Part shown: one piece after another, positions 1 to 57,147 of the stretch
Numbering within the stretch: the stretch's first letter is position 1
How the letters are laid out: every line of letters starts with the position of its first letter
Source: Pseudomonadota bacterium
Lineage (GTDB): Bacteria > Pseudomonadota > Gammaproteobacteria > Steroidobacterales > Steroidobacteraceae
NCBI GenBank assembly: GCA_021792555.1
Contig: JAJYUL010000021.1
Coordinates: forward strand, 1-57,147
DNA length: 57,147 nucleotides
Direction: 5' to 3'
Translations under genes and position numbers: made by a program
Notes under the pieces: model-generated
What the model saw: the letters and a program-made list of their open reading frames with translations, nothing else
What the model was told of the DNA's origin: nothing
Database searches by the model: none

Positions 1-343
1 CGGCCACGACGCCCGCGGCCCGGGGGATGCGCCGCGCGAGCTCGCCCGCCGCGGCTGTGGCGGCGAGCAGCGCCACGCCGAGGAGCGCGGCCCAGCCGAA
101 TGCCACCCGGCCCGTGGGGTAATGCAGTAGCGTGAAGCCGATCAGCTCGGTGGCGAGCCAGAGCACCGTGACGAACAGCAGAGCCTGGCTGCGGCTCTGC
201 CGCAGCGCGCAGATCGCCGCGAACGCGACCAGCGGGACGGCGCAGGTCAATCCCACGCTGAACAGCAGCGTGGCCAGAAGAAAAGCCCCGAGCCACGCCG
301 CGCGCGTGAGCCAGGATGCGGATGAGCGATGATGATGATTCAT
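1..343 (-). CDS. His-capped integral membrane protein, partial at left edge
   Basis: The reading frame opens at ATG 343 and runs off the left edge without a stop; 114 residues are visible. An AGAGGT Shine-Dalgarno lies about 6 bases upstream of the ATG. The protein begins MNHHHRSS, then has hydrophobic stretches at about residues 17-46, 54-73 and 82-100, so several membrane segments are likely. It follows the BtuB-like receptor on the same strand after 95 bases and is probably co-transcribed under the same cobalamin riboswitch. I do not recognise the family. Membrane proteins with His-rich ends occur in B12 regulons, so a role in cobalamin or cobalt uptake is inference only. Confidence 0.7.
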   Translation of the reverse strand, partial: MNHHHRSSASWLTRAAWLGAFLLATLLFSVGLTCAVPLVAFAAICALRQSRSQALLFVTVLWLATELIGFTLLHYPTGRVAFGWAALLGVALLAATAAAGELARRIPRAAGVVA

Positions 344-438
344 GAGCGACCTCTTTTGGGGATTGTACCGTTTCAGCGCGGCTGCGGCAGCCCGACGCAG
401 CGGGTCTGCCGGCCCGGGGGCCGAGCAGACCGCGCCCT

Positions 439-2379
439 TCAGCGCGCGAACGGCCGCCAAGTCAGTCCCGCGAACAGGCCGAAGGGCTCGGAATTGTAGC
501 CGTACGCCGTCTCGTATCGCCTGTCGAGCAGGTTCTCGGCACGCACGTTCCAGCGCAAAGTGCGGCCGATCGGCCCGCCGAGCGTCAGTGCAACGGTGGT
601 ATAGCTGCCGAGCGTCACGGGAATCGTGGTGAACGTCGGGGAGTACGTGACATCGGGCCGCGGGCCGGTGTAGTGAATCGTCATGCCGGCCAGCACGTGA
701 CCGAAGTCATACTCCAGGCTCACGTTGGCGATGCTGCGCGCGAGACGCTGCAGGGTGGGGTGCCCGGGCTCGCTCAGAGCGAGCGGCTGCTGCAGGGTCA
801 GGTTCGCCTCGTAGACCCATCCTCGCCAGGCGCCACGCGCGCTGAGCTCCACGCCCCGGGTGCGGGTGCGGGAAATGTTCTGAAACTGCGTGAGTCCCGC
901 CGGCGTCGAGCCGTACCCCCACAAGTCGGTTCCGGTCGTCTGCAAGAGCGTGGCGCGTACGACCGTCGATGCGCGTGACCACTGCAGCGCCGCCTCGACG
1001 GTGTGCGCCGACTCCGGCTTCAGTTGCGGGTTGGCAGCCCAGTACGGACTGTTGTAATAGAGATAGCCGAGCGGCGGCGCATTGAACGCGCTGGCGTAAC
1101 TGGCGATCGCCTCGAAACCGCCGCCGAGCTGCCGTCCGTAGCCGAGGAAGAAGGTGTTGCGGCTGCCCGCAGAGCCGCTGAACTGATCGTGGCGCAGATT
1201 CAGCTGCAGTTCGTTGCCGGCAAACACACCGTTCAGGCCGGCGAAGACCGCCGTCACGTTGCGCGAGACGCTCGGGATGCCGCCCTGTGCGGAGCTGCGC
1301 ACCGACTGGTGCTGCCGGGTCGCGCCGCCGGTCAGAGTCCAGCCCCGCGAGAGCCTGATCACGTTGCGCCACAACAGATCGATGTTGGTGGATTGATAAA
1401 CGGCTCCGTAGCTGCCTAGGTCGACGTTGCGGGTGCGTTGCCGGGAGAGGCTGAGCCGCGACGTCCAGATCCCCGCGATGCGATTGTCGCTGAAGAGCTG
1501 CAGCAGGCTCTGCTTGGTCCGTCCACCGGCGGTGTGATTGTCGTAGGTGTAGCGGCCGTCGCTGAGGAACGCGCGTGCGCCGAGCTGCTGGTGACGGCCG
1601 AGCTGCTGCACGAGCGAGCCGCTTGCGGCGAGGTTGTGATAGCCATCGGGCCGGTTCGAGGTGACGAGCGTGCTCTGCGCCGGGTTGATCGACGGGATGC
1701 CCGAGGTGGTATAGCGGCTGACGCCGGCCTGCAGCCGCGTCTTGCCGATCTGGCCGCTGGCGTTGGCCGAGACCGTGACCGTATTGCGGCTGCCCGCGCT
1801 CAGGGAAACATCGGCCTGCGGCCTGCGGCTGCCTTGCCGCGTGGTGATCAGGATGACCCCGCCGATGGCCCCCGAACCGTAGATCGCCGAGACGTTGCCG
1901 TGGATGACTTCGATGCGCTGGATCTGATCGGTGGTCAGGTTCTCCAGGTAGTTGCTGCCGCCGGAGGCGTCCTGCGGCGTGATCGGCACGCCGTTCAGCA
2001 GCACGAGCACCCCGGCATCCACGCCGCCGAATCCCTCGAGGTAGGTCGTCGCCGGCTGGCCCGGGCCGCCGTTTGAGGTGATCTGCGCGCCGGCGATCTG
2101 CTGCAGCAGCGTGGTGAGGTTCTTCACGCCGCTTTGCTCGATCTGCGTGCGGGTGATCACGCTCACGCTCGGCAGCGCCTGCGCCAGGGTCTGGGGAAAG
2201 GTCGCGGCGGAAATGACCACGGCGGGCTCGTTGCCGGAGAAGCCCGCCGCCACCGCCGGGGACGCGGCGAGACATGCGAGGATCACCGGCGCGAGGTGCA
2301 GCGCCGGGGCGCGGATCGCGGTTACGTGTCCGCTCTGTGCCGGCGGGGTGGAGGAACTCGACAGACCATTCAATCGCAT
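439..2379 (-). CDS. btuB: TonB-dependent outer-membrane receptor, BtuB-like
   Basis: Predicted outer-membrane receptor importing cobalamin or a related corrinoid with TonB energy. The chosen ATG at 2379 gives 646 residues with a signal-peptide-like core at about 27-45 ending in AVAA; the frame is open to 2520, but those extra residues are Arg/Cys-rich and do not resemble an export signal. A Ton-box-like segment (PAVVIS) sits near residue 53. A plug domain follows, with LVLLNGVPI, QRIEVIHG and YGSGAIGGVILITTR, then a beta-barrel with the closing pattern RAENLLDRRYETAYGY. The best functional evidence is the cobalamin riboswitch upstream at 2600-2785. A different TonB substrate is possible but less likely. 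Confidence 0.85.
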   Translation of the reverse strand: MRLNGLSSSSTPPAQSGHVTAIRAPALHLAPVILACLAASPAVAAGFSGNEPAVVISAATFPQTLAQALPSVSVITRTQIEQSGVKNLTTLLQQIAGAQITSNGGPGQPATTYLEGFGGVDAGVLVLLNGVPITPQDASGGSNYLENLTTDQIQRIEVIHGNVSAIYGSGAIGGVILITTRQGSRRPQADVSLSAGSRNTVTVSANASGQIGKTRLQAGVSRYTTSGIPSINPAQSTLVTSNRPDGYHNLAASGSLVQQLGRHQQLGARAFLSDGRYTYDNHTAGGRTKQSLLQLFSDNRIAGIWTSRLSLSRQRTRNVDLGSYGAVYQSTNIDLLWRNVIRLSRGWTLTGGATRQHQSVRSSAQGGIPSVSRNVTAVFAGLNGVFAGNELQLNLRHDQFSGSAGSRNTFFLGYGRQLGGGFEAIASYASAFNAPPLGYLYYNSPYWAANPQLKPESAHTVEAALQWSRASTVVRATLLQTTGTDLWGYGSTPAGLTQFQNISRTRTRGVELSARGAWRGWVYEANLTLQQPLALSEPGHPTLQRLARSIANVSLEYDFGHVLAGMTIHYTGPRPDVTYSPTFTTIPVTLGSYTTVALTLGGPIGRTLRWNVRAENLLDRRYETAYGYNSEPFGLFAGLTWRPFAR

Positions 2380-2599
2380 CGTACACGGCTCCGTACAAGT
2401 GCCCGTCAGGGCATGGCAACGACAGCCGATGCGAATGCGCAACCGAGCGCACGCCGCGCAGGGCGGAACCAGGCGCCGCCTGCTCGTTTTGCGTCGGTAT
2501 GCGGGGAACATCGATCCCACGGCATCCGCATCGGCCCCATGTCACCGCTGCGAATGACCGCTCCGTGTGGTACGCCCCGCCCACCGGTTGGGTGACCGC

Positions 2600-2785
2600 G
2601 CTGGCAGGTCTCCTGGCTCGCGGGTCATGATCTTGCGTCCGGCCTTCCCAGTGTTTCCAGTGGCCATGATGGACGCGGACTCGCCGCTCACAGTTACGGG
2701 GGTAGCCGCGGCATCGACTCACTCGGAGTGCACCGCGTTCCCTCTTGCCTCCCCGGCGCCAACCGGGGAACCAGCACGCGGGCGG
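2600..2785 (-). promoter_or_regulatory. Cobalamin (B12) riboswitch
   Basis: Read on the minus strand the segment shows the conserved order of a cobalamin riboswitch: GGGAACGCGGTG near 2740, then GCTACCCCCGTAACTGTGAG (about 2708 to 2689), GCCACTGG, CTGGGAAGGC, and finally the B12 box GAGCCAGGAGACCTGCCA at 2602-2619. It lies about 50 bases downstream of the small membrane protein gene and about 220 bases ahead of the receptor start. Adenosylcobalamin binding is expected to lower receptor expression. I could not identify a clear terminator or sequestered ribosome-binding site in the 220-base leader, so the mode of control is open. Confidence 0.93.
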
Positions 2786-2836
2786 CAGTCTCCGCAATTC
2801 GGCCGCGGGCGTCAAGCGGCGTGCGCCGCCGGGGTC

Positions 2837-3253
2837 TCAGGACAGCGAGGCGAGCCGGCGGAGGCGGGCGATCCAGCACTCATCGGCGAGGTTCATCGCC
2901 GAGACGGTGGCGAGGACCGCCATGAGGTCAGTGGTGGTGCGCGACAGCGAGCTGCGCAGCACGAACCACGCGGCGCCGAGATCGAAAACCAACAGCAGCA
3001 CCGCGATCCAGCGGATCGACCGCGCTGTGCCCTGCGGGTAGTTGCGCGCCGGGAAGAAGATGCCGAAGTCACCGGGGTACCTGTGCAGGAGCAGCCGCAG
3101 CGCCACCGACACCGCGCCCACCCCGAGCAGCAGCGGCAGCACCGCATCCGTCAGGGCGGCCGTCCCGCTGCGCAGCCCGATGCACCACAGCGGCACCGGC
3201 CAGCTCGCGAGCGCCGCGGTGGCGAGCAAACCGGTCAGTCTGTCCGTGCGCAT
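2837..3253 (-). CDS. Small membrane protein of unknown function
   Basis: 138 residues with about four hydrophobic segments (roughly 5-25, 33-54, 80-97 and 105-120) joined by short basic loops; a central loop reads HRYPGDFGIFFPARNYPQGTAR. The ATG at 3253 lies two bases after the stop of the upstream FAD oxidase gene, so the two are almost certainly translated from one message. I do not recognise the family. Its position before, not after, the riboswitch argues that it belongs with the oxidase rather than with B12 uptake. Confidence 0.75.
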   Translation of the reverse strand: MRTDRLTGLLATAALASWPVPLWCIGLRSGTAALTDAVLPLLLGVGAVSVALRLLLHRYPGDFGIFFPARNYPQGTARSIRWIAVLLLVFDLGAAWFVLRSSLSRTTTDLMAVLATVSAMNLADECWIARLRRLASLS

Positions 3254-3255
3254 GC

Positions 3256-4710
3256 TCAGGAGCTGCGCTCCTGGGCCTCGGGCTGCAGCGGCCGCAGTAC
3301 CTTGCCGGGGTTGAGAATGCCGTTGGGGTCCAACGCGCGCTTCACGGCGCGCATCAGCTCGAGCTCCACCGGCGGCGCATAGCGCTCGAGCTCGAGCACT
3401 TTCAGCTGGCCGATGCCGTGCTCGGCGCTGATGCTGCCGTCGAACTCGCGCACCAGGTCGTGGATGGCGCGCTTGACGGTCTCGCTGCGCGTGAGGAACG
3501 CCGCGCGGTCCGCGCCGGGTGCCTGGTTGATGTTGAAGTGAAGATTGCCGTCGCCGGCGTGGCCGTAGGCGATCAGCCGGCCGTCGGGCACGTTGTCGTG
3601 CACCCAGCGGCCGGCGCGCTCGATGAATTCAGGGATCGCGCCGACCGGCACCGAGATGTCGTGTTTGAGACTTGCGCCGTCGCGCCGCTGGGCCTCGGGG
3701 ATGGTCTCGCGCAGCCTCCACAGGGCCGAACGCTCGCGTTCGCTGCGCGCGAGGACGGCGTCTTCGAGCAATCCGTCCTCGAGCGCCTGTTCGAAGCACT
3801 CGGCGAGCATCGCATCGAGCGTGTCCGCTGCGCGTGCCGAGGTCAGTTCGCAGAGCACGTACCAGGCGTGCACGCCGTCGAGCGGATCACGCACGCCGGG
3901 GATGTGGCGGGCGGTGAGCTCGACGGCCAGACGCGGAATGAGTTCGAAGGAGCTGACCCGGTCGCCGCTCGCCTCGCGCACGCGCGAGAGCAGCTCGACG
4001 GCCGCGCGCGGATCGCGCACCGCCGCGAATGCGGTCGCCGCGGCGCGGATGCTCGGAAAGAGCTTCAGGCTGGCGGCGGTGATGATGCCTAGGGTGCCCT
4101 CGGCGCCGAGGAACAGCGATTTGATGTCGTAGCCGGTGTTGTCCTTGCGCAGCCGCGTGAGCGAGGACAGCAGCCGGCCGTCGGCGAGCGCGACCTCGAG
4201 CCCGAGCACCAGATCACGCATCATGCCGTAGCGCAGCACGTGCACTCCGCCGGCATTCGTTGCGAGATTGCCGCCGATCTGGCAGCTGCCCTCCGAGCCG
4301 AGGCTGAGCGGGAAGAAGCGCTGCGCCTCGGCGGCGGCGCGCTGCACGTCGGCGAGGACGCAGCCGGCCTCGGCGATCAGGGAATAGTTGAGCGCATCGA
4401 TCGCGCGGATGCGGTTCAGCCGCGCCAGGCTGATCAGCAGCTGCGCGCCGCTGTCATCCGGGGTGGCACCGCCGCAGTAGCCCGTGTTGCCGCCCTGCGG
4501 CACGACGCCGATGCGATGGGCGTTGCAGAGCGCGAGAAGCTGCGCGACCTGATCGGCCGTGCCGGGCTGCGCGACGGCGAAAGCACGGCCGTGGTAGAGC
4601 TCGCGATGGTCGGTGAGGAAGGGCTCGAGCTCGGCGCCCGCCGTGAGCAGGTGCTGCGGGCCGATGATGCCGGCGATCTGCTCGAGCAGGCGCGGTTGCG
4701 GCACGCTCAC
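3256..4710 (-). CDS. FAD-linked 2-hydroxyacid dehydrogenase (GlcD / D-2-hydroxyglutarate dehydrogenase type)
   Basis: 484-residue flavoprotein expected to oxidise a D-2-hydroxy acid (lactate, glycolate or 2-hydroxyglutarate) to the keto acid. The N-terminal PCMH-type FAD domain has PQGGNTGYCGGA at 71-82, GSEGSCQIGGNLATNAGG and the LRKDNTGYDIKSLFLGAEG segment. The C-terminal FAD-oxidase domain has GHAGDGNLHFN and SAEHGIGQLK. The start is GTG at 4710, supported by GGAG nine bases upstream. No separate iron-sulfur partner such as GlcE or GlcF is next to it, which favours a single-subunit D2HGDH/Dld-type enzyme; the exact substrate cannot be read from the sequence. Confidence 0.88.
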   Translation of the reverse strand: MSVPQPRLLEQIAGIIGPQHLLTAGAELEPFLTDHRELYHGRAFAVAQPGTADQVAQLLALCNAHRIGVVPQGGNTGYCGGATPDDSGAQLLISLARLNRIRAIDALNYSLIAEAGCVLADVQRAAAEAQRFFPLSLGSEGSCQIGGNLATNAGGVHVLRYGMMRDLVLGLEVALADGRLLSSLTRLRKDNTGYDIKSLFLGAEGTLGIITAASLKLFPSIRAAATAFAAVRDPRAAVELLSRVREASGDRVSSFELIPRLAVELTARHIPGVRDPLDGVHAWYVLCELTSARAADTLDAMLAECFEQALEDGLLEDAVLARSERERSALWRLRETIPEAQRRDGASLKHDISVPVGAIPEFIERAGRWVHDNVPDGRLIAYGHAGDGNLHFNINQAPGADRAAFLTRSETVKRAIHDLVREFDGSISAEHGIGQLKVLELERYAPPVELELMRAVKRALDPNGILNPGKVLRPLQPEAQERSS

Positions 4711-4792
4711 CGGCGCGCTCCGGGGCGGTGCGGGGTATTCATGGGTGAGGAACTATGCCTCACGCGGCGCGGCGGGGAAAACACTCCGCGCC

Positions 4793-5839
4793 TCAGTGCA
4801 GTGCTGCGCCGAGCGTGCGGCCGAGCAGATACGTCACGAGTCCGGCCGCCCCGCCGATCAGCACCATGCGCAGCGCGCCGCGCAGGGCGTGCCGGCCGGT
4901 GAACAGGCTGATGGCGAGCCCTACGAGGAACAGCGTTGCGGCGGTGAGCGCGGCGGCTGTAATGACCGCCGCGCCGCCGGTGCCGCCCGCCAGGAAAGGC
5001 AGCAGCGGCACGGCGGCTCCGAAGGCGAACGCGAGAAACGATGCGCCGGCGGCACCCCAGGGCGAGCCCAGCGTCTCGGGGCTCAGCCCGAGCTCCTCGC
5101 GCGCCAGCACGTCGAGCGCGTGCTCCGGACGGGCGAACAATGTCTGACTGACTTCCCGCGCCTGCGGCAGGGGCATGCCGCGCGCGGCGTAGATCAGCGC
5201 CAGCTCCTCGGCTTCCTCTTCGGGATACTCGGCGATTTCGGCGCGCTCGAGCGCAATCTGATACTCGTACATCTCGCGCTGCGAGCGCACCGAGACGTAC
5301 TCACCGGCCGCCATGGACAGCGCGCCGGCCAGCAGTCCGGCCACTCCGGTGACCAACACCATGCCCGGGGCGCTGCTTGCGCCCGAGACGCCCAACACCA
5401 GACTGGCATTGGCGAGCAGACCGTCGTTGACGCCGAACACCGTCGCGCGGAGGTTCCCGCCGAGCCCGGCGCGATGGCGGGCGCCGACCTCCGAGAGCGT
5501 CGTCGGCATCTCGTGCCCGGCCAGCACCGGGCCGCTGTAGACCGACAGGCCCCGCAGCTTCATCGCGGCGAGCACCGAGCGCAGCGAGCGCGGGCCGAAC
5601 CAGCCGACCAGGCGGGCCACCACGCGCGCGCGCGGCGAGGGACGGAAGAGGAGCGCAGCGCGCGCTGCGCCCGAGCGGCGCACGGCCTCCTCCCAGCGCT
5701 GCGCCTGCTCTTCGGCGGCGGCGGCCAGCTGTTCGAACAGCCGCCGGTGGCTCGGATCAGACTCCGCGGCAGCCACCCGGCGGTACAGCCAGGCGGACTC
5801 CTTTTCGTGCAGCCAGCTGGCGGTGAGGTCCTCGCTCAT
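4793..5839 (-). CDS. VIT1/CCC1-family iron/manganese transporter with ferritin-like N-domain (MbfA-like)
   Basis: 348 residues. The N-terminal half (about 1-95) is a helical ferritin-like region with acidic and aromatic positions (HEKESAWLYR, AAAEEQAQRWEEA). The C-terminal part is a VIT1/CCC1 membrane domain containing ATVFGVNDGLLANASLVLGV and the AAGEYVSVRSQRE segment, followed by the EELALIYAARGM helix pair and three terminal membrane helices. Known relatives such as MbfA export Fe2+ or Mn2+ from the cytoplasm. The gene stands alone between the oxidase and the acidic protein. Metal specificity is inferred from the family. Confidence 0.88.
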   Translation of the reverse strand: MSEDLTASWLHEKESAWLYRRVAAAESDPSHRRLFEQLAAAAEEQAQRWEEAVRRSGAARAALLFRPSPRARVVARLVGWFGPRSLRSVLAAMKLRGLSVYSGPVLAGHEMPTTLSEVGARHRAGLGGNLRATVFGVNDGLLANASLVLGVSGASSAPGMVLVTGVAGLLAGALSMAAGEYVSVRSQREMYEYQIALERAEIAEYPEEEAEELALIYAARGMPLPQAREVSQTLFARPEHALDVLAREELGLSPETLGSPWGAAGASFLAFAFGAAVPLLPFLAGGTGGAAVITAAALTAATLFLVGLAISLFTGRHALRGALRMVLIGGAAGLVTYLLGRTLGAALH

Positions 5840-5968
5840 TGCGGGCTCATCACTGCCACGCGCGGACGGCGTGCGCGCGTCCCCCGCCGGGGCGGGCTTC
5901 AGCCCCGGATGGCGCCACTGACGGCCCGGACGGGACGCGCGGACACCGGGGTGATGTGCCGCGCGCGC

Positions 5969-6316
5969 TCAATACTCGTCGTGCTCGTCGTCATCGTCCC
6001 AGTCGTCGTCCTCGTCGTCATCCTCGTCCTCGTCATCCTCATCCTCATCCTCGTCCCAGTCATCCTCGTCCTCCTCCTCCTCTTCCTCCTCTTCGTCCTC
6101 GTCCTCGTCCTCGGACTCGGCCCAACCCTCGGGCTCCTCGGTCGGCTCGAGGTCCATCTCGTGCCAGGTCTCCAGGTCAATCTCCTCGATTTCTCCGTCG
6201 AGATGCTCGATCTCGACGAGTTCGGCGTCCTCGTCCACTTTGAGCACGCGGAATGACTCATCTTCTTCAAGGTTCTCGTACCACTGGCCGGGAACCGGTT
6301 CGTAATCTCTGCTCAC
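5969..6316 (-). CDS. DUF6763-like protein with an extreme Asp/Glu tail
   Basis: 115 residues from GTG 6316, chosen because AGAGGA lies eight bases upstream; the open frame to 6376 adds a poorly supported Pro/Ser/Arg leader. The N-terminal 60 residues form a conserved-looking fold (PVPGQWYENLEEDESFRVLK, then EHLDGEIEEIDLETWHEMDL) that I recognise as the short gammaproteobacterial DUF6763 family. The last 50 or so residues are almost purely Asp and Glu, broken by two Trp-Asp steps, encoded by low-complexity DNA at about 5972-6120. Function is unknown; such tails often mimic nucleic acid or bind basic proteins or divalent cations, but this is inference. Confidence 0.8.
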   Translation of the reverse strand: MSRDYEPVPGQWYENLEEDESFRVLKVDEDAELVEIEHLDGEIEEIDLETWHEMDLEPTEEPEGWAESEDEDEDEEEEEEEEDEDDWDEDEDEDDEDEDDDEDDDWDDDDEHDEY

Positions 6317-6429
6317 CGATGGAATCCTCTGACTTGGCGGCCGCGCAAGTTTAGGGGTTGCGCTGGCCGGGAGCAACGCACCGCCGCGTTGCTCTCGCGC
6401 GAAGGGTGCGCGGCACGTATAGTTTTCTC

Positions 6430-7578
6430 ATGCCCACCGGATCGCATGCTGACTCCCCCCTGGCCAAGGCGCGCCGTGTCGTCGTGAAGGTCGGGTCGGC
6501 CCTGCTGGTCGAGGCCGGCACCGGACGCGTCAACCGCGCCTGGCTCGAGACGCTGATCGAGGATCTGCTGCGGCTGCGCCAGCGCGGCCAGCAGGTGATC
6601 CTGGTCTCCTCGGGCGCCATTGCGCTCGGGCGGCGGCAGCTGTCCCTTGGCAAGGGGCCGCTGCGCCTCGAGGAAAGCCAGGCCGCCGCCGCCGTCGGGC
6701 AGATTCGTCTGGCGCATGCCTACAAGGAGATGCTCGAGAGCCGCCAGGTGACCGTCGCTCAGGTGCTGCTCACGCTCGAGGACAGCGAGCGCCGCCGGCG
6801 CTATCTGAACGCGCGCGCCACGCTTGAGACTTTGCTCGCGCTCGGCGCTCTGCCGGTGATCAACGAGAACGACACGGTGGCCACGGCCGAGATCCGTTAC
6901 GGTGACAACGACCGCCTGGCCGCGCGGGTGGCGCAGATGGCCGGCGCCGACTGTCTCGTTCTGCTCTCGGATGTCGATGGACTTTACACTGCAGACCCCC
7001 ATCGGGATCCGGCGGCGCAATTCATCGAGGTCGTGCCGAAGATCACGCCCGAGATCGAGGCCATGGGCGGCCGCTCGGCCTCCGAAGTCGGCTCCGGCGG
7101 CATGACGACAAAGCTCCTGGCCGCGCGGATTGCGGTGGCCGCGGGCTGTCACATGTGCATCGCGGCCGGCCACCCGCTGCATCCGGTCCGGCGTCTCGAG
7201 GAGGGTGCGCGCTGCACCTGGTTTCTGCCGGACGCGACCCCGGTCGCCGCCCGCAAGCAGTGGATTGCCGGGACGCTGCGTCCGGCGGGAGCCCTCACCA
7301 TCGACCACGGCGCGCTGCGCGCGCTGTTTGCCGGCCGCAGCCTGTTGCCGGCCGGCGTGACGGGCGCCCGCGGCCAGTTCGAGCGCGGCGACACCGTCAG
7401 CGTGCTGACGCCCGAAGGGACCGAAGTCGCCCGCGGCATCATCGGCTACTCCGACGCCGACGCGGCAAAGATCATCGGGCGCCAATCGGCCGAGATTCCG
7501 GACATCCTCGGGTTTCGGGGCCGTGACGAGCTGATCCATCGCGACGATCTCGTGCTGCTGCACGCCTCTGCGACATGA
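6430..7578 (+). CDS. proB: Glutamate 5-kinase
   Basis: First enzyme of proline synthesis: phosphorylates L-glutamate to gamma-glutamyl phosphate in the cytosol. The 382 residues comprise an amino-acid kinase domain ([11 protein letters not shown] near residue 15, [48 protein letters not shown]) and a C-terminal PUA domain from about 285, the normal bacterial layout and length. ATG 6430 gives the standard start; the 24 upstream codons are an unsupported extension. Its stop overlaps the proA start (ATGA), so the two are translationally coupled. Proline feedback inhibition is expected from the family. Confidence 0.96.
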
Positions 7579-8852
7579 ACATGCACTCCGACAATCACAT
7601 CGGCGAGATGATGGAGCGCCTCGGCCGCAACGCCGTCGCCGCCGCGGCGGTGCTAGCCCGGACGCCTTCAGCGGTCAAGGACGAGGCGCTCGCGGGCGCC
7701 GCAGAGGCGTTGCGCGCTCGCGCCGGCGAGATCCTCACCGCCAATGGCCACGATCTTGCGGCCGCGCGCGCCACCGGGCTCGGCGCGGCGCTGCTCGAGC
7801 GTCTGACGCTCAATGCCGAGCGGATCGAGTCGATGGCCGGCGGGATCGAGGCCATCGTGAAGCTTCCCGATCCCATCGGCACCATCGCCGCCGAATGGCA
7901 GCGCCCGAACGGCCTGAAGATCCAGCGCGTGCGCGTGCCCCTCGGCGTGATCGGGATCATCTACGAGAGCCGCCCGAACGTCACGGCGGACGCCGGTGCG
8001 CTGTGTCTGAAATCCGGCAACGCAGCGATCCTGCGCGGCGGCTCGGAGAGCGCCCGCTCGAACGCCGCCATTCACGCCTGCCTCGTCGAGGGCCTGCGCG
8101 GCGCCGCTCTGCCCGCCGAGTGCATCCAGCTGGTTCCGACCACCGACCGCGCGGCGGTCGGCTACATGCTCTCGGGCATGACCGAGTACCTCGATGTGAT
8201 CGTGCCGCGCGGCGGCAAGAGTCTGGTCGCGCGGGTGCAGCAGGAGGCGCGGGTGCCGGTGATCGGTCATCTGCAGGGCAACTGCCACGTGTACATCGAT
8301 CGGGACGCCGACGTGCGCATGGCCGAGACCATCGCGCTCAACGCCAAGATGCGCCGCACAGGTATCTGCGGCGCCGCCGAGACGCTGCTCCTCGATCGCG
8401 CAAGCGTCGCGACGCACATGGTTCCCGTCGTGCGCACGCTGCTCGATGCCGGGTGCGAGGTGCGCGGCGATGAGACGGTGCAGAGCGCTGATCCGCGGGT
8501 CAGGCCGGCAAGCGAGGAGGACTGGTATACGGAATACCTCGACGCCATCATCGCCGCGCGGGTCGTCGATGGCGTGGACGGGGCGATCGCCCATATCGCC
8601 CGCTACGGCTCGGCGCACACCGAATCGATCGTGACCGAGAACGAGGCCACGGCCGAACGCTTTCTGCAGCAGGTCGACAGCGCCATCGTGCTGCACAACG
8701 CGTCCACACAATTCGCCGACGGCGGGGAGTTCGGCATGGGGGCGGAGATCGGTATCTCGACGGACCGCTTCCACGCGCGCGGGCCGGTGGGCGTCGAGCA
8801 GCTGACCAGCTACAAGTACATCGTGCGCGGCGCCGGCCAGGTCAGGCCGTAG
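7575..8852 (+). CDS. proA: Gamma-glutamyl phosphate reductase
   Basis: Second enzyme of proline synthesis: NADPH-dependent reduction of gamma-glutamyl phosphate to glutamate-5-semialdehyde. 425 residues, the usual length; aldehyde-dehydrogenase fold with the catalytic Cys in [16 protein letters not shown], the cofactor segment [15 protein letters not shown], and the C-terminal signature [23 protein letters not shown] 7575 overlaps the proB stop; a second ATG two codons later is an alternative. The last 11 bases overlap the convergent moaE-moeB gene, so transcription of the two operons probably collides here. Confidence 0.96.
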
Positions 8853-10440
8853 TGGCGCGCGCGAGCGCGGCGAGCCCGCCGCGCAGAGAGAACACGTGCG
8901 CATGCCCGCGCGCGCGCAGCTCGTGTGCCGCCGCCAGGCTGCGCACGCCGGCGGCGCACACCAGCAGGCATCGCTGCGCGGGCGGCGGCTGCGCGCCGTA
9001 GAGCAGCTGCGCCATGGGGATCGCGCTGACGGCTCGGCCGGGGGCCGGGTCGCGCGAGCACTCCGCCGGCTCGCGGATGTCGATGACGACGAAGCCCGCC
9101 TCGAGCGCCGCCTCGAGGGAATCGAATTCCACTTCCACGCTCGCCCCGCTCACGCCCTCGCTGTGCGGTGCGCCGCGCCGGGTATGCTCCGGGCAGTCGG
9201 GCGCGCGCCGGGCGCGCAGGCGCGTCACGTTCAGGGTCAGCAGGTCCACCATCAGCAGCGCGTCGGTCAGCTGTCCGGGCAGGTCGAGCAGCACCTTCAG
9301 CGCCTCGAGCGCCTGCAGGGTGCCGAGTACGCCGGGAACCGGTCCGAGCACGCCGGCCTCGGCGCATGCGCCGACCAGTCCATCGCGGGCCGTCTCCGGC
9401 CAGACGCAGCGCAGGCAGGGACCGTGTCCCGGCCGGACGACCTGCAGCTGGCCTTCGTACTGATAGACGCTGGCGAAGATCGCCGGCTGGCCCGAGGCGA
9501 CGCATGCGTCGTTCAGCGCCAGCTTGCTGGCGATGGTATCGGTGCAGTCGAGAATCACGTCGTAGCCGGCAATGAGGCTGGGCGCGTTGCGCGCATCGAG
9601 CCGTGTCGGGTGGATCTGCACATCGAGCGTCGGGTTGAGCGCGCGCAGCCGCTCGGCGGCGAGCTCGACCTTGGGCCGTCCGGTTTCCGAGAGCGCATAG
9701 AGGGGCTGACGGTGCAGGTTGGAGGCCTCGAGCACATCGGCATCCACCAGACCCAGCCGGCCGATGCCGGCGGCGGCCAGATAGCTCATCGCCGGCACCC
9801 CGAGCCCACCGCAGCCCACAATCAGCACCGCGGCGCGCGCAAGGCGGGCCTGCCCGGCTGCGCCGACTTCCGGGAGCACGATCTGCCGTGAATAATCCGG
9901 ATCCGCTACGGCGCGCGCCGCCGGCTCCTGATGGGCGGCATGCCCGTGCTGGTGCCCGTGGTCGTGCCCGCGCGCCGATGCCTGAGTCTCGGCGGCCCTG
10001 AGCGCTTCGGGGGGCGCCGCGCAGCGTTCGCAGTTCACCCAGCCGGAGTCGCCCTCGAGATAGTGCTCTTTTTTCCAGATCGGGACGCGGTGCTTGACCG
10101 CGTCGATGATGTACCGGCAGGCGAGGAAGGCCTCGTGCCGGTGGCGTGCGGACACGCCCACCCACACCGCGGTTTCCCCGATCTCGAGCGCACCGAGGCG
10201 ATGCACGCAGGCGGCCCGCTCGATCCCGAAGCGTTCGATCGCCTCACTGACGATCCGCTCGCCTTCCTTGACCGCGAGCGCTTCGAACGCCTCGTATTCC
10301 AGGCGCCGCACGCGCCGGCCTTCGTTGTGCTCGCGCACCCAGCCCTCGAAGCTGGCGTAGCCGCCGGCGGCCGGACTCTCCAGCGCGGCGCGCAGCGCCG
10401 CGGGCTCGAGAGGCTCTTTGCTGAAGCGGAAGGGTGTCAT
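8842..10440 (-). CDS. moaE: Fusion MoaE + MoeB-type E1 + rhodanese, molybdopterin synthase module
   Basis: 532-residue three-domain fusion. Residues 1-135 are MoaE, the catalytic subunit of molybdopterin synthase, with the RHRHEAF and [10 protein letters not shown] active-site region (Lys123/124). Residues 155-175 form a His-rich linker containing [10 protein letters not shown]. Residues 183-415 are a MoeB/ThiF adenylyltransferase: GCGGLG at 209-214, SNLHRQ at 240-245, the D-C-T-D segment near 300, and zinc ligands CLRC (342-345) with C416 and possibly H419 in place of the usual second CxxC. Residues 435-532 are a rhodanese domain with the active loop CAAGVRS (Cys495). It should adenylate and sulfurate MoaD, then use it to make molybdopterin. 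It is last in the Moco operon, 57 bases after mobA-moaD. Confidence 0.93.
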
Positions 10441-10497
10441 GTCGTTACATCAACTTCCCGGCATGTCTGCGCGGTGGCGCATGGGGCTGATGCGAAC

Positions 10498-11355
10498 CTA
10501 CCCGCCGGCCACCGGCGGGATGAACACCACGGTGTCGCCGTCGGCGAGCGGCGCGGACCACTCGGCGAACTCGGCATTCACCGCCACGCGCAGCAGCTCC
10601 GGCGGGAGGCTGAAGGGGTGGCGCTGGTTCAGTTCGTGATACAGCTCGCGCGCCGTGGCGGCGGTGGTCTGCAGCGACTCGTTGCTGCGTCCGGCCTGCT
10701 CGCGCAGCAGCGCGTAATACTGCACCGAGACCTGCTTGGCCGCCGCGCGGCGGGGCGTGTGCAGCGCGGCGGCGGCCTGCTGGAACTCCTCCGGCGTGTT
10801 GACGTTCTCGAGCGCGCCCGGCTCGGGCTGATCGAGCAGCTCGGTGTCGGCGCCGATCAGGAACTTGCGCGGGCAGAGCCGTCCGGCCGCCGCCGCGGCC
10901 GCGAGCGGGGCATGGCTCGCCGGCTCGTAGATGGCGCACAGCGGCTCGGGCAGTCCGTCCCGGCTCGAGCGGTAGGCGGTGGCCGCGCGCTGCGGGGCGC
11001 GCGAGGCGATCAGCTGATCGAGCGTGCGCCCGTCGAGAAACGGCAGATCGCAGGCGAGCACGAGCCAGGCGGCGTGCGGGTGGCTCGACTGTGCGGCGAG
11101 GATGCCGCCGGCGGGGCCGAGATCCTCTTGTGTATCGACGATCAGCGCATGACGGGCCCGCAACGGATCATCGCGCTGCTCGGCGCGCACCGAAACGAAG
11201 GCGCGCTCCACTCGGCCCTCGAGCAGCGCGAGCGTGCGCTCGATCTGGTTCATACCGTGGTAGTCGAGCGCGGCTTTGTCGCGTTGCATGCGGCGGCTGC
11301 GTCCGCCCGCGAGCACCAGGCCGTACAGCGGCGCAACGCCGCTCCTGATCGTCAT
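10498..11355 (-). CDS. mobA: Fusion MobA (Moco guanylyltransferase) + MoaD (sulfur carrier)
   Basis: 285 residues from ATG 11355, supported by GGGGA upstream and a four-base ATGA overlap with moaC. Residues 10-195 are Mob[14 protein letters not shown] nucleotide-binding loop at 15-27, [17 protein letters not shown] and the NVNTPEE segment typical of guanylyltransferases, which attach GMP to molybdopterin. Residues 208-285 are a ubiquitin-fold MoaD ending in the free di-glycine AGG that must be adenylated and thiocarboxylated by MoeB. Keeping MoaD at the very C-terminus preserves this tail. The partner activities MoaE and MoeB are in the next gene. Confidence 0.92.
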
Positions 11356-11858
11356 GTGCGTGTCCCCTTGCGCCGCGCGGCGCGCCGGTAGGTGTGCTTG
11401 CCGCCGGATTTCGCCAGCAGCCGCACGCTCTCGATCTCGATCTCGTGCGAGAGCGCCTTGCACATATCGTAGATCGTCAGGGCCGCGACCGAAGCGCCGG
11501 TGAGCGCCTCCATCTCGACGCCCGTGCGATGGTGCACCGCCACGCGGCAGCGTATGCGGATCTGCCCGCCCGCCTGCTGTTCGATCTCGACCGAGCAGTG
11601 CTCGAGTCCGAGCGGGTGACAGAAGGGGATGAGCTCGTGCGTGCGCTTGGCCGCCATCACGCCGGCGATGATCGCCGTGTCGAATACCGGACCCTTGCGG
11701 GTGCGATGACCGCTGCGGCGCAGTTCGGCGGCGACCGGACGCGGCAGTTTCACGCGCGCTTCGGCGGTCGCCTCGCGCAGCGTTACCTCCTTGGCGCCCA
11801 CATCCACCATAGCCGGGCGGTCGTTCCGATCGAGATGGGACAGTCTGCTCGGCGCCAT
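11352..11858 (-). CDS. moaC: Cyclic pyranopterin monophosphate synthase
   Basis: Converts the MoaA product (3',8-cyclo-7,8-dihydro-GTP) to cyclic pyranopterin monophosphate. 168 residues, normal length. Visible family marks are [20 protein letters not shown] at the start, the [13 protein letters not shown] active-site loop, [20 protein letters not shown] and the KSGGK segment near the end. The start shares one base with the moaA stop (TGATG) and its own stop overlaps the mobA-moaD start, so it is tightly coupled inside the Moco operon. Confidence 0.96.
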
Positions 11859-12907
11859 CAGCCACCAATGTAGAACATTTCAACCTTGCGCGCGCCCTCG
11901 GCGGCGCGCGCCTCCTGGCGCTGCTCGCTGTAGTTGTCCGCGCGGGCGCGCCAGAGCGCGCGCAGCGCATCGAGCAGATCCTCGTCGCTCGCGCCGCTGC
12001 GCAGCCGGTCGCGCAGCGGCATGCCTTGCGTGGCGAACAGGCACGTGTACAGCACGCCGTCGGAGGACAGCCGCGCTCGGGTGCAGTCCCCGCAGAACGG
12101 CTGGGTGACCGACGAGATGAATCCCACCTCGCCTGCCCCGTCGGTGAAGCCATAGCGTTCGGCCACTTCGCCGCGGTAGGCCGGCTGCAGCGGCTCGAGC
12201 GGCCAGCGCGCCCCGATGCGTGCGAGCAGCTCGCGCGAGGGAACCACGGCGTCGCGTCGCCAGTGATTGCGGTTGCCGACGTCCATGTATTCGATGAACC
12301 GTACGATCACGCCGGTGCCCCGGAACCGCTCGAGGAGATCGAGCACCGTGTGGTCGTTCACCCCGCGCTGCACCACCGCATTGACCTTGATCGGGCCGAG
12401 GCCCGCGCGCGCGGCCTGCTCGATGCCGGCGAGCGCCTCCTCCAGGCCGCCGAACCCCCCGCTCATGCGCATGAACACCTGCGGGTCGAGACTGTCCAGG
12501 CTGACCGTGACGCGCTGCAGTCCGGCGGCGCGCAGCTCGAACGCATACTTGGCGAGCAGCGTGCCGTTGGTGGTCAGCGCCACGTCCTCGATGCCCTCGA
12601 TCGCCGTGAGGTCGCCGATCAGATCGGTGAGGTTCGGTCGCAGCAGCGGCTCCCCGCCCGTCAGGCGCAGCTTGCGCACGCCGAGGCGCACCAGCAGCCG
12701 CGCCAGTCGTACGATCTCATCGAACGAGAGCCGCTCGCGCGAGCCGAGAAAGCGGTAGGTCTCGTGGAAGGTCTCCCGCGGCATGCAATACGGGCAGCGG
12801 AAGTTGCAGCGGTCCATGACCGAGATGCGCAGATCGTGCAGCATCCGGCCGCGCCGGTCGCGCAATCCGCCCGGCGCGCGCGCGGTGAGGGCGTCGCGTA
12901 CACTCAT
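11858..12907 (-). CDS. moaA: GTP 3',8-cyclase (radical SAM)
   Basis: First step of Moco synthesis, a radical SAM cyclisation of GTP. 349 residues from ATG 12907; a longer open frame runs upstream through moeA in another phase and is spurious. The N-terminal cluster motif is Cys34-x3-Cys38-x2-Cys41 (RCNFRCPYC) and the second cluster ligands lie in [16 protein letters not shown] plus [13 protein letters not shown] and the terminal IGG are also as expected. It sits 50 bases after moeA and overlaps moaC by one base. Confidence 0.96.
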
Positions 12908-12957
12908 TAGAAGATCTTTATCATTCGCGGGGACGGAATGCCATCCCCCGGCCGGGG

Positions 12958-14157
12958 CTACCAACGGTACAGCGGCGCCACGAATCCGGCCGGGTAGGTG
13001 TTCGGCCCGGGCGGCAGTTCCACGAACCCGTCGGTACCCACGAGCGCCGTGAAGTCCCCCGAGCCCTGCGTCGGCCTCGGCATGGCGCGGCAGCAGCCCT
13101 GCTCGTCGGTGACGAGCTGCACCGGCAGAAAGAACGTGAGCGCTGGCGTCACGGTGAAAGGCTCCCCGAGCGCAATCCGCTGCGGCGGCGCGCGGGTGTG
13201 GCCCTGAGCGGCCGCCAGTGCCGGCAGCACATAGCGCGAGACGCACACCGCCGTGGAGACGGGATTGCCGGGCAGGGCCAGCACGGCGGCACCCGTGGGC
13301 GCGACGCCGAACCATAACGGCTTGCCGGGGCGCTGCGCCACCTTGTGGAAGACGCAGCGCACCCCGAGCGCATCGAGCGCCTGGGGCACCAGATCGAGCC
13401 GGCCCATGGACACCCCGCCGCTCAGCACCAGCACGTCGTGGGTCTCCAAGTGGAATTTCAGCCGCGCGTGCAGCTCGGCGGCATCGTCGCGGATGTGCTC
13501 GGTGGCGATGCGCTGATAGCCGTGCAGCCGCAGCGCCGCGGCGATCGCATAGGCGTTCGAGCGGCGCACCTGGTGAGCAAGGATCGGCTCGCCGGGCTCG
13601 ATCAGCTCGTTGCCGGTGGAGATGACCGCCAGCATCGGCTGGCTGGCAACCTGGACCCGCGCCTTGCCCGCCGCAGCGGCCACCGCGATCTGCGGCGGGC
13701 CCAAGCGCATTCCGGCGGTGAGCAGCAACGCGCCCTGGCGGGCATCCGTGCCGCGCCGGTGCACGTTCTGTCCGGGCCGCACTTCGAGGCCCTCGCGCAG
13801 ACTCGCGATCCCATCGGCCAGCGTGATCTGCTCGATGGGGATCACGCAGTCGCAGCCTGCCGGCAGGGGCGTCCCGGTCATCACCTCGATGCATCCCTGC
13901 CCCGATGCGAGCGTCAGCGGCGCATCGCCGGCCGCCTGGCTCGCCTGAACCGCAAAGCGCCGCGTGCCGCGGCTCACCGCGGCGCTGTCGAGCGCGATCC
14001 CGTCCATGGTGACCCGGTCGAAGGGCGGCTGATCGCGCTCGGCCTGGATGTCCTCGCGCAGCACCGCTCCGGCGCACTGCAGCAGCGGCAGCGAGACCGT
14101 CGGCAGGCACGTCAGATGCCGTCCGATCAGCTCATCCGCCTGCCCCGGAGCGATCAT
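12958..14157 (-). CDS. moeA: Molybdopterin molybdotransferase
   Basis: Inserts molybdate into adenylated molybdopterin. 399 residues with the four-domain MoeA pattern: PPFDRVTMDGIAL near 43-56, EVMTGTPLPAGCDCVIP, ISTGNEL, SGGVSMGRLD and the LPGNPVS loop, then the small C-terminal barrel. It is the first recognisable Moco gene of the operon, 21 bases after the stop of a small exported protein gene that may be co-transcribed. No MogA-type adenylyltransferase is present in the window, so that step must be encoded elsewhere. Confidence 0.95.
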   Translation of the reverse strand: MIAPGQADELIGRHLTCLPTVSLPLLQCAGAVLREDIQAERDQPPFDRVTMDGIALDSAAVSRGTRRFAVQASQAAGDAPLTLASGQGCIEVMTGTPLPAGCDCVIPIEQITLADGIASLREGLEVRPGQNVHRRGTDARQGALLLTAGMRLGPPQIAVAAAAGKARVQVASQPMLAVISTGNELIEPGEPILAHQVRRSNAYAIAAALRLHGYQRIATEHIRDDAAELHARLKFHLETHDVLVLSGGVSMGRLDLVPQALDALGVRCVFHKVAQRPGKPLWFGVAPTGAAVLALPGNPVSTAVCVSRYVLPALAAAQGHTRAPPQRIALGEPFTVTPALTFFLPVQLVTDEQGCCRAMPRPTQGSGDFTALVGTDGFVELPPGPNTYPAGFVAPLYRW

Positions 14158-14178
14158 GGTGCCTCCGTCCCGCGCGTC

Positions 14179-14553
14179 CTAGTTGCTCTTGGTGGCGTGC
14201 TTCTTCTTGTAGATACGCACCTGGGCGTTGAACTCGCTGGCGATGCTCTTGAGCTGATCGATGGCCGCGTTGTGGCGCTTGATCTCCATCGTCTCGAGCG
14301 CGGCGATCTGCTTCTTGCTGAGTTTCATCGCATCCTTGGCGATGGCCGCATCGCTCTGCTTCTTGATGCAGGCGAGGTAGGACATCATCTGGTTATTGTA
14401 GGTCTTGACGCTCTTCTGTGCGCTCAGCATCTGCGCGAGCGTCGCGACGTTGCCGTCCGGAAGATGCGTCGGCGCGGGCGGGTACATGCAGGCGGCATAA
14501 GCGGGGGCGAGAGCGAGCGAGGCGAGAGCCGCCGCGGCGAACAATGATTTCAT
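14179..14553 (-). CDS. Small exported coiled-coil protein of unknown function
   Basis: 124 residues from ATG 14553 with AGAGGG upstream. A clean signal peptide (MKSLFAAAALASLALAPAYA) is followed by a mature part of about 100 residues containing two Cys (in AACMYP and YLACIKK), a helical Lys/Ala/Glu-rich core and a Lys-rich end (YKKKHATKSN). Probably periplasmic. It lies 21 bases ahead of moeA and just after the degraded dehalogenase gene. No family is recognised; the two Cys could form a disulfide. Confidence 0.8.
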   Translation of the reverse strand: MKSLFAAAALASLALAPAYAACMYPPAPTHLPDGNVATLAQMLSAQKSVKTYNNQMMSYLACIKKQSDAAIAKDAMKLSKKQIAALETMEIKRHNAAIDQLKSIASEFNAQVRIYKKKHATKSN

Positions 14554-14697
14554 GAGAGACCCTCTGGATGGACAGCCCCCAATCTTAAAGGTGGGGCTTG
14601 ATCCGGGCCACTGGCGTTTGCGCTTCTTGAGGTGACCCGCCCGTCCCGGTGCGCAGGTGGGATGCAGCCCGGGCGGCGGGGGGGCAAACCGGGGGGT

Positions 14698-15370
14698 AAG
14701 CAGGGCGGGGAGCTCCGCCAGAGTGCGTATTCCCCGGTCCGGCTGTCCGGGCAGCCGTTCGCGCCGCTGGCCGTACCGGTTGCACCAGACCACGCGCATG
14801 CCGAACGCCGAGGCGGTCTGGGCGTCCCAGGCATTCGAGGACTGGAACGAGACCTGCTCGGCGCGCAAGCCGCGCTGGCGCAACGCGTACTCGTACACGC
14901 TCGGGTGAGTCTTGTACTGCCGCACGGCATCGGCCGAGAGGACCGCATCGAGCAGCCCGCCGATTCCCGCGGCGCGCACCGCCGCGTCCAGCATCGTGGG
15001 CGACCCCTTTTGACACGATGGCGGCGAGGAAGTCCCGGTCCCGCAGCTGCCCCAGCACCTGCGGCACCTCGGGAAACGCCGCGAGCGTCAGGCAGAGCTC
15101 CATCAGGCGGGCGCGCAGTGCGGGCGAGCCGATCCCGAGGCTCTCGAGCGTGAAGTCCAACGCGTCGCCGGTGACCTGCCAGAAGTCCGTGTACCGGCCC
15201 TACAGTGCACGCAGCCCGCTGTACTGCAGCTGCTTGTCGCGCCACAGGCGGGTCAGCGGGCCGCGCAGGTGTGCGGGTACCCGCGGGCACTGCGCAGCGG
15301 GTGAGGCGAAATCAAACAGTGTGCCGTAGGCGTCGAATACGCAGGCCTTGACGGCGTTAATCGGTTCCAT
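14698..15370 (-). pseudogene. Type II haloacid dehalogenase, broken by a stop and a frameshift
   Basis: Three adjoining fragments together spell a type II (S)-2-haloacid dehalogenase of the HAD superfamily. The first, from ATG 15370, carries the nucleophile motif VFDAYGTLFD and ends at an in-frame TAG (15200-15202) just after LQYSGLRAL, where relatives continue. The second resumes in the same frame (DFWQVTGDALDFTLESLGIG through VSKG). A frameshift near 15005, in a run of C and T, moves to a third frame with THPSVYEYAL and SSNAWDAQTASAFGMRVVWCNR. The two lesions make activity very unlikely unless they are assembly errors. Confidence 0.85.
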
Positions 15371-15544
15371 GCGTGCAGACTTCGAGTCAATCATGCCGCG
15401 CCGGCCGCTGCGGCCGCCAACGGTGGGCAGCCACGTGCAATGCGGCCCAAGGTGCAGCAGCGGTCCCGGACGATACACCGGGATGCCATCACGCGGGGGC
15501 CGCCATGGCGCGGCGCGCGGTATCTGCGCAAGGTCGCCGCCTGA

Positions 15545-15550
15545 TAGAAT
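15545..15550 (+). promoter_or_regulatory. Candidate -10 box of the tRNA-Arg gene
   Basis: TAGAAT lies 11 bases before the mature tRNA 5' end, the right place for a sigma-70 -10 element. No good -35 hexamer is seen 17 bases upstream. Confidence 0.5.
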
Positions 15551-15561
15551 GCCGCTGCCGC

Positions 15562-15638
15562 GCGCCCGTAGCTCAGTTGGATAGAGTACCTGGCTTCGAA
15601 CCAGGTGGTCGGGGGTTCGAATCCCTCCGGGCGCGCCA
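15562..15638 (+). tRNA. tRNA-Arg (anticodon TCG)
   Basis: A 77-base cloverleaf: acceptor GCGCCCG pairs with CGGGCGC, the D arm contains GCTCAGTTGGATAGAGT, the anticodon stem CCTGG/CCAGG encloses loop CTTCGAA with anticodon TCG, and the T arm is GGGGGTTCGAATCCCTC. The 3' CCA is encoded. It should read CGA and, by wobble, other CGN arginine codons. No integrase or duplicated 3' end is seen next to it. Confidence 0.97.
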
Positions 15639-15714
15639 TCGCGCGACGCTCGCCTTCTGGCCCACCGTGCGGGCCCATGAGCGGGGCGGCTCGTGTCCTT
15701 CTGATTTCGCCGGC

Positions 15715-16686
15715 CTATCGGCGGCCGCGGTGGCCTGGGACCCTGCGCCGCGCGAACAGTACGGCGATGGCGCAGGAGGCGAGGCGGCTGCGGGCGTCAT
15801 CGGCGCGGCTGGTCAGCATGATCGGCACGCGCGCCCCGAGCACGATGCCGGCCAGTTGCGCGCCGGCCAGATACTCCAGCTGTTTGGCCAGCATGTTGCC
15901 GGCCTCGAGGTCGGGTACGACGAACACGTCGGCTCGCCCGGCCACGCCGGAAGTGATCGCTTTGGTGGCCGCCGCGGCCCGCGAGACGGCGTTGTCGAAC
16001 GCGAGCGGACCGTCGAGGAGGCCGCCGGTGATCTGGCCGCGGTCGGCCATCTTGCACAGCGCGGCAGCGTCCAGCGTGGATTTGATCTTCGGCGTGACCA
16101 GCTCGACGGCCGAGAGAATCGCCACCCGCGGGGTGCGCACACCCAGCGCCTGAGCCAGATCGATCGCGTTCTGCACGATGTCGCGCTTGTCCTCGAGCGA
16201 GGGGTAGATGTTCACAGCGGCATCGGTGATGAACAGCAGGCGCGGATAGTGCGGTGCGTCGATTGCGAACACGTGGCTGATGCGCCGTTCGGTGCGCAGA
16301 CCGTTGTCGGGATCGACCACGGAGTGCATCACCTCATCGGTATGCAGCGCGCCTTTCATGATGGCGTCCACCTCGCCGCGCCGCGCCATCTGCACTGCCC
16401 GGGCGGCGGCCGCGTGGCTGTGCTCGGTGGCCTCGATGGTGTGGTCCGCCAGCTCGATATGTGCGGCGCGCGCCGCCGCGCGGATGCGGTTCGCCGGGCC
16501 GACCAGCACCGGGGTGATCAGGCCGGCGCGTTCAGCCTCGATGGCCCCGAGCAGCGAGACGGTATCGACGGGATGCACCACCGCGGTGCGCAGCGGAGCG
16601 TGCCGGCGGGCGGCGGCCACGAGCTCATCGAGTCGGCGGGCTGTCCCGGCGGCGGAGTGGGAGCGGGTTCGGGGCGGGTGGTTCAT
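15715..16686 (-). CDS. Phosphate acetyl/butyryltransferase family enzyme
   Basis: 323 residues from ATG 16686, resembling the phosphotransacetylase/phosphotransbutyrylase fold, the C-terminal part of the so-called bifunctional enoyl-CoA hydratase/phosphate acetyltransferases. Typical segments are TPVLVGPANRIR, GEVDAIMKGALHTDE, RRISHVFAID, LLFITDAAVNIYPSLEDK, GGLLDGPLAFDNAVS and DVFVVPDLEAGNMLAKQL. It would interconvert acyl-CoA and acyl phosphate. No acyl kinase is nearby. The start overlaps the stop of the GT39-like gene by ATGA, so the two are translated together even though no functional link is obvious. Confidence 0.85.
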   Translation of the reverse strand: MNHPPRTRSHSAAGTARRLDELVAAARRHAPLRTAVVHPVDTVSLLGAIEAERAGLITPVLVGPANRIRAAARAAHIELADHTIEATEHSHAAAARAVQMARRGEVDAIMKGALHTDEVMHSVVDPDNGLRTERRISHVFAIDAPHYPRLLFITDAAVNIYPSLEDKRDIVQNAIDLAQALGVRTPRVAILSAVELVTPKIKSTLDAAALCKMADRGQITGGLLDGPLAFDNAVSRAAAATKAITSGVAGRADVFVVPDLEAGNMLAKQLEYLAGAQLAGIVLGARVPIMLTSRADDARSRLASCAIAVLFARRRVPGHRGRR

Positions 16687-18509
16687 CGTTTTGGCCGTGC
16701 AATGGCGCGCGCGCGGCCGACGGTGCCGGCAGCCGCGTCCCCGGGCGGCGCGAGCAGCGCGTAGCGCCGGCCCTGGGGGAGATGATACCGGTGCGCGATC
16801 AGCGCGGCACCGGTGGCCTGCAGTCGGCCGGCCTCGCCATCCCCCGGCGCGCGCCACAGTCGCAGCTCCCGCAGCAGCGGGGTGAACGGGCCGTCGGCAT
16901 GGCCGGGCAGCAGCACGAGCACGCGGGCCCGCGGTCCGTGCGCGGCGAACCAGCCGCTGACGGCCGGACCTGCATCGCGCGCGGGCACATCGAGCCGCGT
17001 GAAGCGTGTCAGCAATCCGCGATCGAGCATCGCGACCGTGGTTTCGTCCGGGTTCAGCAGCGCCAGGGGCTGATGCAATGTCTGGGCGTGGATGCGTCGC
17101 GCCAGTGCGGACAGGTCCTGCCAGCGATCGATCATGGGGAAGACGGCGAGCGCGCTGAGGCAGAAGGCGGCCGCATAGGCCCAATAGGTCCACCCGAAGC
17201 TCTCGATGATCCGACCGCTGCGCTGCAGTTGCGCGCTGTGCCTCAGCGCCAGCGCCGTCACGGTCAGCACTGCGGCGGCGAGCCCGAGAGCGGCGAGCGC
17301 GCGCGGGGGGGCGCACCAGTAAATGGCCGCTACGGCGATGGCGGTGGCTGCGAACACAGTGCTGATGAGGGCGACTGTCCAGCGGGTCCAGCGCAGCGCC
17401 GCGAGTGGCGTCCCGGCAAACCGCTGCGCTTCGCTCGCCCAGAGCGCGATCAGCAGGCTGAAGCCCAGGAGCGCCGGCGCCGCATAGACGTCCCGCGCCG
17501 TGGCTGCCAGGGACAGCAGCACGAGCCACGGGAGTGATGCGCACACCGCGAAGCGCCAGCGCGTGCCGGGCGCCGCCGGCAGCCGGGCACGGTTCCACGC
17601 CCGCCGCGCGGCCGCCGCTGCGAGCGCGGTCCACGGCAGCAGGTATACCGGCAGCTGCAGGAAATATTTGCCGAAGCTGTTGCGGTGCGCGTTGGCGTAC
17701 TGATAGGCGGGCGGCGCGGTGATCTTCATGAACCGGCCGGCAAGGTTGTACCAGAACATGACACGCAACGCGTGCGCGCCGTGCGCGCTGTGCGCCACCG
17801 CGATCAGCCACGGTCCGATCACGGCCGCCTGCAGCAGAAAGCCGGCATACAGTTCGCCGCGCCTCAGTTCCTGCCAGCGGCGCTCCCAGGCGATGAGCGT
17901 CAGCAGCGTCAGTCCCGGCACCAGCCAGCCGACCGCGCTCTTGGCCATGAAGCCCGCCGCTGCGCCCGCGTGCATGAGCAGATACCCGTACAGCTTGCGG
18001 CGGCCGCGCGGCGCGGTGTAGCCGAGGTACGTTCCGAGGAGCGCCACGGCGCACGCGGCGAGCAGGCAGGCATCCGGCGCGAGCCACATCGACACGCGGA
18101 ACGCGGTGACGGCGCTGCCGGCGACCAGCGCCGCGACGAACGCCCCCGGGGCACCCTCGAGCGCGAAACCGAGTGCTCCCATGGCGAGCGCCAGGATGAG
18201 GGCATACAGGAGGTTCGGCGCGCGCAGCGCGTCGGGGCTGTCGCCGAATGCCCGCACGGCGAGTGCCGCCGCCCAATAGGACAGCGGGGGCTTCTCGAGG
18301 AACGGCCGTCCGGCCAGCTGGGGCAGCACCCAGTGGTGTTGCCACGACATGCGCCAGGCGATGTCCGCGACGCGCGGCTCGTCCGGGGTCCACAGGCCGC
18401 GCAAGAGCGCACCGACCGCCCACAGCGGCGCGAGGGCGAGCAGCACCGGTGCGATCCAGCGACCCGGCCCGGTTTTGGACGACAGCGCGCGCATGCGGAG
18501 GGGGAGCAT
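16683..18509 (-). CDS. GT39/ArnT-like membrane glycosyltransferase
   Basis: About 608 residues from ATG 18509 (another ATG at 18494). The N-terminal part has the first lumenal loop of PMT/ArnT-type enzymes (GLWTPDEPRVADIAWRM, then RPFLEKPPLSYW), with the Asp-Glu pair expected to be catalytic, followed by roughly a dozen hydrophobic helices and a small C-terminal soluble domain. Such enzymes transfer sugars from polyprenyl phosphates to lipid A, proteins or glycans in the inner membrane. The acceptor cannot be told. It overlaps the phosphotransacylase gene downstream and diverges from the ABC ATPase gene. Confidence 0.82.
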   Translation of the reverse strand: MLPLRMRALSSKTGPGRWIAPVLLALAPLWAVGALLRGLWTPDEPRVADIAWRMSWQHHWVLPQLAGRPFLEKPPLSYWAAALAVRAFGDSPDALRAPNLLYALILALAMGALGFALEGAPGAFVAALVAGSAVTAFRVSMWLAPDACLLAACAVALLGTYLGYTAPRGRRKLYGYLLMHAGAAAGFMAKSAVGWLVPGLTLLTLIAWERRWQELRRGELYAGFLLQAAVIGPWLIAVAHSAHGAHALRVMFWYNLAGRFMKITAPPAYQYANAHRNSFGKYFLQLPVYLLPWTALAAAAARRAWNRARLPAAPGTRWRFAVCASLPWLVLLSLAATARDVYAAPALLGFSLLIALWASEAQRFAGTPLAALRWTRWTVALISTVFAATAIAVAAIYWCAPPRALAALGLAAAVLTVTALALRHSAQLQRSGRIIESFGWTYWAYAAAFCLSALAVFPMIDRWQDLSALARRIHAQTLHQPLALLNPDETTVAMLDRGLLTRFTRLDVPARDAGPAVSGWFAAHGPRARVLVLLPGHADGPFTPLLRELRLWRAPGDGEAGRLQATGAALIAHRYHLPQGRRYALLAPPGDAAAGTVGRARAIARPKR

Positions 18510-18598
18510 TATGCACCGCTGCGCCCGACCGGCGCCGTCCGCGGCGCGGCCGCAGTGTGCCAGAATGATTTTTTCAGCCATTGACTCATCGGATCCGC

Positions 18599-20143
18599 AT
18601 GACGAGCACACCGGATGCCCGTTTCATCGAGGCGCGCCTGCAGGATCTGCGCCTCGCGCGTGGGGGGCGAACCATCCTCGAGAATGTGAGCTGGACGATC
18701 CGTCCGGGCGAGCGGTGGGTGCTTGCCGGTGCCAACGGCGCCGGCAAGACCCAGCTGCTGAAGGTGATCGGCGGCTCGGTGTGGCCGACACCCGAGACGC
18801 CGCGCGCGCGTGAGTACCGCTGGCGCGGGCAGCTGTGGCGCACGCCGCAGGAGGTCCAGGGCGAGATCGCCTACCTCGGCCCGGAACGTCAGGACAAGTA
18901 CGAGCGCTATGGCTGGAATCACACGGTCGAGCAGGTCGTCGGGACCGGTGTGCACCGTACCGATATCCCGCTGCACCGGCTCGATGCGGCCGAACGCAAG
19001 CGCGTCACGGCGGTGCTGGGGCGCTTGCGCATCGGGCCGCTCGCGGCTCGCCCATTTCTGACTCTCTCCTACGGAGAGCGGCGCCTCGCGCTGCTCGCGC
19101 GCGCGCTGGCGTCGCGGCCGCGCCTGCTGCTGCTCGACGAGCTGTTGGATGGCCTCGACACGCTCAATCGGGCTCGTGCGCTGCGCTGGCTCGAGAGCAC
19201 GGCGCGCTCGGCATTGCCCTGGGTCCTCTCGGTCCACCGTGGGGAGGATGTGCCGGTGGCGGCGACGCATGCGCTGATTCTGGATCACGGCCGCGTCGTG
19301 TTCCGCGGCGCGCGCTCGCGGGCGCCGCTTGCGCGCTGGCTCGGGGAAAGCCCGCCGCGCGGCGCGGCCGTACGCGCGAGCCCCGCAACACGGCCTGCGG
19401 CCGCGCGCCGGCCTCGACAGGCTCCGGGGGCGGTCCTGGTGAGCCTGACCGACGCGCACGTCCATCTGGACGAGCACGATGTCTTGCGCGGCCTGACGCT
19501 GACGGTGCGGGCGGGGGAATGCTGGGTGGTGCACGGCCGCAACGGCTCCGGGAAGACCACTCTGCTGCGCACGCTCTACGGCGATCATGGCGTCGCCGCC
19601 GGCGGGCGGATCGTGCGCGCCGGCATCGAGCCGGGCGTGCCGCTCGAGACATTCCAGCGGCGCGTGGCGCTGGTCGCGCCCCACCTGCAGGCCGATCATC
19701 CCCAGCATCTGACCGTCAGCGAGGTGGTGCAATCGGGCCGCTACGCCAGCATCGGCTTGAACGATGCGCCGAGCACCGCGGATCGCGCCGCTGCGCGCCG
19801 CGCGATGCGGGCATTCGACGTGCACTCGCTAGCCGGGCGGACGCTGCGGGAGCTGTCTTACGGGCAGCTGCGGCGCGTGCTGTTCGCCCGCGCGTGGGTC
19901 AACCGGCCGGCGCTGCTGCTGCTCGATGAGCCGTTCGCCGGGCTGGATGGGCGCACCCAACAGGATCTGCAGGCGCGGATCGAGCGCCGCGCGGCAGAGG
20001 GGGCCGCCGTCGTGATCGTGGTGCACCGGCGCGCCGAGTGGCCCCGGTGCGCGACCCATGAGTTGCAGCTCGCCGGCGGCGCGGTCCGCTACGCCGGCCC
20101 GGTGCGTCTCAGTCGAGGGTCATCTCGGTCTGGAACACGGTGA
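18599..20143 (+). CDS. Tandem-domain ABC ATPase, ModF-like
   Basis: 514 residues from ATG 18599 (a TTG at 18581 is a weaker alternative). Two complete nucleotide-binding domains are present: the first with GANGAGKTQLL, LSYGERR and LLLLDELLDGLD; the second with GRNGSGKTTLL, LSYGQLRR and LLLLDEPFAGLD. No membrane segment is present and no permease is nearby. The domain order resembles ModF (PhrA), a tandem ATPase whose role is not well understood. The last 35 bases overlap the convergent PhzF-like gene. Walker B of domain 1 ends in Asp-Glu-Leu rather than Asp-Glu-Pro, a mild change. Confidence 0.85.
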   Translation: MTSTPDARFIEARLQDLRLARGGRTILENVSWTIRPGERWVLAGANGAGKTQLLKVIGGSVWPTPETPRAREYRWRGQLWRTPQEVQGEIAYLGPERQDKYERYGWNHTVEQVVGTGVHRTDIPLHRLDAAERKRVTAVLGRLRIGPLAARPFLTLSYGERRLALLARALASRPRLLLLDELLDGLDTLNRARALRWLESTARSALPWVLSVHRGEDVPVAATHALILDHGRVVFRGARSRAPLARWLGESPPRGAAVRASPATRPAAARRPRQAPGAVLVSLTDAHVHLDEHDVLRGLTLTVRAGECWVVHGRNGSGKTTLLRTLYGDHGVAAGGRIVRAGIEPGVPLETFQRRVALVAPHLQADHPQHLTVSEVVQSGRYASIGLNDAPSTADRAAARRAMRAFDVHSLAGRTLRELSYGQLRRVLFARAWVNRPALLLLDEPFAGLDGRTQQDLQARIERRAAEGAAVVIVVHRRAEWPRCATHELQLAGGAVRYAGPVRLSRGSSRSGTR

Positions 20144-21014
20144 CGGCCTGGCCGATGATCCACACCGCCGAGGGCACCCCGCCAGTCATTTCCAGCTCGA
20201 TTTCCACCCGCCCGGGGCGGTGTAGCCAGCGGCCCTGCACGCCGTTGAAGGCCGCCTTGCGCCGGTCGTGTTCGAGCAATCCGTGGTGCACGAGGTAGGC
20301 GCCGAGCAGCCCGTGCGCGTTGCCGCTGACGGGATCCTCGCCGATGCCGAGGGCCGGACAGAACATGCGCGACTCGCTCAGATGATCCCCTGCCTGCGGC
20401 GTCAGGGCGAAGACGAAGTAGCCCGCAGCGCCGACCTGCGCCGAGAGCGTGGTGAGGCGCGTCATGTCGGGCTTGAGGTGATTGAGCGAGTCGGTGCTGC
20501 GCACGCCGATCAGCAATCGGGTGCTGCTCGTGCCGGCGATGCGCAACGGGCAGCGCGGATCTAAGTCGTCGGTGGCGAGCGCCAGCGCATCGAGCACCGC
20601 GAGGCGTTCGCGGTCGTTCAGCTCGCGGCCGAGCGGCGGCGGGTTCTGGCGGATCGCGATGCGCCGTTCACGGCCGGTGCCGCGCACTTCGATATCCACG
20701 ATGCCGGCCTTGGATTTCTGGCGGATCCGCGCGGGGGCGCCGCTCTTGCCGGAGAGCACGTGATGCGCCGCCACGGTGGCGTGGCCGACGAATCCCGCCT
20801 CGGTGCGCGGCGTGAAGAAGCGTGCCCGGACGTCGTGGTCCGGGCCGTCGGGGGCGAACAGAAACGCCGTATCGGCGTTGTTCAGCTCGCGGGCGATGGC
20901 GAGCATCTGCGCGTCGCTCAGCCCGTCGGCATCGAGCACCACACCGGCGGGGTTGCCCGTGAAGCGTTCGAGGGTGAACGCATCCACCTGGTGGATCTGG
21001 ATCTTGCGGCTCAT
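20109..21014 (-). CDS. PhzF-family isomerase/epimerase-like protein
   Basis: 301 residues with the two-lobed PhzF fold: QVDAFTLERFTGNPAGVVLD at the start, FFTPRTEAGFVGHATVAAHHVL, and GIGEDPVSGNAHGLLGAYL in the second half. In the reference enzyme a Glu in the motif NxSET is catalytic; here the segment is ELNNADTAFLF, so the acid is Asp in the corresponding place. The physiological reaction of most family members is unknown and there are no phenazine genes here. It ends convergent with, and overlapping, the ABC ATPase. Confidence 0.9.
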   Translation of the reverse strand: MSRKIQIHQVDAFTLERFTGNPAGVVLDADGLSDAQMLAIARELNNADTAFLFAPDGPDHDVRARFFTPRTEAGFVGHATVAAHHVLSGKSGAPARIRQKSKAGIVDIEVRGTGRERRIAIRQNPPPLGRELNDRERLAVLDALALATDDLDPRCPLRIAGTSSTRLLIGVRSTDSLNHLKPDMTRLTTLSAQVGAAGYFVFALTPQAGDHLSESRMFCPALGIGEDPVSGNAHGLLGAYLVHHGLLEHDRRKAAFNGVQGRWLHRPGRVEIELEMTGGVPSAVWIIGQAVTVFQTEMTLD

Positions 21015-21106
21015 TTCGGTCTCTGTCGCCTCGCGCTTCTGCGCATGGGCTGCGCTGAAGGGCGGCCATTCTAGCCCATCGGGCGCGGACCGGTAGAATG
21101 CCCGCC

Positions 21107-21358
21107 ATGGACGTCGGAGTGGAAATCAGCCTGTACCCCCTCGCCGAGCGCTTCGCGCCCCTGATCCACCAGTTCATCGAGCGGCTCGCCTCCCGGCCCG
21201 ATCTGAAGGTGCTGCCGGGAAGCCTGAGCACGCAGGTCTACGGCGAGTACGGGCAGGTGTTCGCGGCGGTGCACGAGGCGATGCGCGCGGCGCTCGAGGC
21301 CCAGGGGGCCCAGGGCGGCCGGGCCGCCTTCGTGCTGAAGGTGCTCGGGCCACTGTAG
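21107..21358 (+). CDS. YkoF-like single-domain thiamine/HMP-binding protein
   Basis: 83-86 residues. MDVGVEISLYPLAERFAPLI, STQVYGEYGQVFAAVHEAM and AAFVLKVLG match the alternating beta-alpha pattern of YkoF and MTH1187-type thiamine-binding domains. The usual longer call starts at ATG 21098, but a -10-like TAGAAT at 21094-21099 lies just ahead of ATG 21107, so the second ATG, possibly leaderless, is preferred. No thiamine transporter genes are adjacent; ligand and role are inferred. Confidence 0.68.
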   Translation: MDVGVEISLYPLAERFAPLIHQFIERLASRPDLKVLPGSLSTQVYGEYGQVFAAVHEAMRAALEAQGAQGGRAAFVLKVLGPL

Positions 21359-21467
21359 CGGCGGCCGAGCGCTGGCGGGGCAGTGGCGCAAGGGGCGCCG
21401 ACCCGGCACACTAGCGCATTCCACCCTTTGATTTTCCCTGAGACGAATCCGCGTAAGAGGTAGGTGA

Positions 21468-21782
21468 ATGGCGCTGCTGCGAGTGATCGACCGCGACGGT
21501 ACGGAGCACGAGGTCGAGGGCAAAACCGGCATGAAGGTCATGGAGACGCTGCGAGACCTTGACTACGGCGTCGCCGCAATCTGCGGCGGCATGTGCTCGT
21601 GCGCCACCTGTCACGTCTACGTCGATGCCGCGTGGCTGGATCGGCTGCCGGAGATGATGTCCGATGAGCGGGAGCTGCTCACCGAGCTCACCCATTACGC
21701 GGACAACTCGCGCCTGTCCTGCCAGATCGAGTTCACCCCCGAGCTCGACGGGCTGCGTGTCACGATCGCGCCGGATGAGTGA
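21468..21782 (+). CDS. [2Fe-2S] ferredoxin, adrenodoxin/putidaredoxin type
   Basis: 104 residues. Cluster ligands are in ICGGMCSCATCHVY and in the late SCQIEF, the spacing of vertebrate-type [2Fe-2S] ferredoxins that feed P450s, Fe-S assembly or oxygenases. It has the family features MKVMETLRD near the N-terminus and MMSDERELL in the middle. AGAGGT sits nine bases before the ATG. No hsc or isc genes are adjacent, so the partner is unknown; a reductase or P450 elsewhere would be expected. Confidence 0.92.
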   Translation: MALLRVIDRDGTEHEVEGKTGMKVMETLRDLDYGVAAICGGMCSCATCHVYVDAAWLDRLPEMMSDERELLTELTHYADNSRLSCQIEFTPELDGLRVTIAPDE

Positions 21783-21817
21783 GGGGATGATGGGTGTGAA
21801 TCACGCGGGGGTGCGCC

Positions 21818-22228
21818 GTGCTTGAGTCGATCATCGGGCTGGCGGTCGGCGCCGTGCTCATCCTGGGGCTGCTCTATGTGCGCCTGCGCCGCAGCCTGCG
21901 CGGGCAGAGCCATGCCCACCGCAACAGCTGGGACGAGATGATGGTCAACCGGCTGCGGGGCGAGGGCTATCATCCCTTCAACGAGTATCGTGTCGATTTC
22001 TTCCTCGGGCTGCCCGATGAGGCGGCCTGCGAGGCGGTGCGCGGACAGCTCGAGGGGGAGGGCTTCCAGATCGACGTCAAGGCGATCGAGGACGACAGCC
22101 ACCTGCCGTACAGCCTGAACGCCTCGAAGATGATGCGGCTGATCGTGCCGGACATGCAGGCCGTGAGCGCGCACATGAGCGCGCTGGCCGAGCAGTACCA
22201 CGGACGCTACGACCACTGGGCCGCCTAG
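21818..22228 (+). CDS. RraB-family protein with an N-terminal membrane anchor
   Basis: 136 residues from GTG 21818; no in-frame ATG is available upstream. Residues 3-24 form a membrane segment, followed by a soluble domain resembling RraB, the regulator of ribonuclease E: NRLRGEGYHPFNEYRVDFFL, GLPDEAACEAV, LEGEGFQIDVKAIEDDS and AEQYHGRYDHWA. Classical RraB is cytosolic; the membrane anchor fits the location of RNase E at the inner membrane. Whether this protein inhibits RNase E is inference. Confidence 0.75.
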   Translation: MLESIIGLAVGAVLILGLLYVRLRRSLRGQSHAHRNSWDEMMVNRLRGEGYHPFNEYRVDFFLGLPDEAACEAVRGQLEGEGFQIDVKAIEDDSHLPYSLNASKMMRLIVPDMQAVSAHMSALAEQYHGRYDHWAA

Positions 22229-22246
22229 CACGGCCCGGGCGGCCGA

Positions 22247-22999
22247 TTATTTCTTCTTTTCCGCCTGGCGCTTGACCGCTTCGGCCGCCGCGGCGACCGC
22301 CTCCGGATCCCCGAGATAGCGGCTGCTCACCGGCTTGAGCTGCGCGTCGAGCTCGTAGAGCAGCGGCACGCCGGTGGGGATGTTCAGCTCCACGATGTCC
22401 CTCTCGGACATCTCATCGAGCATCTTGACCATCGCGCGCAGGCTGTTGCCATGGGCGGCGACGAGCACGTTGCGCCCGGCCCGCAGCTCCGGGGCGATGC
22501 GGGCGTTCCACAGCGGCAGCACGCGCTCGAGAGTGTCCTTCAGCGACTCGGCCGAGGGGATCTCGGCGGCCGGCACCCCGGCATAGCGCGCGTCGAAGCG
22601 CGGATGGCGCGGATCGTCGGCGGGCAGCGGCGGCGGCGGGACGTCGTAACTGCGGCGCCAGATCTTGACCTGCGCCTCGCCGTGGCGCTCGACTGTCTGG
22701 GTCTTGTTCAAGCCCTGCAGCGCCCCGTAGTGGCGCTCGTTGAGGCGCCAGGAGCGCTCGACCGGGATCCACATGCGGTCCATTTCATCGAGCATGATCC
22801 ACAGGGTGCGAATCGCACGCTTCAGCACCGAGGTGAACGCCACGTCCACCGAAATCTGCTCCTCGATGAGCTGTCGCCCAGCCCGTACGGCCTCCTCGCG
22901 GCCGGCCGGAGCCAAGTCGATGTCCGTCCAGCCGGTGAACAGGTTTTCCAGGTTCCAGAGGCTCTGTCCGTGACGGACGAGAATCAGCTTTCCAGGCAT
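22247..22999 (-). CDS. gpmA: 2,3-bisphosphoglycerate-dependent phosphoglycerate mutase
   Basis: Glycolytic and gluconeogenic mutase interconverting 3- and 2-phosphoglycerate through a phosphohistidine. 250 residues, standard length. The catalytic His lies in [10 protein letters not shown] near residue 10; other marks are [36 protein letters not shown] and [10 protein letters not shown] with the second His. It has its own spacing from GDH upstream (123 bases, containing a GC-rich hairpin) and converges on the RraB-like gene. Confidence 0.96.
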
Positions 23000-23033
23000 G
23001 CAGACACCTCTCGTGCAGGGGCGGGCGACCGCA

Positions 23034-23060
23034 GCCGGAGCGCGCGTGCGCGGCTCCGGC
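23034..23060 (-). terminator. GC-rich hairpin after the GDH gene
   Basis: An 8-base stem GCCGGAGC / GCTCCGGC with an 11-base loop lies between the GDH stop and the gpmA start. There is no T run on either strand, so it may be a pause site or attenuator rather than a true intrinsic terminator. Confidence 0.35.
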
Positions 23061-23122
23061 CACCGGCCGGCGTGCGGGTTGGCGTGGACCTGCGAGTATA
23101 GCCGAGCGTGCGCCCCTGCCTG

Positions 23123-26100
23123 CTACTCGGCGAGCTTGCGCAGCGACTCCACTCCCACGGTGAGCGTGGCGAAATCCGCTGTGCCCGCCGCGCGCATCTC
23201 CGCCAGCGTGCGCTGCCAATGCGCGAGCTTGCGGTTCTCGGCCTGCTGCCAGGCGCTGACGCGCTCGGCGGCCGTGCCGCGTGCGGCGCGGTCGAGTACG
23301 CGCTCGGCGAGCGCCCGGTGGATGCGCATCGCCGCATCGCGCACTCCCGTGCGCGCCGTGGCCTGCCAGGGCCCATCGACCGAGAGCTGATTGATCTGCC
23401 CGCGCAGCCAGTCGAGGCCCGTGCGGCCGCCGACCTCGAAGTACACGCGCGCCGCCTCGGCGACCGCCGTGCGATGCGCTGCGGCGATTTCCGTGATGTC
23501 GAGCGATGCGTTGTGCGCCTCGAGGCTCGCCACGCGGCCCGCCAATGCGTCCGGCAGCCCTGCCTCGACCAGCCGCGCATGCGCGGCATCGAAATGCTCG
23601 CGCCAGGCGCCGCACAGCACCTGCGGAATCCTCGCGCCGATCTCGTGCACGCCGGCGCGGAACTCCCGCACCGCGGCATCCACCTTCAGCGCCGGCCGCC
23701 GTGAGAGCAGCCAGTAGGTCGCGTGGCGCAGCAGACGGCTGATCTCGAAGGCCGCTTCGTACTGGATCTTGGCCGGAGCGCGGTTGTCGAGCGCCTCGAC
23801 GTCCTCCCACAGGTCGCGCATCTGGAAGATCTCGCGCGCCGCAGTGAAGGCGCGCGCGATCTGCGCCGGCTCGGCGCCGGTATCCTCCTGGGCGCGCAGC
23901 ACGAACGTCGGACCCATGCGGTTGATGAGGCTGTTCGTGGTCGCCGTGGCGATGATTTCCCGGCGCAGCCGGTGCCGCTCGATGGCGTGGGCGAAGCGCG
24001 TGCGGACCGGTCCGGGGAAGTACCGCTCGAGTTCGTTCGACAGGTACGGGTCCTCGGGCACGTCCGAATCGAGGAGGTGATTGTTCAGCCAGATCTTGCT
24101 GTAGGAGAGCAGGATCGACAGCTCCGGACGGGTCAGCCCCGCGCCGCTCTTGCGCCGCTCGAGGATTTCCTCGTCGCTCGGCAGGAACTCGAGCGCGCGG
24201 TTCAGTCCGCCGGAGCGCTCGAGCAGGCGGATCAGGTGCTGATACTCGCTGAGGCGCGCCTTGGCCTGCTGCTCGAGCGTGCTGATCGCCTCGCTCTGCA
24301 GGTAGTTGTTGCGCAGCACGAGCGCGCAGACCTCCTCGGACATGCGCGCGAGCAGGCGGTTGCGCTCGGGCAGCGAGAGCTTGCCGGCGTGCACCAGGGG
24401 ATTGAGCAGGATCTTGAGGTTGACTTCCACGTCCGAGGTGTTGACCCCGGCGGAGTTGTCGATGAAGTCGGTGTTGAGCCGGCCGCCGGCGCGCGCATAT
24501 TCGATGCGCCCGCGCTGCGTGAAGCCGAGATTGCCGCCTTCGCCGATGACCTTGGCGCGCAGCTCGTTGCCGTTGATGCGCAGCGCGTCGTTGGTCCGGT
24601 CGCCGACCTCCGCGTTCGACTCGCGGCTCGACTTCACGTACGTGCCGATGCCGCCGTTCCAGAGCAGATCGACGGGCATCTTCAGAATGGCGCGGATGAC
24701 CTCGAGCGGCGTCGCGGCGGCGCTTTCCAGCCCCAGCATGGCGCGCGCCTGCGGGGACAGCGCGATCGACTTGGCGCTGCGCGGGAAGATTCCGCCGCCG
24801 GCCGAGAGGCGCCTGCGGTCGTAGTCGTCCCAGCTCGAGCGCGGCAGAGCGAACATCCGCTGCCGCTCGGCAAAGCTCGCCGCGGCATCCGGTTTCGGAT
24901 CGAGGAAGATGTGCCGATGATCGAATGCCGCCTGCAGCAGGATGTGCCGCGAGAGCAGCATGCCGTTGCCGAACACATCGCCGGACATGTCACCGATGCC
25001 GGCGACCGTGAAGTCCTCCTTCTGGATGTCGACGCCGAGCTCGCGGAAATGACGCTTGACGCACTCCCAGGCGCCGCGCGCGGTGATCGCGAGGCCCTTG
25101 TGGTCGTAGCCGGCCGACCCGCCTGAGGCGAACGCATCGCCCAGCCAGAAGCCGTACTCGGCGGCGATGCCGTTGGCGGTGTCGGAGAACGTCGCGGTGC
25201 CCTTGTCGGCGGCGACCACCAGATAGGGGTCGTCGCCGTCGCGGCGCACCACCTGCGGCGGCGGCACGATCTTGCCGGCGACGATGTTGTCGGTCAGGTC
25301 GAGCAGCCCCTGGATGAAGGTGCGGTAGCAGGCCGTTACCTCGGCCTGCACTTCCTCGCGGCCGCCCTGCGGCAGGCACTTCGGCACGAAGCCGCCCTTG
25401 GCGCCCACCGGCACGATCAGCGTGTTCTTGACGTTCTGCGCCTTCATCAGGCCCAGGATCTCGGTGCGGAAGTCCTCACGCCGGTCCGACCAGCGGATGC
25501 CGCCGCGCGCCACATCGCCCATGCGCAGGTGTACGCCCTCGACGCGCGGGCTGTAGACGAAGATTTCGTACTTCGGCCGCGGCAGCGGCAGATCGGGGAT
25601 CGCGGCCGGATTGAACTTGAACGACAGGTACGCAAGGGGTGCGCCCGCGGCGTCGCGCCGGTAGAAGTTCGTGCGCAGCGTGGCCTGCACGAGCGTCAGA
25701 TAGGCGCGCAGGATGCGGTCCTCGTCGAGACTGCTGACCTGGTCGAGGCCCGCGCGGATGCGTGCGCCGATCTGCTCGGCGGCGCGTTCGGCGGCCCTCG
25801 TGCCCTGCGGCTTGGCCGGATCGAAGCGTGCCTCGAACAGGCGCACGAGAGCCCCCGCGATGGCCGGGTTGGCCGTGAGCGTGCGTTCCATGTACGCCTG
25901 GCTGAACGGCACGCCGGTCTGCAACAGATACCGGCAGTAGGCGCGCAGCACCAGAATCTCGCGTGCCGAGAGGTCCGCGCTGAACAGCAGGCGGTTGAAT
26001 CCGTCGTTCTCCGCGGCGCCGTCCCAGCCGGCCGTGAGCGCCTCCTTGAAGCGCTCGCTGATGCGCGCCAGATCGATTGCGCAGCCGTCGCGGTGCTCGA

Positions 26101-27982
26101 GCTCGAAGTCCTGGATCCAGGCGAGGCCGCCCTCGGGCCAGGCGAGCTCGTAGGGCCGCTCGGCGATGACCCGCAGGCCGAAGTTCTCCAGCATCGGCAG
26201 CAGATCCGAAATCGACACCGGCTCGCCGAGCTTGGCGATCTTCAGGTGCAGCGCGCTTGCGGCCTGCTCCGGCGAGCGGTGCAGGCTGACGCGCCGTCCG
26301 CTCGGGGCGGCACGCAGCTGCTCCAGGTCCGCGATGTCCGCGAGCGCGTCGCCCGGCGTCACATCCTCCTCATACGCCATGGGGAAGACGTGCCGGTAGC
26401 GGTTGGCGAGCGCGAGTCCGTCGGCCTCGCCCCGGCGCGCGACCAGCACCTCGTGCAGATGATCGCTCCAGGTGAGGGTCGCTTCTGAGATCTGCTGCTC
26501 GATCGCCGCGACGTCGATCTTCTGGTGCTCGGCCGGAACGGTGCGCACCACGACGTGCAGCCGGGCATGGCTGGCGGTGGAGATCTGCACCTGGCTCTCG
26601 ACGGATTTGCCGCCGAAGCCCTTCAGCACGATCTGCTCGATGCGCTGCCGGACGTCCGTGTTGTACCGATCTCGCGGCACGTACACCAGACACGAGAAGA
26701 ACCGATGGTACGGATCGCGCCGCGTGAGCAGGCGCACCGTGCGGCGCTCGTAGAGATTGACCACGCCGCGGCAGATGCGGACCAGATCGCGGGTATTGGC
26801 CTGGAACAGCTCATCGCGCGGGTAGGTCTCGAGCACGTTCAGCACCGACTTGCCGTCGTGGCTCTGCGGGTCGAGGCCGAAGTACTGGATGACGCGCGCG
26901 ACCTTCAGCCGCAGTACGGGGATGTCGCGGGGGCTGCGGTGATAGGCCGTGGAAGTCCACAGGCCGAGGAATCGGTGCTCACCATTGACTTCGCCGCGCG
27001 CATCGAAGGTCTTCACCCCGACGTAGTCGAGATACTCGGAGCGGTGAATGGTGGAGACGGAGTTCGCTTTCGTCAGCACCAGCAGTTCCCGCTCGCGGGC
27101 GCGCTCGCGCAGCTCACCCTTCAGTGCGGTCACCGAGGGCCGCTCCCCCGGGGTGCGCGCGCGCAAGATGCCGAGTCCGCTGCGCGGCTGTGACTTGAGC
27201 GCATCCTGGCGCGCGCCGCGCTCGAGACGGTACTGCCGGTAGCCGAGGAACACGAAATTGCGCTCTTCCATCCACTGCAGCAGCTGGCGCGCTTCGGCGA
27301 TCTCTTCGCTCGAGAGCGGCGGCGGGTTGCTCTCGAGGTCCGCGACGATGGTGCGCACGCGCTCGCGCATCGGATCCCAATCCTCGACCGCGACCCGCAC
27401 CTCGTGCAGCGTGCGCTCGATGTCCTGGCGCAGCCGCTCGAGCGTCTCGGCATCGGTGCGGCGGTCGATCTCGTACATTTCCCAGGATTCGGCGCGTTGC
27501 GCCCGGGCGCCCTCGTCGCTGATCCCGACGATCCGCCCGCGCGCATCCCGCCGCACCTCCAGAACCGGATGCACGATCATGTGCACGGCGAGACCGGCGC
27601 GGGCGAACGCCAGCCCCAGCGAGTCGATGAGGAACGGCCGATCGTCGGTGACGACCTGCACGATCGTGTGCGGCGACTCGAAGCCGTCGCGCTCGGGATC
27701 GGGATTGAAGACCCGGACCAGCGACTCCCCCGCAGCTCGACGGCGGCCGAGCTCAAGGTGGCAGAGAGCCGCATGCGCAAGCGCCGCGGGCGCGCGCGCA
27801 GCCAGATCCTCTTCTCCTACTCCGCGGTAGTAGGTTCGCAGGAACTGGCCGGACACGCTGGCCGCCGCGGCGTGCGGGCCGCGGGCGAGGCGGATGCGGG
27901 CGATTCGGTCGATCAGCGCGAGACGCGCGGGGGGGATGCTGCGCAGGTGCCGGCCATCGCCGGCGGGAGATGTGGCATGCAT
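23123..27982 (-). CDS. gdhB: NAD-specific glutamate dehydrogenase, large 180-kDa class
   Basis: Oxidatively deaminates glutamate to 2-oxoglutarate and ammonia, mainly for catabolism. 1619 residues, the size of the 180-kDa class known from Pseudomonas and Streptomyces. The N-terminal half is the large regulatory region (ACT-like segments). The catalytic core near residues 780-1200 shows RMGDVARGGIRWSDRREDFR, TLIVPVGAKGGFVPK, VAGIGDMSGDVFGNGML and GGNLGFTQRGRIEYA. The ATG at 27982 lies only about five bases after the start site predicted from TATAAT at 27994-27999. It diverges from hpd. Confidence 0.95.
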   Translation of the reverse strand: MHATSPAGDGRHLRSIPPARLALIDRIARIRLARGPHAAAASVSGQFLRTYYRGVGEEDLAARAPAALAHAALCHLELGRRRAAGESLVRVFNPDPERDGFESPHTIVQVVTDDRPFLIDSLGLAFARAGLAVHMIVHPVLEVRRDARGRIVGISDEGARAQRAESWEMYEIDRRTDAETLERLRQDIERTLHEVRVAVEDWDPMRERVRTIVADLESNPPPLSSEEIAEARQLLQWMEERNFVFLGYRQYRLERGARQDALKSQPRSGLGILRARTPGERPSVTALKGELRERARERELLVLTKANSVSTIHRSEYLDYVGVKTFDARGEVNGEHRFLGLWTSTAYHRSPRDIPVLRLKVARVIQYFGLDPQSHDGKSVLNVLETYPRDELFQANTRDLVRICRGVVNLYERRTVRLLTRRDPYHRFFSCLVYVPRDRYNTDVRQRIEQIVLKGFGGKSVESQVQISTASHARLHVVVRTVPAEHQKIDVAAIEQQISEATLTWSDHLHEVLVARRGEADGLALANRYRHVFPMAYEEDVTPGDALADIADLEQLRAAPSGRRVSLHRSPEQAASALHLKIAKLGEPVSISDLLPMLENFGLRVIAERPYELAWPEGGLAWIQDFELEHRDGCAIDLARISERFKEALTAGWDGAAENDGFNRLLFSADLSAREILVLRAYCRYLLQTGVPFSQAYMERTLTANPAIAGALVRLFEARFDPAKPQGTRAAERAAEQIGARIRAGLDQVSSLDEDRILRAYLTLVQATLRTNFYRRDAAGAPLAYLSFKFNPAAIPDLPLPRPKYEIFVYSPRVEGVHLRMGDVARGGIRWSDRREDFRTEILGLMKAQNVKNTLIVPVGAKGGFVPKCLPQGGREEVQAEVTACYRTFIQGLLDLTDNIVAGKIVPPPQVVRRDGDDPYLVVAADKGTATFSDTANGIAAEYGFWLGDAFASGGSAGYDHKGLAITARGAWECVKRHFRELGVDIQKEDFTVAGIGDMSGDVFGNGMLLSRHILLQAAFDHRHIFLDPKPDAAASFAERQRMFALPRSSWDDYDRRRLSAGGGIFPRSAKSIALSPQARAMLGLESAAATPLEVIRAILKMPVDLLWNGGIGTYVKSSRESNAEVGDRTNDALRINGNELRAKVIGEGGNLGFTQRGRIEYARAGGRLNTDFIDNSAGVNTSDVEVNLKILLNPLVHAGKLSLPERNRLLARMSEEVCALVLRNNYLQSEAISTLEQQAKARLSEYQHLIRLLERSGGLNRALEFLPSDEEILERRKSGAGLTRPELSILLSYSKIWLNNHLLDSDVPEDPYLSNELERYFPGPVRTRFAHAIERHRLRREIIATATTNSLINRMGPTFVLRAQEDTGAEPAQIARAFTAAREIFQMRDLWEDVEALDNRAPAKIQYEAAFEISRLLRHATYWLLSRRPALKVDAAVREFRAGVHEIGARIPQVLCGAWREHFDAAHARLVEAGLPDALAGRVASLEAHNASLDITEIAAAHRTAVAEAARVYFEVGGRTGLDWLRGQINQLSVDGPWQATARTGVRDAAMRIHRALAERVLDRAARGTAAERVSAWQQAENRKLAHWQRTLAEMRAAGTADFATLTVGVESLRKLAE

Positions 27983-27993
27983 GGTGGGCGGCG

Positions 27994-27999
27994 ATTATA
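27994..27999 (-). promoter_or_regulatory. Candidate -10 of the NAD-GDH promoter
   Basis: A perfect TATAAT on the minus strand, within TATATAATC. The predicted transcription start is about 27987, so the mRNA would have almost no leader before ATG 27982. The -35 region is weak (CAGCTC), which suggests activator dependence. Confidence 0.5.
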
Positions 28000-28028
28000 T
28001 ACGTCTGTGCACTCGGGAGCTGCCAGAG

Positions 28029-28034
28029 TATAAT
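28029..28034 (+). promoter_or_regulatory. Candidate -10 of the hpd promoter
   Basis: A perfect TATAAT on the plus strand, 58 bases before the hpd ATG. The predicted start near 28041 falls inside the palindrome at 28036-28049. No strong -35 is seen. Confidence 0.55.
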
Positions 28035-28035
28035 A

Positions 28036-28049
28036 GTTGCGTTCGCAAC
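28036..28049. promoter_or_regulatory. Palindrome over the hpd transcription start, candidate operator
   Basis: GTTGC-GTTC-GCAAC is an inverted repeat with 5-base arms and a 4-base spacer, placed one base after the -10 hexamer. The position suits a repressor site. The binding protein is unknown; a MarR-type regulator of tyrosine catabolism is one possibility. Confidence 0.45.
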
Positions 28050-28091
28050 GAAACGGCCGTCGCCCGCCGAGCGACGGTGACGGAGCTACCG

Positions 28092-29144
28092 ATGAGCCAG
28101 AACCGTGACAATCCCATGGGTACCGACGGCTTCGAGTTCGTCGAGTACACCGCGCCGGATCCTGAGCTGCTGCGCGACCTGTTCGAGCGCATGGGCTTTC
28201 CGGTCAGAGCCCGGCATCGCTCCAAGAACGTCACCCTGCACGGGCAGGGTGGAATCAATTTCATCATCAATGCCGAGCCGAATTCCTTCGCGCAGCAGTT
28301 CGCCCGCGAGCACGGCCCGTCCGCCTGCGCGATGGCGTTTCGCGTCAAGGACGCCGCGTACGCCTACCGGCGCGCGCTCGAGCTCGGCGCCAAGCCCGGC
28401 CCGCAGCTCGCCGGGCCGATGGAGCTCAACATTCCGTGCATCGAGGGCATCGGCGGCTCGCTCATCTATCTGGTGGATCGTTACGGCGGGCAATCGATCT
28501 ACGACGTGGATTTCCGCCCGGTGGCCCCGGCGCCGGGCACGCGCGAGGCGGGCCTCACGATCATCGATCATCTGACGCACAACGTGCGCCGCGGCAACAT
28601 GGATCGCTGGGCGGGTTTTTACGAGAAGCTGTTCAACTTCCGCGAGATCCGCTACTTCGACATCGAAGGCAAGCATACCGGGCTGTTCTCGCGCGCCATG
28701 ACGAGCCCCTGCGGCAAGATCCGCATCCCCATCAACGAGTCGCAGGACGACAAGAGCCAGATCGAGGAGTACCTGCGGCAGTACCACGGCGAGGGCATCC
28801 AGCACATCGCGCTCGCCACCGAGGACATCTACCGCACCGTCGATACGCTGCGCGGCCACGGGATCACCTTCCAGGACACCCCGGACACCTATTACGAGGG
28901 CATCGAGGCGCGCGTGCCGGGGCACGGCGAGCCGCTCGAGGAGCTGCGCCGCCGCCGGATCCTGATCGACGGCAATCCCCAGCGCGGCGAGGGCCTGCTG
29001 CTGCAGATCTTCACGGCCAACGTGATCGGCCCGATCTTCTTCGAGATCATCCAGCGCAAGGGCAATGAGGGCTTCGGCGAAGGCAATTTCCGTGCCCTGT
29101 TCGAGTCGATCGAGCTCGACCAGATCCGCCGCGGCGTGATCTAG
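28092..29144 (+). CDS. hpd: 4-hydroxyphenylpyruvate dioxygenase
   Basis: Non-heme Fe(II) enzyme of tyrosine breakdown, converting 4-hydroxyphenylpyruvate to homogentisate. 350 residues from ATG 28092, preceded by CGGAG at seven bases; the longer open frame upstream runs through the promoter and is not used. Two vicinal-oxygen-chelate domains are present; the iron ligands are in IIDHLTHNV, EGIQHIALAT and the terminal GPIFFEIIQRKG. The terminal helix GFGEGNFRALFESIELDQIRR is typical. No homogentisate genes are in the window; acetoacetate from this pathway could feed the acetoacetyl-CoA synthetase at 37-39 kb. Confidence 0.96.
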   Translation: MSQNRDNPMGTDGFEFVEYTAPDPELLRDLFERMGFPVRARHRSKNVTLHGQGGINFIINAEPNSFAQQFAREHGPSACAMAFRVKDAAYAYRRALELGAKPGPQLAGPMELNIPCIEGIGGSLIYLVDRYGGQSIYDVDFRPVAPAPGTREAGLTIIDHLTHNVRRGNMDRWAGFYEKLFNFREIRYFDIEGKHTGLFSRAMTSPCGKIRIPINESQDDKSQIEEYLRQYHGEGIQHIALATEDIYRTVDTLRGHGITFQDTPDTYYEGIEARVPGHGEPLEELRRRRILIDGNPQRGEGLLLQIFTANVIGPIFFEIIQRKGNEGFGEGNFRALFESIELDQIRRGVI

Positions 29145-29190
29145 CGCGGCGAGCCCGCGCTGCGTCCGGCGCTGCATTACACTGCAGCGG

Positions 29191-32100
29191 ATGCAAACCG
29201 TTCACCGCGGCGCGCCGGGCGGCGCGAATGCGCCGCCGTTGCGGCTCGAGTCCGATCGGGCACTGCCGATCAGCGCCCACCGCGAGCAGATCATCGAAGC
29301 GCTCGCACGCCACCCGGCGATCGTGGTGTGCGGCGCGACCGGCTCGGGCAAGTCCACTCAGCTGCCGAAATTCTGCCTTCAGGCCGGGCGGGGCACCGCC
29401 GGGCTGATCGGACATACCCAGCCGCGGCGCATCGCCGCGCGTGCGCTCTCGGCCCGTCTCGCCGAGGAGCTCGGCACCACCGTGGGCGCGGCGGTCGGCT
29501 ACCAGGTGCGCTTCACCGACCGGACGGGACCGGACTGCCGCGTCAAGCTGATGACCGACGGCATCCTGCTGAAGGAGCTCGAAAGCGACCGGCAGCTGCG
29601 CCGCTACGACACCCTGATCATCGACGAGGCGCACGAGCGCACCCTGAACATCGATCTGCTGCTCGGCGTGCTGCGCCAGCTGCTGCCGCGCCGGCCGGAT
29701 CTACGGCTCATCGTCACCTCGGCGACGATCGAGCCGGGCCGCATCGCGGCGTTCTTCGGCGATGCGCCGGTGATCGAGGTGTCGGGTCGGAGCTACCCGG
29801 TCGAGGTGCGCTACCGGCCGCTCGCCGCCGAAGATGAGGACGCCGCGGAACTGTCGCTGCCCGAGGGCGTCGTGGCCGCCGTCGCGGAGCTGGAGCGCAC
29901 CGGCGGAGCCGCCGATACGCTCGTGTTCCTGCCCGGGGAGAAGCACATACGCGAGGCGGCCGACGCGCTCGCGCGCGCCGGGCTGCGCCATACCGAGGTG
30001 CTGCCGCTCTACGCGCGTCTCTCGAGCGCCGAGCAGACCCGCATCTTCCAGCGGCACTCGGGCCGGCGCGTCATCCTGGCCACGAACGTGGCCGAGACCT
30101 CCCTCACGGTGCCCGGCGTCCGTCACGTGATCGACTCGGGCCTTGCGCGCATCAGCCGCTACAGCCCGCGCGCCAAGGTGCAGCGTCTGCACGTCGAGCC
30201 GATCTCGCAGGCGAGCGCCGAGCAGCGCAAGGGGCGCTGCGGGCGCGAAGCGCCGGGGATCTGCATCCGCCTGTATGCTGAGGAGGACTTCAACGCGCGC
30301 GAACCGTACACGGCGCCGGAGGTGCTGCGCACCAATCTCGCGAGCGTGATTCTGCGCATGGCGAGTCTCGAGCTCGGTGAGCCGCAGGATTTTCCGTTCC
30401 TCGATCCACCCGATGCACGGCTGATCAACGACGGCGTGCGGCTGCTCGAGGAGCTGCAGGCCATGGACGGGCAGCGGCGGGTGACCTCCCTCGGACGCCA
30501 GATCGCGGCCATTCCGCTCGATCCACGCCTCGGGCGCATGCTGCTCGCTGCGGCACGGCTCGGCTGCCTCGCCGAGATGCTGGTGATTGCGGCATTCCTC
30601 GAGGCCCAGGATCCGCGCGAGCGCCCGGCGGATCTGCAGCAGCAGGCCGAGCAGAAGCATGCGCTGTTTGCCGATGCGCGTTCGGATTTCGTCACGGTGC
30701 TCAAGCTCTGGCGCGCCTTCGGCGACGAGAGCGCGCAGCGCTCGGGCAACCAACTGCGCAAGTGGTGCCGCGAGCACTTCCTGTCCTTCCTGCGCATGCG
30801 CGAGTGGCAGGACCTGCACGCGCAGCTGACCCGCAGCGCACGCGAACTCGGTTTGCGGCAGAACCAGATTGCGGCCGGCTACGCCGAGCTGCATCAGGCC
30901 ATACTCACCGGCTTTCTCGGCTCCATCGGCACGTTGAACGAGCGCCGGGAGTATGACGGACCGCGCGGCATGCGCTTTGTCATCGCGCCGGGCACGCCGC
31001 TCGCGGCGAAGCCGCCCAAATGGGTCGTGGCCGCCAGCCTGCTCGAGACCACGAGGCTGTACGCCCGCATGGTGGCCGCCGTGGAGCCGGCCTGGATCGA
31101 GCGGGCGGCCGAGCACCTCCTTAAGCGCAGCTACAGCGAGCCGCACTGGGTGCAGCGCCGGGGCATGGTGGGCGCATTCGAGACCGTCACGCTCTACGGC
31201 CTGCCGCTCGCGACGCGCCGGCGGGTCGATTACGGCCGGATCGCGCCGGAGGAGGCGCGCGACATATTCGTTCACGAGGTGCTGACCGACCCGGAGAACG
31301 GGCCGCCGCGCACGCTCGCGGGCGCCGCGTTTGTGCAGGCGAACCGCGAGCTTTGCGCAGGCCTGCAGGCGCTCGAGGCGAAGATACGCCGCCGCGACAT
31401 CGTGGCAGGGGAAGACGAGCAGTTCGAGTTCTACCGCGCCCGCATTCCGCCCACGGTCAATTCCATGGCGAGCTTCACGCGCTGGTGGACCCAGGTGCAG
31501 CGAGACAATCCGCGGCTGCTGCACATGGAGCGCGCGCATCTTCAGCTGCGCGATCCGCAGGAGATCGATCCCGCACGATTTCCCGATGCGCTGCTCGTCG
31601 GCGGCAACTCTCTGCCCCTCACGTACCGCTTCGAGCCGGGCGAGCCGGACGATGGCCTGACGCTGCTCGTGCCGGACCTGCTGCTCGAGGCCCTCGATGC
31701 GGACCGCCTGGCGTGGCTCGTGCCGGGCTGGCGCCTGGAGAAGATCACCGCAGTGCTGCGTGAGCTGCCGAAGAGTCAGCGCAAGCAACTGGTACCGGTT
31801 CCCGAGCACGCGCGCCAGGCGCTCGAGGAGCTCGGCGCGCAGACGGCCGGCATCGACACGTTGCCCGGCTTCTACACCGCCCTGGCGCAGTGGATTGCGC
31901 GGCGCACTGCGAGCGCCGTGAGCGCCGCGGATCTGGCGCAATTGCCGCTGCCGCCGCACCTGCGCCTGAACGTACGCGTCGTGGACGCCCACGATGCCGT
32001 GCTCGCCGAGGGCCGGGACATTGCAGCGCTGAAACGCAAGCTGCGGGCGAGCGCGCCGGCGAGCGCGCCCGCCGTCCCGGATGCGCAGACGCCATCCCGC

Positions 32101-32967
32101 AGCTGGGAGTTCGAGGAGCTGCCGGAGAGGCGCACCGTGCGCCGAAATGGACTTCAGCTGGTGGTGTATCCGGCACTGCAGGACCTCGGCCACGCAGTGA
32201 CGCCCGCCGAGGCTCGCGATCCGGCGGGTGCTGCTGCGATGCTGCGCGGTGCGGTGACTCGCCTCGCGCTGCTCGCTCTGCCGCAGCAAGCCCGTTACTG
32301 GACGAAGCGTGTGGCGGAGGATCGCGAACTCGTGCTCGCCAGCGGCGCGCTCGCTCTTGCGCGTCCCGTTGCCGATCTGATCGTCGAGCGCATTTTCACC
32401 GAATGCTTCGCGCCCGCTGCGCAGCCTCTGCCGCGCACGCGGCAGGCGTTCCAAGAGCGGCTGGAGCAGGGGCGCCGACAGCTCGAGGTCCAGGGGGAGC
32501 GTGTCATCGCAACCGTGCGTTCTATATGCACCGAATTGCGCGTGCTGCGCAGCGCGCTCGCCTCGGTGCGCGGCACGGCTGGCGCTGCTGCCGCCGACAT
32601 CGACGCGCAGCTTGCGGAGCTTCTCCCGCCGCAGTTCATTGTCACGACCCCCGATCCCTGGTTCGGCCATCTGCCGCGCTATCTGAAGGCCGCGGTGCGC
32701 CGAGCCGCCCGATTGCCGGCCGACGCCCGACGGGACGCGCAGCTGACCGCGCGTGTCGCGCCGTTCACTGCAGCATGGCGCGACCTGATGGTTTCCCGCA
32801 CGCACGATGAGCCACGGCCGCAGCTCGAGCAGCTGCGCTGGATGATCGAGGAGCTGCGCGTTTCGTTTCACGCGCAGGAATTACGTACCGCGATGACGGT
32901 TTCCGAACGGCGTCTGGCCGAGCAGGTCGAGCGGGCTAGAGCCGAGGCGCGGGCGCACCCAAGTTAG
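29191..32967 (+). CDS. hrpA: ATP-dependent RNA helicase HrpA (DEAH box)
   Basis: 1258 residues, close to the E. coli length of about 1300. Helicase core: GATGSGKST at 49-57, IIDEAHER near 144, VTSATIEPGRIAAFF, ATNVAETSLTVPGVRHVID and QRKGRCGRE. After the HA2/OB region comes the long C-terminal DUF3418 that marks HrpA. HrpA unwinds RNA and resolves stalled, collided ribosomes in E. coli. It is a single gene, 46 bases after hpd, and may receive read-through from it. Confidence 0.95.
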   Translation: MQTVHRGAPGGANAPPLRLESDRALPISAHREQIIEALARHPAIVVCGATGSGKSTQLPKFCLQAGRGTAGLIGHTQPRRIAARALSARLAEELGTTVGAAVGYQVRFTDRTGPDCRVKLMTDGILLKELESDRQLRRYDTLIIDEAHERTLNIDLLLGVLRQLLPRRPDLRLIVTSATIEPGRIAAFFGDAPVIEVSGRSYPVEVRYRPLAAEDEDAAELSLPEGVVAAVAELERTGGAADTLVFLPGEKHIREAADALARAGLRHTEVLPLYARLSSAEQTRIFQRHSGRRVILATNVAETSLTVPGVRHVIDSGLARISRYSPRAKVQRLHVEPISQASAEQRKGRCGREAPGICIRLYAEEDFNAREPYTAPEVLRTNLASVILRMASLELGEPQDFPFLDPPDARLINDGVRLLEELQAMDGQRRVTSLGRQIAAIPLDPRLGRMLLAAARLGCLAEMLVIAAFLEAQDPRERPADLQQQAEQKHALFADARSDFVTVLKLWRAFGDESAQRSGNQLRKWCREHFLSFLRMREWQDLHAQLTRSARELGLRQNQIAAGYAELHQAILTGFLGSIGTLNERREYDGPRGMRFVIAPGTPLAAKPPKWVVAASLLETTRLYARMVAAVEPAWIERAAEHLLKRSYSEPHWVQRRGMVGAFETVTLYGLPLATRRRVDYGRIAPEEARDIFVHEVLTDPENGPPRTLAGAAFVQANRELCAGLQALEAKIRRRDIVAGEDEQFEFYRARIPPTVNSMASFTRWWTQVQRDNPRLLHMERAHLQLRDPQEIDPARFPDALLVGGNSLPLTYRFEPGEPDDGLTLLVPDLLLEALDADRLAWLVPGWRLEKITAVLRELPKSQRKQLVPVPEHARQALEELGAQTAGIDTLPGFYTALAQWIARRTASAVSAADLAQLPLPPHLRLNVRVVDAHDAVLAEGRDIAALKRKLRASAPASAPAVPDAQTPSRSWEFEELPERRTVRRNGLQLVVYPALQDLGHAVTPAEARDPAGAAAMLRGAVTRLALLALPQQARYWTKRVAEDRELVLASGALALARPVADLIVERIFTECFAPAAQPLPRTRQAFQERLEQGRRQLEVQGERVIATVRSICTELRVLRSALASVRGTAGAAAADIDAQLAELLPPQFIVTTPDPWFGHLPRYLKAAVRRAARLPADARRDAQLTARVAPFTAAWRDLMVSRTHDEPRPQLEQLRWMIEELRVSFHAQELRTAMTVSERRLAEQVERARAEARAHPS

Positions 32968-33123
32968 TCCTTCCCGGCGTTTCCGCTGCGGCGATATACG
33001 TACAGCTGGCATTGTATTTTGCACGCCGGCGAACATCCTATGGCGTAGGAATCGAGGATCGTTGACCGGCGGATGCGCCTCCTGTGGCGGGCCGCCGTGG
33101 CACTCACTACGGAAGATCACGCC

Positions 33124-34485
33124 ATGTTACAGGCGGAAGCGACACTGGCTGCGCGAAACCGCTCTCCGGCGGCCGCCAGCGCAGAGCCGAGCGGGTTGTG
33201 GACGTACTGTGTCTATGGGCTGATCCTTGCGGGTCTGCTGCTCATCGCCCGTTACCAGTTCCACATCATCGTGCCGCATATCCTGGCTGCAGCCACGGCC
33301 CGCAGCGGCGTCAGATCGCTCGCCTATGTCGGGGTATTGTGGATCGTGCTCGGATTCGTGCTCGTGATCGTGCGCACCGCGCTGTGGGTCGCCTACCGGC
33401 CAGCGCCGCCCGCCACCGCCGACACGGCGCCTGCGCTGACGGTGATCATTCCCGCCTACAACGAGGGCGCGATGGTCCTGCAGTCGATCGAGTCCGCGGT
33501 GCACGCGGACTACCCGCGCGAGCGGCTGGAAATCCTGGTGATCGACGACGGCAGCAAGGACGACACCTGGAGCTACATCCGGCAGGCCTCGGAGCGCCAC
33601 CCTGGATTGGTCACCGCGCTGCGCCAGAGCGAGAACCGCGGCAAGCGCGAGGCGCTCGCCCTCGGGTTCGCGCGGGCCCGCGGGGAGATCCTGGTCACTA
33701 TCGATTCCGACAGCGTCATCGAGCGCGGCGCGCTGCTTGCCATCGCCGGTCCGTTCCGCGATGCGCGGGTGGGCGCGGTGGCCGGCAAAGTGGTGGTGTA
33801 CAACCGGGCGCGCGGCGTGATTCCGCGTATGCTGCACGTCCGATTCATCATTTCGTTCGACATGCGGCGGGCAGCGGAGTCGGTCTACCGCAACGTGTAC
33901 TGCTGTCCGGGCGCGCTCACGGCGCTGCGGGCCGATGCAGTGCGCCGGGTGCTCGAGCGCTGGCGCAACCAGCGCTTCCTCGGCTCGCGCTGCACCTTCG
34001 GCGAGGACCGCGCGATGACCAACTACCTGCTCGATAGCGGCTACGATGCGCTCTATCAGCGCACCGCCGTCGTGCACACCGTGGTGCCGCAGGCCTACGA
34101 CAAGCTGTGCAAGATGCTTCTGCGCTGGGACCGCTCGTACGTGCGCGAGGAGCTGCGTTTCGCCCGGATCGTCTGGAAGCGTCCCTGGCCGACGCGCCTG
34201 CTCGCCTCATACGACCGATTCATCACCAACGCCGGATTGCCGATTTCATACGCGGGCCTTGCGGTGTTGCCGGTCGTCATCGCACAGGACCCGGGGGTTA
34301 CCGCGTCGATGATCGCCGTGATGGGCGCGGTGTCCCTTTTCAATGTGCTGTACTACCTGCGCAGCGAGCGCTCGCTCGATTTCGTCTACGGCGTGTTGTA
34401 CGCCTATTTCTATTCGGTCGCGCTGTTTTGGATCTTTCCCTATGCGCTTGCCACCGTCCGCGCGCGCGGCTGGCTGACTCGCTGA
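33124..34485 (+). CDS. Processive GT2 glycosyltransferase, hyaluronan/chitin-synthase-like
   Basis: 453 residues from ATG 33124 with GGAAG about 12 bases upstream; an in-frame ATG at 33073 is unsupported. Two N-terminal membrane segments (about 20-42 and 62-83), then a GT-A domain with TVIIPAYNEG near 107, VIDDGSKDD near 138, VTIDSDS near 192 and FGEDRAM near 292, then LLRWDRSY near 332 and three or four C-terminal membrane helices. This is the layout of HasA and NodC-type processive synthases; here the QxxRW box appears as LLRW, so the Gln is not obvious. A UDP-sugar dehydrogenase lies convergent 11 bases away. The product is unknown. Confidence 0.82.
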   Translation: MLQAEATLAARNRSPAAASAEPSGLWTYCVYGLILAGLLLIARYQFHIIVPHILAAATARSGVRSLAYVGVLWIVLGFVLVIVRTALWVAYRPAPPATADTAPALTVIIPAYNEGAMVLQSIESAVHADYPRERLEILVIDDGSKDDTWSYIRQASERHPGLVTALRQSENRGKREALALGFARARGEILVTIDSDSVIERGALLAIAGPFRDARVGAVAGKVVVYNRARGVIPRMLHVRFIISFDMRRAAESVYRNVYCCPGALTALRADAVRRVLERWRNQRFLGSRCTFGEDRAMTNYLLDSGYDALYQRTAVVHTVVPQAYDKLCKMLLRWDRSYVREELRFARIVWKRPWPTRLLASYDRFITNAGLPISYAGLAVLPVVIAQDPGVTASMIAVMGAVSLFNVLYYLRSERSLDFVYGVLYAYFYSVALFWIFPYALATVRARGWLTR

Positions 34486-34496
34486 GGCGTGGCAGC

Positions 34497-35774
34497 TCAC
34501 AGGCGCGCGTCGACGTGGCTGGCGGGAAAGACGTGCTTGATATCGTACAGGACGTGATTCCTGCGGCATAGCCTGTGGACGGCCTCCGCCCCGAGCGCGC
34601 GGAACTGCTCATGTGCGACGGCCATCACCGCTGCGTCATAGCGCTGGCGCGGCAGCGTCCGCAGCAGATGAACGCCGTATTCGCTCAGGCACTCGCGACG
34701 GTCCGCCCACGGATCGTAGATCTCGACCCGGGCGCCGTATTTGACGAGCTCGCGCGCCACGTCGACGGCTTTGGAGTTACGCACGTCGGGGCAGTTTTCC
34801 TTGAAGGTCACGCCGAGCATGAGTACTCGTGCGCCATTGGCTTGGATGCGCTTGCGGTTCATCAGCTTGACGATCTCCGCCGCGATGTAGATCGGCATGT
34901 TGTCGTTCAGGCGGCGCCCGGCGAGGATCATCTCGGGGTGATAACCGAGCTGCTGCGCCTTGTGAGTCAGGTAGTACGGATCGACCCCGATGCAGTGGCC
35001 GCTGACGAGCCCAGGCCGAAACGGCAGGAAGTTCCACTTCGAGCCGGCCGCCTGCAGAACCTCCTCGGTGTCTATGGCGAGGCGCGAGAAAATGAGGGCG
35101 AGCTCGTTGATCAGTGCGATGTTGACGTCACGCTGGGTGTTCTCTATGACCTTGGCTGCCTCGGCGACCTTGATGCTTGAGGCTCTGTGGGTGCCGGCGG
35201 CGATGATCGACCGATAGAGCGAGTCGATGAACTCGGCGGCGGCGGGCGTCGAGCCTGAGGTGATCTTGCGGATGGTTGCGAGGCGATGCTCCCTGTCGCC
35301 GGGGTTGATGCGCTCCGGACTGTAGCCTACGAAGAAATCGCGGTTGAAGGTGAGCCCCGAGGCCTGCGTAAGGATCGGCACGCACACCTCCTCGGTGCAC
35401 CCGGGGTAGACGGTGGATTCGTATATGACGGTGTCGCCCCGCTTTAGAATCCCTCCGACGCTCGTGGTGGCGGCCCTCAGCGCGGAGAGATCGGGCCGCT
35501 TGTAGATGTCGATCGGTGTCGGCACGGTGATGATGTAGACGCGGCAGCGGCGCAGATCTGCCACCTGGGTCGTGAAGGAGCGACCGGTGGCATCGAGCAG
35601 ATCCGCTCTGCAGACCTCGAGCGTGCTGTCACGCCCGGCGCTGAGCTCGGCGATGCGCGAGGCCTTGACGTCGAAGCCGACTGTTGCGAAGTGCTTGCCG
35701 AATTCCACGGCAAGCGGCAGGCCGACATAACCCAGGCCGATTGTCCCAATTCGGCAATTGCGCAGGTTGAACAC
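34497..35774 (-). CDS. UDP-sugar 6-dehydrogenase, TviB/WbpO type
   Basis: 425 residues oxidising a UDP-hexose or UDP-N-acetylhexosamine to the uronic acid with NAD. GLGYVGLP at 14-21 binds NAD, TVPTPID and STVYPGCTEE follow, and the catalytic Cys261 is in SGHCIGVDPYYLTHKAQ, with GVTFKENCPDVRNSK in the C-terminal domain. The HKAQQLGYHPE segment resembles TviB/WbpO-type UDP-GlcNAc or UDP-GalNAc dehydrogenases more than UDP-glucose dehydrogenase. It converges on the GT2 synthase and may supply its substrate. The 206 bases upstream, to 35980, should hold its promoter; I see no gene there. Confidence 0.9.
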   Translation of the reverse strand: MFNLRNCRIGTIGLGYVGLPLAVEFGKHFATVGFDVKASRIAELSAGRDSTLEVCRADLLDATGRSFTTQVADLRRCRVYIITVPTPIDIYKRPDLSALRAATTSVGGILKRGDTVIYESTVYPGCTEEVCVPILTQASGLTFNRDFFVGYSPERINPGDREHRLATIRKITSGSTPAAAEFIDSLYRSIIAAGTHRASSIKVAEAAKVIENTQRDVNIALINELALIFSRLAIDTEEVLQAAGSKWNFLPFRPGLVSGHCIGVDPYYLTHKAQQLGYHPEMILAGRRLNDNMPIYIAAEIVKLMNRKRIQANGARVLMLGVTFKENCPDVRNSKAVDVARELVKYGARVEIYDPWADRRECLSEYGVHLLRTLPRQRYDAAVMAVAHEQFRALGAEAVHRLCRRNHVLYDIKHVFPASHVDARL

Positions 35775-35980
35775 GACTGCTTCTCCAGGCGCGGACGGGC
35801 GGAAGAACGCGTCTGTCGGGGCGCGTGGCTGGCGGCTTATCGCGCGAACGGCATCGGATCGAGTCTGTCACCGCGCAGGGTCGGCGCCATACATAACACC
35901 CGCAGGGCATGTCCTGAGGCCCCGTCCCGAGTGCGTATGCACAGGCTGTGCTGATGCGGGCGGCCGGCGGCGCCCACGAG

Positions 35981-37096
35981 TCAGGGCAGGTGTTCGCGCG
36001 CCAGATATGCGGCGCTCTGCATCTCGATGAGACGGCTTGCTGTGCGCTGGAACTCAAACTGCAGCCGCTGGCCGCGGTACAGATTTTCCGGACGATCGGC
36101 TGCCGAGACCACGAGCTTGACGTTTCGGTCGTACAGCTCGTCAATCAGGGCGATGAATCGCCGGGTCTCATCGTGGCGCGTCTCGTCGAGGCACGGCACT
36201 TCCGAGAGCACCAGCGCCGAATACAGCCGGGCGAGCTCGATGTAGTCCTCCTGGCTGCGCGGTCCGGCGCACAGCGCCTGGAAATCGAACCACACGGCGC
36301 TGTCGCTCTGGCGCACGACCGGAATGACGCGCTCGTTGATGTGCAGCTCGCCGTTGCTCGCTGCGGCGTGTTGCGACAGTTCGGCGAACAGAGCGCACAG
36401 CTGCGGCGCGACGTCCGCCTCGCCTGCGAGCAGATAGGTGCCGGCCTGGGTGAGCTGGCGCAGGCGGTAATCGCTGCCGCCGTCCACGGGGATCACTTCG
36501 GTATGCCGTTCGATGAGTGCGATGGCCGGCAGGAACCGCTGGCGCTGCAGGCCGTCGCGGTACAGCGCGGCGGGCGGGCTGTTTGAGGTCGCGACCAGGC
36601 TGACGCCACGGCGGAACAGGCCGTCGAACAGCCCGCCGAGTATCATCGCATCGGCGATGTCAGTCACGTACAGCTCGTCGAAGCACAGCACCCGGGTATC
36701 CGCAGCAATGTGCGCGGCGACTACCTCGAGCGGTGAGTCCTGCTCGCCCAGCGTCTTCAGCTCGGCATGCACATCGTGCATGAAGCGGTGAAAGTGGCGC
36801 CGGCGGCGTTCGGGAAACGGCAGGCTATGGAAGAACAGATCCATCAGCCAGGTCTTGCCGCGCCCGACGGGTCCCCACAGGTAGACGCCGCGTTCGGGCT
36901 GCCCGGCACGCTGCGAGACGCGGCGCAACAGGCGCCGCGCGAGCGAGGTCTCGCCGGCGCGCGCCGCGATCAGCCGCCTGCGCAGATCCTCCATCCGCGC
37001 GAGCACGCGCAGCTGCGCCGGATCGGGACTGTAGCCCCGCTCGCGCAGTTCCCGCGTGTAGATCTCGCGCAGCGTCGGCGCGGCCGGTGCATCCAT
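35981..37096 (-). CDS. zapE: Cell division ATPase ZapE (AFG1-like)
   Basis: 371 residues, AAA+ family. Walker A GPVGRGKT at 75-82 (in VYLWGPVGRGKTWLMDLFF), FHRFMHDVHAEL, Walker B VLCFDELYVTDIADAM and the LVATSNSPPAALY sensor segment match ZapE, which acts on FtsZ rings and respiratory proteins in E. coli; the eukaryotic relative is AFG1/LACE1. It begins 15 bases after the acetoacetyl-CoA synthetase stop and is probably the last gene of that operon, an unexpected setting. Confidence 0.92.
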   Translation of the reverse strand: MDAPAAPTLREIYTRELRERGYSPDPAQLRVLARMEDLRRRLIAARAGETSLARRLLRRVSQRAGQPERGVYLWGPVGRGKTWLMDLFFHSLPFPERRRRHFHRFMHDVHAELKTLGEQDSPLEVVAAHIAADTRVLCFDELYVTDIADAMILGGLFDGLFRRGVSLVATSNSPPAALYRDGLQRQRFLPAIALIERHTEVIPVDGGSDYRLRQLTQAGTYLLAGEADVAPQLCALFAELSQHAAASNGELHINERVIPVVRQSDSAVWFDFQALCAGPRSQEDYIELARLYSALVLSEVPCLDETRHDETRRFIALIDELYDRNVKLVVSAADRPENLYRGQRLQFEFQRTASRLIEMQSAAYLAREHLP

Positions 37097-37111
37097 GGTA
37101 GCGGTTCCGAG

Positions 37112-39067
<1,956 letters not shown>

Positions 39068-39072
39068 CGGCG

Positions 39073-40695
39073 CTAGAGCGACTGATAGTTGGGCCCGGAG
39101 CCGCCCTCCGGCGGCGTCCAGTCGATGATGGCGTACGGATCCTTGATGTCGCAGGCCTTGCAGTGCACGCAGTTGGCCGCGTTGATCTGCAGCCGCCAGC
39201 CGCCCTGGTCCTGCACCATCTCGTAGACGCCCGCCGGGCAGAAGCGCTGGCACGGATTGCCGAATTCGCGCATGCACCGGTCCGTGCAGATGCTCGGGTC
39301 GTGCACCTTCAGGTGCGCGGGCTGCTGCTCATCGTGGCTGGTCGAGGCGAAGAACACCGAGGCCAGACGGTCGCGCGGCGGCAGCGACCGCTCGACCCAG
39401 TGCCGCTCAGGCGGCGTATACGAATCGATGCGGCGCAGACGCTCGTGGTCGGGCGTCTTGTGCGTGAGCGTCCAGGGCGTGCGGCCGCCGGTGAGGGCTT
39501 CCAGGCCGGCGTTGGCGAGCCCGAACCACAGGCCGCGCTTGAATCCCGGCTTGAAATTGCGTACCGCGCGCAGCTCCTGCCCGCCGGGCGAGGCGCGCCA
39601 CAGCGCATCAAAGCCCGCCGGCGAGCCGCTTGCGGCGAGGTGCTCGGCGGCCAGCATGCCCGAGCGGATCGCCTGGTGCACGCCCTTGATCTTCGGCACG
39701 TTGACCCCGCCTGCGGCGTCTCCGATCAGCAGGGCGCCGGGCATCTCCAGCCGCGGAATGCTCTGCCAGCCGCCCGCGGCGATGGTGCGCGCGCCGGCGG
39801 CGAGGATCTCCCCGCCCTCGAGCAGCGGTTTGACACTCGGGTGGTGCTTGAACTGCTGGAACGCCTCGAACGGGGAGAATCCCGGGTCCTCGTAGTCCAG
39901 CCCGGCCACGAATCCCACGTAGACCCGATTCTCGCTCAGGTGGTAGATGAAACTGCCGCCGTAGGTGCGGCCATCGAGAGGCCAGCCGACGGTGTGCTGG
40001 ATCAGCCCGGGGCGCACACGCCCTTCGGGCAGCTGCCAGAGCTCCTTCAGCCCGAGGCCGTAGGTCTGCGGGGCGCAGCCCGCGTCGAGCCCGAAGCGTC
40101 GGATCAGCTGCTTGGCGAGACTCCCGCGCGACCCTTCGGCCACGATCGTCGTGCCGGCGTGAATCTCCGCGCCGGGAGTGTAGTTCGAGCCGGGCTTGCC
40201 GGTCTTGTCGAGACCCACATCGCCCAGGCGCACCCCGTGCACCGCGCCGTGCGGACCGAGCACCGGCTCGGCGGCGGCGAAGCCCGGGAAGATGTCGACT
40301 CCGAGGGACTCGGCCTTCTGCGCGAGCCAGGCGGCCAGCAGCCCGAGCGAGACGATGAAGTTGCCCCGGTTATGCAGTTGCGGCGGCAGCGGCAGGCGGA
40401 ATCTGCCGGCACGCGTCAGCAGATGCATCTCATCTTGCGCGGCGGGCACGCAGATCGAAGGCGGCGATTGCCGCCATTCCGGCGCCAGCGCATCGAGCGG
40501 GCCCGGCTCGATCACCGCACCGGAAAGCGCGTGCGCGCCGACCGTCGCCGCCTTCTCGAGCACGCACACGTTGAGCTCGGGTTTGAGCTGCTTCAACCGG
40601 ATCGCACAGGCCAGCCCGGCCGGTCCGGCGCCGACAATCGCGACGTCATATTCCATGACGTCGCGTTCGACCTCGCCCGCCGCTGCGCTGTTCAT
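39073..40695 (-). CDS. Electron transfer flavoprotein:ubiquinone oxidoreductase
   Basis: 540-residue inner-membrane flavoprotein passing electrons from ETF to ubiquinone. FAD loop [10 protein letters not shown] at 21-30, [39 protein letters not shown] and the C-terminal 4Fe-4S region [11 protein letters not shown] plus [13 protein letters not shown], ending [12 protein letters not shown]. This is the complete single-chain form. No ETF alpha/beta genes or acyl-CoA dehydrogenase are in the window. The start overlaps the SDR stop by ATGA and the stop lies five bases before aacS. Confidence 0.96.
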
Positions 40696-41459
40696 TGCGG
40701 CTGCATCCGCACGGCGCCATCGAGGCGGACGGTCTCGCCGTTGAGCATCGGGATGGTGAATGCCGCGGCCACCAGCTGTGCGAACTCTTCCGGCTTGCCC
40801 AACCGGTGCGGAAACGGAATCTGGGATGCGAGCGAGGCTTGCAGCTCGGCGCTCATGGTCTCGACCATCGGAGTGAGAAAGATGCCCGGCGCGATGGCGA
40901 TGCAGCGGATGCCGAAGCGGGCGAGCTCACGCGCCATCGGCAAGGTCATCCCGGCCAGCGCCGCCTTGGTCGCCGAGTAGGCCGCCTGGCCGATCTGCCC
41001 CTCGAAGGCCGCGACCGACGAGGTGTGCACCAGCAGGCCGCGTTCGCCGTCTTCTGCGGGGGCGTTGTGCTGCATCAGCGCTGCGGCCGCCTTGTCGCAT
41101 AGGAACGTGCCGATGAGATTGACCTGCACGACCTTGCTGAAGAACTCCCCGCTCATCGGGCCGTGTTTGCCGAGCACGCGGCCGGCGCCGATGATTCCGG
41201 CGCAATTGACCAGCAGGTTCAATCCGCCGAGACGCTGCTGGGCCTCGGCCATGGCCGCATTCACCGCCGCTTCCGAAGTCACGTCGCAGCGCACGAAGTG
41301 CGCGTTCGGTCCGAGTGCCTCGGCTGCCGCCCGCCCGGCCTCCTCCTGTACGTCGAGGAGCGCCACGTGCGCGCCCTGCGCGATCAGGTGGCGTGCGGTG
41401 GCATGTCCCAGCCCGGAGGCGCCGCCGGTGATGGCGGCACGGGCGTCTTGAATCTTCAT
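40692..41459 (-). CDS. SDR dehydrogenase, type-2 3-hydroxyacyl-CoA dehydrogenase-like
   Basis: 255 residues from ATG 41459 with a strong AGGGGGAG site. NAD-binding TGGASGLG at about 11-18, NCAGI, and the catalytic Ser and YSATK (HTSSVAAFEGQIGQAAYSATK). The length and the end (AIAPGIFLTPMVETM through ETVRLDGAVRM) match HSD10-type short-chain dehydrogenases, which oxidise 3-hydroxybutyryl-CoA and 2-methyl-3-hydroxybutyryl-CoA, an isoleucine intermediate. It sits between thiolase and ETF:QO in one operon, which supports short or branched acyl-CoA oxidation. Confidence 0.9.
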   Translation of the reverse strand: MKIQDARAAITGGASGLGHATARHLIAQGAHVALLDVQEEAGRAAAEALGPNAHFVRCDVTSEAAVNAAMAEAQQRLGGLNLLVNCAGIIGAGRVLGKHGPMSGEFFSKVVQVNLIGTFLCDKAAAALMQHNAPAEDGERGLLVHTSSVAAFEGQIGQAAYSATKAALAGMTLPMARELARFGIRCIAIAPGIFLTPMVETMSAELQASLASQIPFPHRLGKPEEFAQLVAAAFTIPMLNGETVRLDGAVRMQPQ

Positions 41460-41487
41460 GGCTCCCCCTGGGTGTTGGTTCGTCAGC

Positions 41488-42669
41488 TTACCCGACCGTC
41501 TCGACCGCCACCGCCACGGCTTCTCCGCCGCCGATGCACAGTGCGGCGATGCCCCGCTTGCCGCCGCGGGCGCGCAGCGCATGCACCAGCGTGGTGAGGA
41601 TGCGTGCGCCGGTGGCGCCGAGCGGATGGCCGAGCGCGCAGGCGCCTCCGTTGACGTTGACGCGCGATCGATCGAGCTTCAAATCGTGCATGGCGGCCAT
41701 GGTGACGGCCGCGAACGCTTCATTGATCTCGTAGAGGTCGACCTCGTCCGCCCGCCACCCCAGTGCGGCGAGCACTTTGCGCACGGCAGCCACCGGCGCG
41801 GTGGTGAACCACTCCGGCTCTTGCGCATGGCTCGCATACGCGACGATGCGCGCGAGGGGCTTGACGTTGCGGGCCTGGGCAGCCTGCGCGCTCATCACCA
41901 CCAATGCGGCCGCGCCGTCGGCAATCGACGAAGCGCTCGCTGCCGTGACGGTGCCGTCCTTGGCGAACGCGGGCCTCAGGGTGGGGATCTTCTTCAGGTC
42001 GCAGGTGCCCGGAGTCTCGTCGCGCTCGATGAGCGTCTCGCCCTTGCGGGACTTGACGGTCACAGCGGCGATTTCCGCAGCGAACGCCCCGTCCTGCGCG
42101 GCAAGCGCGCGGCGCACCGATTCGGCCGCGAACGTGTCCTGCTGTTCGCGGGTGAAGCCGTAGCGGGCGGCGGTGGCGTCGGCGAAGCAGCCCATGAGCT
42201 TGCCGTCGAAGGGGCTCTGCAGACCGTCGAGGAACATGTGGTCGAGCACTTCGCCGTGGCCCATGCGGTAGCCGCTGCGCGCCTTGGGCAGCAGATACGG
42301 CGCCTGCGTCATCGACTCGATGCCGCCGGCGAGCACGATCTTGGCGTTGCCGGCGCGGATCTGGTCGGCGGCCATCATCACGGCCTTCAGTCCCGAGCCG
42401 CACATCTTGTTGATCGTGGTTGCGGGGACGGCGATCGGCACTCCGGCCGCAATGGCGGCCTGGCGGGCCGGCGCCTGGCCGAGACCGGCCGGCAGCACGC
42501 AGCCGAGGATCACCTCGTCCGCCTCGCCCGGATCGATCCCCGCGGCCTCGATGGCGCCCTTCAGCGCGCAGGCGCCGAGTTGCGGGGCAGTCATGGGGGC
42601 GAGCACGCCCTGGAAGGCCCCGAGCGGGGTGCGTTTGGCGGCGGCGATGACGATTTCGGTATTCGACAT
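41488..42669 (-). CDS. Acetyl-CoA acetyltransferase (thiolase II type)
   Basis: 393 residues from ATG 42669 with AGAGGA upstream; six extra codons to 42687 are unsupported. Catalytic Cys90 in TTINKMCGSGLKAV, the His in GGACALGHPLGATGAR and the second Cys in ALCIGGGEAVA are all present. The enzyme cleaves acetoacetyl-CoA (or 2-methylacetoacetyl-CoA) to acetyl-CoA units, or runs in reverse. First enzyme gene after the TetR regulator; 28 bases separate it from the SDR. Confidence 0.95.
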   Translation of the reverse strand: MSNTEIVIAAAKRTPLGAFQGVLAPMTAPQLGACALKGAIEAAGIDPGEADEVILGCVLPAGLGQAPARQAAIAAGVPIAVPATTINKMCGSGLKAVMMAADQIRAGNAKIVLAGGIESMTQAPYLLPKARSGYRMGHGEVLDHMFLDGLQSPFDGKLMGCFADATAARYGFTREQQDTFAAESVRRALAAQDGAFAAEIAAVTVKSRKGETLIERDETPGTCDLKKIPTLRPAFAKDGTVTAASASSIADGAAALVVMSAQAAQARNVKPLARIVAYASHAQEPEWFTTAPVAAVRKVLAALGWRADEVDLYEINEAFAAVTMAAMHDLKLDRSRVNVNGGACALGHPLGATGARILTTLVHALRARGGKRGIAALCIGGGEAVAVAVETVG

Positions 42670-42697
42670 GGACGGTCCTCTGTGCACAGTCGGGCGA

Positions 42698-43447
42698 TTA
42701 GCGCGCGACCCGGCCGGCGAGCCGGCCCTCGGGCCGGCGGCCGGTCTCGGCGCTCTCGCGCGGAATCAGCCCGTTCTCGAAGACGGTGATGAACGCGGCG
42801 GCGATCTGCGCGCCGGTCATGGATTGGTTTTCCCGATACCAGTGCGCGATCCAGTTGAGCGCCCCGGCGAGTGCGAAGGCGGTCATTTTCGGGTCGCACG
42901 GATGAATCGAGCCGTCCTGCACGCCCTCGCGCAGCAGGCGGCGAATGCCCTGATCGATTTCCGATTTCAGCGACTTGATGTGCGTGCTCATCGCGGGGGA
43001 CAGGTCCTGATCCTCCGCGCGCACCATGCACCAGCCGAACTCGGAGGCGACGGCTTGTCCATAATGACCGAGCACCGCCTGCAGCCGCTCGCGAGCGCTC
43101 GCCTTCAGTCGGCGCGCCTTGCGGAAAGCGGTGCGGATCGGCTCGATGCCGGCGACGAAGCACTCGAACAGCAGCTGCTCCTTGTTCGAGACGTAGTAGT
43201 ACACGGTCGGCTTGCTGACCTTGAGCGCCGCGGCGATGTCGTCGAGCGAGGTGTTGTGATAGCCCTTGCGGTTGAAGGCGTGCGCGGCGGCCCGGATCAC
43301 CGCCTCGCGCTTGACCTGACGGTCGCGGGCCCGCTCGCGGCTGGCGCGCCACGGCGAGCCGCGCACCGCGGGAGCGGCGGATGTGCCGGACGGAGTTGCC
43401 CCGAGGGGTGCGCGTCCGGGCGCTGTTGTGCGTCGGCTGGTTGGCAT
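42698..43447 (-). CDS. TetR/AcrR-family regulator of the adjacent acyl-CoA genes
   Basis: 249 residues if started at ATG 43447; an in-frame GTG at 43366 would give a more usual length because the first 40 residues are disordered and Pro/Ser/Arg-rich. The TetR helix-turn-helix is RQVKREAVIRAAAHAFNRKG through TSLDDIAAALKVSKPTVYYYVSNKEQLL. The C-terminal helical ligand domain has a TetR_C-like pattern. It heads the minus-strand thiolase operon and is divergent from icmF, so an acyl-CoA-responsive repressor of one or both sides is likely. A TATACT -10 candidate for it lies at 43492-43497. Confidence 0.9.
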   Translation of the reverse strand: MPTSRRTTAPGRAPLGATPSGTSAAPAVRGSPWRASRERARDRQVKREAVIRAAAHAFNRKGYHNTSLDDIAAALKVSKPTVYYYVSNKEQLLFECFVAGIEPIRTAFRKARRLKASARERLQAVLGHYGQAVASEFGWCMVRAEDQDLSPAMSTHIKSLKSEIDQGIRRLLREGVQDGSIHPCDPKMTAFALAGALNWIAHWYRENQSMTGAQIAAAFITVFENGLIPRESAETGRRPEGRLAGRVAR

Positions 43448-43604
43448 GCCGGTTCAGGAGGGCCCGTTGCGTGCGGGGCCCGAGGCACTGCAGTATAGCC
43501 GCACGCCGCCCGTTCTGCGCGCCCCCGCGCCGCGCGTGGATCGACAATCCAGCCCCGCGCGAGGCGTGCAGGTGCCGTGCGCACGTCGGTCCCGTGCCGA
43601 CGCG

Positions 43605-43634
43605 TTGACCGGCCGGGCGGCCATGCATCATACT
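43605..43634 (+). promoter_or_regulatory. Candidate sigma-70 promoter of icmF
   Basis: TTGACC (43605-43610) and CATACT (43629-43634) are separated by 18 bases and face icmF. The predicted transcription start is about 43641, inside the palindrome at 43637-43655. Confidence 0.5.
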
Positions 43635-43636
43635 CA

Positions 43637-43655
43637 CCGGTAGCTATCCTACCGG
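43637..43655. promoter_or_regulatory. Perfect inverted repeat, candidate TetR operator
   Basis: CCGGTAG and CTACCGG, perfect 7-base arms with the spacer CTATC, lie over the predicted icmF start, 44 bases before its ATG. Size and shape suit a TetR-family dimer, and the TetR gene is the divergent neighbour. I found no second copy near the TetR start. Confidence 0.6.
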
Positions 43656-43698
43656 CGCGTAAAGATTTTTGTCCCGCCGAGCGCCCAGCGAGCGAGCC

Positions 43699-46600
43699 AT
43701 GCTGCCGAAGCACACCAGTGCCGTCCCCTCCGCCCGTGCCGAGGACCCCGTCCCGGCGCGCCTCGACCCGCCGCTGCGGTTCGTCTCAGCCGCCTCGCTG
43801 TTCGACGGCCATGATGCCGCGATCAATATGATCCGCCGCCTGCTGCAGGCGCATGGGGCCGAAGTGGTGCACCTCGGGCACAACCGCAGCGTAGCGGAGA
43901 TCGTTCGCGCGGCGATCCAGGAGGACGCGGACGCCATCGCCGCGAGCTCGTACCAGGGCGGCCACAACGAATACTTCGCCTACATGGTCGACATGCTGCG
44001 CGAGCGGGGCTGTCCGCACATCCGCGTGATCGTCGGCGGCGGCGGCACGATTGCACCTCAGGAGATCGAGGCGCTCGAGCGCTACGGCGTCGAGCGCATC
44101 TACACCCCGGAGGACGGGCGTCGCCTCGGCCTCGACGGCATGATCGAGGATGTCTTCACGCGGGTGCGCGCTGCGCGCAGGACGCCGTACGAACACCGCC
44201 CGCTCACGGCGCGCGATCCGGCCCAGATCGCTCGCGCGATCACGGTGCTGGAGAATGCCGAGACCGGCCAGCCGGAGCTCGAGCAGGTCCGCCGCGCCAT
44301 CCAGCGCTCGCCGAACCGGGTGCCGGTCATCGGGCTCACCGGCAGCGGGGGCGCGGGCAAGTCGAGCCTCACCGACGAGTTGCTGGCGCGGTTCCTGCGC
44401 GAGTTCCCCGACCGCCAGATCGCCGTGGTGGCGATGGATCCGACCCGCCGGCGTAGCGGCGGGGCGCTCCTAGGTGACCGCATTCGCATGAACAGCCTCG
44501 ATTCGGACGCGATCTTCATGCGTTCGCTCGCCACGCGCCGCCAACACATGGCCACAGCGGTAGTGCTGAAGGACGTCATCCAGCTCTACCAGGCGGCGGG
44601 CTTCGATCTGATTCTCGTCGAAACGGCCGGCACGGGTCAGGCCGACAGCGAGATCGTCGACCTGGTCGACCTGTCGCTGTACGTCATGACCAGCGAATAC
44701 GGCGCGGCCAGTCAGCTCGAGAAGATCGACATGCTCGACTACGCCGACCTCGTCGTGCTCAACAAGAGCGACAAACGAGGCTCAGACGACAGCCTGCGCG
44801 ACGTCCGCAAGCAATGGCGGCGCAACCATCCGCAGCACAAGCAGCTCGCCGACGCCGATGTGCCGGTGTTTCCGACCATCGCCAGCCGATTCAATGATCC
44901 GGGCGTGAACCGGCTGTTTGCGGCGCTGTGTCGCACCCTGGACGAGAAGCACATCGGAGCGGCCCGCTGGCAGAGCGCCGCGGCGCCCGTGGCGGTCGAA
45001 GTCAGTCCGCGTGAGGCGGCGATCCCGGGCTCCCGCGTGCGCTACCTGGCGGAGATCGCGCGCCACGGCCGCGCGGCGCGGGAGGACATCGAGCGTCAGG
45101 CGCAGGCGGCGCGGCGTGCTCACGGCCTGTACCAGGCGCTCGAGGCGCTCGCGGACGGTCCGTTGCCCACGCCGCTCGAGCCGTATCCGCAGGCGGCGCT
45201 GCGCGGGGAAGCCGACCTCACGCGGCGTGAACTTCGCGCCGCCTACAATCAGGCCCTCGCCGAGATCGGCGCCGAGGGCATTGCCGAACTGAAGGCCTGG
45301 CCGGCGCGTGCGCGCGCCGCGAGCGACGACACGTACTCCTACACCGTGCGCGGCCGGGAGGTGACCGGGGAGAACTACACCGAAACCCTCTCGCACCAGC
45401 GCGTGCCGAAAATCGCGGTGCCGCGGCTGCGCGACTGGGGCGAACTGCTGCGCTTCATCGGCACGGAGAATCTGCCGGGGGCGTTTCCCTACACCGGCGG
45501 GGTCTACCCCTACCGGCGTGAGCAGGAGGATCCGACCCGCATGTTTGCCGGCGAGGGCGCTCCGGAGCGGACCAACCGGCGCTTCCATTACCTGGCGCAG
45601 GGCCACGGCGCCGCCCGCCTCTCGACCGCGTTCGACTCGACGACGCTCTACGGCGAGGATCCGGACACCCGCCCGGACATCTACGGGCGCACGGGCAACT
45701 CCGGCGTGTCGGTCGCTACGCTCGATGACATGAAGAAGCTCTACTCGGGCTTCGATCTGGCCCGGCCGACCACCTCGGTGTCCATGACCATCAATGGGCC
45801 GGCGCCGATGATTCTGGCCATGTTCCTCAATACCGCGATCGACCAGCGCGTGGAGCAGTATCTGCGCGCCGAGGGTCGCTGGGGCGAGGCCGCGCGGCGC
45901 ATCGAGGCGCTGCACCGCGCGGCGGCCGAGCGAGGCGTCGAGCCGCCGGCCTACCGCGGCGAGCTGCCCGCCGGCCACGACGGCTCGGGACTTGCGTTGC
46001 TCGGGCTCACGGGCGATCAGCTCCTTGCGCCGGAGGTCTACGAGCGGATCAAGGCCGAGACGCTGAGCGCAGTGCGCGGCACGGTGCAGGCGGACATCCT
46101 GAAAGAGGATCAGGCGCAGAACACCTGCATCTTCTCCACGGAGTTCGCGCTGCGCATGATGGGCGACGTGCAGCAGTACTTCATCGATCGGCGCGTGCGC
46201 AATTTCTACTCGGTGTCGATCTCCGGCTACCACATCGCCGAGGCCGGAGCCAATCCGATCTCGCAGCTCGCCTTCACGCTCGCCAACGGCTTCACGATCG
46301 TCGAGTACTACCTCTCGCGCGGCATGAAGATCGATGACTTCGCGCCCAACCTGTCGTTCTTCTTCTCCAACGGCATGGATCCGGAGTATGCGGTCATCGG
46401 CCGCGTGGCGCGGCGCATCTGGGCGCGCGCCATGCGCGATCTGTATCACGCCGGTCCGCGCAGCCAGATGCTCAAGTACCACGTGCAGACCTCGGGGCGA
46501 AGCCTGCACGCGCGGGAGATCTCCTTCAACGACATCCGCACTACGCTGCAGGCCATGTATGCGCTGTTCGACAACTGCAACAGCCTGCACACCAACGCCT

Positions 46601-47178
46601 ACGACGAGGCGCTGACCACTCCGACCGAGGAGAGCGTGCGGCGGGCGGTCGCCATTCAGCTCGTCATCAACCGCGAGCTCGGATTGAACAAGACGCAGAA
46701 TCCCTGGCAGGGATCGTTCGCCATCGAGTATCTGACGGATCTGGTGGAGGAGGCGGTCTACCGGGAGTTCGACGCGCTCACCGAGCGTGGCGGCGTGCTC
46801 GGCGCGATGGAGACCATGTACCAGCGCGGCAAGATCCAGGAAGAATCGCTCTACTACGAGACCCGCAAGCACGACGGCAGCCTGCCGATCATCGGCGTCA
46901 ACACCTTCCTGTCGAAATCTGACGCAGAGGCCGAACACGCCCACGCCGAGCTCATCCGCTCGACCGAGGAGGAGAAGCAGGCGCAGGTGGCTTCGGTGCG
47001 GGCCTTTCAGGCGCGCAATGCCGAGCGCGTGCCGCAGGCGCTCGCCCGGCTGAAGGAGACCGCGCGTGCCGGCGGCAACGTGTTCGAGGAGCTGATGCAG
47101 ACCGTCAAGTTCTGCTCACTCGGACAGATCTCCCATGCCCTGTACGAGGTTGGCGGCCGCTACCGGCGCAACATGTGA
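43699..47178 (+). CDS. icmF: Fused isobutyryl-CoA mutase IcmF
   Basis: 1159 residues from ATG 43699 (a TTG at 43669 is less likely). Domains in order: B12-binding (about 28-160) with the cobalt-ligand His38 in LFDGHDAAINM and SSYQGGHNEYF; a MeaB-like G-protein chaperone (about 205-470) with GLTGSGGAGKSS near 213 and LNKSDK near 354; and the mutase barrel from about 560 to the end, with FPYTGGVYPY and GTVQADILKEDQAQNTC. It rearranges isobutyryl-CoA and butyryl-CoA with adenosylcobalamin; the G-domain protects or repairs the cofactor. It is divergent from the TetR-thiolase operon and overlaps convergent plsC by 63 bases. A related fused mutase with other substrates cannot be excluded. Confidence 0.95.
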   Translation: MLPKHTSAVPSARAEDPVPARLDPPLRFVSAASLFDGHDAAINMIRRLLQAHGAEVVHLGHNRSVAEIVRAAIQEDADAIAASSYQGGHNEYFAYMVDMLRERGCPHIRVIVGGGGTIAPQEIEALERYGVERIYTPEDGRRLGLDGMIEDVFTRVRAARRTPYEHRPLTARDPAQIARAITVLENAETGQPELEQVRRAIQRSPNRVPVIGLTGSGGAGKSSLTDELLARFLREFPDRQIAVVAMDPTRRRSGGALLGDRIRMNSLDSDAIFMRSLATRRQHMATAVVLKDVIQLYQAAGFDLILVETAGTGQADSEIVDLVDLSLYVMTSEYGAASQLEKIDMLDYADLVVLNKSDKRGSDDSLRDVRKQWRRNHPQHKQLADADVPVFPTIASRFNDPGVNRLFAALCRTLDEKHIGAARWQSAAAPVAVEVSPREAAIPGSRVRYLAEIARHGRAAREDIERQAQAARRAHGLYQALEALADGPLPTPLEPYPQAALRGEADLTRRELRAAYNQALAEIGAEGIAELKAWPARARAASDDTYSYTVRGREVTGENYTETLSHQRVPKIAVPRLRDWGELLRFIGTENLPGAFPYTGGVYPYRREQEDPTRMFAGEGAPERTNRRFHYLAQGHGAARLSTAFDSTTLYGEDPDTRPDIYGRTGNSGVSVATLDDMKKLYSGFDLARPTTSVSMTINGPAPMILAMFLNTAIDQRVEQYLRAEGRWGEAARRIEALHRAAAERGVEPPAYRGELPAGHDGSGLALLGLTGDQLLAPEVYERIKAETLSAVRGTVQADILKEDQAQNTCIFSTEFALRMMGDVQQYFIDRRVRNFYSVSISGYHIAEAGANPISQLAFTLANGFTIVEYYLSRGMKIDDFAPNLSFFFSNGMDPEYAVIGRVARRIWARAMRDLYHAGPRSQMLKYHVQTSGRSLHAREISFNDIRTTLQAMYALFDNCNSLHTNAYDEALTTPTEESVRRAVAIQLVINRELGLNKTQNPWQGSFAIEYLTDLVEEAVYREFDALTERGGVLGAMETMYQRGKIQEESLYYETRKHDGSLPIIGVNTFLSKSDAEAEHAHAELIRSTEEEKQAQVASVRAFQARNAERVPQALARLKETARAGGNVFEELMQTVKFCSLGQISHALYEVGGRYRRNM

Positions 47179-47940
47179 GCCGAGGTCCGGCTCGCCGAGC
47201 ACGCTGAGTATGGCCGCGCGCGCCTGCTCGCGCAGGAGGGCGGCGCGCTCGGCCGGTGCGCCCTCGGGCGGCTCGATCGGCGGCAGCAATTGCACTTCGA
47301 TACGCGCCGGCCGGGGCAGCTCGCCGCGAGGGGAGAGCGCTGCGCGCGTGCCGCGCACCACCGCCGGCACCACCGGGCAGCCCGCTCGCACCGCCGTGGT
47401 GAAGGCACCGCTGTGGAATTTCAGCAGCCCGGGGGTCGGCGTGAAGGTGCCCTCGGGGAAGAACACCAGTGAGTGCCCGTTGGTGGCGGTGCGCAGCACG
47501 CGCAGGGCGTCGGCGGCGCCGCGCTGTCGGTCGAAGCGTTCGACGAACTGCGACCCGATGCGCCGCAGGAACGCCCCCGCGAGCGGCACACTCGCCATTT
47601 CGCGTTTGATGACGAAGCCGAAGCGCGCGGGCAGCGCCGCCGTGAACACCGGACCGTCAAGGTAGCTGGCGTGATTGGACACGATCACGCATTGGCCGGG
47701 CGGCAGATGCTCCAGACCCCGCACGGTCAGGCGCATGCCCACGCTGGTAAGCAGCAGCCGGGCCATGCGCCGCGCAGCGGCCCGCCGGCGGGCGAGGCCT
47801 GGCAAGGCCGTCGCAGCGAGCAGCGCGCCGAGGCCCATGACCAGGAAGACCCCGGCCGCATAGACCGTGAAGGCCAGCCTGAACGGCAGCAGGGCAAGGG
47901 TGCGCAGCGGGCGCGGAGGAGTCGATGGATCCTGTGGCAT
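47116..47940 (-). CDS. plsC: 1-acyl-sn-glycerol-3-phosphate acyltransferase (PlsC family)
   Basis: 274 residues. One or two N-terminal membrane helices (about 15-48), then the acyltransferase motifs NHASYLDG (His90, Asp95), GSQFVERFDRQRG, VFFPEGTFTPTPGL and VVPAVVRGTR. It would acylate lysophosphatidic acid in the inner membrane; substrate details vary in the family. Its 3' end overlaps the end of icmF by 63 bases in antisense. The 245 bases between its start and xerD (47941-48185) hold the two divergent promoters and no gene that I can support. Confidence 0.92.
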   Translation of the reverse strand: MPQDPSTPPRPLRTLALLPFRLAFTVYAAGVFLVMGLGALLAATALPGLARRRAAARRMARLLLTSVGMRLTVRGLEHLPPGQCVIVSNHASYLDGPVFTAALPARFGFVIKREMASVPLAGAFLRRIGSQFVERFDRQRGAADALRVLRTATNGHSLVFFPEGTFTPTPGLLKFHSGAFTTAVRAGCPVVPAVVRGTRAALSPRGELPRPARIEVQLLPPIEPPEGAPAERAALLREQARAAILSVLGEPDLGSHVAPVAAANLVQGMGDLSE

Positions 47941-48185
47941 CGTGCGGTCGGCGCACGGCGCGCCGGCTAGTGTGATGGGAGTCTCTATTACGTTAACAAG
48001 GGCACCCGAATGTGAACATCATCACACCGCCGGGCGGTGGATGCTCACCATACTGCGATCGCCACCGTGACGCCGGGGATTTTGACCGGCGGGGCCGAAG
48101 CCTATCGGGCGGTGTGCACGGATTTGCAGCGAGACAGAAATTGTCGAACGATTCTGCCGTAATTGCCAAGCCTGCTCATCCCGAC

Positions 48186-49070
48186 ATGGATCCAGCGGTC
48201 AACCGCTTCCTCGATGCCGTGTGGATGGAGCGTGGCCTGTCGGCCAATACGCTCGCCGCCTACCGCGCCGATCTGACCGCGCTGGCGCGTTGGCTGACCG
48301 AGCGGCGTGTGCCGATTGTGCGCACGTCCCGGCAGGATCTGCAGGATTTCATTGCCTGGCGCGTCGATGCGGGCGCCCGCCCGCGCTCCACCGCCCGGCA
48401 GCTCTCGAGCTTTCGGCGTTTCTTCCGTTATCTGGTGCGCGAGCGGCTGATTCAGGAAGACCCGACCGCCCAGATCGCGATGCCCAAGATCGGCCGTTCT
48501 CTGCCGAAGTCCCTGACCGAGGAGGAGGTCGAGGCCCTGCTCGCCGCGCCCGTGGTGCGCGACCCGCTCGGCAACCGCGACCGCACCATGCTCGAGGTGC
48601 TCTACGCCACGGGCCTGCGCGTCTCGGAGCTGGTGAATCTGCGCTACGAGCAGATCAACCTCAACCAGGGGGTGATCCGCATCCTCGGCAAGGGCAATCG
48701 CGAGCGGCTGATCCCGCTCGGCGATGAGGCGGTGCGCTGGCTGACCGAATTCGTGCACGGGGCGCGCGACGAGATCCTGCTCGAGCGCCAGACCGACTAT
48801 CTGTTCCCGACCCGGCGCGGTGACCGCATGACGCGTCAGGCGTTCTGGCACATCATCAAACGCTATGCGCGCAAGGCGGGCATCGGCAAGGGGCTCTCAC
48901 CCCATACGCTGCGGCACGCCTTCGCCACTCATCTGCTCAACCATGGGGCGGACCTGCGCGTCGTGCAGATCCTGCTCGGGCACAGCGACCTCTCGACGAC
49001 GCAGATCTATACCCACGTCGCGAGCGAGCGGATGAAGGATCTGCACTCGCGCCACCATCCGCGCTCCTGA
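48186..49070 (+). CDS. xerD: Tyrosine recombinase XerD
   Basis: 294 residues from ATG 48186; the frame is open further upstream to 48012 but the extra part is not conserved in type. N-terminal SAM-like DNA-binding domain (RFLDAVWMERGLSANTLAAY), catalytic Arg in YATGLRVSELVNL, HTLRHAFATHLL, LGHSDLSTTQIYTHV with the nucleophilic Tyr. Length and the PDMS-like linker region suit XerD, which with XerC resolves chromosome dimers at dif. No other mobile genes are next to it, so this is the housekeeping recombinase rather than an island integrase. Confidence 0.93.
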   Translation: MDPAVNRFLDAVWMERGLSANTLAAYRADLTALARWLTERRVPIVRTSRQDLQDFIAWRVDAGARPRSTARQLSSFRRFFRYLVRERLIQEDPTAQIAMPKIGRSLPKSLTEEEVEALLAAPVVRDPLGNRDRTMLEVLYATGLRVSELVNLRYEQINLNQGVIRILGKGNRERLIPLGDEAVRWLTEFVHGARDEILLERQTDYLFPTRRGDRMTRQAFWHIIKRYARKAGIGKGLSPHTLRHAFATHLLNHGADLRVVQILLGHSDLSTTQIYTHVASERMKDLHSRHHPRS

Positions 49071-49105
49071 GCCCCGGCCGCCCGTGGCGGATGGGGCCGG
49101 CTGCG

Positions 49106-49429
49106 CTAACGCTCCAGCTGCTTGAGCTTGTCCGGTTTGCCGTCCCATTCCTTGGCGTCGGCGGGCGGCTCCTTCTTTTCCGTGATCACCGGCCACTGCT
49201 TGGCGAGCTCGGCATTGAGAGGCTTGAACGACTCCTGACCGGCCGGGAGTTCCTCTTCGGAGAAGATCGCTTCCGCCGGGCATTCCGGCTCGCACAGGGT
49301 GCAATCGATGCACTCGTCCGGATCGATGACGAGAAAATTCGGACCCTCGTGAAAGCAATCCACCGGACAGACTTCCACGCAGTCCATGTACTTGCACTTG
49401 ATGCAGTTTTCAGTCACCACGAAAGTCAT
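49106..49429 (-). CDS. fdxA: Ferredoxin FdxA, 3Fe-4S plus 4Fe-4S
   Basis: 107 residues, matching seven-iron ferredoxins of Azotobacter/Pseudomonas type. Cys9, Cys17 and the second-motif Cys50 with Cys21, Cys40, Cys43 and Cys46 provide the two clusters; Cys12 and Cys25 are also present, near where this class shows variation. The C-terminal extension [20 protein letters not shown] is characteristic. A low-potential electron carrier; the partner is not evident from the neighbours. The 178 bases to the NUDIX gene show no further gene. Confidence 0.95.
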
Positions 49430-49607
49430 CGGAATTCCTTCTGGATCAACGGACTAGACCGTCCACGCCCTTCGCCGGAAACGGCGCGGCGCACGGCGCG
49501 AGCAGCAGCTTGAGCCGGCGGGATGGGGGATGGGATGTCCGCAACACCGAACATTGTGCCACGCGGCCCCGGCGGCCCGCAAAGCCGGGCCGGCCGCGCT
49601 GATCGAC

Positions 49608-50147
49608 TCAGCCGAGCCGCCGAGCCAGGGCCGTGAAGTGGTGTCCGTCGCGCCCCGCAGCGCGATCCTCGAGGAAGCGGCGCAGCGTGAACTCGGTGCT
49701 GGGGAACGCCAGCTCCGGCCAGGGGATGTTCTCCGGCGACACCAGGGCCGTCTCCAGGCTTTCCGGGCCCGCGCCATGCGCGCTCTTGGGCATCGTGGCG
49801 CGGAAGAATACATGGACCTGGTGCGCATGCAGCACGTGCACGATCGACAGCAGCGAGCCGATCTCGACCTCGATCAGGGCCTCCTCGCGCGATTCGCGCG
49901 CTGCGGCCTGCTGCAGCGTCTCGCCGTTCTCCATGAACCCCGCCGGTACGGTCCAGAAGCCGCGCCGCGGCTCGATCGCTCGCCGGCATAGCAGGATCCG
50001 GCCCTCGTGCTCGGGCACGCAGCCGACGACGAGCCGGGGATTCTGGTAATGGATGGTTCCGCAGGACTCGCACACGTAACGCGGCAGATGATCGCCCGGC
50101 GGGACACGCATCGTCAGCCGCGCGCCGCACTGGCTGCAGAAGGTCAT
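49608..50147 (-). CDS. NUDIX hydrolase with N-terminal zinc ribbon
   Basis: 179 residues from ATG 50147; the apparent longer frame starts at a TTG without support. A zinc ribbon (Cys4, Cys7, Cys26, Cys29) precedes a NUDIX domain whose box runs from about 70 to 92 (GFMENGETLQQAAARESREE). The arrangement resembles the C-terminal half of NudC-type NADH pyrophosphatases and many ADP-ribose/NAD-type hydrolases. The substrate is not certain. It stands alone between fdxA and the diguanylate cyclase. Confidence 0.9.
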   Translation of the reverse strand: MTFCSQCGARLTMRVPPGDHLPRYVCESCGTIHYQNPRLVVGCVPEHEGRILLCRRAIEPRRGFWTVPAGFMENGETLQQAAARESREEALIEVEIGSLLSIVHVLHAHQVHVFFRATMPKSAHGAGPESLETALVSPENIPWPELAFPSTEFTLRRFLEDRAAGRDGHHFTALARRLG

Positions 50148-50270
50148 GGTGTGAGACGGGGGAGACAACTCGGGGGCGGCTTGATCGCAAGGGAACCGCC
50201 GGCAGGATACGGTGGCGGGGGGCGCTTGTCGACTGCGCCTGGGTACGCGCTGCGAGAGCGGCCGGTGCGG

Positions 50271-52217
50271 TCAGGCCCGTCGCGGCGCGGGCGCGCTCTG
50301 CGCGCAGGCACGACTGACCCGCACCACGTCGCGGCCCGCGTCCTTGGCTTCGTAGAGGGCCGCGTCGGCGCGCGCGACGATCTCATCGAGCGTGCGTGCC
50401 CCGTCGGCGGTGGTCGCCAGGCCGGCGCTGAAGGTCACGCGCGGCAGATCGAGCTTGTCCTGCGGGCAGGGAATCTGGATCCCGAGCGCGAGCAGGCGCA
50501 GCCGCTCCACGGTGGCGAGGGCGGAATCAAGCGTCGCATCCGGCAGGACGAGCAGGAACTCTTCCCCGCCCCAGCGGCCGAGAATGTCGCTCGTGCGCAG
50601 CGCACCGCGCGAGAGACGCGCGAATTCCTGCAGGACGTGATCGCCTGCTGCGTGTCCGCAGCGGTCGTTGATGGTCTTGAAATAGTCGAAATCGATCAGC
50701 ACCACCGTCAGCGGCCGGCTGTGCTCGATCGCCGCGGCGAGTGCCGCGCTCGCCAGCTGCGCGGTGTGGCCCCTATTCGGCACCCGGGTGAGCGGGTCCT
50801 CGTTGGCAAGCAGCACGAGCTGCCGGCGATGCCGCCGGTCGGTGATCAGGATGTAGGAAAGCAGAGCGATCGCGAGCGCGCCGGCGATGCCGGCCGCATC
50901 CATCCAGCGCATCAGCTCCTTCTGCTTGCTCGCCTTGTCAGCCGCAGCCCGTAGCTTGCGCCGCAGCACCGCGTTGCGCTCGAATTCCTGTCTGGCCTGG
51001 AAGCGTATCTCGAGCGCCTGCCGCAGCCGGGTCTGATTGGCGCGGTTGTGCGCTTGGTACAGCCGCAGGTACGTACGGACGTCGCGGTAGGCCGCAGCGT
51101 AGCGGTGCAGCGCGGCGTTCGCCTCGGCGCGCGCGAGATAGGCGGGCGCCACCGTGAAGGCGACCATGTCGGCGCCGTGGTGGTCGAGCACCCGATCGAG
51201 CAGTTTCACTGCACGCACGGGGTGTCCCTCGGCCAGATCGATCTTGGCGAGCTGTACGTGCGTTTCCTTGATCATGGCGGCCACCCGCCCGGCGATGAGC
51301 ACCGGGGCGGCTCGATCGCACGCACTGCGCGCGGCGGGGAAATCCTTCAGCGCGATGTCCGCCTCGCAGATGCGCAGGTTCGAGTACGCCGTCCCCTGGC
51401 GGTCGCCGATCGCGGAACTGATCGCACTCGACTGCTTGAAGGCCGCGATCGCCTGGTGGTAGCGCCCCATGGATCTGAGGATCTCGCCTTTGAAATAGAT
51501 GCCCCCCGACAGATCATCGCTGGCGTGGTGGGCCTTGTCCCAGCGGATCTGCCGGCCGATCAGGGCGAGAGCCTCGTGGCCGTCGCCCATGCTGCGCAGC
51601 GCCACGGCGAGACCCTCGCTCGCATCGACGCGGGCTTCGGGCAGCTCGTGGGCGGTGCTCTGCATGTAGGCCTGGGTCAGCTCACGGATCGCCGCGGTCG
51701 GGCGATTGCGCAGCATGTTCATGAAGCCCTGGCCGATTTCCAGGCAGATATCGCTGCGCGAGCCCGGCCGCAGCAGCGCGCGCGCCTGTTTGACCTGGAG
51801 CAGCGCATGAGTGATCGGCGCCGGTGACGTGAAGCTGCCGGCGTAATCGGCGAGCAGCTCCAGGCGCAGCGGACTGGTGGGATTGTGCAGCAGGGCAAGG
51901 CCAGCGAGGGCGGCAGCGCGCTGCGGGTGCGTCAGGGTCATCTGTGCGTAGGCCCGCGCCTGCACGGCGTACAGGGCTGCCAGCGTATGAGGCTCGTGCC
52001 GGGCCGCCCCGGGCGGCAGCGCTGCGATGCGGGCATTGGCCTCAGCCAGCGCCCGGTTCGGATTCCGCTGAACCAGGGGACGCAGTTCGCGGAACGCGGT
52101 CTCTCGCACATCGAAGCAGCTGGCGTGCGCAGCGTCACCGAGCGCCCAGACGGCAAGCAGCAGTGCGGCGGCGCAGTTTCGCGCCAGCGTACCGTGATTT
52201 GAGCCATGACCTCCCAT
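50271..52217 (-). CDS. Membrane diguanylate cyclase with periplasmic TPR-like domain
   Basis: 648 residues from ATG 52217. A signal or membrane segment (about 14-33) leads a long helical repeat region (about 40-410) of TPR type (for example YFKGEILRSMGRYHQAIAAFKQS). A coiled segment and one membrane helix (about 435-455) follow, then a GGDEF domain with DFDYFKTINDRCGHAAGDHVL and the active site GGEEF near 547. It should make cyclic di-GMP from GTP in response to a periplasmic signal. No I-site RxxD is obvious just before the active motif (the segment is LRTSDILGR), so product inhibition may be weak. It is the last intact core-type gene before the accessory region. Confidence 0.92.
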   Translation of the reverse strand: MGGHGSNHGTLARNCAAALLLAVWALGDAAHASCFDVRETAFRELRPLVQRNPNRALAEANARIAALPPGAARHEPHTLAALYAVQARAYAQMTLTHPQRAAALAGLALLHNPTSPLRLELLADYAGSFTSPAPITHALLQVKQARALLRPGSRSDICLEIGQGFMNMLRNRPTAAIRELTQAYMQSTAHELPEARVDASEGLAVALRSMGDGHEALALIGRQIRWDKAHHASDDLSGGIYFKGEILRSMGRYHQAIAAFKQSSAISSAIGDRQGTAYSNLRICEADIALKDFPAARSACDRAAPVLIAGRVAAMIKETHVQLAKIDLAEGHPVRAVKLLDRVLDHHGADMVAFTVAPAYLARAEANAALHRYAAAYRDVRTYLRLYQAHNRANQTRLRQALEIRFQARQEFERNAVLRRKLRAAADKASKQKELMRWMDAAGIAGALAIALLSYILITDRRHRRQLVLLANEDPLTRVPNRGHTAQLASAALAAAIEHSRPLTVVLIDFDYFKTINDRCGHAAGDHVLQEFARLSRGALRTSDILGRWGGEEFLLVLPDATLDSALATVERLRLLALGIQIPCPQDKLDLPRVTFSAGLATTADGARTLDEIVARADAALYEAKDAGRDVVRVSRACAQSAPAPRRA

Positions 52218-52495
52218 GAGGAGCGTCAAATTACGGGTGCTGCGTGCGGCGGGAAGGACTCGATTTCACGTTTTCGCGCTCTGCCGGCTGCGGCGGGGTT
52301 CCAGGCAAGCGGACCCGTGCGGCCGGTCACACTCATCGGCCTAGGCGGGGTCCAAAGGTGCTCGATGACCGCGCTGTCGTCCCAGGAACATCAGGATCCT
52401 GGCAACGCCGGACGGCACCGGTCAAGCACGGGCTGGCGCGGCCGATGAGCGGCGTGTGCGCTAAGCTAGCGCCACTCTAGATGACGCGTGGCGCC
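52218..52495. other. Spacer at the start of the accessory region
   Basis: 278 bases between the cyclase start and the antitoxin remnant. No credible gene, RNA or repeat was seen; it should contain the cyclase promoter and marks the change from intact to decayed genes. Confidence 0.5.
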
Positions 52496-52742
52496 ATGCA
52501 GAAAGCTTCCGTTCAGCCTGCTGAGGCAAAGAACAGGCTCTCCGAGCTGATGGATCGGGTCAGTCGGTGTGCGGAAATCGTCATCAGCCGACACAATGCC
52601 GACGTTGCCCCGCCCGTTCCGGTCGGGCGTGCGCCCCGGCGCGATATCAGCGAGGGAAATCGCCAAGATGGGCGCGACCCGCGAGCGCAGAAGCGCCCGT
52701 GGCGGGCAGCTCCTTCACAGGCGCAGCGAAGGGTGCCGTTGA
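52496..52742 (+). pseudogene. Phd/YefM-type antitoxin remnant, frameshifted
   Basis: The first 54 residues (MQKASVQPAEAKNRLSELMD through PVGRAPRRDISE) match the Phd/YefM antitoxin pattern usual for partners of VapC toxins. At about 52655, in a short G run, one extra base throws the frame; reading one base over restores IAKMGATRERR and then a TGA at 52740, three bases before the toxin ATG. So the gene is a recently broken antitoxin. Confidence 0.8.
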
Positions 52743-52744
52743 AC

Positions 52745-53147
52745 ATGGGATTCGTTCTGCAGTCCTCGCTCACCGTGTCGGGGCTCTTCGGTGACGAAGC
52801 TAACTGCTGCGGATGAATTGCGTGATCAGCTCAACAGCAACGGGCAGGCCGTGGTTGCGGTGCATCGGGCGTGGGAGGTCGGCGGCCGGCTGCTCATGGC
52901 TGAGCAGCGCAAGTGCACGACCGCTGCCGATTCGAGCCACTTCCTGGCCATCGCTGATGCGCTGCCGGTCGCAACGGATCGGAACACCAATTCCCGAGCG
53001 GGCACTGCAGGCGCGGCACAGGCCTCGGCTGAATGACTCACACGCTATGACAGCGCCGATCCCGAGCTCACGATGCGCCGTAGTTTGCCTCGGGCTCCAC
53101 TCGGCAAACAGCCGCGCGCCCACGCCAAGCAAAGCCGGACTGTGCGG
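52745..53147 (+). pseudogene. VapC-like PIN-domain toxin remnant
   Basis: The toxin frame opens MGFVLQSSLTVSGLFGDEA; family members have FVLDSS, so the first catalytic Asp is a Gln. A frameshift near 52800 moves to the frame encoding TAADELRDQLNSNGQAVVAV and LLMAEQRK, and an in-frame TGA at 53034-53036 interrupts the last third, after which [18 protein letters not shown] still follows the PIN pattern. Three independent lesions make it a clear relic, directly after its antitoxin relic. Confidence 0.8.
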
Positions 53148-53198
53148 CCCGCCCCATTGCCTCTCGCCATCACAGCCGCTTGCGCGAGGATTCAGCGG

Positions 53199-53591
53199 AT
53201 GATTGACCATTTCTCTGATCACGCAGCCAATGAGCGAACCTTTCTTGCATGGGTGCGCACCGCGATTGCGGTGATGGCGTTCGGTTTCTTAGTTGCGAAG
53301 TTCAATCTATTCCTAGAAATAGCGGCGCAATCCCTGGCAGGCGCCAGCGGACGGCGCGTCGCGGTACCTGGGGGTGGATTCGGCGATGTGGCCGGTCTGG
53401 TATTGATCATCGCCGGTACTGCAATGGTGGCGATGGCGGCAGTGCGGTTCGTCCGCACCACCCAGGCGATCAACTCCCCAGAGCGACGCTCCGGCGGCGC
53501 ACGCATGGACCTTGCGCTGTCTGCCCTCATGGTAGTTCTAGGCATTGCGCTTGCCGTATATGTCTCCCATGCGCTGCTTGCACAGCTGTGA
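53199..53591 (+). CDS. DUF202 / YidH-family small membrane protein
   Basis: 130 residues from ATG 53199, preceded by AGGA about 12 bases upstream. [20 protein letters not shown] is the DUF202 signature; three membrane segments lie at about 19-36, 62-80 and 102-122. The function of DUF202 proteins such as YidH is not settled. The gene is intact although its neighbours on both sides are decayed. The 200 bases to the next remnant show nothing clear. Confidence 0.85.
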
Positions 53592-53789
53592 TCATCCCAC
53601 GGCTGTCGAACTCATCAATGGCCACATCGGATTGGCCCGATTGACTTTCCGGGCGCAACACAACCTGTCTCTGTCCGAGCAGCTGCCGGCATTGCGCCCG
53701 TGATGCAACCTATGGTGCGGCGGAAGCCCGAATGCGCGAGTGGTCTGTGCGCGCAGAGAGAGTCCTGCACTGCCTGAGCACAAGGGACG

Positions 53790-54150
53790 GGATTGCGGCG
53801 GAGCCAAGGTATTCATCGGCCTTTTGAAGCGTCTGATGCACGGGCAGCGCCGCCCAGTGTACTTGATCGTGGACGGCCATCCCTCGCATCGGGCCAAGCT
53901 GGTCAAGGAATACGTGGACAGCCTCGAAGGTCGATTGAAGTTGTTCTATCTCCCGCCGTACTCCCCGGAGCTCAACCCCGACGAACTGATCTGGAACGCT
54001 GTGAAGAACAACGCTGTCGGGCGCGCGAAGCTCGAAGGCCCCAAGGATTTGCACCGCGCAGTCCTCGGCCGGCTACGCATCCTGCCGAAGCGGCCGGATC
54101 GCGTCCGCAGCCTCTTCCGCGCTCCGGAGACCTGTTGCGCAGCCGCGTAG
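53790..54150 (+). pseudogene. IS630-family transposase, C-terminal fragment
   Basis: About 120 residues of the C-terminal DDE domain: VFIGLLKRLMHG, VYLIVDGHPSHRAK with the second catalytic Asp, and FYLPPYSPELNPDELIWNAVKN with the final Glu. The first two thirds, including the helix-turn-helix and first Asp, are missing; the bases before about 53790 do not continue the homology. It ends at a normal stop (SLFRAPETCCAAA). Confidence 0.88.
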
Positions 54151-54154
54151 CTGA

Positions 54155-54178
54155 AGATACTTACGTACTGGTTAGTAA
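54155..54178 (+). repeat. Probable right end of the IS630 remnant
   Basis: The segment from AGATACTTACGTACTGG to TTAGTA just after the transposase stop resembles right terminal repeats of IS630 elements, which insert at TA. No matching left end is found in the window, in keeping with loss of the 5' part. Confidence 0.45.
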
Positions 54179-54420
54179 CGTCGAGACCGGCAGATCATGG
54201 CGCTCGCAGAATCGCCGCTGGCTCAGGCCACCGCGGACATACCGTTTAAGGTCTTGAATGTGACTTGGGCATGCCCACTTTGCGCAGTAGATGAATGATG
54301 TGCCCAGGGCGGTGTGCGCTGCCTACGGGAGGAAGCGCAAGCGGCGCTTGGGTCGCCACCCAAAGCATTGAGCATGGAACTCATGCGGCAAGTCAGCAGG
54401 AGCCGCCTGGTGAATTCCCG

Positions 54421-54753
54421 GCATGGCTCCTACTCGCCGCGCCGGCGGCCCACCACCGCCTGGTGTGGATTCACCCATTTTTCGGCAGCAACTGCCGCGT
54501 CGCGCGGCTGATGTCACATGCAACGTTGCTGGAGGCGCTCGACACCGGCGCGGTCTGGTCTGCCGCGCGTGGCTTGGCACGGAACGTTGCCGCGTACAAG
54601 AGCCGCCTGGCGGCTCGCGACATGACTCGTCGAAATGATCTCGACGGTCGCGGTAACCTGAGCGAGGAAGTGCTGGCGGAATTTACACAGTTCTTCCTGG
54701 GCACGTGCCTCGATCAGCTGACGTTCATGGAAAAGAGTAGTTCGCTGGCATAA
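54421..54753 (+). pseudogene. Fic-domain protein remnant with a damaged active motif
   Basis: About 110 residues of the C-terminal half of a Fic protein: HHRLVWIHPFFGSNCRVARL, then SHATLLEALDTGAVWSAARGLARN and GRGNLSEEVLAEFTQFFLGTC. The AMPylation motif HPFx(D/E)GNGR reads HPFFGSNCR, so Asp/Glu to Gly, Gly to Ser and Gly to Cys changes have hit the anion-binding loop (active His near base 54472). The N-terminal half is missing; bases 54179-54420 give no recognisable protein. Transfer activity is not expected. Confidence 0.8.
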
Positions 54754-54759
54754 GGTCGC

Positions 54760-55395
54760 TCAGTGATTTTCCCTGTGTCTGCTCGTTGAGGGGAATCGGT
54801 CTATGACTTTCCCGCTGGCGTCGAGAAACGAGATGCTGGCGGATCCTCCTGGCGTCACGTCGAGCACAAGGCGTTTGCGTCCCTTCGCGTCCATTAGCGC
54901 CACCGATGCGTCTCCCTTGCGGCCTCGCCCGACCCAAATTCGCTGGGCGCGAGTCCGTCCCGTGTAACCTGAAACGCTGAGCCCCGCAAACTTGTTGCTT
55001 TTGTCGTCAACGCCCGCAAGCTGTACGATTTCGCTTGCGCCGTACTTGTCGAATGACAGGCTTCCGCCAGAATCAACGACCTCCCCTTTAGAATTTTTGT
55101 GGCCCGCAAAGATCAAACCGCCGACTTCAGAGCCTTCATCGTTGTAGAAAAGCATGCCCGCTTGTGGTCTGGTCGGAGGAGTCTCTTCCTTGCCCTTCAC
55201 GATGACGCCTGGCAACTCTGCGTGGTCGGAAATCACCATGCGCAGCGTCCCATTGGGCTCGACGACGTTGATGCGATGTACCGTGATCTGGTTGAAGGCT
55301 CGGTCCGTTTCTGTGAAACCGTACAAGACTGTCAGAATGAAGGCTAGAGTCAGTATCCCGGAATAGATCATGAGAAATCGCTGCGCCGCAGGCAT
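54760..55395 (-). CDS. Membrane-anchored protein of unknown function with RINVVEPNGT motif
   Basis: 211 residues. One membrane helix (about 8-27) near the N-terminus, then an all-beta-looking extracytoplasmic part with TVHRINVVEPNGTLRMVISD, AGMLFYNDEGSEVGGLIFAG, RIWVGRGRKGDASVALMDAKGRKR and ASISFLDASGKVIDRFP. I have seen this pattern in uncharacterised proteins of several phyla but know no function. The frame is intact and convergent to the Fic remnant, six bases away. Confidence 0.78.
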   Translation of the reverse strand: MPAAQRFLMIYSGILTLAFILTVLYGFTETDRAFNQITVHRINVVEPNGTLRMVISDHAELPGVIVKGKEETPPTRPQAGMLFYNDEGSEVGGLIFAGHKNSKGEVVDSGGSLSFDKYGASEIVQLAGVDDKSNKFAGLSVSGYTGRTRAQRIWVGRGRKGDASVALMDAKGRKRLVLDVTPGGSASISFLDASGKVIDRFPSTSRHRENH

Positions 55396-56081
55396 TGCTC
55401 TTCTCCGCTGGCCAAAAGCACGGTAGGCGACTTATATCATCAAGCGGGCGGCGATCGTCGGGGGAAAAATGGACTGATGCGATGAATCCGCGTTGGTGGA
55501 GGTGTAACGCGTTGATGCCGACTCCGGTCGCCTGAGATGGGCATCGAAGTGTCCGCTCTGAAGCACAGATCAGTCCGTTAAGTTGACGTCGCTGCAGGCG
55601 CGCGAGCCTCGGCTATTCTGCGAGAAGCGGTTGGTACGTTCCGGCGTCGCAATGCCGGCGGGTCGGCTTCCTGCCGGCGCTTGAAGAGGAAGTCTGTCCG
55701 AGGTCGGAGTCGAAGTCTCCGCGGAAGTGCTTGAAACTAAAGCAAGTCCAATAAGGACATAGGAGAAGTACCCCCAACCATACCCCCACGGCCGTGGGGG
55801 GTACAGTGCGCTTCTCGCTTCGCAGCCTGAGCAGGGCGGGTGCGGTGAATGCGGGCCTTCATCGCCGTCCGGCGTTGACAGTTTGCGGCGATTGTCAGCT
55901 CACGACCTATTTGCACCGCTGCGCAGGAGGCAGCGATGCGCTCTCTTTGGTGGCCGTCGCCGCTACCCGCGAGTCGTACCGGGAGCCGTGTGAGCTGAGC
56001 GGCCAGAGGGCTCGCGGGGGACATGGATGGTCGCCTGCCCCGTGCCAGGCAAGAGGTGCACGTCGGACTTTATGCTTGTGT
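55396..56081. other. 686-base non-coding stretch with a TACCCCCA repeat cluster
   Basis: No open frame here has a recognisable product or a supported start. It contains the small repeat GTCC-AATAA-GGAC near 55747, the TACCCCCA cluster at 55769-55803, and TGACA/TGTCA half-sites near 55875-55897. It may be the scar of an integrated element, but no integrase is present. Confidence 0.5.
55769..55803. repeat. TACCCCCA direct pair with inverted copy
   Basis: Two direct copies of TACCCCCA (55769 and 55781) and an inverted copy. The second and third copies form the near-perfect palindrome TACCCCCACGG followed by CCGTGGGGGGTA, one extra G in the right arm. It could be an integrase arm site, an operator or a strong hairpin. 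Confidence 0.6.
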
Positions 56082-56104
56082 GAATATTACATTAAATGTA
56101 ATAT
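56076..56104 (+). promoter_or_regulatory. Candidate promoter of the XRE/nucleotidyltransferase pair
   Basis: TTGTGT (56076-56081) and TAATAT (56099-56104) are spaced by exactly 17 bases. The predicted start, about 56111, coincides with the ATG, so the mRNA may be leaderless; the four bases between palindrome and ATG leave no room for a Shine-Dalgarno. Confidence 0.6.
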
Positions 56105-56106
56105 TC
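56082..56106. promoter_or_regulatory. 25-base perfect palindrome, probable XRE autorepressor operator
   Basis: GAATATTACATT, one A, then AATGTAATATTC: perfect 12-base arms. It fills the promoter spacer and the -10 box of the XRE gene and ends four bases before its ATG, the classic layout for autorepression by an HTH antitoxin or repressor. AT-rich unlike its surroundings. Confidence 0.8.
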
Positions 56107-56110
56107 AAAC

Positions 56111-56815
56111 ATGGACGGAAAGACCTTGAAGTCGGCGCGAGTTCAGGCCCGGATGACCCAGGCCAAGGCTGCCGCGCGGATGGGCGTTTCGCAGCCATAT
56201 CTCTCAATGCTGGAAAAGGGTGAGCGAGCGTTCACCGACGACCTGGCGCGGGTCGCCGCAAAGCTTTTCGGCCTCTCGCCAGCGGTCTTACCGCTCCCGC
56301 CGGCCAGCAATCTTGCCGTCAAGGTCGATCCCGATTTCATGGCGCGGCAACTATCCGGGCTTGGGTATCCAGGCTACGCTCATCTGCGTCCAGTCAAAGC
56401 AAACCCGGCCGCAGTCGTGCTCCAGGCACTTCTGCAGGATGATCTAGGAGTTCGCCTCTCGGACGCACTGCCCTGGGTTCTTCTGGTCCACCACGACCTT
56501 GATTGGGAATGGCTCGTGAGCAGCGCCAAACAGTTCGACGCCCAAAATCGGCTCGGATTCCTTGTCGGGATGGCGCTGGAGCTTGCCGAGCAACGCAATT
56601 TCCATCCGGATGCAGCTTCCGAGTTGCGTCCGGTCTTGGCGGTTCTGGAGCGCTCGCGCCTGGCCAGGGAAGACACCTTGTGCGAGGAGTCCATGACCAA
56701 GTCCGAGCGTGCATGGCTGCGTGAAAGCCGCAGCAATCTCGCGCGTCACTGGAACTTGTTGTGCGCCATGATGCCGGAGGATCTGACGTATGTCAGCGAA
56801 AGACAGGCCGCCTGA
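56111..56815 (+). CDS. XRE-family HTH protein, putative antitoxin of the next gene
   Basis: 234 residues. The N-terminal Cro/CI helix-turn-helix (about 5-58) reads LKSARVQARMTQAKAAARMG then VSQPYLSMLEKGERAFTDDL. The remaining 170 residues are a helical domain I do not recognise (ALPWVLLVHHDLDWEWLVSS, RLGFLVGMALELAEQRNF, MTKSERAWLRESRSNLARHW). The downstream gene begins inside its last 26 bases. Together with the palindromic promoter this suggests a self-regulated pair in which this protein controls, and perhaps neutralises, the nucleotidyltransferase. No direct function is proven. Confidence 0.85.
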   Translation: MDGKTLKSARVQARMTQAKAAARMGVSQPYLSMLEKGERAFTDDLARVAAKLFGLSPAVLPLPPASNLAVKVDPDFMARQLSGLGYPGYAHLRPVKANPAAVVLQALLQDDLGVRLSDALPWVLLVHHDLDWEWLVSSAKQFDAQNRLGFLVGMALELAEQRNFHPDAASELRPVLAVLERSRLAREDTLCEESMTKSERAWLRESRSNLARHWNLLCAMMPEDLTYVSERQAA

Positions 56816-57147
56816 GCCGTGGGCGTCGTTCCTCGCAGCGCTTGATGCGGTGGTCGGAACGCCGGTGGAGATCCACTGTCTTGGCGGCTTCATGGTAGAA
56901 CACACCTACCGCATCCAGCGAGATACACCGACAGAAGACCTCGACTTCCTATCAGCCATCGATATTGCGCATTCTGTGCCAATCAACATTGAATCTTTGG
57001 CCGGAAAGGGCACTGCATTTCACAGGCAACACAAGATGTATGTCCAGTACGTTGGCATCTCCACGCCACCGTGCGACTACCAGCAGCGCCTAGTGGCCGT
57101 GTATCCACAAGTCCACTGGAAGAACCTGCGGCTATTTGGCCTCGAAG
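56790..57147 (+). CDS. Nucleotidyltransferase-like protein, partial at right edge
   Basis: 119 residues from ATG 56790, open to the window edge. EIHCLGGFMVEHTYRI followed by TPTEDLDFLSAIDI has the GG(x) and DxD pattern of nucleotidyltransferases such as the DUF6036/AbiEii-like toxins. It overlaps the XRE gene by 26 bases in another frame, so expression is coupled. If the full gene is of this class it would modify tRNA or another substrate; the visible part is too short to decide. Confidence 0.65.
   Translation, partial: MSAKDRPPEPWASFLAALDAVVGTPVEIHCLGGFMVEHTYRIQRDTPTEDLDFLSAIDIAHSVPINIESLAGKGTAFHRQHKMYVQYVGISTPPCDYQQRLVAVYPQVHWKNLRLFGLE

What the first reader, a model, noticed from the sequence alone, without database searches (positions are those of the whole stretch)
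8842..11355. Molybdopterin synthase cycle condensed into two fusion proteins
Adjacent genes encode MobA+MoaD and MoaE+MoeB+rhodanese. MoaD, its activator (MoeB), a probable sulfur donor domain (rhodanese) and its client (MoaE) are normally separate proteins. Here MoaD keeps the required free C-terminal Gly-Gly while all its partners are on one chain, which would let the thiocarboxylate be made and used on a single scaffold. Single fusions such as MoaD-MoaE are known; this particular three-domain MoaE-E1-rhodanese chain together with a MobA-MoaD chain looks unusual. That it is rare is my inference.
Basis: partly seen in the sequence, partly recalled or inferred. Interest (0 to 1): 0.72.

Follow-up and report, generated by a model that had tools for sequence, protein, structure and literature searches.

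The report
Fused molybdenum-cofactor sulfur-transfer enzymes
Two neighbouring genes each join enzymes of molybdenum-cofactor synthesis that are usually separate proteins; the larger join, common in this little-studied bacterial family, would physically tie the enzyme that recharges a sulfur carrier to the enzyme that uses it.

Summary
Window 10440-8842 (-) encodes one 532-aa chain MoaE + E1 (MoeB/ThiF type) + rhodanese; 11355-10498 (-) encodes MobA + MoaD with a free Gly-Gly end. They close a moeA-moaA-moaC operon. In 58 Moco loci from 60 genomes of the same GTDB family, E1 is fused to MoaE in 37, adjacent but separate in 2, absent from the operon in 19. Of 80 named loci (23 overlap that sample) 76 carry all three domains in one frame, one from the isolate Povalibacter uvarum (Steroidobacteraceae). 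Catalytic residues are kept wherever the sequence is readable. Operon E1 and a stand-alone 'type A' E1-rhodanese nearly exclude each other (54 of 58 genomes fit), so the fused E1 is most likely MoaD's dedicated activator; allowing for kinship the test is not significant. The two fusions vary independently, so they are not one co-selected device; channelling is untested. The linker derives from a CxxC/His-rich MoaE tail of unknown role. Seven searches of an open-licence paper library showed no description. New domain architecture, known pathway.

The parts
8842..10440 (-). moaE-E1-rhodanese fusion gene, 532 aa
   Evidence: open frame; Pfam MoaE, ThiF, Rhodanese above cut-off
10018..10440 (-). 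MoaE domain (residues 1-141) with K116 and K123 and the terminal CERC motif (C137, C140)
   Evidence: Pfam PF02391; K116/K123 in 35 of 36 aligned fused copies, the 36th (L097) has undetermined bases in this region
9898..10017 (-). His-rich linker (residues 142-181), predicted mostly disordered
   Evidence: corresponds to the C-terminal tail of unfused MoaE in relatives
9190..9894 (-). E1 (MoeB/ThiF-type adenylyltransferase) domain, residues 183-417
   Evidence: PF00899 249.2 bits; fungal Uba4 and E. coli ThiF and MoeB are the nearest solved structures
8851..9132 (-). C-terminal rhodanese domain, residues 437-530, loop CAAGVR with C495 and R500
   Evidence: PF00581 24.6 bits (cut-off 22.2); C495 and R500 in 35 of 36, the 36th (L088) ends at a contig end
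10498..11355 (-). mobA-moaD fusion gene, 285 aa
   Evidence: start overlaps moaC stop (ATGA)
10756..11334 (-). MobA-like nucleotidyltransferase domain, about residues 8-200
   Evidence: PF12804 109.9 bits; E. coli MobA 1e5k is the best Foldseek match
10501..10731 (-). MoaD domain, residues 209-285, free C-terminal Gly-Gly
   Evidence: PF02597 63.4 bits; 58 of 58 family loci end VAGG
11352..11858 (-). moaC (same operon)
   Evidence: PF01967, NCBIfam MoaC above cut-off
11858..12865 (-). moaA, span of the TIGR02666 match (start codon not fixed)
   Evidence: TIGR02666 372 bits, above cut-off
12958..14157 (-). moeA (same operon)
   Evidence: PF03453, PF00994, PF03454

Best explanation
The operon makes molybdopterin and, through MobA, probably its nucleotide form. 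The fused E1 adenylates the Gly-Gly end of MoaD (carried on MobA), the attached rhodanese delivers a persulfide sulfur so that MoaD-thiocarboxylate forms, and the MoaE domain of the same chain (or of its dimer partner) uses that thiocarboxylate to convert cPMP to molybdopterin. Because MoaD must leave MoaE to be recharged and a second charged MoaD is needed per molybdopterin, a flexible tether between MoaE and its recharging enzyme keeps the two stations close. The fused E1 is a Moco-dedicated activator that replaces the stand-alone type A E1-rhodanese of relatives. Shown by computation: the domain fusion, kept catalytic residues, free MoaD tail, conserved operon, near-exclusion with the type A E1. 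Inferred: the reactions themselves, the shared particle, any kinetic gain. The MobA-MoaD join is probably a by-product of gene adjacency that MoaD tolerates because its C-terminus stays free.
For: Domains. Over 36 aligned fused copies, window included: R244, D301, C342, C345 and C359 in 36 of 36; MoaE K116/K123 and rhodanese C495/R500 in 35 of 36, each miss being missing sequence; the same residues are invariant in a second set of 54. MoaD ends in Gly-Gly in 58 of 58 family loci and 80 of 80 named loci. Gene order moeA-moaA-moaC-mobA-moaD-moaE-(E1-rho) is kept in 58 of 58 family loci as far as the genes are seen, with moeA, moaA and moaC all seen in 45. Operon E1 against stand-alone type A E1 in the 58 genomes with MoaE: 2 both, 37 operon only, 17 type A only, 2 neither; Fisher p 1.3e-10; in genomes at least 90% complete 2/27/16/1, p 2.5e-9. 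Counting type B (ThiF-like, some with a rhodanese) as well: 6 of 39 against 17 of 19, p 6.5e-8. ThiG: 19 of 60 genomes match at E <= 0.001 and 11 pass the cut-off, but only 7 matches are full-length; in 6 of those 7 a type B E1 lies next to it. So 34 of the 39 operon-E1 genomes show no full-length thiazole synthase that would call for ThiS activation. In the window's genome three carriers of the ThiS/MoaD family were found, each with its own E1: MoaD with the fused E1, ThiS beside thiG and type B, a third carrier directly before type A. Operon E1s form one group (SH-aLRT 99, quick tree) apart from the stand-alone E1s. MoaD dissociation from MoaE for recharging and the need for a second charged MoaD: PMC4326299 passages. 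Rhodanese-bearing MoeBR/MoeZR sulfurate MoaD: PMC3227635.
Against: The exclusion test is not significant once kinship is allowed for: 6 independent pairs, 0 same way, about 4.5 opposite, median p 0.0625. The type A and type B lists were read by me and then placed by tree; MAG incompleteness can fake absence (G027, 82% complete, has no E1 found), and G058, counted under 'neither', has another E1 without rhodanese (L239). Carriers other than MoaD were searched by profile only in the window's genome; in relatives only ThiG and Gly-Gly frames near type A were checked. The window's own genome keeps a type A E1 that could also act on MoaD. NCBIfam equivalog cut-offs for MoeB, MoaD and MobA are not reached. 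The second CxxC of the E1 zinc site is C-P-E-H in the window. pTM 0.53 gives no fixed domain arrangement, and the E1 loop with C359 is of low confidence. Relatives in the same genus (G038, G054, G163) lack the fusion, so it is not needed for Moco synthesis as such.
Confidence: 0.8

Rival explanations
1. Neutral operon fusion: neighbouring, co-translated genes lost a stop codon; the domains work as they would if free, with no channelling. This can be true together with the assigned functions.
For: Fusions follow gene order; fused and unfused states occur in many combinations; a third join, MoaC-MobA, occurs in 3 loci of one genus; 2 family loci (G006, G045) and 3 named loci (L189, L196, L201) have moaE and E1-rho adjacent in separate frames; 3 relatives of the same genus lack the fusion.
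Against: The MoaE-E1 join is present in 37 of 39 family loci that have the operon E1 and in 76 of 80 named loci, across a deeply diverged E1 group, more than free drift between fused and split would suggest. The named loci were found with a query made of fused chains, so their proportion is biased.
Confidence: 0.45
2. The chain is translated or cut into separate MoaE and E1-rhodanese proteins, as MoaX (MoaD-MoaE) must be cut in mycobacteria.
For: MoaX needs cleavage after Gly-Gly (PMC4326299 passages); the linker is predicted disordered and could be protease-sensitive.
Against: A start codon with a Shine-Dalgarno-like site within 12 codons of the E1 start occurs in 0 of 36 family and 0 of 77 named fused copies. 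Here no Gly-Gly is buried, so no chemistry demands a cut.
Confidence: 0.1
3. The fused E1-rhodanese serves another carrier (ThiS or the third carrier) and MoaD is activated by the stand-alone type A E1.
For: The window's genome has three carriers and three E1s; mycobacterial MoeZR serves both MoaD and CysO (PMC3227635).
Against: 37 of 39 genomes with the operon E1 have no type A E1 found and 34 of 39 have no full-length ThiG; in the window's genome ThiS and the third carrier each sit near another E1.
Confidence: 0.07
4. Assembly or gene-calling artefact.
Against: 76 of 80 named loci carry all three domains in one open frame and 58 of 80 carry MobA-MoaD in one frame, including the isolate Povalibacter uvarum DSM 26723 (L198); G010, a single-contig genome, has both.
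Confidence: 0.01

Closest known systems
MoeBR / MoeZR (mycobacteria), MOCS3 / Uba4 (eukaryotes): E1 + C-terminal rhodanese
   Same: Same E1-rhodanese order, same proposed job of adenylating and sulfurating a Gly-Gly carrier (PMC3227635; PDB 6yub, Uba4, is the top Foldseek match).
   Different: As far as I recall none of these carries an N-terminal MoaE; here E1-rhodanese hangs on the MPT synthase subunit that consumes the product.
MoaX, MoaD-MoaE linear fusion
   Same: Joins MPT synthase cycle partners on one chain.
   Different: MoaX buries the MoaD Gly-Gly and must be cut (PMC4326299 passages); here MoaD stays C-terminal on another chain and MoaE is joined to the activator, not to the carrier.
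MoaD-MoeB and MoaD-MoeB-rhodanese fusions of archaea and some bacteria (clusters 356.1-356.3 in PMC11237513, passages read)
   Same: Carrier-cycle enzymes joined to E1 and rhodanese.
   Different: There the carrier is joined to the E1; here the client MoaE is. The passages read also list MoaC-MoaE, MoaC-MoaB, MoaC-MoaC and MoaD-MoaE, not MoaE-MoeB.
MobB-MobA (PRK14490) and MoaC-MobA (PRK14500) bifunctional proteins
   Same: The MobA half scores best against these models (205.8 and 156.6 bits); one genus of this family also shows MoaC-MobA.
   Different: Below their curated cut-offs, and the partner here is MoaD.

Membership tests
MoaE (molybdopterin synthase large subunit) | PF02391 domain above cut-off | tested here: met
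   124.9 bits against 23.4; the only MoaE match of the genome
MoaE (molybdopterin synthase large subunit) | two conserved active-site lysines (roles recalled from E. coli MoaE) | tested here: met
   K116 and K123 in 35 of 36 fused copies; the other has undetermined bases in this region
MoaE (molybdopterin synthase large subunit) | makes MPT from cPMP with thiocarboxylated MoaD | not testable with these tools
   needs biochemistry
MoeB-type E1 with rhodanese (MoeBR/MoeZR/MOCS3) | ThiF-type E1 followed by rhodanese | tested here: met
   PF00899 then PF00581; E1 fold matches Uba4/ThiF/MoeB
MoeB-type E1 with rhodanese (MoeBR/MoeZR/MOCS3) | nucleotide loop GxGGLG, NLHRQ arginine, catalytic Asp, first CxxC, rhodanese Cys and Arg (roles recalled) | tested here: met
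   present in every readable copy of 36
MoeB-type E1 with rhodanese (MoeBR/MoeZR/MOCS3) | second CxxC of the zinc site (recalled) | tested here: inconclusive
   window C416-P-E-H419; position 416 is Cys in 32 of 36, His in 3, missing in 1; the fourth ligand varies in position
MoeB-type E1 with rhodanese (MoeBR/MoeZR/MOCS3) | NCBIfam equivalog cut-off for a MoeB/MoeZ model | tested here: not met
   best PRK08762 314.2 against 449; TIGR02355 187.3 against 376.55: a distinct E1 branch, not a named MoeB equivalog
MoaD sulfur carrier | ThiS/MoaD fold with free C-terminal Gly-Gly | tested here: met
   PF02597 63.4 bits; VAGG* in 58 of 58 loci
MoaD sulfur carrier | TIGR01682 curated cut-off | tested here: not met
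   62.6 against 66.15, narrowly below
MobA guanylyltransferase | TIGR02665 curated cut-off | tested here: not met
   81 against 151.85; PF12804 met; GTP against CTP use not testable here
MoaX-type MoaD-MoaE fusion | MoaD and MoaE on one chain with internal Gly-Gly | tested here: not met
   MoaD is C-terminal on another chain

The most novel reading that the evidence does not exclude
MoaE, E1 and rhodanese form one dedicated particle in which MoaD (with MobA attached) shuttles between stations without release, and the conserved CxxC plus His-rich segment that joins MoaE to E1 is a metal-binding site that tunes the dithiolene or sulfur-transfer step, so that MPT synthase in this lineage is a metal-responsive sulfur-relay machine.
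Probability: 0.15. Interest if true: 0.65.

Novelty: new variant of a known kind. Interest (0 to 1): 0.4.

Why it matters
If the tether matters, it offers a natural case in which a ubiquitin-like carrier's activating enzyme is bound to the enzyme that consumes the carrier, with close relatives that use free enzymes as controls: a direct test of whether carrier hand-off limits molybdopterin synthesis. It also suggests how carrier-E1 specificity is partitioned (three carriers, three E1s in one genome). If it does not matter, it is a clean example of operon genes fusing in several ways without consequence.

Tried and rejected
Considered and rejected: a coordinated two-fusion device (states independent); an internal translation start before the E1; plasmid-borne spread (486 plasmid records match, 0 with one place covering at least 80% of the query); a Moco riboswitch upstream (Rfam at gathering thresholds finds only a cobalamin riboswitch and a tRNA in the window).

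Led nowhere: counting fusion origins on a MoaE tree (142 columns, 10 of 72 inner branches starred; 13 changes of the fused state on the best tree). MoaE of G062 is nearest to an unfused MoaE of its own family while its E1 groups with the operon E1s, so one old fusion with losses and repeated joining to the same E1 gene are both open. All trees are of the quick kind. The two chains were predicted one at a time; I made no prediction of the two together.

Limits of the rarity claim: class and phylum samples were searched with E-value limits (1e-90, 1e-65, 1e-70) and with at most 3 to 5 candidates per genome scored; the class MoaE table prints only part of its rows, and among the printed rows the longest MoaE frame outside the family is 285 aa. 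Distant, independent MoaE-E1 fusions could be missed. The named scan kept the best 80 of 368 relatives of a fused query, so it cannot give a proportion of fused loci.

Rows dropped or hand-set: E1 pieces up to 180 aa were left out of the E1 trees (for example L247 and L252); L105, on a contig other than that of its MoaE (G043), was labelled fused by me; L248, L239 and L116 were left out of the second E1 tree as long branches; G006, G007, G046 and G059 were left out of the concatenated tree by the program for lack of columns; L104 is not among the 36 aligned fused copies because it is cut by a contig end (it is counted in the 37). MobA-MoaD in G006 and G059 is counted as fused from a MobA remnant at a contig end. 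My note says 59 of 59 MoaD ends; the right count is 58 of 58.
Full report
WHAT IS THERE. On the minus strand the window holds moeA (14157-12958), moaA (about 12865-11858), moaC (11858-11352), mobA-moaD (11355-10498) and moaE-E1-rhodanese (10440-8842) in one direction. The mobA-moaD ATG overlaps the moaC stop. The last gene runs tail to tail into an aldehyde-dehydrogenase-family gene behind an AA-kinase/PUA gene (proA and proB by inference) on the plus strand, the two stop ends overlapping by 11 bases. Pfam supports every domain above its curated cut-off, the rhodanese only just (24.6 against 22.2 bits).

HOW OLD AND HOW COMMON. I searched 60 genomes of the same GTDB family (the window's included) with both proteins and fetched 60 stretches, 57 of them around MoaE in 57 other genomes; with the window this gives 58 Moco loci, on which I called domains. 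G036 and G055 have no MoaE match. Of the 58, 37 have MoaE-E1 in one frame, 2 (G006, G045) have moaE and E1-rhodanese adjacent but separate, and 19 have moaE alone; 33 have MobA-MoaD in one frame (two of these, G006 and G059, judged from a MobA remnant at a contig end), 21 have separate MobA, and 4 show no mobA in the fetched stretch. Both fusions together: 20 of 58. A scan of the named genome collection found 368 relatives of a fused query, of which the best 80 were kept: 76 of 80 carry all three domains in one frame, 3 (L189, L196, L201) have moaE and E1-rhodanese in separate frames, 1 (L193) is cut by a contig end; 58 of 80 carry MobA-MoaD in one frame. By identical MoaE sequence 23 of the 80 are loci already in the family sample.

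OUTSIDE THE FAMILY. Order sample, 147 genomes: MoaE in 132; outside the family only G081 and G062 have MoaE frames over 400 aa, and both are MoaE-E1-rhodanese. Unbroken MobA-MoaD matches reaching the last residue occur only in the family (13 of the 75 genomes with a match); G166 of another family has the same span with a stop codon inside. Class sample, 274 genomes: at 1e-90 only two members of the family itself match; at 1e-65 nine genomes match, the seven outside the family only over the E1 part. Phylum sample, 398 genomes: 17 match at 1e-70, but only the window's genome and G789, from another class, over the whole length; G789 (L264, 50% identity) keeps the neighbours moaC, mobA and moaD and a His-rich linker, so transfer between classes is likely. 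Within these limits the architecture is lineage-restricted but common in its lineage.

ARE THE DOMAINS ALIVE. In 36 aligned fused copies (window included) R244, D301, C342, C345 and C359 of the E1 are present in 36 of 36; the GxGGLG loop, MoaE K116 and K123, and rhodanese C495 and R500 in 35 of 36, the misses being undetermined bases (L097) or a contig end (L088). The catalytic roles of these residues are recalled. All 58 family MoaD ends read VAGG, and 79 of 80 named ones (the other VSGG). AlphaFold2 shows folded domains on flexible joints; an E1 loop with C359 is also of low confidence. Nearest solved folds are Uba4, ThiF and MoeB for the large chain and MobA for the small one; the MoaE part matches solved MoaE by sequence.

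WHICH CARRIER DOES THE FUSED E1 SERVE. The family has three main kinds of E1. The operon E1s (37 fused rows of the family, 2 adjacent, 2 fused in other families of the order) group together apart from the stand-alone ones (SH-aLRT 99, quick tree). Type B lies beside thiG in 6 genomes and is taken as ThiF. ThiG matches at E <= 0.001 occur in 19 of 60 genomes, 11 above the cut-off, but only 7 are full-length. Type A is a stand-alone E1-rhodanese. Operon E1 and type A nearly exclude each other: 2 genomes have both, 37 only the operon E1, 17 only type A, 2 neither (Fisher p 1.3e-10); of the last two, G058 has another E1 without rhodanese and G027 is 82% complete. If type B is counted with type A, 6 of 39 operon-E1 genomes and 17 of 19 others have one (p 6.5e-8). 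Kinship weakens this: the operon E1 changes 6 times on a 54-row tree, and over independent pairs type A goes the opposite way in about 4.5 and the same way in none, median p 0.0625. Both genomes with both E1s (the window's and G004) have a further Gly-Gly carrier, ending CALSGG, beside type A; three genomes with moaE alone have it too (G009, G011, G029). This resembles mycobacteria, where MoeZR serves MoaD and CysO while MoeBR is restricted to Moco (PMC3227635: outline, abstract and first part of the discussion read). I conclude that the fused E1 is the Moco-dedicated activator.

HOW IT WORKS, SHOWN AND INFERRED. MoaD must leave MoaE to be adenylated by MoeB, and completing one molybdopterin needs a second charged MoaD (PMC4326299, passages). 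Tethering E1-rhodanese to MoaE would raise the local concentration of the recharging station. The chemistry and the gain are inferences. The linker is not a new sequence: unfused MoaE of the family mostly ends in the same CxxC followed by a His-containing tail, and the fused chains read straight through it into the E1. CxxC is found in 54 of 58 family loci and, allowing for L192 which the pattern missed, in 80 of 80 named loci. Of 20 further loci 9 have it, one of them (L206, G163) from the window's own genus, so 8 of 19 outside the family. At least three His follow in 49 of 58, 76 of 80, and 5 of 20 (4 of 19 outside the family). The two fused chains from other families of the order (L203, L204) lack the His-rich stretch, so the fusion does not need it. 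Its role is unknown; metal binding is a guess.

TWO FUSIONS, ONE DEVICE? No. The tree shows no link between the MobA-MoaD state and the operon E1 (about 2.1 pairs same way, 1.0 opposite, median p 1). Three loci of one genus fuse MoaC to MobA instead. Neighbouring genes of this operon fuse in more than one way, and joins that leave MoaD's C-terminus free are tolerated. This is the strongest argument for the neutral reading, which I hold at 0.45; the presence of the MoaE-E1 join in 37 of 39 family loci that have the operon E1 speaks the other way.

LITERATURE. Seven library searches listed no paper that, from title, start of abstract or the passages I read, describes MoaE-MoeB-rhodanese or MobA-MoaD. 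The library holds only openly licensed papers, two of the searches listed only part of their hits (20 of 42 and 15 of 35), and figures are not held, so this is not proof of absence. Passages of PMC11237513 list MoaD-MoaE, MoaD-MoeB, MoaD-MoeB-rhodanese, MoaC-MoaE and MoaC-MoaB fusions; passages of PMC1779556 (12 of 34 places shown) list MoaD-MoaE and E1-rhodanese; passages of PMC6147048 concern molybdoprotein fusions. Other papers were seen only in listings.

VERDICT. Real, well conserved, functionally assignable with good confidence, and not found described in the papers searched, but a new domain architecture inside a well-known pathway rather than a new mechanism. Interest 0.4.

Noticed in passing
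window 10032-9898 (-), and MoaE C-termini of the family: Conserved CxxC followed by a His-rich segment at the end of MoaE, present whether or not E1 is fused; missing in 11 of 19 loci examined outside the family. Function unknown.
   Followed up: partly
window's genome, G000:C5:24242-25591: Stand-alone E1-rhodanese preceded by a third Gly-Gly carrier ending CALSGG (PF02597 match), possibly CysO-like; a similar pair in G004, G009, G011 and G029.
   Followed up: partly
L077, L096, L112 (genus g14): MoaC-MobA in one frame with separate MoaD, a third way in which neighbours of this operon are joined.
   Followed up: no
L264 (G789, another class of the phylum): Same MoaE-E1-rhodanese architecture with His-rich linker and the same neighbours at 50% identity; probable horizontal transfer.
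   Followed up: partly
L116 (G055): E1 with the rhodanese at the N-terminus, in a genome without a MoaE match.
   Followed up: no
window 8842-8852: The proA-like gene (+) and moaE-E1-rhodanese (-) overlap tail to tail by 11 bases.
   Followed up: no
window 2586-2790 (-): Cobalamin riboswitch (105 bits) upstream of a TonB-dependent receptor gene (439-2520).
   Followed up: no
L157 and L171: Two MAG records titled Klebsiella pneumoniae; their contig lengths and MoaE equal those of G012:C5 and G049:C2 of the window's GTDB family, so the titles look like misnomers.
   Followed up: partly
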